Assembly: GCA_947591105.1 (NCBI GenBank)
Contig: CANQDL010000008.1
Location: forward strand, 1 to 33,828
Reading direction: 5' to 3'
Length of the DNA: 33,828 nt
Source: an uncultured Oscillospiraceae bacterium
GTDB taxonomy: Bacteria; Bacillota; Clostridia; Oscillospirales; Oscillospiraceae
In this document: positions 1-33,828 of the stretch, in pieces
How positions within the stretch are numbered: position 1 is the stretch's first letter
Layout of the letters: every line of letters starts with the position of its first letter
Made by a program: the position numbers and the translations under genes
The notes under the pieces: model-generated
Databases searched by the model: none
Told to the model about the DNA's origin: nothing
What the model saw: only the letters and a program-made list of their open reading frames with translations

Positions 1-176
1 ACGATGTCCAGCTCGATGCCCTGCTCGGCCAGGATGTCCTTGGCGAACTCCAGGATCTCCGCGTGGGGCGTGGGGGAAGCGCCGATCTTGATGGTGACGG
101 GCTCGTCGGCCAGGGCGGAAGCGCCCAGGCTCAGGGCCAGCACAAGGGCCAGCGTGATGGCAATGATCTTCTTCAT
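1..176 (-). CDS. metQ: MetQ/NlpA-family methionine ABC transporter substrate-binding protein, N-terminal fragment (runs off the window)
   Basis: Reverse translation from CAT at 174-176 gives MKKIIAITLALVLALSLGASALADEPVTIKIGASPTPHAEILEFAKDILAEQGIELDIV; typical NlpA start, directly downstream of metI. Confidence 0.82.
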   Translation of the reverse strand, partial: MKKIIAITLALVLALSLGASALADEPVTIKIGASPTPHAEILEFAKDILAEQGIELDI

Positions 177-217
177 TTTGGGATTCTCCTTTTTATAAAT
201 TTTTTATTCAGATATGT

Positions 218-910
218 TCACCGGATGCGTTTGTCGCTCCGTTTGGTGATGGTGTTACCGGCGCTCTGGAAGATCTGCACCAGGATGATCAGTAGCACGA
301 CCATGACCCACATGACCAGATCCCGCCGGCGGTAATAGCCGTAGTTGATGGCGATGGCGCCCAGGCCGCCGCCGCCCAGGATGCCCGCCATGGCACCGTA
401 GCCGAAGATGGTGATGAGGGCCACGAAGAAATTGGAGAGCAGCGCGGGCTTTGCCTCGGGGATCAGCACCTTCCACACGATCTGCATAGGACTGGCGCCC
501 ATGGCCTGGGCCGCCTCTATCACCCCCTGATCTACCTCCCGGATGGAGGTCTCTACCAGCCGCGCCACAAAGGGGAACGCGGCGATGGTCAGCGGTACGA
601 TGATGGCCTTGGTGCCCACGGACGTGCCCACGAAAAGCCGGGACAGGGGCAGTACCACCACCAGCAGAATAAGGAATGGCACGCTGCGCAGAAGGTTGAT
701 GACCACGTTCAGCAGCTGCATCATGGGCCCCGGCAGCGGCCGGATGCCCCGCTTGTCGCCGGTCACCAGCAGCACGCCCAGGGGCATACCGATGGCGAAG
801 GCCAGCAGCGTGGGAAGGATGGTCAGCGGCACGATCGTCTCGAAAATGGCCGTGAGCAGGTCGTTGTGGACGATGTCCGACAAAAGCTCCACGTTTTTCT
901 CACTGAACAA
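218..910 (-). CDS. metI: Methionine ABC transporter permease MetI
   Basis: 230 aa ORF with MetI-like permease sequence (ETSIREVDQGVIEAAQAMGASPMQIVWKVLIPEAKPALLS); adjacent to metN. Confidence 0.9.
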   Translation of the reverse strand: MFSEKNVELLSDIVHNDLLTAIFETIVPLTILPTLLAFAIGMPLGVLLVTGDKRGIRPLPGPMMQLLNVVINLLRSVPFLILLVVVLPLSRLFVGTSVGTKAIIVPLTIAAFPFVARLVETSIREVDQGVIEAAQAMGASPMQIVWKVLIPEAKPALLSNFFVALITIFGYGAMAGILGGGGLGAIAINYGYYRRRDLVMWVMVVLLIILVQIFQSAGNTITKRSDKRIR

Positions 911-1928
911 GGTCTGTCACCTCCTCCGCCGTCACGCCGGGTATCTCTCTCAAGTATATCAGCGCCCGGGCCGCCTCCGTCTCGTCCTGGGGCAGACCCA
1001 GCACCATGGTGCCGAAGCTCTTGTCCCCGATGGTGCGGGTGTCCGCGCTGATGATGTTCAGCCGTATCCCCTGCTCGATGGCCAGGGTGGAGATGATGGG
1101 CTCGCCGGAGGCCGCGCCGTTAAAGGCCAGGCGCACCAGCCGGTTGGCCGGCAGCACGTGGATCTTCTCCCCGCCGGGCATCACCAGACGGCGGCCCGCC
1201 TCGGTCTTGGGGTTGGCGAAGATCTCCGAAACGTCCCCCTGCTCCTGGACGACGCCGTGATCCAAGATCGCCACCCGGTCGCAGATCTGCTCCACCACCC
1301 GCATCTCGTGGGTGATGACCACCACCGTGACCCCCAGCTCCCGATTGATTTTTTTCAGCAGCTCCAGGATGGACTGGGTGGTGGTGGGGTCAAGGGCGCT
1401 GGTGGCCTCGTCGCACAGCAGCACCTGGGGCTGGGGATACTCGGCAAGGGATCGGGCGATGGCCACACGCTGCTTCTGGCCGCCGGACAGCTGCACCGGG
1501 TAGGCGTCCGCCTTGTCCGGCAGACCCACCAGCTCCAGCAGCTCCCGGGCCCGCTTCTCCCGCCAGCCCTTCTCCCCTTTCAGGCCGCTAAGCTCCAGGG
1601 GGAAACAGACGTTCTCCAGCGCCGTGCGCTGCATGAGAAGGTTGAAGCCCTGAAAGATCATGCTCATGCCCCGGCGGGCCTTGCGCAGCTCCTTCTCCTT
1701 CATCGCCGTCAGCTCCTGACCGCTGACGGTGACCTTGCCGCTGGTGGGCTTTTCCAGAAGGTTGATGCACCGCACCAGGGTGCTCTTGCCCGCGCCGGAC
1801 AGGCCGATGATGCCGAAGATCTCACCCTTTTGGATGTCCAGGTTGATATCCTGCAGGGCCTCCACCTTTCCGTCCCCGTCGCCGAAGGTCTTATAAAGGT
1901 GTTCGATGCGGATGATCGTCTCGCTCAT
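900..1928 (-). CDS. metN: Methionine ABC transporter ATP-binding protein MetN with C-terminal NIL domain
   Basis: 342 aa; Walker A GLSGAGKST, signature LSGGQKQRVAIARSLA, Walker B VLLCDEATSALDP; C-terminal NIL-like domain. Confidence 0.92.
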   Translation of the reverse strand: MSETIIRIEHLYKTFGDGDGKVEALQDINLDIQKGEIFGIIGLSGAGKSTLVRCINLLEKPTSGKVTVSGQELTAMKEKELRKARRGMSMIFQGFNLLMQRTALENVCFPLELSGLKGEKGWREKRARELLELVGLPDKADAYPVQLSGGQKQRVAIARSLAEYPQPQVLLCDEATSALDPTTTQSILELLKKINRELGVTVVVITHEMRVVEQICDRVAILDHGVVQEQGDVSEIFANPKTEAGRRLVMPGGEKIHVLPANRLVRLAFNGAASGEPIISTLAIEQGIRLNIISADTRTIGDKSFGTMVLGLPQDETEAARALIYLREIPGVTAEEVTDLVQ

Positions 1929-1945
1929 ACGTTCCTCTCTGCAAA

Positions 1946-1982
1946 CAAAAAATGCCGTCCCTGATAAAAATCAAGGACGACA
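1946..1982 (-). terminator. T-box terminator hairpin upstream of metN
   Basis: Minus-strand RNA GUCGUCCUUGAU-UUUU-AUCAGGGACGGC followed by AUUUUUUG; 12-bp stem with G-U pairs. Confidence 0.85.
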
Positions 1983-2224
1983 TAGAATATACGCCGTGGT
2001 ACCACCTTGCTTCATCCGCGCCTCACGGCGCGAACCTTTGAGGGTTCCATCAAACCCCTGCGCTGTAACGGGCGCCCCCGTCGCGGACTACATATCGCCC
2101 ACGCGGCTCCAAGACCATGTTCGGCGGACTCTCTGCACCCCTTCCCAGCTACCGGGGCTCTCTGCGGCATAACCTTTCCGCGTACTCTTCTTTTCATTGC
2201 CTTTGGTGTGGTATTCAATTGATT
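1946..2224 (-). promoter_or_regulatory. T-box leader controlling metNIQ
   Basis: Minus strand contains the T-box sequence AAGGTGGTACCACG (1995-2008), stem I with AGUA and AGAGAG elements, GAACAUGG specifier region, then a terminator before metN. Confidence 0.9.
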
Positions 2225-2230
2225 GTGGTT

Positions 2231-2259
2231 ATTATAGCGCCGGAAATATCTCCTGTCAA
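2231..2259 (-). promoter_or_regulatory. Consensus sigma-70/SigA-type promoter for the T-box/metNIQ transcript
   Basis: Minus strand TTGACA - 17 nt - TATAAT, a perfect match to consensus. Confidence 0.85.
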
Positions 2260-2336
2260 CCGACAGATGCGTCAAGATTTCCCCAAAACGGACACAAAAA
2301 TTTTGTGTAAATTGTGAAAGCGCACCGCTTATGGAA

Positions 2337-2594
2337 CGCCTCCCCTGTGCAAGGGGAGGTGGCACGGCGTGAGCCGCACATTTTACGCCTCCCCTGTGTA
2401 AGGGGAGGTGGCCGCCAAAGGCGGCCGGAGGGGTTGTTACTGCGAAGACAGACCAACATGACAATCCCCCAGTCTCCGGCTGACACCGGAGCCAGCCCCC
2501 TTTACACAAGGGGGCCAATAAGGAGACAGACCAACATGACAATCCCCAGTCTCCGGCTGACGCCGGAGCCAGCCCCCTTTACACAAGGGGGCCA
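2337..2594. repeat. Cluster of four palindromic intergenic repeat units in mirrored orientation
   Basis: Units at about 2337-2376 (+, short), 2386-2437 (+), 2446-2517 (-) and 2524-2594 (-), sharing the CCCCT-TGTGYAA-GGGG core and the ACAATCCCC / GGGGTTGT end; last two are near-identical direct repeats. Confidence 0.85.
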
Positions 2595-2608
2595 TATGCA
2601 GTATGCTC

Positions 2609-4060
2609 TCATTCCTCCGTATAGGCCACTGCTCTGTCGAACAGCGCCTGCACGTCGGCGGCCGGGGCCTTGGTGCACAGGGTCACGGCCACCGCCGCGG
2701 CAAGACCGGCCGCCGCGCCGGGGACGATCTCATACACGCCCGTGCCGGCCATATACGCCAGCCACAGGATGTCCACCGCCGCGCCGGTCACGATGCCGGC
2801 CACAGCGCCGGCGAAGTTGAAGCGCTTCCAGTAAAGACTGAGCATGATGGCCGGGCCGAAGGCCGCGCCGAACACGCCCCAGGCGTTGGACACCAGATCC
2901 ATGATGGAGCCCGCGTCGGGATCGGAGGCCAGCAGAAGCGCCGCCACGGAGATGGCCACGACCACCAGCCGGCCGGCCCACAGCATCTCCTTGTCCCCCG
3001 CCTTGTTCTTCCGGAACACCGGCTTATACACGTCGCTGGCAAAGGCGGAGGCCGCCGCCAGCAGCTGGCTGTCGGCCGTGGACATACTGGCCGCCAGCAC
3101 CGCGGACAGCAGGATGCCGGACACCACACCCGGGAAGATGCGGCGGGTCATGGCGATGAACACAAGGGAGTTGCCCTCCACCGCCTCGTCATAGCCCAGG
3201 AACATACGGCCGATCACGCCCACCAGGGTGGCAAACAGCACGATCAACACCGTCCAGCTCACGCCGATGACGGCGGATTTTTTCAGATCCTTCTGGCTCT
3301 TCAGACTCATGAACCGGATGATGATATGGGGCATACCGAAGTAACCGATGCCCCACCCCAGGCCGGAGACCACGTCCTGCCAGCTGGTGAAGGGATTGAG
3401 GTAACCCTGGGGCAGACTGGAGGCCCCGTCCAGCATGGAGGCGGCGAAAATGGGCGCTATGAGCAGCGCGCCCAGCATGAGCATCCCCTGGAAGAAGTCC
3501 GTCCAGCACACGGCGGAAAAGCCGCCCAGGAAGGTGTAGCCCACGATGATCAGGGCGGCCAGATACATGGCCACCTTCTCGTCCAGGCCGATCACCGTGT
3601 TGAAGAGCGTGCCGCAGGCCTTCACGCTGGAGGCGGCGTAGATGGTGTAGGCCACCAGGAAGATGACGGCGCAGACGATCTGCAGGGCCTTGGACTTGGA
3701 CAGGAACCGGCGGGTCAGATACTGGGGGATGGTGATGGAGTCGTCCGCCGCGATGGAGAACCGCCGCAGCCGGGGCGCCTCAAAGATCCAGCTCAACGTG
3801 TAGCCGATGGCCAGCCCCACGGGTATCCAGGTCTGTCCCAGGCCCAGGGCGTAGATGCTGGTGGGCATACCCATGAGCACCCAGGCGCTCATGTCCGACG
3901 CCCCCGCCGACAGGGCCGTCACCCAGGGTCCCATCTGCCGGCCGCCCAAAAAATACCCCTTCTCGCCGCCGGAGCGGTTCTTCACGAAGAACCACAGGCC
4001 GATGGCGATCATAAAGACCAGGTAGACAATGAATACGACGACTTCGGAAATGATGATCAT
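2609..4060 (-). CDS. putP: Sodium/proline symporter (SSS family, PutP-like)
   Basis: 483 aa multi-TM; SSS motifs GGRQMGPWVTALSAGASDMSAWVLMGMPTSIYALGL, DDSITIPQYLTRRF. Confidence 0.88.
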   Translation of the reverse strand: MIIISEVVVFIVYLVFMIAIGLWFFVKNRSGGEKGYFLGGRQMGPWVTALSAGASDMSAWVLMGMPTSIYALGLGQTWIPVGLAIGYTLSWIFEAPRLRRFSIAADDSITIPQYLTRRFLSKSKALQIVCAVIFLVAYTIYAASSVKACGTLFNTVIGLDEKVAMYLAALIIVGYTFLGGFSAVCWTDFFQGMLMLGALLIAPIFAASMLDGASSLPQGYLNPFTSWQDVVSGLGWGIGYFGMPHIIIRFMSLKSQKDLKKSAVIGVSWTVLIVLFATLVGVIGRMFLGYDEAVEGNSLVFIAMTRRIFPGVVSGILLSAVLAASMSTADSQLLAAASAFASDVYKPVFRKNKAGDKEMLWAGRLVVVAISVAALLLASDPDAGSIMDLVSNAWGVFGAAFGPAIMLSLYWKRFNFAGAVAGIVTGAAVDILWLAYMAGTGVYEIVPGAAAGLAAAVAVTLCTKAPAADVQALFDRAVAYTEE

Positions 4061-4126
4061 AGCGTTACCTCGTAAATGCGGTCTCGCCCCCGGACTGGCC
4101 GGGGGCGAGGCGGTAAGCAGTCAGTC

Positions 4127-5578
4127 TTACAGCTTGGATTTGTCGCTGAAATAGTCCTTGGTGGTCTTGATGATGACCCCGGACAGGGCCAGCAGCGCCA
4201 CCAGGTTGGGGAAGGCCATCATGCCGTTGAGGGCGTCGGCCAGATCCCACACCACGCCGATCTTCAGGGTGGCGCCCACAGGCAGCAACACCAGGAAGAT
4301 GATCTTGTAGATCACGCTCAGCTTGGTGCCCAGCTTTTTGCCGCACAGGAACTCAAAGCACCGGGAGCCGTACAGCGACCAGCTGATGATGGTGGACAGG
4401 GCAAACAGGCTCAAACCCGCGGCCACCACCAGCGCGCCCAGACGGCCGCCCACGATGGAGCCCATGGCTGCCTGGATCAGAGTGGCGTCGCCGTCGCCGC
4501 CCCAGGCGATGGCCAGGCTGTCGCCCATGCGGCAGTAGCTGGTCAGCAGCACAAGGCTGGTCATGGTGCAGATGACGATGGTGTCCATGAACACCTCGAA
4601 GATGCCGTACAGGCCCTGCTTGACGGGCTCGGTCTCGGAGGTAGCCGCGTGGGCCATGGGCGCGGAGCCCATACCGGCCTCGTTGGAGAACACGCCCCGT
4701 CCGACACCCTTCTGGATGGTGTCCATGATCATGATGCCGAAAGCTCCGCCCAGAGCCGCCTCCGCATTGAACGCGCCCTTGAAGATCATGGCGAAGGTCT
4801 GGGGAATGAACTTCACGTTGGCAAAGATGACAACCAGGGAGAACACGATGTAGACGATGGCCATAAAGGGCACCAGCTTCTCGGTGACGGAGCCGATGCG
4901 CTTGATGCCGCCGAAGAGCACCAGACCCACGATCACCGCCACGACGATGCCGAAGATCAGGCTGGTCAGAGGCACGGCCGCGCCGAACAGAACGATGGTC
5001 TTGGCCGCGGCGTCGCCGCCAAAGGCGTTGATGGCGCCGTTGATGGAGGAGGCGATGGAGTTGACCTGGGTCATGTTGCCGATGCCGAAGGCCGCCAGAG
5101 CGCCAAACAGGCAGAACAGCACGCTCAGCCATGTCCAGTTCTTGCCCAGGCCGTTTTTGATGTAGTACATGGGGCCGCCCACCCAGTCGCCCTTGTCGTT
5201 GCGCTCGCGGTACTTGACCGCCAGCAGAACCTCGGAGTACTTGGTGCACATCCCAAACAGAGCGCACAGCCACATCCAGAACACCGCGCCCGGGCCGCCG
5301 GCCACGATAGCGCCGGTGACGCCGGCGATGTTGCCGGTGCCCACGGTGGCCGCCAGAGCGGTGGTCACCGCCTGGAAGGGCGTCACCTCACCCTGGCCTG
5401 CCTGCTGCTTGGAGAACATCTTGCCGATGGTGTTCTTCATGGCGTAGCCGAACCGGCGGAACTGGGGGAAGCCCATCCGCAGGCTCAGATACACGCCCGT
5501 GCCGGCCAGCAGGATCAGCAGCACCGGGCCCCATACCCAGCCGTCTACGCTTTTGATAATGGCGGCGATCTTTTCCAT
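4127..5578 (-). CDS. Sodium:alanine/glycine symporter, AGCS family
   Basis: 483 aa; AGCS motifs ATVGTGNIAGVTGAIVAGGPGAVFWMWLCALFGMCTKYSEVLLAVKYR and NEAGMGSAPMAHAA; glycine riboswitch upstream. Confidence 0.92.
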   Translation of the reverse strand: MEKIAAIIKSVDGWVWGPVLLILLAGTGVYLSLRMGFPQFRRFGYAMKNTIGKMFSKQQAGQGEVTPFQAVTTALAATVGTGNIAGVTGAIVAGGPGAVFWMWLCALFGMCTKYSEVLLAVKYRERNDKGDWVGGPMYYIKNGLGKNWTWLSVLFCLFGALAAFGIGNMTQVNSIASSINGAINAFGGDAAAKTIVLFGAAVPLTSLIFGIVVAVIVGLVLFGGIKRIGSVTEKLVPFMAIVYIVFSLVVIFANVKFIPQTFAMIFKGAFNAEAALGGAFGIMIMDTIQKGVGRGVFSNEAGMGSAPMAHAATSETEPVKQGLYGIFEVFMDTIVICTMTSLVLLTSYCRMGDSLAIAWGGDGDATLIQAAMGSIVGGRLGALVVAAGLSLFALSTIISWSLYGSRCFEFLCGKKLGTKLSVIYKIIFLVLLPVGATLKIGVVWDLADALNGMMAFPNLVALLALSGVIIKTTKDYFSDKSKL

Positions 5579-5633
5579 TTTTTACTCTCTCCTTACGTAG
5601 CGATTTAGTACATTAACTGGTGAAAACCAATGG

Positions 5634-5668
5634 TTAAACAAATTGAGCTTACCAAATGGTACGCTCAA
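5634..5668 (-). terminator. Intrinsic terminator between glycine riboswitch and AGCS gene
   Basis: Minus-strand TTGAGCGTACC-ATTT-GGTAAGCTCAA followed by TTTGTTT. Confidence 0.7.
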
Positions 5669-5703
5669 GCAAACGGACAAATGCCCCCATCCCGGCAGGT
5701 CAT

Positions 5704-5836
5704 TTCTTCTGTCCTTTTGCCTGAGAGATTAAGCGCCTGCGCGCCTTGCCCCTTCGGCCCCCGCATTGGCTATGCGGGCTTCTCCAGAATCCCATCCGCC
5801 GGCAGTCCCCTTCGGTTCTGGCGGCTTCACCTGGCA
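5704..5836 (-). promoter_or_regulatory. Glycine riboswitch (core aptamer about 5704-5795, plus a possible 5' ghost aptamer to 5836)
   Basis: Minus strand TTCTGGAGAAGCCCGC...GGCCGAAGGGGCAAGGC...AATCTCTCAGGCAAAAGGACAGAAG matches gcvT-type aptamer consensus elements. Confidence 0.92.
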
Positions 5837-5875
5837 TTATGAAATTAACTGAAACGATATCCTATATTTTCTTAT

Positions 5876-5904
5876 AATATATACGATTTCCGCCGTTTTT
5901 TCAA
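5876..5904 (-). promoter_or_regulatory. Promoter for glycine riboswitch/AGCS transcript
   Basis: Minus strand TTGAAA - 17 nt - TATATT just upstream of the riboswitch. Confidence 0.65.
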
Positions 5905-5913
5905 TTATTTGAT

Positions 5914-7035
5914 TTAATCATTTATTTCGCTGCTGTCCTGGGATTCTTGTGCAAAATCACAGCTTGCCCCGTCCGTCATGCCCGCCATACGGCGCAAAAA
6001 ACTGTTGTCCGGCTCCAGCGCCAGGCCCCGCAGAGCACAGTTGACGGCCCACTGCCGGTGCCCCTGCCGGTCGCAGGCCAGGCTCAAAAGGGCCCAGGGC
6101 AGCGCGCCCCAGGCGGCCGGCTCGGTGGTGTAGTTCAGATCCCGCTTTTCGATGGCCAGGGCCCGGCGGCAGTACCGCTCGCACGATCTCCAGCGGCCCT
6201 GCTCCGCCATGAGCCGGGCCAGCTCCACCAGAGGCTCCCGCTGCGCCGGGGCCTCGAACGCCGCCCGCAGAAGCCACAGCTCCGCCTGCTCTGCCTGCCC
6301 CAGCCGCTCCATACACCGGGCGATGTAGCGCATGGAGGCTGCCCGCTCCGGTTCCCACACCGCCGTGGGCATGGCCAGGTGCGCCTTGAGGGTGTCTATC
6401 GCCCGCTGCCACTGGCCCCGGAACATATACTCCCTGCCCAGATAGTGCCGGTTCCGGTCGTCCTCCGGCTCCTCCGCCACGCTCATCTCCAGCAGCCGCA
6501 GGTAGTCCTCCCTGCTCTTGCCCGGATCGGGATGGTGCTCCAGACGCATCCCCGGCACATCGCAGAACACCTTCGGCCGGGTATAGGCCAGCACCTCGTG
6601 CACCGGGTGCACCCAGCGGCATACGCCCGGCCGGTGAACCTTTTCATAGAGAAACTTCACCCCGTCCGACCCGTCCGGGGCAAACGACCACACATACTCA
6701 TACCGGGCGGTGGTGCACCCCGGCGTCCAGGCCCGCTCCAGGGCCCGCCGCCAGCCGGGCAGCAGCACCTCGTCCAGATCGGTGCACACCAGGATATCCC
6801 CGTCGGGCGGCACAAGCTCCATCGACCGGTTCCTGGCCCTGTCAAACCGCCAGGGCTCTATGCGCTCTTCGGTCACGTGCGCCCCCAGCGACCGCAGCAG
6901 CGCCGCCGTGCCGTCGGCGCTGCCCGTGTCCAGCACATACACCCCATCCGCCTCGGCCATGGACGCCATCCACCGCCGGGCGAACCGGCTCTCGTCTTTC
7001 GCAATGGCATAGACATAGATCTTCACAAAAAACAC
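5914..7035 (-). CDS. Family 2 glycosyltransferase with C-terminal TPR-like region
   Basis: KIYVYAIAKDESRFARRWMASMAEADGVYVLDTGSADGTAALLRSLGA; DLDEVLLPGWR (DxD-like); helical repeats at C-terminus. Start could be GTG at 7035 or GTG at 7026. Confidence 0.82.
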   Translation of the reverse strand: MFFVKIYVYAIAKDESRFARRWMASMAEADGVYVLDTGSADGTAALLRSLGAHVTEERIEPWRFDRARNRSMELVPPDGDILVCTDLDEVLLPGWRRALERAWTPGCTTARYEYVWSFAPDGSDGVKFLYEKVHRPGVCRWVHPVHEVLAYTRPKVFCDVPGMRLEHHPDPGKSREDYLRLLEMSVAEEPEDDRNRHYLGREYMFRGQWQRAIDTLKAHLAMPTAVWEPERAASMRYIARCMERLGQAEQAELWLLRAAFEAPAQREPLVELARLMAEQGRWRSCERYCRRALAIEKRDLNYTTEPAAWGALPWALLSLACDRQGHRQWAVNCALRGLALEPDNSFLRRMAGMTDGASCDFAQESQDSSEIND

Positions 7036-7066
7036 CCCCCGCCGGTCATCCTATGCCCGGTGGGGG
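7024..7066 (-). terminator. Intrinsic terminator after the ABC exporter operon
   Basis: Stem CCCCCGCCGG / CCGGTGGGGG (7036-7066), followed on the minus strand by TGTTTTTTGTG. Confidence 0.7.
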
Positions 7067-7079
7067 AGCGTTGTGACGC

Positions 7080-8966
7080 TTACGCGCCCATCTTTTCCTG
7101 CTGCTCGTATTGGAGCATATAGAGCCGGTAATAGCGGCCCCTCTGGTGAAGAAGCTGCTGGTGGGTGCCCTGCTCCTGGATCTGTCCGTGGGACAGCAGG
7201 ATGATATTGTCCGCGTGCTGGATGGTGGAGAGCCGGTGGGCCACGATGAGCATGGTGCCGATGTTCTTCATCCGTTCCAGAGAGTCCTGGATCAGGATCT
7301 CGGTCTCCGTGTCGATGTTGGCGGTGGCCTCGTCCAGGATCATCACCTCCGGCCGGTGGATGATGGTGCGGGCAAAGGAGAGCAGCTGCCGCTGTCCGGC
7401 GGAGAAGTTGTTGCCCCGCTCCCGCACGATCTCGTCCAGACCGCCGTCCAGCTTGTTGATGAAGTGGTCGGCGTTCACATACCGGCAGGCCTGCCAGATC
7501 TGCTCGTCGGTGAACTTCTCCTCCCGCAGCACGATATTGGAACGGATGGTGCCGGAGAACAGGAACACGTCCTGGAGCATCTGGCCGAAGTGCCTGCGCA
7601 GGGAGGCGATCTTGATATGTCGGATGTCGATGCCGTCGATGAGGATCTGCCCCTTCTGGATGTCGTAGTTGCGGCAGATCAGGGACAGAATGGTGCTCTT
7701 GCCGGAGCCGGTGGAGCCCACCAGGGCCACGGTCTGCTTGGGCATCACATGGAAGGATACCCCCTTGAGCACCCACTCCCCGGGGTTGTAGGCAAACCAC
7801 ACGTCCCGAAATTCGATCTCCCCCTCGATATGATCCAGCTCGATGGCGTCCGGCTCATCCACCAGTTCCGGCTCCATGTCGAACACCGCGAAGATCTTCT
7901 CCGCGGAGGCGAAGGCGGACTGAAGCATGTTGAACTGCTCTGCCAGCATCTGGATGGGGTCAAAAAACCGGGAGATATACAGGTAAAACGACACCATGGT
8001 GCCGCTGGTGATGGTCTGGCCCAGAAAGGAGCGGTTCTCGATGACGCCCCGGCTGCCCAGGTAGAACAGGCACATCACCGAGGAGATATAGAGCATATAC
8101 ACCATGGGCCGGAAGATGCCGAACACGTACATCTGCTGCTGGCGCGCCTTTTTCAGCTTTGTGCTCTTATCCAAAAACTCCGCCATCTTGGCCTGCTCCC
8201 GGTTGAACACCTGGGTGATCTTCACCCCGGACAGGTTCTCGGAAAGGTAGGTGTTGATGTCCGTGGTGCAGTCCTTCACCCGGCGGAAAGCCCGGCGGGT
8301 CAGCTTGCGGAAGATGTAGGTGAACAGCACCAGGAAGGGCATGAAGCACAGCACCATCAGCGTCAGGGCGTAGTTGAGCAGCAGCATGGCCCCCAGCACG
8401 CCCACCAGCATGAACACGTTCTTTATCATGTTCACCAGGATGTTGGTGAACATCATGGAGATGGCGTTGGTGTCGTTTGTCTCACGGGTGACCAGCTTTC
8501 CCACGGGGATGTTGTTCAGCTGCTCGTGGGAGAGGCTCTCGATGTGGGTGAACAGATCCTGCCGCAGGCTGGAGAGGATCTTCTGGCCCGTCTTTTGCAG
8601 GATGATGGACTGAAGATACATGCACACCATGCTCACGATCAGCATGGCCGCGTAGCCGCCTACCATCACGTACAGGCGCTTCAGCTCAAAGTCCGCCTTG
8701 ATGATCTCCTCGATGCTGCCCACCAAAATGGGAGACACCAGATCGTAGGCGATGGACAGAATCATGATGAAGAGCACCAGCAGAAAGCTCTTCCAGTAGG
8801 GTTTGGCGTACTTGGCCAGACGGGCCAGGATCTCCCCGTCCTTCATGTGCCGGTCGGCGCTGTACTGCTCCTTCAGGTGCTTGACATAGTTCCACAGCAG
8901 CACGAACAGAATGGCGAACACGCCGATGATGGCGCCCACGATCAAAATGGGCAGATACTCATGCAC
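7080..8966 (-). CDS. ABC exporter subunit (TMD-NBD fusion), multidrug-type, consensus Walker B
   Basis: 628 aa; GSTGSGKST, FSAGQRQLLSFART, VMILDEATANIDTETE; overlaps the end of the partner gene. Confidence 0.92.
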   Translation of the reverse strand: MHEYLPILIVGAIIGVFAILFVLLWNYVKHLKEQYSADRHMKDGEILARLAKYAKPYWKSFLLVLFIMILSIAYDLVSPILVGSIEEIIKADFELKRLYVMVGGYAAMLIVSMVCMYLQSIILQKTGQKILSSLRQDLFTHIESLSHEQLNNIPVGKLVTRETNDTNAISMMFTNILVNMIKNVFMLVGVLGAMLLLNYALTLMVLCFMPFLVLFTYIFRKLTRRAFRRVKDCTTDINTYLSENLSGVKITQVFNREQAKMAEFLDKSTKLKKARQQQMYVFGIFRPMVYMLYISSVMCLFYLGSRGVIENRSFLGQTITSGTMVSFYLYISRFFDPIQMLAEQFNMLQSAFASAEKIFAVFDMEPELVDEPDAIELDHIEGEIEFRDVWFAYNPGEWVLKGVSFHVMPKQTVALVGSTGSGKSTILSLICRNYDIQKGQILIDGIDIRHIKIASLRRHFGQMLQDVFLFSGTIRSNIVLREEKFTDEQIWQACRYVNADHFINKLDGGLDEIVRERGNNFSAGQRQLLSFARTIIHRPEVMILDEATANIDTETEILIQDSLERMKNIGTMLIVAHRLSTIQHADNIILLSHGQIQEQGTHQQLLHQRGRYYRLYMLQYEQQEKMGA

Positions 8967-10740
8967 TCAAACCGCCTCCTTCCTCTTCCAGCTTCTGCAG
9001 CTCCACCATATGGCGATAGGCCGGGCAGGTCTCTACCAGCCGGTCATGGGAGCCCACAGCCGCGACGCGGCCGTCCTCCAGATAGATGATCTTGTCCATC
9101 CGCTCGATGGTGGACACCCGGTGGGCGATGAGGATGGTGGTGCGGCCGGCCCGGGTGGCGGCCAGATTGTCCAAAATGGTCTTCTCCGTGGAGGTGTCCA
9201 CGGCGGAGACGGAATCGTCCAAGATCAGGATGGGCGCGTCCTTCATCAGCGCCCGGGCGATGGAGATGCGCTGCTTCTGTCCGCCGGAGACCGTCACGCC
9301 CCGCTCGCCCAGCACCGTCTCATACCCGGCGGAAAACTCCTGCACGTCCGCGTCCACGTCCGAGAGGATGCCCGCCTGGCGCACCCGCTCGCTGTCCGGC
9401 TCATCCACCCCGAAGCCGATGTTTCGGGCGATGGTGTCGGAGAACAGGAAGTTATCCTGGGGCACGTAGGCAATGGCGGCCCGCACGTCCCGGATGGCGA
9501 CGTCGTTCACGTCGTGGCCGTCCAAAAACACGGTGCCGTCCGGCACGTTGTAGGTACGCAGCAGCAGATCCACCAGGGTGGTCTTGCCGGAGCCGGTCTT
9601 GCCCACCAGACCCACGCTCTGGCCCGCCTCGATGGTCACGGACACGTCCGACAGCGCGTCGTACTCCCCGCCGGGATAGCGGAAGGTCAGGTCGCGGAAC
9701 TCGATCGTGCCCTGGACGTGGGGCAGCCGCTCCACGTCGGGCCGATCCATCACGTCCTGCTTGGCGTCCAGCAGCTCGGAGATGCGCTTGAGGGACGCCG
9801 TGCCCCGGCTGGTCATGTCGATGAGCTCCGACACGGCCATGATGGGCCACACCGTGGCGTTGAAGTAGCCGATGAACTCCATCAGCTGTCCGGCGTTGAA
9901 GGTGTCTCGGTAGACCAGATACCCGCCGTAGCCCAGTATGATGCAGATGACGCTCTCCACAAACAGCGTCACCAGGATATGCAGCAGCACCGAGGCCCGG
10001 GTGAAATCCACGTTGGCCTTCTCATTCTGCTTATTGAGCTTTTTGAAGGCCAGCAGCTCCTTGCCCTCCTTCACGAAGGCCTTGATGACCGCGATGCCGG
10101 AAAAGCTCTCCTGGGAGAAGTCGGACAAATCGGAAAACGCCTGCTGGCGGATGTCCCACTTCTTCATCATGTACCGGCCGATGACGGCGCTGGAGGCCAG
10201 CAGCAGCAGCATGGGGATCATGGCCAGGGCCGTCATGAGCTTATCCATCTGCCACATGCGCCATATGGCCATGCCGCCCAGAGCCAGCGCGTCGAACATC
10301 ATGAGAAGGCCGCTGCCGTAGCAGTCCTGCACCGTGTCCAGGTCGTTGGTGAACAGACTCATCAGATTGCCCACCTTATTGACCTGGTAGTACTGGCGGC
10401 TCAAGTCCTTGGCGTGGTCGAACATCTCCTCCCGCAGGTGGGCCTCCACCTTGATGGCCGCGCCAAAAAAGCACACGCGCCACAGAAACCGGCCCAGCAC
10501 GATCATCAGGATGATCCCCACCATGGGCATGCAGATCCGGTCAAGCAGAAAGTCCAGGTCAAAGGTGACCATCTGGCCGTCCACCAGCACCTGCCCCTCG
10601 TTGACGCCGTTGATGACCATCTGGTACAGGTTCGGGATGAGCAGCTGCAAATAGTCCACCGCAAACAGCGCCAGCAGCCCGAACAGCAGGCGGCCAGCGT
10701 ATTTGACGTAGTATCGGTTGATGTATTTGCCCAGTATCAT
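8959..10740 (-). CDS. ABC exporter subunit (TMD-NBD fusion), partner with degenerate Walker B
   Basis: GKTGSGKTT, VSGGQKQRISIARAL, ILILDDSVSAVDTSTE; start set at MILGKYINRYY after AAGGAG. Confidence 0.92.
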   Translation of the reverse strand: MILGKYINRYYVKYAGRLLFGLLALFAVDYLQLLIPNLYQMVINGVNEGQVLVDGQMVTFDLDFLLDRICMPMVGIILMIVLGRFLWRVCFFGAAIKVEAHLREEMFDHAKDLSRQYYQVNKVGNLMSLFTNDLDTVQDCYGSGLLMMFDALALGGMAIWRMWQMDKLMTALAMIPMLLLLASSAVIGRYMMKKWDIRQQAFSDLSDFSQESFSGIAVIKAFVKEGKELLAFKKLNKQNEKANVDFTRASVLLHILVTLFVESVICIILGYGGYLVYRDTFNAGQLMEFIGYFNATVWPIMAVSELIDMTSRGTASLKRISELLDAKQDVMDRPDVERLPHVQGTIEFRDLTFRYPGGEYDALSDVSVTIEAGQSVGLVGKTGSGKTTLVDLLLRTYNVPDGTVFLDGHDVNDVAIRDVRAAIAYVPQDNFLFSDTIARNIGFGVDEPDSERVRQAGILSDVDADVQEFSAGYETVLGERGVTVSGGQKQRISIARALMKDAPILILDDSVSAVDTSTEKTILDNLAATRAGRTTILIAHRVSTIERMDKIIYLEDGRVAAVGSHDRLVETCPAYRHMVELQKLEEEGGGLSA

Positions 10741-10781
10741 GTATCTTGCTCCTTGCAGGAAGGTTTGTCGCACAAATTTGG

Positions 10782-10810
10782 ATTATAACATACAGAATAT
10801 AAGAAAACAA
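10782..10810 (-). promoter_or_regulatory. Promoter for the ABC exporter operon
   Basis: Minus strand TTGTTT - 17 nt - TATAAT, with start codon at 10740. Confidence 0.65.
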
Positions 10811-10843
10811 GAAGGAAGAGCGCTTTTTTCACGCTCTTCCTTC
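10805..10843 (-). terminator. Terminator downstream of the DegV-family gene
   Basis: Perfect 12-bp stem GAAGGAAGAGCG / CGCTCTTCCTTC (10811-10843), minus-strand tail TTGTTTTCTT. Confidence 0.8.
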
Positions 10844-10861
10844 AATTTCTTTCAATCTTTT

Positions 10862-11728
10862 TCAGATCTCGACGACCCGGCTGCATCCCAGGGCAATGGC
10901 GCCCTTGCCGATGTGGCAGGCCACGCTCAGGGACAGGGGATCTGCGCCCAGCAGCGGCACGTCGGGAAAACGCTCCCGGATCTGCTGCGACCAGTCCTCC
11001 GCCTCCTCCTTTGAGCAGGTGTACGCCGCCCAAAGATGCACCTTGTGTCCGGCAAAGCGCTCCCGGATGTCCTTTTCCATGGCGTCCAGCATTTTCAGCC
11101 GGGCGGCCTTCATCCCCCGCACCTTGGCAAAGGCGTCCAGCTTCTCCCCCTGGATGGTCAGCACGGGCTTGATGTTCAGCACCGCACCCAGCGCCGCCCC
11201 GGCCGGAGTCACCCGGCCGCCCTTTTTCAGGTACTTGAGGGTGTCCACCGTGATATAGATGCTGGACTGCAGCTTCTCCCGCATGAGCACGTCCACGATC
11301 TGCTGGGCGCTCATGCCCTTGTCCGCCATCTCAAGCGCGTCCAGCACCGCCTGGCGCTGGGTGATGGAGATCCGCTGGTTGTCCACCACAAACACACGCC
11401 CGGCATAAGGATCGTCCTCCGCCAGAGCCAGGGCCGTCTCACAGGAGGCGGAAAGGCCGCTGGACATGGGGATGTAGATCACCTGGTCGTATTGCTCCAA
11501 AAGGCCGTCCCACAGGTCGGTCACGTCCCCCGGCGCGGGCTGGGATGTGGACACGTCTCCGCCCCCGTCCAGCTTCTCGTAAAACGCCTGCTGGGTCAGG
11601 GTCACGTCCTCGTAATAGAGCTCTCCGTCGATAAAAAAGGGCATGGGCAGCACATGAATGCCCATCTGCCGGGCCAGGGCCTGGGTAATGCCGCTGTTGC
11701 TGTCCGTGGCCACCGCGATCTTGCTCAT
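10862..11728 (-). CDS. DegV-family fatty-acid-binding protein
   Basis: MSKIAVATDSNSGITQALARQMGIHVLPMPFFIDGELYYEDVTLT; TSQPAPGDV; KYLKKGGRVTPAGAALGAVLNIKPVL. Start at 11728 after GGGGAGGTGCGGAT. Confidence 0.92.
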   Translation of the reverse strand: MSKIAVATDSNSGITQALARQMGIHVLPMPFFIDGELYYEDVTLTQQAFYEKLDGGGDVSTSQPAPGDVTDLWDGLLEQYDQVIYIPMSSGLSASCETALALAEDDPYAGRVFVVDNQRISITQRQAVLDALEMADKGMSAQQIVDVLMREKLQSSIYITVDTLKYLKKGGRVTPAGAALGAVLNIKPVLTIQGEKLDAFAKVRGMKAARLKMLDAMEKDIRERFAGHKVHLWAAYTCSKEEAEDWSQQIRERFPDVPLLGADPLSLSVACHIGKGAIALGCSRVVEI

Positions 11729-11745
11729 ATCCGCACCTCCCCTGT

Positions 11746-11759
11746 ATTGGCCGGCCAAT
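11746..11759. promoter_or_regulatory. 14-bp perfect palindrome ATTGGCCGGCCAAT at the degV promoter, candidate operator
   Basis: Exact palindrome overlapping the 3' end of the -10 and the predicted transcription start. Confidence 0.45.
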
Positions 11760-11786
11760 TATATCAAATTCTGGATGGAAACGCAA
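11758..11786 (-). promoter_or_regulatory. Promoter for the DegV-family gene
   Basis: Minus strand TTGCGT - 17 nt - TATAAT. Confidence 0.7.
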
Positions 11787-11901
11787 TGGTGTATACGCAC
11801 CAAGGCAGACCGCCTCCGCCTGTCGATTTCCGGCAGATATGCCAACTTGCCAACGCCTGTTTTCTTCGGTCACTCTCCATCCTCTTGCGGAAACGGCAAG
11901 A

Positions 11902-11930
11902 TTGCGTTTTTTCCCATTCGGGGGTATACT
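11902..11930 (+). promoter_or_regulatory. Promoter for bile salt hydrolase gene
   Basis: TTGCGT - 17 nt - TATACT, 31 nt upstream of the start codon at 11961. Confidence 0.6.
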
Positions 11931-11960
11931 GGGGAAAAATGAAGCACGGAGGATGCCAGC

Positions 11961-12929
11961 ATGTGTACAGCCGCGACCTACAAGACAAAAGACCACTATT
12001 TCGGCAGGAACCTGGACTATGAGTTCTCCTTCCAGGAGGTGGTGACCGTCACCCCCCGGAATTACCCCTTCGTCTTTCGGCGGATGGGCCGGATGGACAG
12101 CCACTACGCCATGATCGGCATGGCCAATGTGCAGGACTATCCCCTGTATTTTGACGCCACCAACGAGAAGGGGCTGAGCATGGCGGGGCTCAACTTCCCC
12201 GGCAACGCGGACTACAAGCCCGAGGCCGCCGGCAAGGACAACGTGGCCTCCTTTGAGTTCATTCCCTGGATCTTGTGCCAGTGCACCGACGTGGCCCAGG
12301 CCCGGGCGCTGCTGGAGCGGATGAATCTGTGGAGCGAGCCCTTCAGCGAGCAGATGCCGCCTTCCCCCCTGCACTGGATGATCTCGGACGGGGAGCAGAG
12401 CATCGTGGTCGAGTCGGTAAAGGACGGTCTGAAGGTCTACGATAACCCGGTGGGCGTGCTGACAAACAACCCCACCTTCGACTACCACATGACGAATCTG
12501 GCCAACTACATGAACGTGACCAGCGACATCGCGGTGGATCGCTTCTCCAAGAACCTCCCCCTCTCCGCCTACAGCCGGGGCATGGGCGGCATCGGCCTGC
12601 CGGGGGATCTTTCCAGCGCCTCCCGATTCGTGAAGGCGGCCTTCACCCGGCTCAACTCCCTGTCCGGGGACAGCGAGTCGGAGAGCGTGAGCCAGTTTTT
12701 CCACATCCTCGGCTCCGTGGCCCAGCAGCGGGGCTGCTGCCAGGTGCCCGGCGGATATGAGTACACCCTCTACTCCTCCTGCTGCAACACGGACAAGGGC
12801 ATATATTACTACACCACCTATGAGAACAGCCAGCTGACAGCGGTGGATATGCACCGGGCGGATCTGGACGGCGCGTCGCTTTGCTGCTATCCTCTCGTCC
12901 GCGGCCAGCATATCCTGCGCCAGAACTGA
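11961..12929 (+). CDS. bsh: Bile salt hydrolase / choloylglycine hydrolase (Ntn, linear amide C-N hydrolase)
   Basis: MCTAATYKTKDHYFGRNLDYE (Cys2, Arg, Asp), GLSMAGLNFPGNADY, SPLHWMISD, NPVGVLTNNPTFDY, YSRGMGGIGLPGDLSSASRFVKAAF, SSCCNTDKGIYYYTTYENSQ. Confidence 0.92.
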   Translation: MCTAATYKTKDHYFGRNLDYEFSFQEVVTVTPRNYPFVFRRMGRMDSHYAMIGMANVQDYPLYFDATNEKGLSMAGLNFPGNADYKPEAAGKDNVASFEFIPWILCQCTDVAQARALLERMNLWSEPFSEQMPPSPLHWMISDGEQSIVVESVKDGLKVYDNPVGVLTNNPTFDYHMTNLANYMNVTSDIAVDRFSKNLPLSAYSRGMGGIGLPGDLSSASRFVKAAFTRLNSLSGDSESESVSQFFHILGSVAQQRGCCQVPGGYEYTLYSSCCNTDKGIYYYTTYENSQLTAVDMHRADLDGASLCCYPLVRGQHILRQN

Positions 12930-12943
12930 AGGAGGCGGGCCGC

Positions 12944-13477
12944 ATGAAGTGGCTTATCGCCTCCGATCTGCACGGATCGGTGCGCTGGTGCAAAAAGCTC
13001 CTGGAGGCATATGACCGGGAGGGCGCCCAGCGGCTGCTGCTGTTGGGGGACATCCTCAACCACGGCGACGCGGCGGACGCGGACGCCGTGGCGGCGCTGC
13101 TCAACCCCCTGGCCGGCTCCATTCTGGCCGTCCGGGGCAACTGCGACACGCCTCGGGACGAGGCACGGCTGGCCTTTCCCATCACGGATCTATGCCGCGT
13201 CTTCCCCACCGGCAAGGGGCCCTTTCTCTTCGCCACCCACGGGCACGTGTACAACGACGTCTCCCTGCCTGAGGGGATGCAGCCGGGGGATATCCTCCTG
13301 CAGGGCCACACCCACATCCCCGCCACGGAGAGGCGCAGCAGCTTTCTCCGGTTCAATCCCGGCTCCATCGCCCAGCCCCGCTATGGCACGCCCCACGGCT
13401 ACATGACCATGGAGGACGGATTGTTCCTGTGGAAATCCGCTGAAGACGGCGGGGAATACAGACGGTACGCCCTCTGA
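12944..13477 (+). CDS. yfcE: YfcE-like metallophosphodiesterase
   Basis: MKWLIASDLHGS, LLLLGDILNHGDAAD, VRGNCDTPRD, FATHGHVYND, LLQGHTHIP, FNPGSIAQPR. Confidence 0.9.
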   Translation: MKWLIASDLHGSVRWCKKLLEAYDREGAQRLLLLGDILNHGDAADADAVAALLNPLAGSILAVRGNCDTPRDEARLAFPITDLCRVFPTGKGPFLFATHGHVYNDVSLPEGMQPGDILLQGHTHIPATERRSSFLRFNPGSIAQPRYGTPHGYMTMEDGLFLWKSAEDGGEYRRYAL

Positions 13478-13498
13478 TCTTCCCGCTTTGAAAAGTAT

Positions 13499-13537
13499 AA
13501 AACCCTGCCGGAGGCAAATGCCTCCGGCAGGGTTTTT
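13499..13537. terminator. Bidirectional terminator between convergent yfcE and MBL gene
   Basis: AAAACCCTGCCGGAGGC / GCCTCCGGCAGGGTTTT near-perfect stem with A/T-rich flanks. Confidence 0.88.
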
Positions 13538-13590
13538 GCGTCGGTTCAGAACTGCCAGCACGCAGGCCCGGGTCGATGCGGGCGCGCGCT

Positions 13591-15216
13591 TTACTTTTTC
13601 TGGGCCCAGCCGGCCCACTTGTCCGCAAGGGAGTTGATCTGGCCGGTGAACTTGGCGATCTCCTTGTTGGGGATCTCCTTGCACGCCCGGGCCAGCTCCG
13701 CCAGACGGGCGCAGGCGGCCAGCAGTCCGTCAAACACGTTGTCGTTGCGGGCCTGCTTGGAGGTCTTTTTCACCACCGGCACGCCCTCGGTGACCTCTGT
13801 GAACTGGCCGGCAATCAGATCGAACACCGTGCCGGAATAGGGGGCGGCGGTCTCAAAGCCGTACTCGTCGTGCAGGCAGGCGGCATAGCTCTGGCACACC
13901 GCGTCCTCCCCGTGGTTGACAAACACCAGCCGGGGCTTTTTCTTGAAGGCGGTGATCCACTTGATGAGCCCGTCCTTGTCGGCGTGGCCGCTCTTTCCGG
14001 GGAAGAAGCAGATCTCCGCGTTCACGGCCACCTCCTCGCCGAAGAGGCTGATCTTTTTCGCCCCGTCCAGTATGGCCCGTCCGGTGGTGCCCGCCGCCTG
14101 ATAGCCCACGAACAGCACCGTGCACTCGCTGCGCCACAGGTTGTGCTTCAGGTGGTGACGGATGCGCCCGGCCTCGCACATGCCGCTGGCGGAGATGATC
14201 ACCTTGGGCTCCTTGTCGAAGTTGATCTGCTTGGACTCCTCGCTGGACACGGACACGTTCAGCCCCGGGAACACCAGGGGGTTGACGCCCTCGTCCAGCA
14301 GGGCCTGGGTCTCCGGGTCAAAGTAGACCCGGTCGCACTGCAGGAAGATGCCGGTGGCCTCGTTGGCCAGGGGGCTGTCCACGTACACCGGGAAGTCCCC
14401 GTGGCCGGTGACCATACCCTCCAGCTTGATCTGGCGGATGAAGTACAGCATCTCCTGGGTGCGCCCCACGGCAAAGGAGGGGATCACCAGGTTGCCGCCC
14501 CGATCCAGCGTGCGCTGGATGCAGTCGGCCAGAAACTGCACGTTGTTTTGATCCATCTTCTGGTGATACCGGTCGCCGTAGGTGGACTCGGTGATCACGT
14601 AGTCCGCGTCCGCGTCCGCCAGATACTTCGGGTCGTTGATGATGGGCTGGTTGACGTTGCCGATGTCCCCGCTGAACACCAGCTTTCTTGTGACGTCCTG
14701 CTCGGTGAGCCAGATCTCGATGCTGCCGGAGCCCATCAGATGGCCGGCGTCGGTAAAGCGGATGAACACGTTCTCCGCGATATGCACCTGCTCGCCGTAC
14801 TCGCAGGGGCGCAGGTGCCCGATGGCAGCCTCCGCGTCCTCCATGGAATACACCGGCTCCACCGGCGGGCCGCCGGCCCGCTTGGACTTGCGGCTCTTCC
14901 ACTCCGCGTCCGATTCCTGGATATGGGCGCAGTCACGCAGCATGATCTCGCACAGGTGGCACGTGGCCCCCGTGGCATAGATGGGGCCGGAATAGCCCCG
15001 CTTGTACAGCAGCGGCAGATTGCCGGAGTGGTCGATGTGGGCGTGGGTCAGCAGCACAAAATCCAGTTTGCCCGCCTCTACAGGGATATCCTGGTTGACG
15101 AACACGTCCGCCCCCTGCTCCATGCCGCAGTCCACCAGACCGTAGACGCCCCCCACCTCGATGAGGGTGCAGCTGCCGGTCACCTCATGGGTCGCTCCCA
15201 GAAATGTCAGTTTCAT
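13591..15216 (-). CDS. MBL-fold/beta-CASP RNA-processing-type metallohydrolase
   Basis: MKLTFLGATHEVTGSCTLIEVGGVYGLVDCGMEQG, LTHAHIDHSGNLP, FSGDIGN, GRTQEMLYFI, VIISASGMCEAGRIRHHLKHNLW, VNHGE. Confidence 0.9.
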   Translation of the reverse strand: MKLTFLGATHEVTGSCTLIEVGGVYGLVDCGMEQGADVFVNQDIPVEAGKLDFVLLTHAHIDHSGNLPLLYKRGYSGPIYATGATCHLCEIMLRDCAHIQESDAEWKSRKSKRAGGPPVEPVYSMEDAEAAIGHLRPCEYGEQVHIAENVFIRFTDAGHLMGSGSIEIWLTEQDVTRKLVFSGDIGNVNQPIINDPKYLADADADYVITESTYGDRYHQKMDQNNVQFLADCIQRTLDRGGNLVIPSFAVGRTQEMLYFIRQIKLEGMVTGHGDFPVYVDSPLANEATGIFLQCDRVYFDPETQALLDEGVNPLVFPGLNVSVSSEESKQINFDKEPKVIISASGMCEAGRIRHHLKHNLWRSECTVLFVGYQAAGTTGRAILDGAKKISLFGEEVAVNAEICFFPGKSGHADKDGLIKWITAFKKKPRLVFVNHGEDAVCQSYAACLHDEYGFETAAPYSGTVFDLIAGQFTEVTEGVPVVKKTSKQARNDNVFDGLLAACARLAELARACKEIPNKEIAKFTGQINSLADKWAGWAQKK

Positions 15217-15274
15217 ACGGGCCTGCGCTCCTTTCCGCAACGTGTGCTCCGGTGGTCAACTCTTTCTGCTGTCT

Positions 15275-15303
15275 ATTTTACGCCCCGTCAGCCCAGCCGT
15301 CAA
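15275..15303 (-). promoter_or_regulatory. Promoter for the MBL gene, overlapping the GH2 stop codon
   Basis: Minus strand TTGACG - 17 nt - TAAAAT. Confidence 0.6.
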
Positions 15304-17429
15304 GAGCGCACGGTAAAGCGCAGGGTCACCGGCTCCGTCTGGTCGGTGGTCACGGTCAGCGTGATCTGGCCCGGCGCGCCGGCCGTGCGCACGTACGTTC
15401 CTCCGCAGCCGCCCTCCAGCACCGCCGTGTCCGGCCCCACCAGCTGCCCCGGCCCCTCCAGGGAAAAGCGCACCGGGATCTGCACATAGCTGGCCAGATT
15501 GTCGTACTCGTCCACCAGGCGCAGCCGCACGGCGGCCGTGTCGTAGGTATCCCCCTCCGTCAGCTCCCGGTGGCTCACCGCGGCCTGCAGGTGGAATCGG
15601 GCCGAGGGCTTTTTCGTGACGGAGGCCACCACCTTGCCGTCCTGCACCGCGTCAAAGCGCCAGCAGACCGCCTGGCCGCCCCACCAGCCCACCGCCGCGT
15701 CCGTCACCGCCATGGGCCCGTGGGGAAGGGCCTGCCAGTGCTCGTCGGTCAGGGTGGCGGCGTGCTCCCCGTTTTTATAGAGCCGCACCTGCTGCGCGTT
15801 GGTGAACACCCACACCGTGCCCACATCTCCCCCGGGATAGTCCCCGATGGACAGAGAGCCCACCTCCAGCACGGGCCGTTCCTCCCCCTGGCTGGCGTAC
15901 ACCGCCGCGGCCAGCTTGGGATTGCGGAATGCGTCCATCACCCCGTGGTAGCACACCCGGTCGCCGGAGCCAAAATCCTGGTGGGTGGGATAGTCGAACA
16001 TGCACCAGCTGAAAAAGCCCGCATGCTCCCCGCTGGCCATGGCCCCGTCCATCACCCGGGCGTGGCGCAGGGCGTGCTCCTGCCGGCGCTGCCAGGTGTC
16101 ATAGGACTTGGTGGGAAACATATGGCCGTTGTTCTCGGTGACGAGAAAGGCCTTGTCCGGGTCGGCGCAGATCTCCTTCCGGGAGCGCACGCCAGGATTG
16201 TTCCCCGTGTGGGAGAAGTCGTTGAAGGCGAACACGTCCTCCTGCACGTCCCCCATCTCCACATACCGGATACCGGTGGTGGCCCGGCTGGGGTCGAGCT
16301 GGTGGGCGATGGCGTTGGTGCGGGCGTAAAAGTCCGTGTCGTCCAGGCTCTCGTTGATGCGCACCCCCCAGAGGATCACGCTGGGGTGGTTGCGGTTCTC
16401 CAGCACCATCTGGCGCACGTTTTCACACGTCTGCTCCTTCCACGCCTCCCCGCCGATGTGCTGCCAGCCGGGGATCTCCGTGAGCACCAGAAGCCCCTGC
16501 CGGTCGCACTCGTCCAGAAAATACTGGCTCTGTGGATAATGGCTGGTGCGCACGGCGTTGCAGGCAAGCTCATGCTTCAGGATGCGGGCGTCCTCCCTCT
16601 GGAGTGCCTCCGGGGCGGCGTAGCCCATGTAGGGATAGCACTGGTGCCGGTTCAGCCCACGGAGGAAGAGCTTCTCCCCGTTGAGATAAAACCCGTCCGC
16701 CCGAAACACCGCCGTGCGGAAGCCAAAGACGGTCTGCTGCACGTCCCCGGAGCAGAGAAGCGTGGCCCGGCAGCGGTAAAGACAGGGCGTTTGCACCGAC
16801 CAGGGCCGGGCGTCCGGCACGGAGATGTCCAGCTGGCCCTCTCCCTCCCCCCGGGCCACGATCTTGCCCGTGGCGTCGTCCAATATCTCATAGCGCACCG
16901 GGCCGGGGGCCTGGCAGCTGACCCGGGCGGTGTGCAGATCGGGGGTATGGACAAAAAGCTCCGAGATCATCTTCTTCGGCCGCACGTCCAGCCACACGTC
17001 CCGGTAGAGTCCTCCGTAGGTCAGATAGTCGATCACGAATCCGAAGGGCGGCACGGCGGGATTTTCCGTGCAGTCCAGCTTCACCGCCACAAGCGCCCGC
17101 TCTCCCGCCGGCGCCGCGTCCGTGATCTCCACCCGAAAGCCCGTATAGCCGCACCGGTGCTCGGCAAGCTTCCTGCCGTTCACGTACACCTGGGCGATAT
17201 GGGCCGCCCCGTCAAACTGGAGAAAGAGCCGCCCTCCCGCCGCCTCGGCCGGGACGGTCACCCACCGGCGGTAGCCGCACACCGTCTCGTAATCCTGGGG
17301 CCCGGCCCCGTGCAGGGGCGACTGCCTCACCGTGTGAGGCAGGCGTACCCGCTCCGCCGCGCCCTCCCCCCGGCCGAAGGCGTCGCTCCAGCGGAAGGTA
17401 AATTCCCAGTCGTTGTCCAGTCTGCGCAT
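15300..17429 (-). CDS. Glycoside hydrolase family 2 (beta-galactosidase/beta-glucuronidase-type)
   Basis: Sugar-binding domain, FLRGLNRHQCYPYMG, ILWGVRINES (acid/base), FLVTENNGHMFPTK (nucleophile region), FSWCMFDYPTHQDFG; start at 17429 after GGAGG. Confidence 0.87.
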   Translation of the reverse strand: MRRLDNDWEFTFRWSDAFGRGEGAAERVRLPHTVRQSPLHGAGPQDYETVCGYRRWVTVPAEAAGGRLFLQFDGAAHIAQVYVNGRKLAEHRCGYTGFRVEITDAAPAGERALVAVKLDCTENPAVPPFGFVIDYLTYGGLYRDVWLDVRPKKMISELFVHTPDLHTARVSCQAPGPVRYEILDDATGKIVARGEGEGQLDISVPDARPWSVQTPCLYRCRATLLCSGDVQQTVFGFRTAVFRADGFYLNGEKLFLRGLNRHQCYPYMGYAAPEALQREDARILKHELACNAVRTSHYPQSQYFLDECDRQGLLVLTEIPGWQHIGGEAWKEQTCENVRQMVLENRNHPSVILWGVRINESLDDTDFYARTNAIAHQLDPSRATTGIRYVEMGDVQEDVFAFNDFSHTGNNPGVRSRKEICADPDKAFLVTENNGHMFPTKSYDTWQRRQEHALRHARVMDGAMASGEHAGFFSWCMFDYPTHQDFGSGDRVCYHGVMDAFRNPKLAAAVYASQGEERPVLEVGSLSIGDYPGGDVGTVWVFTNAQQVRLYKNGEHAATLTDEHWQALPHGPMAVTDAAVGWWGGQAVCWRFDAVQDGKVVASVTKKPSARFHLQAAVSHRELTEGDTYDTAAVRLRLVDEYDNLASYVQIPVRFSLEGPGQLVGPDTAVLEGGCGGTYVRTAGAPGQITLTVTTDQTEPVTLRFTVRS

Positions 17430-17469
17430 AGCGCTGCCTCCTTGGCGACAAGTCAGTTTTTTCCATTCC

Positions 17470-17498
17470 ATTATGCCCTATCCCGGCCAAAAGCGCAA
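17470..17498 (-). promoter_or_regulatory. Promoter for GH2 gene
   Basis: Minus strand TTGCGC - 17 nt - CATAAT. Confidence 0.5.
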
Positions 17499-17513
17499 GG
17501 GGAAATCTAATGG

Positions 17514-17543
17514 TTGCGCTGCCGGCGGCAACGGTGCTATAAT
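17514..17543 (+). promoter_or_regulatory. Divergent promoter for isomerase-kinase-mannosidase operon
   Basis: TTGCGC - 18 nt - TATAAT. Confidence 0.5.
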
Positions 17544-17598
17544 TAATTTATTGTAAACACCAAATCTTCCGCGCGCAAAGCGCCGAAAGGAGCCGATC

Positions 17599-18285
17599 AT
17601 GAAGCGTTCTGAGATCAACAAAGCCCTCCGGGAACTGGAGGCCATGTGTCAGACCCACCGCTGCTACCTGCCCCCCTTCTGCCATTTCACCCCGGAACAG
17701 TGGCAGGACATCGGCCACGACTACGACGAGATTCGGGACTGCATGCTGGGCTGGGACATCACCGATTACGGCCTGGGCGATTTTGACAAGGTGGGACTGA
17801 GCCTGATCACCATCCGCAACGGCAACCGGGCCATGGCGGACAAGTACCCCAAGGTGTACGCGGAAAAGCTGCTCTACCTGAAGGAGGGGCAGTACTCCCC
17901 CAACCACTTCCACTGGTTCAAGACCGAGGACATCATCAACCGGGGCGGCGGGAACATCCTTATCAAGGTCTACAACAGCCTGCCCGACGAGAGCATCGAC
18001 TATGAATCCGACGTGACCGTCCACACCGACGGCCGCACCTACACCGTCCCCGCCGGCACCCAGATCCGCCTGACCCCCGGGGAGAGCATCCACATCCAGC
18101 AGTACATGTACCATGACTTCAACGTGGAGCCCGGCACCGGGCCGGTGCTGCTGGGCGAGGTCAGCCAGTGCAACGACGACAACACGGACAACCGCTTCAA
18201 TCCGCCGGTGGGCCGCTTCCCCACCATTGAGGAGGACGAGCCCCCCTACCGGCTGCTCTGCAACGAGTATCCGGCGGCAAAGTGA
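17599..18285 (+). CDS. D-lyxose/D-mannose ketol-isomerase (cupin)
   Basis: 228 aa; EKLLYLKEGQYSPNHFHWFKTEDIINRGGGNILIKVYNS, metal-binding HFH and downstream LTPGESIHIQQYMYHDF, GEVSQCNDDNTDNRF, matching the D-lyxose isomerase family. Confidence 0.85.
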   Translation: MKRSEINKALRELEAMCQTHRCYLPPFCHFTPEQWQDIGHDYDEIRDCMLGWDITDYGLGDFDKVGLSLITIRNGNRAMADKYPKVYAEKLLYLKEGQYSPNHFHWFKTEDIINRGGGNILIKVYNSLPDESIDYESDVTVHTDGRTYTVPAGTQIRLTPGESIHIQQYMYHDFNVEPGTGPVLLGEVSQCNDDNTDNRFNPPVGRFPTIEEDEPPYRLLCNEYPAAK

Positions 18286-18296
18286 GGGGTGGAACC

Positions 18297-19250
18297 ATGA
18301 TAGACGTTGTGGCGCTGGGCGAGCTGCTCATCGACTTTACATACCAGAGCGCCGACGGGGACGGCTACCCGCTCATGGCGGCCCATCCCGGCGGCGCGCC
18401 GGCGAATTTCCTGGCCGCGCTGGCTAAGCTGGGCGCGTCCACCGCTCTGCTGGGCAAGGTGGGCACGGACGCCTTCGGCACGCTTCTGACCGGCACACTG
18501 AAAAAGGCGGGCATAGAGACCCGCGGCCTTCTGGCGGCGGACGACGTGTTCACCACCTTGGCCTTCGTCACCCTGGACGAGCGGGGCGACAGGGAGTTTT
18601 CCTTTGCCAGAAAGCCCGGCGCGGACACGGCTCTGCGCTTTGAGGAGCTGGATCTGGAGCTCATCGACCAGGCGAAGGTGTTTCACTTCGGCACCCTCTC
18701 CCTGACCGACGAGCCGGCCCGCTCCGCCACCCAAAAGGCGGTGGCCTACGCCCGCCGGCAGGGCAAGCTCATCACCTACGACCCCAACCTGCGCAAGATG
18801 CTGTGGAGCAGCATGGCCCTGGCAAAGGAGCAGATGCTCTGGGGCCTGGGACAGGCGGACGTGGTGAAGATCAGCGACGAGGAAGTGGATTTCCTCTTCG
18901 GCATGAGCCCCGCCGCCGGCGCGGAGCACATCCGCAAGACCTACGGCTGCAAGCTGGTGTTCGTCACCTGCGGCGCCGACGGGTGCGTGTACCGAAACGG
19001 CCAGGCGGCGGGCCAGACCCCCGGTCTGACCGGGCTGGCCGTCACCGACACCACCGGCGCGGGGGACATCTTCGGCGGCAGCGCGGTGTGGAAGCTGCTG
19101 CAGGCCGGCAAGGCCCCGGAGGCGCTCACCGGCCCGGAGCTGGAGGACATCGCCCGGTTCGCCTGCGTGTACGCCGGGCTCTCCACCACCCGTCCCGGCG
19201 GCATATCCAGCGTGCCGTCCTATGACGAGGCGATGGCCTGTCTGCGCTGA
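18297..19250 (+). CDS. PfkB-family carbohydrate kinase (fructokinase-like)
   Basis: MIDVVALGELLIDF, HPGGAPANFLAALAKLGAS, GKVGTDAFG, TDTTGAGDIFGGSAVWKLL. Confidence 0.92.
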   Translation: MIDVVALGELLIDFTYQSADGDGYPLMAAHPGGAPANFLAALAKLGASTALLGKVGTDAFGTLLTGTLKKAGIETRGLLAADDVFTTLAFVTLDERGDREFSFARKPGADTALRFEELDLELIDQAKVFHFGTLSLTDEPARSATQKAVAYARRQGKLITYDPNLRKMLWSSMALAKEQMLWGLGQADVVKISDEEVDFLFGMSPAAGAEHIRKTYGCKLVFVTCGADGCVYRNGQAAGQTPGLTGLAVTDTTGAGDIFGGSAVWKLLQAGKAPEALTGPELEDIARFACVYAGLSTTRPGGISSVPSYDEAMACLR

Positions 19251-19275
19251 CCCAAAAAAGAGAGGAGAGACGCCT

Positions 19276-21672
19276 ATGCTGATCCGGGATTGGACGCTCC
19301 TGTACGGGGAATATGAACCGCTGCCCTGCCAGGCCCCCTGCACGCTCTACAGCGTCCTTTATGAAAGCGGAAAGATCCCCGACCCCTTTTACGGACTGAA
19401 CGAGCGGGCCCTGACGGCCCTGGCGGAAGAGGACTGCGCCTTCACCGCCGTATTCCAGGCGGACGAGGCCCTTCTCGCCCGGCAGTACGTGGAGCTGACC
19501 TTCCAGGGGCTGGACACCATCTGCGCCATCCGCCTGAACGGAAAGCTCCTGGCCCAGGTGCAGAATATGCACCGCTCCTACACCTTCGACGTGAAGGATC
19601 TGCTGCGCTGCGGGGAGAACCGGCTGCGCCTGGATTTCTCCTCCCCCATCCGCTATTTCCGGGAGCGCAACGAGCGGCACTACCTCTACACCAACGACGG
19701 GGACACCCTCCCCGGCGCGGCCCATCTGCGCAAGGCCCTTTATATGTCCGGGTGGGACTGGGGCCCCACCCTGCCCGACATGGGCATCTGGCGGCCGGTC
19801 ACCCTGGAGGGGTACGACACCGACCGGGTGGAGGACGTGGCCATCCTCCAGCGCCACCACCCCGGGGCCGTGGACGTGGAGATCGCCGTGGACACGAAGC
19901 GCGGCGCCGGGTGCCAGGTATACGCCCTGCTGGACGGCCAGCGGGTGCTGTTGGAGGGCGGCCGTGGCGTCGTCACCGTGAAAGAGCCAAAGCTCTGGTG
20001 GGCCAGGGGCTATGGGGAGCCCTTCCTCTACCCGCTGGAGGTGGAGCTTTTAAAGGACGGGCAGGTCATCGACCGAAACCGGCGGCAGATCGGCCTGCGC
20101 ACCCTCACCGTCAGCACCCAGCCCGATCCGGACGGCAAGGGCAGCGAGTTTTGCTTCGTGCTCAACGGGGTGAAGATCTTCGCCATGGGCGCCAACTACG
20201 TGCCCCAGGACAATCTTCTGAGCCGGGTGACAGACGAGCGCCTGGCCGAGATGATGGGCTGGTGCCTGGACGCCAACTTCAACTGCCTGCGTGTCTGGGG
20301 CGGCGGGTATTACCCGGATGACCGCTTCTTCCAGCTGTGCGACGAAAACGGCATCCTGGTGTGGCTGGACTTTATGATCGCCTGCGCCAACGTGCGCCTC
20401 ACTCCCGCATTTGAGGCGGAGTTCATGGCGGAGGCGGAGCAGAATCTCAAGCGCCTGCGCCACCACGCCAGCCTGGCCATCCTGTGCGGCAACAACGAGA
20501 TGGAGCTGGCGGTGCTGGAGTGGCCCGGCGTGGGAGACAGTCAGCTTGTGCGGGAGGATTACATCCGCCTGTACGAGCGGCTGCTGCCCCAGCTGTGCGA
20601 GCGGCTGGCCCCCCAGGTCTTTTACTGGCCCTCCAGTCCCTCCGCCGGCGGCGGCTTCAAAAACACCGGCGACCCGGCCCGGGGCGACAGCCACTACTGG
20701 GCGGTGTGGCACGGCGGTCTTCCCTTCACCGCCTACCGGGAGCTGGATTTTCGCTTCTGCTCCGAATACGGCTTCGAGAGCTTCCCCTCCATGAAGACCG
20801 TCCGCAGCTTCTGCGGCGAGCAGGACATGAACTGCTTTTCCCGGGTCATGGAAAACCACCAGAAGTGCAAGGGCGGCAACGTCAAGATCCTCCGCTACCT
20901 GGCGGACACCTATCTCTATCCCACCAGCTTTGAGAACCTGGTCTACGCCTCCCAGCTGCTGCAGGCGGACGCCATCAAGTACGGCGTGGAGCATTTCCGC
21001 CGCTGCCGGGGCCGCTGCATGGGCTCCGTATACTGGCAGTTCAACGACTGCTGGCCTGTGGCCTCCTGGTCCAGCGTGGACAGCTTCGGCCGATATAAGC
21101 TGCTGCACTACGCGGCAAAGAAGTTCTATGCCCCGGTGGCCATGGCTCTGTTTTTGGAGGGCGGGCGCCTGACGGTGAACATCGCCAACGAGACCATGGC
21201 CCCCTTCCGTGGTAAGGTTCGCCTGTGCCTTTGCAAGGGGGACATGACCGTGCTGGAGGAACACGTCTTCTCCGCCGAAGCGGAGGCCCTGTCCGCGGCG
21301 GACGTGTTCGCCTGCCCGGCCCGGGCGGAAGATCCCTATGACACATATATCTATGCCGACCTCTTCGACGGGGACGGCCGGTTTCTCATGCGCCAGACGG
21401 AGCTTTTCGTGCCGCCGAAGCATTTTGACTGGAAAAAACCCGCCATCTCCGCCGCGTTTGCCGACGGCCCCGACGGGGTCGCCGTCACGCTGCGCTCGGA
21501 CGTGTTCGCCCGGGGCGTCTGCCTCGACTTCGGGGACTTCGACTGCGTGCTCAGCGACAACGGCTTTGCCCTCGTCAGCCCGGAGCCCTATGTAGTCACC
21601 GCACGCACGGAGCACACTGCGGCGGAGCTGGCGGCCTGCTGGACGGTCAAGTCCGTCTATGACATCCGCTGA
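19276..21672 (+). CDS. GH2 beta-mannosidase
   Basis: YMSGWDWGPTLPDMGIWRPVTLEGY, RVWGGGYYPDDRFFQLCDENGILVWLDFMIACA, CGNNEMEL (acid/base), FCSEYGFESFPS (nucleophile). Confidence 0.92.
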   Translation: MLIRDWTLLYGEYEPLPCQAPCTLYSVLYESGKIPDPFYGLNERALTALAEEDCAFTAVFQADEALLARQYVELTFQGLDTICAIRLNGKLLAQVQNMHRSYTFDVKDLLRCGENRLRLDFSSPIRYFRERNERHYLYTNDGDTLPGAAHLRKALYMSGWDWGPTLPDMGIWRPVTLEGYDTDRVEDVAILQRHHPGAVDVEIAVDTKRGAGCQVYALLDGQRVLLEGGRGVVTVKEPKLWWARGYGEPFLYPLEVELLKDGQVIDRNRRQIGLRTLTVSTQPDPDGKGSEFCFVLNGVKIFAMGANYVPQDNLLSRVTDERLAEMMGWCLDANFNCLRVWGGGYYPDDRFFQLCDENGILVWLDFMIACANVRLTPAFEAEFMAEAEQNLKRLRHHASLAILCGNNEMELAVLEWPGVGDSQLVREDYIRLYERLLPQLCERLAPQVFYWPSSPSAGGGFKNTGDPARGDSHYWAVWHGGLPFTAYRELDFRFCSEYGFESFPSMKTVRSFCGEQDMNCFSRVMENHQKCKGGNVKILRYLADTYLYPTSFENLVYASQLLQADAIKYGVEHFRRCRGRCMGSVYWQFNDCWPVASWSSVDSFGRYKLLHYAAKKFYAPVAMALFLEGGRLTVNIANETMAPFRGKVRLCLCKGDMTVLEEHVFSAEAEALSAADVFACPARAEDPYDTYIYADLFDGDGRFLMRQTELFVPPKHFDWKKPAISAAFADGPDGVAVTLRSDVFARGVCLDFGDFDCVLSDNGFALVSPEPYVVTARTEHTAAELAACWTVKSVYDIR

Positions 21673-22442
21673 TGTACGGGCTTCTCATTGCGGGCGCCGA
21701 TCCCGCCGACAGGCAGTCCGCCGCCGCACAGGTGCATAACCTGGCCCCCAGTATGCCGGTCTGGCAGGCGGGCAGCTATGACGAGGCGCTGGCCATGATC
21801 CTGCACCTCCGCCCCCAGGCGGCGCTCATCCCCCTGCGGCTGTCGGCGCGCTCCGGCTGCTCTCTGACGGAGACCATACGGGCCGCGGGACTGGACACCG
21901 CCGTGTGCATCACCTCCTCCAGCGTGGAGCCGGAGAGCATACGCCGGGCCATGCGCGCCGGGGCCCAGGACTACCTGCTCACCCCGCTGAACAGCCAGGA
22001 GCTGAGCGCCTTTCTCCGCCGGGCCTTTCCCGGCGCCGGGCAGGCCATCCTCCCGTCTGAAGATCCCATCCTCCATGTGGAATATGCGTCTCTCTCCCCT
22101 CTCACCGTCCGTCTGCTGCGGATCGTGCAGGAGGATTTCAATAACCCCCCCGTCACCCTCCTTTCCATCTCGGAGCGGCTGAACATGAACAGCAAGTACC
22201 TGGGCCGGGTCTTTCTGCGGGACACGGGCATGAAGCTGTCCCAGTATGTGCTCTGCTGCCGGATGGAGGAGGCCCGCTGGCTCATTGAGACCACCTCTGA
22301 GAAGATCTCCGTCATCGCCGGCATGGTGGGCTACGGTCAGCTCAACCGCTTTTATGTCCATTTCCGATCCTACTTTGGCCTGTCCCCCAGCGCGCTGCGC
22401 CGTGCCGGGGCGGCGGACACATCCCGGGAGGTGCGCGCATGA
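21672..22442 (+). CDS. AraC-family regulator with degenerate receiver-like N-terminal domain
   Basis: N-terminal REC-like fold pattern, C-terminal AraC HTH (VTLLSISERLNMNSKYLGRVFLRDTGMKLSQYV...FYVHFRSYFGLSPSALRR); ATGA overlap with upstream gene. Confidence 0.85.
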   Translation: MYGLLIAGADPADRQSAAAQVHNLAPSMPVWQAGSYDEALAMILHLRPQAALIPLRLSARSGCSLTETIRAAGLDTAVCITSSSVEPESIRRAMRAGAQDYLLTPLNSQELSAFLRRAFPGAGQAILPSEDPILHVEYASLSPLTVRLLRIVQEDFNNPPVTLLSISERLNMNSKYLGRVFLRDTGMKLSQYVLCCRMEEARWLIETTSEKISVIAGMVGYGQLNRFYVHFRSYFGLSPSALRRAGAADTSREVRA

Positions 22443-23107
22443 AGTCGATTCTGGATTTTGATAACCCGTTTATCCAGCTGCTGTGCCGGGTAGGGGATCT
22501 GATGATCGCAAACTTTCTGTTTCTGGTGTGCTGCGTGCCGGTGGTGACGGTGGGCGCCTCTCTGGCCGGGCTCATCAAGGTGGTGCAGAGTCTCTCCCTG
22601 GGCGGGGAGCCGGGGATCGCCAGGACGTTTTTCCGGGGCTTTAAGGAGAATTTCCGCCAGGCCACCGCCCTCTGGCTCATCTTCGCGCTGCTGGTTCTGT
22701 CCCTGGTCTGCGACCTGCTCATCATCCAGACCTACCTCACAGGCACGGCCGCGCTGGCGCTGCGCTGCGCGGTGGCCATATTCGCCCTGGCGATCCTGGC
22801 GGTGGCATCCTATGTCTTCCCGCTGCTGGTGCGGTATGAAAACTCCCTGAAGGAGCACTGCGTCAACGCCCTCATCCTGACCATATGGAAGCTGCCCCGG
22901 ACGCTGGCGCTCACAGCGCTCAACGCCGTGCCCTTCCTGCTGGCCATCTTTCTGCCCGCCACGTTTCTCAAGACCCTGGCCGTGTGGCTGATCGTGGGAT
23001 GCGCCGGGCTTTGCTTTCTGGACTGCTCCCTGCTGCGGCCGGTCCTGGCCCAGCTGGAAGAGCAAAAGGAAACGCCGGAGGCGGACGCCCCCGGCGATGA
23101 AGACTGA
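22439..23107 (+). CDS. YesL/DUF624 family membrane protein
   Basis: MKSILDFDNPFIQLLCRVGDLMIANFLFLVCCVPVVTVGASLAGLIKVV...FFRGFKENFRQAT; ATGA overlap. Confidence 0.87.
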   Translation: MKSILDFDNPFIQLLCRVGDLMIANFLFLVCCVPVVTVGASLAGLIKVVQSLSLGGEPGIARTFFRGFKENFRQATALWLIFALLVLSLVCDLLIIQTYLTGTAALALRCAVAIFALAILAVASYVFPLLVRYENSLKEHCVNALILTIWKLPRTLALTALNAVPFLLAIFLPATFLKTLAVWLIVGCAGLCFLDCSLLRPVLAQLEEQKETPEADAPGDED

Positions 23108-23127
23108 CGGCGGCGCCGCCCTATGTA

Positions 23128-23733
23128 TTATTCCCTCTCCGGCCAGCCGCAGCCGCAGTACTCCTGGCGGTACAGGCCGTACTGCCTGGACAGCTGGATG
23201 GAGCGCAGATAGCCGTTGCGCTTTTTGAAGTCCGAGGGCAGCCAGCGCACCCCGTACCGCTCCGCCAGAGCAAAGCCGATGCGGTTGATCCGCTCGGCGT
23301 CCTTGTGGGGACTGACGGTGAGGGTGGTGCCGAAAAAGTCATACCCGCCCTCCGCCGCGGCCCGGGCCGTGTACTCCAGCCGCAGCAGAAAGCACGCCGT
23401 ACACCGGGCGCCGCCCTCCGGCTCCTTTTCCAACCCCCTTGCCGCCGCCAGAAATTCCTCCCCCCGCCAGCCGGGTTCCGCCAGCGCCGGCGGATGGGCC
23501 AGCGGCATGGACGACAGAAGCTGCCGCATGGTGGCCAGGCGCTTTTCATACTCCGCCTCCGGGCGGATGTTGGGGTTATAAAAGAGCGCCGTCACGTCAA
23601 AATAGGCGGTGAGGTACTCCAGCACATAGCTGGAGCAGGGCCCGCAGCAGCACTGGAGCATCAGCCGGGGCCGATGGGTGAGCGCGCCGGTCACCGCGTC
23701 CAATTCCTTTTGATAATTCCGCTTTTCCATCAT
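23128..23733 (-). CDS. queH: Epoxyqueuosine reductase QueH
   Basis: LMLQCCCGPCSSYVLEYL, ALFYNPNIRPEAEYEKRL, CTACFLLRLEYTARAA, DFFGTTLTVSPHKD; start at 23733 or 23730. Confidence 0.88.
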   Translation of the reverse strand: MMEKRNYQKELDAVTGALTHRPRLMLQCCCGPCSSYVLEYLTAYFDVTALFYNPNIRPEAEYEKRLATMRQLLSSMPLAHPPALAEPGWRGEEFLAAARGLEKEPEGGARCTACFLLRLEYTARAAAEGGYDFFGTTLTVSPHKDAERINRIGFALAERYGVRWLPSDFKKRNGYLRSIQLSRQYGLYRQEYCGCGWPERE

Positions 23734-23826
23734 GGCTATATCATAGCACACATGTAACAAAATAGTAACCACTTTCATGGGGAAAATATTTATAATGGTC
23801 GCATCCATTTTCGGGGGGAAGCACAT

Positions 23827-24303
23827 ATGCAGCGAAAGAGCAAACTGGACTACTATCTGGACATCGCCGACGCGGCCAGGGAGCGTTCCACCTGCCTGCG
23901 GCGCACCTACGGGGCCATCATCGTGAAAAACGACGAGATCCTAGCCACCGGCTATAACGGCGCGCCCCGGGGCAGGTGCAACTGTGTGGACATGGGCGTG
24001 TGCCATCGGGAGGAACTGCAGATCCCCTCCGGAGAGCGGTACGAGCTTTGCCGCTCCGTCCACGCGGAGGCCAACGCCATCATCTCCGCCGCCCGGCGGG
24101 ACATGATCGGCGCCACCATGTACCTGGTGGGCCGGGACGCCAAGACCGGGGAATACCTGACCGACACCACCTCCTGCTCCATGTGCCGCCGGCTGATCAT
24201 CAACGCCGGCATTGCGAAGGTGGTGGCCCGCCTGGGGGAGAACGACGTGCGCGTCACCGACGTGAACGAGTGGATCTACCAGGACGACACAGTGATCAGC
24301 TGA
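23827..24303 (+). CDS. comEB: dCMP deaminase (ComEB-like)
   Basis: GAIIVKNDEILATGYNGAPRG, CRSVHAEANAI, TTSCSMCRRLIINAGI. Confidence 0.9.
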   Translation: MQRKSKLDYYLDIADAARERSTCLRRTYGAIIVKNDEILATGYNGAPRGRCNCVDMGVCHREELQIPSGERYELCRSVHAEANAIISAARRDMIGATMYLVGRDAKTGEYLTDTTSCSMCRRLIINAGIAKVVARLGENDVRVTDVNEWIYQDDTVIS

Positions 24304-24310
24304 CAGGAGC

Positions 24311-24359
24311 AAAAAAATGCAGCAGGGACTGCGCTTGCAAGTCCCTGCTGCATTTTTTG
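24311..24359. terminator. Strong hairpin terminator after comEB
   Basis: AAAAAATGCAGCAGGGACT...AGTCCCTGCTGCATTTTTT, near-perfect stem with T tract. Confidence 0.92.
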
Positions 24360-24374
24360 CCCTCTTTTCATTTC

Positions 24375-24590
24375 TCATTCCGTCTGTTCCTCATCCGGCA
24401 GAAAGACAACAACGCTCTCTGCCTGGCAGTTCAAGATCCTGCACAGCTTTTCAAGCGTGTATAGGGTTATAGAGCGATTGTGTTTCAAGCTGTTGATCGT
24501 ACGGGGGTTGATCTCATATTTGACGATCAGCGCATAAGTAGTCAGCCCGCGCTCGGCCATAGTCCTCCACAGTGGATCATATGAAATCAA
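24375..24590 (-). CDS. Small XRE/Cro-type helix-turn-helix protein
   Basis: 71 aa MISYDPLWRTMAERGLTTYALIVKYEINPRTINSLKHNRSITLYTLEKLCRILNCQAESVVVFLPDEE, typical HTH_26/XRE pattern. Confidence 0.85.
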   Translation of the reverse strand: MISYDPLWRTMAERGLTTYALIVKYEINPRTINSLKHNRSITLYTLEKLCRILNCQAESVVVFLPDEEQTE

Positions 24591-24641
24591 GCTGCATCCC
24601 CCCTGTACGCTTGATTTTCATTATCCACTGAAAAATAAGAC

Positions 24642-24670
24642 TTGAATATGCTGAAAAAAGTATCTATAAT
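24642..24670 (+). promoter_or_regulatory. Candidate promoter for the membrane glycosylation operon
   Basis: TTGAAT - 17 nt - TATAAT in an AT-rich intergenic stretch. Confidence 0.6.
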
Positions 24671-24815
24671 AGGACAGGTGCCCAGCATCTAAAGCCCCTC
24701 TTCTTTTTCCCTTGATTAATCCGCCATATCGGAGTAGAATAATGCTTATTGGATATAAGACGATTTGATGACTTGCATTTTGCTCTGACAGGAGCCGACG
24801 GGGATAGACGCGCCT

Positions 24816-26108
24816 ATGGTTTTCTTCTTCTTGCTGTGTCTGGTGGTGCTGGCACTGGCTTATGTGTGCCTGACGCTGCTCTTTCAGTGCGCGGGGGTGC
24901 CGGCGCTGTCCCTGGGCGGACGCACGCTGCGCTTTGCCCCATCCGGCGGCGGCCGGGGCCAGGTCTTTACCCGCGCCATGGGCCGCAGGGCCGTGCTGTG
25001 GGCGCTGGGGGTGCTGTTCGTCACCTACTCCGTCAGCTTCGTCTATTGTTCCTCCTATTACGGCAAGGTGGATCTGGACATCTTTCTGCGCGCCTGGGAG
25101 AAGTGGGACGCCAGCAACTATATCCGCATCGCCGAGCTGGGCTACGACGGCTTCACCCTCAACGGTATGCACACCACCCTGGTATTCTTTCCCCTGTACC
25201 CCTGGATGATGCGGCTGGTACACCTGGCCGTCGATGACTGGCGGCTGTGCGGCCATATCGTCTCCTGCCTGTGCTATGTGGGGGCCTGCTATGTGTTCGC
25301 CCGCTTGGTGACGGAGGACTTCGGCTGGAGCGCCGCCCGTCTGGCCCTGGCGCTGCTGTCGGCCTATCCCTTCGCCTTTTTCTTCGCGGCCACCTTCGGG
25401 GAGAGCCTGTTTCTGCTGCTGACCGGGCTCTGCTTTTTGTTCATACGCCGGCACCGCTGGCTTCTGGCCGGTCTGACCGGCGCGCTGGCCGCCATGACCC
25501 GGATGCAGGGGCTGGTGCTGCTCCCGGCGGCAGCGGTGGAGTACTGCGTCAGCGAAAGGCCCCTGCAAAAGCTCCGGCGCCGCGACTTTGCCGGTCTGGG
25601 GCGGGACTTCTTGAAAAAGCTGCTGCCGCTGGCGCTCGTTTTCGCGGGCACGGGCGTGTATCTGTATATGAATTGGAAGGTGGACGGCAATCCCTTTCAG
25701 TTCGTCATCTACCAGCAGAAGATCTGGAACCAGAGCTTTGCGCCGCTGCCCAAGTGCCTGGCCACCATATGGGAATACATCCACCGCCGGTGGAACCAGG
25801 ATCGGCTGTACGTGCTGTGGGCGCCGGAGCTGGCGGTGTTTCTTTTGAGCCTTGCCTCGCTGCTGTACGCCCGGCGGCGGCTTCCCCCCGCGTGGACGGC
25901 CTATTTTCTCTTCTATCTTGTGATGAACTATTCCCTCGCCTGGCCCATCAGCTGCGGACGCTATATGGCCTGCGCCTTTCCCCTGTTCGCCGCCCTGGGC
26001 CGCGCCGGCGAGCGCCATATGGGAGCCGGTCTTTTTATGATCGTGCTGTTCGCCATATTCCAGACGGCCTATCTGTTCACCTATTTTGCCGGCGGCCAGG
26101 TCATGTGA
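24816..26108 (+). CDS. PIG-V/Gpi18-like (GT-C) membrane mannosyltransferase-family protein, paralogue 1
   Basis: WDASNYIRIAELGYDG, VFFPLYPWM, SAYPFAFFFAATFGESLFLLLTGL, AMTRMQGLVLL, ISCGRYMAC. Confidence 0.78.
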   Translation: MVFFFLLCLVVLALAYVCLTLLFQCAGVPALSLGGRTLRFAPSGGGRGQVFTRAMGRRAVLWALGVLFVTYSVSFVYCSSYYGKVDLDIFLRAWEKWDASNYIRIAELGYDGFTLNGMHTTLVFFPLYPWMMRLVHLAVDDWRLCGHIVSCLCYVGACYVFARLVTEDFGWSAARLALALLSAYPFAFFFAATFGESLFLLLTGLCFLFIRRHRWLLAGLTGALAAMTRMQGLVLLPAAAVEYCVSERPLQKLRRRDFAGLGRDFLKKLLPLALVFAGTGVYLYMNWKVDGNPFQFVIYQQKIWNQSFAPLPKCLATIWEYIHRRWNQDRLYVLWAPELAVFLLSLASLLYARRRLPPAWTAYFLFYLVMNYSLAWPISCGRYMACAFPLFAALGRAGERHMGAGLFMIVLFAIFQTAYLFTYFAGGQVM

Positions 26109-26133
26109 GCGCCGCCGGCCGGAGGATATACCA

Positions 26134-27351
26134 ATGGGCAAAAACAAGCTCTCCCAATACTTTCCGCCCCCGCTGCGCACCCTTCTGGCGCTGCTGGTCG
26201 TCATGATGACCGGGTACTTTCTCATGAGCGATCTGATGGGCGGAACGCTCTTTCAGCACCAGTACTGGGACAGCTATACCCTGCAGACCTATAACTGGCT
26301 CCATGGCCGGACGTATCTGCCGGACGGGGCGAAATACACCTATCTGGAGCTGGCCATTTATCAGGGCCGGTACTATGTGTCCTTCCCCCCGCTGCCCTCT
26401 GTGTTTCTCATCCCCTTCGTGGCCCTTTGCGGCCTGGATACCCCCAACAACATGGTCATGGCCGCCTACGGTCTGGCCGCGGCGGAGCTGGCCTACGCCA
26501 TCATGCTCCGCCGGGGGCGGAAGCCCACCGTGGCCGCTTTCTGGGCGCTGGTGTGCGTGTGGGGATGCAACATGCTGTGGATGACCACCAACGCCGGCGT
26601 GTGGTTCCAGGCCCAGGCCCTGAACATGGTCATGTGTCTGGCGGCGGTGCTGTGCGCCATCAGTGGACGCAAGGCCCTGTCCACCACCTTCCTGGCGCTG
26701 GCGGTGGGCTGCCGGCCCTTCAGCGCCGTATTCCTGCCGGTGTTCGTGCTGCTGTTCGCCTGGAACGAGCGGAAAGCCCACGGCGGGTTCTGGAAGAGCT
26801 GTTTTGCCCAGTGGCGGTGCCTGATCGGGCCGGTGCTCATCGGCGCCTGCTATATGGCCTATAACTATGTCCGGTTCGATGACCCCCTGGAGTTTGGCCA
26901 CAACTACCTGCCGGAGTTCGTCCGGGCCGAGCACGGCCAGTTCCACTGGAGCTACCTGCTGCCCAACCTGAAGCATCTGTTCACCCCGGTGACCATGGAG
27001 GATCTGCAACTGTCCTTCCCCCTGTTCCAGGGCTTTATCTTCTTTGTGGCCAACCCCATCTTTATCATCTGGTTCTTCCGCTGCGCCATCAACGCCACCC
27101 GTCGGCCGGTCAGCGCGGAGGGATTGCTGCTGTCGGCCGGTATGCTGGCGGAGCTGGTCTGCATCTGTATGCACCGTACCATGGGCGCATGGCAGTTCGG
27201 CTCCCGCTACAGCTGCGATCTGATCCCCTTCCTCTATATGTATCTTGCCGACCGGGGAAAGAAGCGCCCCTCCAACTGGGAGCTGGCCCTGGGCGGTATG
27301 GCGGTGGCCTTCAACGCCTACGGCGCGCTCTATATGTATTTCTACGGCTGA
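26134..27351 (+). CDS. Multi-pass membrane protein, putative GT-C glycosyltransferase
   Basis: About 405 aa, many TM helices; QYWDSYTLQTYNWLHGRTYL, YVSFPPLPSVFLIPFV, GCRPFSAVFLPVF; start at 26134 after GGAGG. Confidence 0.6.
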   Translation: MGKNKLSQYFPPPLRTLLALLVVMMTGYFLMSDLMGGTLFQHQYWDSYTLQTYNWLHGRTYLPDGAKYTYLELAIYQGRYYVSFPPLPSVFLIPFVALCGLDTPNNMVMAAYGLAAAELAYAIMLRRGRKPTVAAFWALVCVWGCNMLWMTTNAGVWFQAQALNMVMCLAAVLCAISGRKALSTTFLALAVGCRPFSAVFLPVFVLLFAWNERKAHGGFWKSCFAQWRCLIGPVLIGACYMAYNYVRFDDPLEFGHNYLPEFVRAEHGQFHWSYLLPNLKHLFTPVTMEDLQLSFPLFQGFIFFVANPIFIIWFFRCAINATRRPVSAEGLLLSAGMLAELVCICMHRTMGAWQFGSRYSCDLIPFLYMYLADRGKKRPSNWELALGGMAVAFNAYGALYMYFYG

Positions 27352-27365
27352 ACGAGGGATTTCGT

Positions 27366-28499
27366 ATGTTCACAAGAGACGACACAAAGGCCGTCAAGGG
27401 CGTGGCGGTGCTGCTCATGCTGCTGCACCACCTGGCGGCGTTTCCCGAACGGTACCCGGTGGACTTTGCCGGATTCACCTCGCTGATCCCCGGCTTTGTG
27501 GAGAATGGCTATCTGAACGATCTTGCGATGGACGCGCTGGTGTGCGTGCCGCTGTTCTTTTTCCTGGGCGGGTACGGACTTTATAAGCGCATGCAGGCCG
27601 GCACGTTCCGTCTGCTGGAGGCGGTCATCGGCCTTTACAAGCGGTACTGGAAGGTCTTTTTCGTCTTTGTCCCCATCGCCTTTCTGTGCTTTGCCCGGCC
27701 GGCGGCGCTGCTGCGGCCCTTCTGCTCCCGGTACCTGATCTCCTCCCCCAAGCAGTTTTTCATCGACCTGGCGGGCAACTTCGTCGGCTATAAGTCCACC
27801 TTCAACGGGGAGTGGTGGTTTTTCGGCTATTATCTGTGCACACTGCCCCTGGGGTGTCTGTTCTGCCGGCTTTCGGAGCGGCGGCGAGGATTTTTGGCCG
27901 ACCTCTTCCTGGTGTTCGGCATCGACATCCTGACCCAGGGCGTCTTTCCCGGCCTGGCCAGGACGACCGCCCTGTCCGGACTGAACAGCAACCTCTACTT
28001 CTCCCGCTTCTGCCTGCTGAACAAGTACGTGCCCGCCTTTTTCTCCGGCATCGTCTTTGCCCGTTACGACGTGCTCGTTCTGCTCAAGCGCCGCATCCGC
28101 GCCATGCGCCTGCCGGCATGGCTCACCTCTCTTGCCGGGACGGCCGTCGTGCTGATCTGCCGGCAGTATGTGTTCTCTGACATGGCCAGCGCTGATGTGG
28201 TGCTGGTGCCGCTGCTGGCGGCCTTTCTCTCCGCGCTGCTGGACTGCCTGGCGCCCCTGCGGCTGGGCTTTTCCTTCCTGGGCAGGCACAGCACCAACAT
28301 GTGGCTGGTGCACACCTTCTTCTGCTACTATTTTCTGGAGTTCACCAAGCTGGTCTACTGCACCGGGTGCGTGTGGATCGACCTGGCGGTGCTGACGGCG
28401 CTGTCTCTGGGCGCGTCGGTGCTGCTGGAGCTGCTGTACAGGTATCTGGGTATGCTTCTGTCCCTGCTCCGCCGGGACAGAACGCCGGCCGCCGTCTGA
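27366..28499 (+). CDS. Acyltransferase-3/OafA-like membrane acyltransferase
   Basis: VKGVAVLLMLLHHLAAFPERY, FFFLGGYGLYKRM, FNGEWWFFGYYL, LGRHSTNMWLVHTFFCYYF. Confidence 0.8.
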   Translation: MFTRDDTKAVKGVAVLLMLLHHLAAFPERYPVDFAGFTSLIPGFVENGYLNDLAMDALVCVPLFFFLGGYGLYKRMQAGTFRLLEAVIGLYKRYWKVFFVFVPIAFLCFARPAALLRPFCSRYLISSPKQFFIDLAGNFVGYKSTFNGEWWFFGYYLCTLPLGCLFCRLSERRRGFLADLFLVFGIDILTQGVFPGLARTTALSGLNSNLYFSRFCLLNKYVPAFFSGIVFARYDVLVLLKRRIRAMRLPAWLTSLAGTAVVLICRQYVFSDMASADVVLVPLLAAFLSALLDCLAPLRLGFSFLGRHSTNMWLVHTFFCYYFLEFTKLVYCTGCVWIDLAVLTALSLGASVLLELLYRYLGMLLSLLRRDRTPAAV

Positions 28500-28518
28500 C
28501 ATTCCGGAGGTTTTCCTA

Positions 28519-29760
28519 ATGCGCGTGCTTCTCTGGCTCACATCCAGCGCCGCCATGGCGGCGCTGTTGGCGTTTCTCGCCCTGCGGGCCATGGGAGAGC
28601 TGCTGGGGGTGAAGCTGCGCCCGGCCCTGGAGGCCCAGGCCCCAGCGCCCGACGAGCCCGGCCGGCGCTCTCTCGCCGGATGGACTTGGCCGGCCGTTTT
28701 TCTCGCCGGTCTGGCCGTGCTGTGGCTGGGCGCCTTTCTGGCATACCAAAGGGTGATGGGCACCACCGCCGGCTTCCTCCCCTACTACTGGCAGCGATTC
28801 ACCCAGACCGGTGACAGCGCCTATTACCTCTTCCTGGCGGAAAACGGCTACGTGTCCGCTGGCGAGTGGGTGAACGCCATCGTGTTCTATCCCCTGTACC
28901 CGCTGCTGGTGCGGATCTTCGGCGGCGTCATAGGCGGGCGGTATATGCTGGCGGGGGTGGTCATCTCCCAGGTGTGCTACGGTTTTTCCTCGGTGATCCT
29001 GGCCAAGCTGGCCGTCCGGGAATGCGCCCACCCGTGGGCAGCGCTGGCGGCCTACTGGCTCTACCCCTTCGGCTTCTTCTGCCAGGGCGTGTTCACCGAG
29101 GGGCTCTTTCTGCTGTTGAACCTGTCCGGACTCTACCTCCTGCTCCGGCGGCGCTGGCTGGCGGCGGGTCTGGCGGGGTTTTTGTGCGCCCTCACCCGGG
29201 TGCAGGGGGTGCTGCTGCTCCTGCCGGGGATCTACTGCGCCTGGCGCGTCTTCCGGAGGGACGGCTGGTGCTGGCGTTATCTGGCCGCGGGCGCGCCGCT
29301 GCTGGGCTTCGGGGTCTATCTGTGCATCAACAGGGCCGTGTGCGGGAGCTTTTTCGCCTTCCAGTACTACGAGAGCATCGAGCCCTGGTACCAGTCCGTC
29401 CAGTGGCTGGGCGACACCATTGTCCAGCAGCTGGACATGGCCATGCAATACCCGGATCTGGCCAAGTGGATCTACTGGCCCCAGATGGCCCTATACTACA
29501 TCGGAGCGGCGCTGCTGCTGTACGGCTTCTGGCGAAAGGTGGACAACGCCTGGCTTTTGTATGGCGGGGCCTACCTGGGCATGTGCTACACCGCCGGGTG
29601 GCTCATCAGCGGCGGGCGGTACATGCTGGGGTGCCTGCCCATGTACCTGTGCGTGGGGCGGATAAAAAGCCCCGCCGCCCGGTATAGTTTGCTGGCGGCG
29701 GAGCTGTGTATCTTTGGCCTCATGTATGTTTATTTCATGCAGGGCCAGGCCATCATGTAG
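28519..29760 (+). CDS. PIG-V/Gpi18-like (GT-C) membrane glycosyltransferase-family protein, paralogue 2
   Basis: GDSAYYLFLAENGYVS, IVFYPLYPLLVRIF, YPFGFFCQGVFTEGLFLLLNLSGLYLLLRRRW, ALTRVQGVLLLLPG, LISGGRYML; collinear with the gene at 24816. Confidence 0.75.
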   Translation: MRVLLWLTSSAAMAALLAFLALRAMGELLGVKLRPALEAQAPAPDEPGRRSLAGWTWPAVFLAGLAVLWLGAFLAYQRVMGTTAGFLPYYWQRFTQTGDSAYYLFLAENGYVSAGEWVNAIVFYPLYPLLVRIFGGVIGGRYMLAGVVISQVCYGFSSVILAKLAVRECAHPWAALAAYWLYPFGFFCQGVFTEGLFLLLNLSGLYLLLRRRWLAAGLAGFLCALTRVQGVLLLLPGIYCAWRVFRRDGWCWRYLAAGAPLLGFGVYLCINRAVCGSFFAFQYYESIEPWYQSVQWLGDTIVQQLDMAMQYPDLAKWIYWPQMALYYIGAALLLYGFWRKVDNAWLLYGGAYLGMCYTAGWLISGGRYMLGCLPMYLCVGRIKSPAARYSLLAAELCIFGLMYVYFMQGQAIM

Positions 29761-29861
29761 GCAGCTGCGCAGAATTTGCGCCCGCAGGCGCAAAGAGATT
29801 TGGATCGTTTTTCCGGCGGCGTGTACGTCGGAAAAAACACTTCTCGGCATGCAAACGTGAA

Positions 29862-29943
29862 CGCCCCCGTCCTATCGGACGGGGGCGCTTTGCGCTGCGG
29901 CATGCCGCAGCCTTCTCGTTTGAAAGGCTCTGCCTTTCAAACG
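29862..29943. repeat. Three successive inverted repeats between convergent operons
   Basis: GCCCCCGTCC-TATC-GGACGGGGGC (about 29863-29886); perfect 18-bp palindrome GCTGCGGCATGCCGCAGC (29894-29911); CGTTTGAAAGGC-TCT-GCCTTTCAAACG (29917-29943). Confidence 0.85.
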
Positions 29944-29945
29944 AC

Positions 29946-30206
29946 TCAGTCTGCTACATACGGAAGCAGAGCGATCTGACGGGCACGCTTGATGGCCTCG
30001 GTCAGCTGACGCTGATGCTGTGCGCAGGTGCCGGTGGTGCGGCGGGGCAGGATCTTGCCGCGCTCGGACAGATACTTGCGCAGACGAGCGGTGTCCTTGT
30101 AATCCACATGGGTCATCTTGTCCACGCAGAACTGACAGACTTTCCTGCGCTTGCGGGGCTTATTGACCCGATTGGCGTTGTCAGCGGGTGCTTTATCGAA
30201 AGGCAT
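29946..30206 (-). CDS. rpsR: Ribosomal protein S18
   Basis: [66 protein letters not shown]; start at 30206 after AAAGGAGG. Confidence 0.97.
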
Positions 30207-30223
30207 AGGTCTATCCTCCTTTA

Positions 30224-30676
30224 TCAAAACGGTAATTCGCCGTCGCCGTCATCCAGCTCGGCGAAGGTGCTTCCCCCTGCGGGCCGGCTCTCGCCATAGC
30301 CGGAGGAAGCGTTTCTGGCAGGGGCGGCGCCGCCCTGGGCCTCGTCCCTGGAGCGCTTGCTCTCGCCGAAGTAGAGATTATCGACTACCACCTCGGCGCT
30401 GCGGCGCTTGTTGTTGTCCCGATCCGTCCAGTCCCGGATCTGGAGCCGTCCGGAGACGACCGCCATGCTCCCCTTCTGGAAGTATTTCGAGGCAAATTCC
30501 GCGGTGCTGCGCCAGGCAACGCAGTCAATGAAATCGGTCTGGCGTTCACCGGTGTCTCTGGAGCTGTAATCCCGATCCACCGCCAGGGTAAAGGACGCCA
30601 CCGGCGTCTGGCTCTGGGTGTACCGCAGCTCCGGGTCACGGGTCAGACGGCCCATGAGGGTGATGTGGTTGAGCAT
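30224..30676 (-). CDS. ssb: Single-stranded DNA-binding protein
   Basis: [37 protein letters not shown]...C-terminal acidic tail DDGDGELPF. Confidence 0.97.
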
Positions 30677-30688
30677 TCCGCGCCTCCG

Positions 30689-30985
30689 TCAGTCGACGCG
30701 CAGGGTGATCAGACTGCGCATAATGCCGTCGGTGATCCCCAGCACACGATCCAACTCCGCGGGGAACGCCGGGTCGCTCGTGAACTTCACCAGCACGTAG
30801 TAGCCCTCGCCGATGTAGTTGATCTCGTAGGCAAGCTTCTGCTTGTCCTTGACCTCCATCTCATCGACTGTGCCGTGCTGCTCCACAAGCGCCTTGAACT
30901 TCTCCACGATCGCCGTGCGCTCATCTTCCTCCAGGTTGGGGTTGATGATGTACATCAGCTCGTACTTCTCGCTTGTTTTGGCCAT
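30689..30985 (-). CDS. rpsF: Ribosomal protein S6
   Basis: MAKTSEKYELMYIINPNLEEDERTAIVEKFKALVE...GEGYYVLVKFTSDPAFPAELDRVLGITDGIMRSLITLRVD; start at 30985 after GGAGGTGCTGAA. Confidence 0.96.
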   Translation of the reverse strand: MAKTSEKYELMYIINPNLEEDERTAIVEKFKALVEQHGTVDEMEVKDKQKLAYEINYIGEGYYVLVKFTSDPAFPAELDRVLGITDGIMRSLITLRVD

Positions 30986-30997
30986 TTCAGCACCTCC

Positions 30998-31064
30998 TTC
31001 TGGTCTATTGGCCCCCGATATGCTCCTCGGGAGCAAGGAAATTGGCCCGACCTTGCGGTCAAGC
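30998..31064 (-). promoter_or_regulatory. Candidate S6:S18 autoregulatory leader of rpsF
   Basis: Minus-strand GACC-GCAA-GGTC hairpin followed by GGGCCAAT...GCTCCCGAGGAGC...GGGGCCAAT with a CCG in the apical region, upstream of rpsF. Confidence 0.4.
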
Positions 31065-31070
31065 TTTTGT

Positions 31071-31099
31071 ATTATACACACATTTCTGCCATTTGTCAA
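31071..31099 (-). promoter_or_regulatory. Perfect consensus promoter for rpsF-ssb-rpsR
   Basis: Minus strand TTGACA - 17 nt - TATAAT. Confidence 0.88.
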
Positions 31100-31114
31100 C
31101 TACGGAAACGCAGA

Positions 31115-31150
31115 TAAAAGCCGGCCCCCGGGGAATGCCCGGGGGCCGGT
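31115..31150 (-). terminator. Terminator of nifJ
   Basis: Minus strand CCGGCCCCCGGG-CATTC-CCCGGGGGCCGG then CTTTTATC. Confidence 0.8.
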
Positions 31151-31173
31151 GGCGTTTGGTTTGTTGGGTCTGC

Positions 31174-33828
<2,655 letters not shown>

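Follow-up and report, generated by a model that had tools for sequence, protein, structure and literature searches.

We assign a probability of roughly 60% to the reading that four membrane-protein genes (A–D) of an uncultured gut bacterium form an extracytoplasmic glycan-modification operon that was ancestrally under BlaI/M56 control, is now probably constitutive, and obtains its sugar donors from elsewhere in the genome. The genes lie in the 33,828-nt stretch of DNA that was analyzed (hereafter, the window). In 13 sister species, the corresponding genes form the tail of an operon that starts with blaI and M56; at the head of the window operon, both regulatory genes are absent. BlaI/BlaR1 control is best known from beta-lactam resistance. 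Here, a repressor–protease architecture with a different operator and without a penicillin sensor heads genes for putative outward-facing sugar transfer in gut bacteria, and the window records a case in which the switch has gone while the enzymes and a vestige of the promoter remain. The architecture of the sister operons is a hint that an extracellular signal normally switches the decoration of envelope glycans. If confirmed, this would tie a proteolytic signaling switch to envelope glycan decoration and would open a way to finding what induces M56/BlaI pairs that have no sensor domain.

The genes and their predicted products

The first-pass annotation had described four ORFs with gaps of 25, 14, and 19 nt as a single operon. 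The ORFs lie on the same strand with exactly these gaps, and their spacing is consistent with an operon. The features of the region are as follows.

24375–24590, minus strand: small DNA-binding protein of the Cro/C1 type (HTH_26; PF13443, 47.3 bits; cut-off, 22)
24642–24670, plus strand: promoter-like site TTGAAT-17-TATAAT of the first-pass annotation (10/12 in a consensus scan)
24712–24740, plus strand: decayed copy of the BlaI-type promoter of the operon (TTGATT-17-TAGAAT), in which CGGAGTAGAAT is retained and the left operator arm is gone
24745–24759, plus strand: inverted repeat CTTAT-TGGAT-ATAAG, near the second-operator position of the sister species by sequence and alignment
24816–26108, plus strand: gene A, 430-aa GT-C-fold membrane protein with a PMT_2 match, a distant PIG-V relative
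26134–27351, plus strand: gene B, 405-aa GT-C-fold membrane protein, the core of the set
27366–28499, plus strand: gene C, 377-aa predicted membrane acyltransferase of the acyltransferase-3 family
28519–29760, plus strand: gene D, 413-aa predicted GT-C-type membrane protein, an ancient homologue of A

The HTH_26 gene is divergent, pointing away from the operon. PADLOC defense-system models gave no match, and an Rfam search found nothing at the operon; its only matches, to a T-box and to a glycine riboswitch, lie in other places.

AlphaFold2 models of A and B (pLDDT, 94.6 and 86.1, respectively) are matched by GT-C enzymes in Foldseek searches at TM-scores of about 0.4 to 0.5, and by these models both proteins are predicted to belong to the GT-C superfamily with an extracytoplasmic first loop. 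GT-C enzymes are the top matches of A, and those of B, which had been annotated as GT-C-like, include PimE, OST, PIG-M, ALG12, and ArnT. GT-C folds include noncatalytic members, for example PIG-U. B matches no Pfam family, and 23 of its homologues yielded one weak match to GT87 (E = 0.016). The solved fold nearest to B is that of PimE, a mycobacterial GT87 enzyme (E = 3.7e-4; TM-score, about 0.45); the two differ in that B is 15% identical and no inositol-lipid pathway is known here. Residues E72, R194, H256, E261, H347, R358, and D362 of B are invariant or nearly so in about 80 homologues, with E72 invariant in 80; the position of Asp46 is occupied by D or N, roughly one homologue in four having Asn. 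GT-C enzymes typically have conserved acidic residues in their extracytoplasmic loops; candidates for this role are D46 and E72 in B and D98 in A and D. When A and B (as single sequences and as profiles) and C (as a profile) were searched against PDB sequences, no meaningful match emerged.

A and D are collinear homologues, as had been proposed (34% identity over 303 aa; E = 3e-24). The motifs noted earlier for the pair are present, and D98, E196, T228-R229, G232, S379, and R382-Y383 (A numbering) are invariant in 29 A/D homologues. A matches PMT_2 (PF13231, 35.2 bits; cut-off, 26.1), and homology to A suggests that D is likewise of the GT-C type. In a phylogenetic tree, D groups with the D genes of Gemmiger and Fournierella in a separate, fully supported clade. 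A recent tandem duplication was rejected: A and D fall into two distinct clades, both well supported, whose split predates the genus (some branches are long). The earlier call of C as an acyltransferase is upheld by its match to Acyl_transf_3 (PF01757, 54.6 bits; cut-off, 31), which, together with a conserved N-terminal His region (K11-G12 and H21-H22, unchanged across 13 homologues), places it in the acyltransferase-3 family.

Probable BlaI/M56 control in sister species and its loss from the window

Gene order, whose conservation had been suggested as a check on the operon, is preserved in part: of 21 sister loci, just 3 show the full A-B-C-D order, and across the loci B is constant, D is nearly constant, and A and C are optional. 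With A and C often lacking at these loci, the four genes cannot be regarded as an obligate unit. B is the constant core of the set, not an accessory.

The blaI (PF03965) and M56 (PF05569) genes lie immediately upstream of the gene set in 13 sister loci, overlap by 4 nt, and are followed by the next gene 2 to 93 nt on. A fourteenth locus, at a contig edge, has M56 alone, and six sister loci and a second clade with B alone are without blaI-M56 beside the genes. The sister operons resemble BlaI/BlaR1 and MecI/MecR1 in pairing a Penicillinase_R repressor with an M56 protein that has an intact HExxH motif, in the overlap of the two genes, and in having their own promoter with two operators. Unlike BlaR1 (PMC9834060) and MecR1, the sister M56 proteins show no penicillin-binding-protein-like sensor domain: in the proteins of L065 and L067, Pfam finds M56 and no other domain, and the C-terminal tails are 27 to 176 aa long in all 13. 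The tail is rich in Pro and Thr in several sister species. A further difference from BlaI/BlaR1 is that the downstream genes encode predicted glycosyltransferases, not a beta-lactamase. Among the open-access papers searched, we found no report of BlaI control over GT-C genes, which does not prove that there is none.

At the promoter of the blaI-M56 operon, paired TTCTA-N6-TAGAA operators were found in 13 genomes (control pattern, 0). They stand in place of the BlaI-family operator TACANNTGTA (PMC7253601), which occurs in 0 of the 13 sister promoters and is also not found in the window. From their position, we infer that these putative operators are recognized by BlaI. A second TTCTA-N6-TAGAA operator site is present in 12 genomes, one site each and tandem in most; behind it lie an A-type gene with a GT-C gene, a GT-C gene alone, or a gene for an M1-peptidase-like lipoprotein.

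The genome of the window species contains no exact TTCTA-N6-TAGAA site, and none with up to two mismatches lies near the operon. The promoter has left a trace: the alignment identifies 24712–24740 as homologous to the sister-species operon promoter, and a profile built from the promoters of 13 sister species gives a score of 15.7 there, compared with 1.8 for the next best site in the window and 8.4 for the best of 127,956 positions on the other contigs of the same genome. This score was reached in 0 of 2000 local shuffles. Being nearer to the gene and homologous to the sister promoter, the relic is a better promoter candidate than the TTGAAT-17-TATAAT site put forward earlier, which is present at 24642–24670 but is of a kind expected by chance (three observed in the stretch; 1.8 in shuffles; sd, 1.1). 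The inverted repeat at 24745–24759 may be a decayed or altered form of the second operator that the sister species carry near this position. Other BlaI-family proteins are encoded elsewhere in the genome, the best three being 30 to 55% identical to the cluster BlaI. With the repressor–protease pair and operators lost, the operon is probably constitutive; because of the same deletions, the regulatory half of the system was missed in the first-pass annotation.

Proposed mechanism and alternative functions

In the glycan-modification reading, A, B, and D would work on the external side of the membrane, where they would transfer sugars from polyprenyl-phosphate carriers to an exported acceptor. 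The likeliest acceptor is a secondary cell-wall polymer or a lipoglycan, and C would O-acylate the same glycan. GT2 synthases and GtrA-type flippases encoded in other parts of the genome would supply the donors. In the sister species, the BlaI-type repressor heading the operon would, judging from the promoter, repress it, and the M56 membrane protease, which has no penicillin-binding sensor domain, would free the operon from BlaI; the second site with matching operators would add a further A-type gene with a GT-C gene, or the M1-peptidase-like lipoprotein. The window species has lost both the pair and its operators while keeping a decayed copy of the promoter.

The enzymes might instead glycosylate exported proteins, lipoproteins included, by PMT-like O-glycosylation of Thr and Ser within Pro-rich segments. 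We consider this unlikely. Both A and the second-site GT-C match PMT_2, the M1 lipoprotein gene has the same operators, and Pro and Thr are abundant in the longer M56 tails (40–45% in the four longest), but the tails of L058, L065, and L070 are short and not of this composition, and acyltransferase-3 partners suit a glycan better than a protein. The PMT_2 match is also not specific, since PMT_2 is a broad GT-C family that includes lipid- and polymer-modifying enzymes.

It is improbable that, as originally proposed, A and D are PIG-V/Gpi18-like (PF04188, GT76) enzymes that add two mannoses to a glycolipid acylated by C, in a PIM- or GPI-like manner. The operon does contain an acyltransferase, and 10 of 29 A/D relatives match PF04188 (best E = 4.5e-9), and the A relatives L088, L091, and L092 reach 25 to 31 bits (cut-off, 22.4); in some A relatives, the match covers the N-terminal half of the profile. 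However, A and D of the window do not match PF04188 at E ≤ 1, no match to PF04188 or PMT_2 was obtained with the D relatives tested, and searches with PF04188 gave no match above cut-off in the same genome and few matches in 196 genomes of the class. Foldseek matches of A and B include PimE, PIG-M, ALG12, and ALG9, but also arabinosyl-, aminoarabinosyl-, and oligosaccharyltransferases. Moreover, the constant gene is B, not A or D, and the findings indicate neither mannose as the sugar nor a lipid, GPI-like or otherwise, as the acceptor. The link to PIG-V survives in some A relatives; judged by their sequences, the label is too specific for A and D, and two successive mannosyl transfers are not supported as stated.

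We also give little credence to a role in an exopolysaccharide or capsule pathway, in which the genes would act during assembly rather than in post-assembly decoration. GT-C proteins and acyltransferase-3 enzymes do occur in such pathways, but beside the set, in the window and in the sister loci examined, we recognized no gene for a polymerase, a flippase, an initiating transferase, or chain-length control, and the set occurs at different chromosomal sites without such genes. Very doubtful is an elaboration in which BlaI/M56 of the sister species is a self-monitoring switch for envelope glycosylation, the extracellular M56 tail being glycosylated by the GT-C enzymes or binding their product, so that under-glycosylation would prompt M56 to release BlaI and raise enzyme levels; nature would then have provided, in the window species, a mutant that lost this control.

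Donor supply and distant relatives

Three-component systems (GtrA/GtrB/Gtr; CsbB-GtcA-YfhO; GT136) decorate exported glycans by means of a GT-C enzyme and polyprenyl-phosphate sugars (PMC11127046, PMC5836110, PMC7389260). The present set resembles them in its GT-C proteins and in the GT2 genes adjacent in its distant relatives; it differs in having up to three GT-C genes and an acyltransferase per operon, in that, within this genus, neither a donor synthase nor a flippase is linked to it, and in the putative BlaI/M56-type control in the sister species. Neither a GT2 synthase nor a flippase lies within the window operon, so the linkage of both to a GT-C gene seen in three-component systems is not found there. 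The earlier remark that a cytosolic glycosyltransferase and flippase are lacking is true locally; elsewhere, the genome encodes a GT2-GtrA fusion and a GtrB-like GT2, which are candidate donor synthases and flippases. The earlier suggestion to look for a polyprenol-phosphate mannose synthase elsewhere in the genome leads to these GT2 candidates, although mannose is not indicated. Linked GT2 genes are confined to distant relatives: in three other Clostridia, a GT2 gene (two at L197) lies directly upstream of a pair formed by an A/D-type gene and B. Outside the genus, the B-D pair occurs in Gemmiger and Fournierella, and in further Clostridia, an acyltransferase-3 gene lies directly upstream of B.

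Families and folds of the four membrane proteins

The window spans the whole of contig C8; the draft genome to which it belongs measures 2.23 Mb and is estimated to be 78% complete. The four ORFs proposed in the first-pass annotation are borne out in the sequence, in the same order and with gaps of 25, 14 and 19 nt:

24816-26108 (+), A, GT-C-type membrane protein
26134-27351 (+), B, GT-C-type membrane protein
27366-28499 (+), C, acyltransferase-3 membrane protein
28519-29760 (+), D, GT-C-type membrane protein

The homology of A and D, also part of that annotation, holds (34% identity over 303 aa, E=3e-24), but their proposed membership in the PIG-V family is not supported: A, B and D all failed to match PF04188 in a Pfam search. 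A matched PMT_2 (35.2 bits; cut-off 26.1) and C matched Acyl_transf_3 (54.6 bits; cut-off 31); B and D matched no Pfam family. When relatives of A and D were scanned singly, PMT_2 was found in 18 of 29 and PF04188 in 10 of 29, and every individually inspected PF04188 match fell on the A side. A and D form distinct clades with full support, which rules out a recent duplication as their origin, with the caveat that the tree program flags long branches.

AlphaFold2 models, built from alignments of the window's and relatives' proteins, were confident, with a pLDDT of 94.6 for A and 86.1 for B. Foldseek searches of the PDB placed GT-C enzymes on top for both: PimE (3.7e-4), oligosaccharyltransferases, GPI mannosyltransferase I, ALG12, Pmt4 and ArnT for B, and oligosaccharyltransferase, ALG12, ArnT and ALG9 for A. 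TM-scores were no higher than ~0.4-0.5, and the matches thus back the GT-C superfamily and no particular activity. By homology to A, D would share the GT-C fold. Across ~80 diverse homologues of B, residues E72, R194, H256, E261, H347, R358 and D362 are invariant or nearly so, and D46 is replaced by N in 22. Folds and families give good support for the general class of activity, GT-C glycosyltransfer together with O-acylation on the outer side of the membrane. A GPI- or PIM-like reading along the lines of the first-pass annotation is possible, but it draws no specific support. The operon encodes no donor synthase; candidates elsewhere in the genome are a GT2-GtrA fusion (366 aa, contig C45) and a GtrB-like GT2 (314 aa, contig C3), which are among 11 PF00535 and three GtrA matches.

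Distribution and gene order

Scanning GTDB species genomes yielded 159 relatives of B, from which 79 loci were retained; the relatives of the window's genome are uncultured Oscillospiraceae genomes, most with 'Lapin' isolate labels. B is present in 29 of the 35 genomes of the genus, the window's own included. The main clade contributes 21 sister loci (L058-L078). All of them have B; 18 have D, 12 have C and five have A, the last three counts being minima because some loci run into contig edges. The full A-B-C-D order is found in three (L071, L073, L077), and the operon occupies more than one chromosomal position with its internal order kept. In a second clade (L079-L083, L085), B adjoins rpsI, without A, C or D. 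One D-type gene, at L096:6157-7381 (-) in genome G095, is broken into two overlapping frames, probably by a frameshift or assembly error.

Beyond the genus, Gemmiger and Fournierella have a D-type gene after B (L173, L174, L176, L177). An A/D-type gene precedes B in three other Clostridia (L189, L194, L197), with a GT2 directly upstream (two in L197), and an acyltransferase-3 gene precedes B in L182 and L184. That B repeatedly neighbours a GT2, an acyltransferase or an A/D-type GT-C in different taxa argues that B and its partners would act in one shared pathway.

A BlaI/M56 gene pair and putative operators in sister loci

Directly upstream on the same strand, 13 sister loci (L058, L064-L068, L070-L073, L075, L077, L078) carry genes for a BlaI-family protein (Penicillinase_R) and an M56 protease. 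L060 has an M56 gene at its contig edge, the contig of L062 starts too near B to judge, and the pair is absent from six loci (L059, L061, L063, L069, L074, L076). The two genes overlap by 4 nt in 13/13, and the next gene begins 2-93 nt past M56; (A)-B-(C)-D thus look like the downstream part of an autoregulated operon headed by blaI-M56. The 13 M56 proteins keep HExxH and extend 27-176 aa beyond the last membrane helix. Pro and Thr are abundant in the longer tails but not in the short ones of L058, L065 and L070, and Pfam found no sensor domain in the two proteins scanned.

All 13 promoters have the shape CTTGAC-N18-TAGAAT, with a dyad TTCTA-N6-TAGAA across the -10 element and a second dyad 9-11 nt downstream, whose right half is TAAAA in L071 and L077. 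The canonical BlaI/CopY site, TACANNTGTA (PMC7253601), occurs in none of them. A search of the 35 genomes for the double site, allowing 7-15 nt spacing, found it in 14, at the operon promoter in 13 and, in G167, before a blaI-M56 pair where the available sequence stops inside M56; a control pattern gave 0.

When single TTCTA-N6-TAGAA sites were searched for, 12 genomes proved to have one more putative operator site. In 10 of the 12 genomes, exact copies adjoin 1-2 nt apart (two copies; three in G179), and in G153 and G151 one exact copy has a degenerate neighbour. Such spacing falls outside the 7-15 nt range, so the double-site search could not detect this second site; the searches are complementary, and the former is no evidence for one operator location per genome. 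The second site precedes an A-type gene (49% identical to the window's A) and a 492-aa PMT_2-type GT-C in G182, G163, G175 and G179, whose operons lack A, and the 492-aa protein alone in G167. It precedes an M1-peptidase-family lipoprotein in G178, G174, G170, G169, G157, G153 and G151, followed in G157 by an A-type gene; loci with this lipoprotein behind TTCTA-N6-TAGAA operators are L225, L226, L227, L228, L231, L233 and L234. In the window's genome, a relative with only 27% identity lies at C2:3582-5015.

The control pattern occurred 0-2 times per genome in the single-site search, so an isolated site weighs little; the weight rests on tandem arrangement and recurring gene context. The other isolated sites are in part accidental or are those of other regulators. 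One lies directly before B in G173, and another, TTCTATAATTTTAGAA, is common to L238:3588 (G179) and G175:C8:13393-13408. At L236:3198 and L237:3512, another BlaI-like gene is accompanied by a variant operator, TTCTAACGTGTTAGAA or TTCTAATGTGTTAGAA; several BlaI paralogues, each with different sites, seem to coexist in the genus.

The candidate operon promoter in the window

The window locus lacks blaI-M56, and its genome has no exact TTCTA-N6-TAGAA operator; other BlaI-family genes lie away from the operon. Positions 24711-24740, CTTGATTAATCCGCCATATCGGAGTAGAAT, score 15.7 against the sister promoter profile. The runner-up within the window scores 1.8, no score exceeds 8.4 over 127,956 positions of other contigs of the genome, and 0 of 2000 local shuffles reached 15.7. 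L061, the window's sister in the D tree with moderate support (81/81), likewise lacks blaI-M56, and a comparable promoter relic (score 14.1) lies immediately upstream of B there. Our interpretation is that the window species lost the regulator but kept the promoter, and we infer constitutive expression of its operon. Because the draft is incomplete, a copy of the regulator may still exist in trans. A perfect inverted repeat, CTTAT-TGGAT-ATAAG (24745-24759), lies close to where the second operator would have been, as decay or a new site, and a small Cro/C1-type regulator (24375-24590, -) is divergent from the operon.

Our best reading, with a probability of about 0.6, is that A-D would form an outward-facing glycan-modification set that was ancestrally under BlaI/M56-type control. 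Direct binding of BlaI to the TTCTA-N6-TAGAA sites, as putative operators, is not well supported. Both GT-C decoration on the extracytoplasmic side and switching by BlaI/M56 have been described (PMC11127046, PMC5836110, PMC9834060); searches of open-access literature turned up no case in which the two are combined, with this operator and an M56 that lacks a sensor.

The window also contains:

1970-2206 (-), T-box leader (Rfam, 105 bits)
5699-5797 (-), glycine riboswitch (Rfam, 59.4 bits)
19222-23107 (+), consecutive genes for a GH2 family protein with mannosidase-type Ig domains, an AraC-type response regulator and a DUF624 protein

The last looks like a sugar-use cluster unconnected with the operon.
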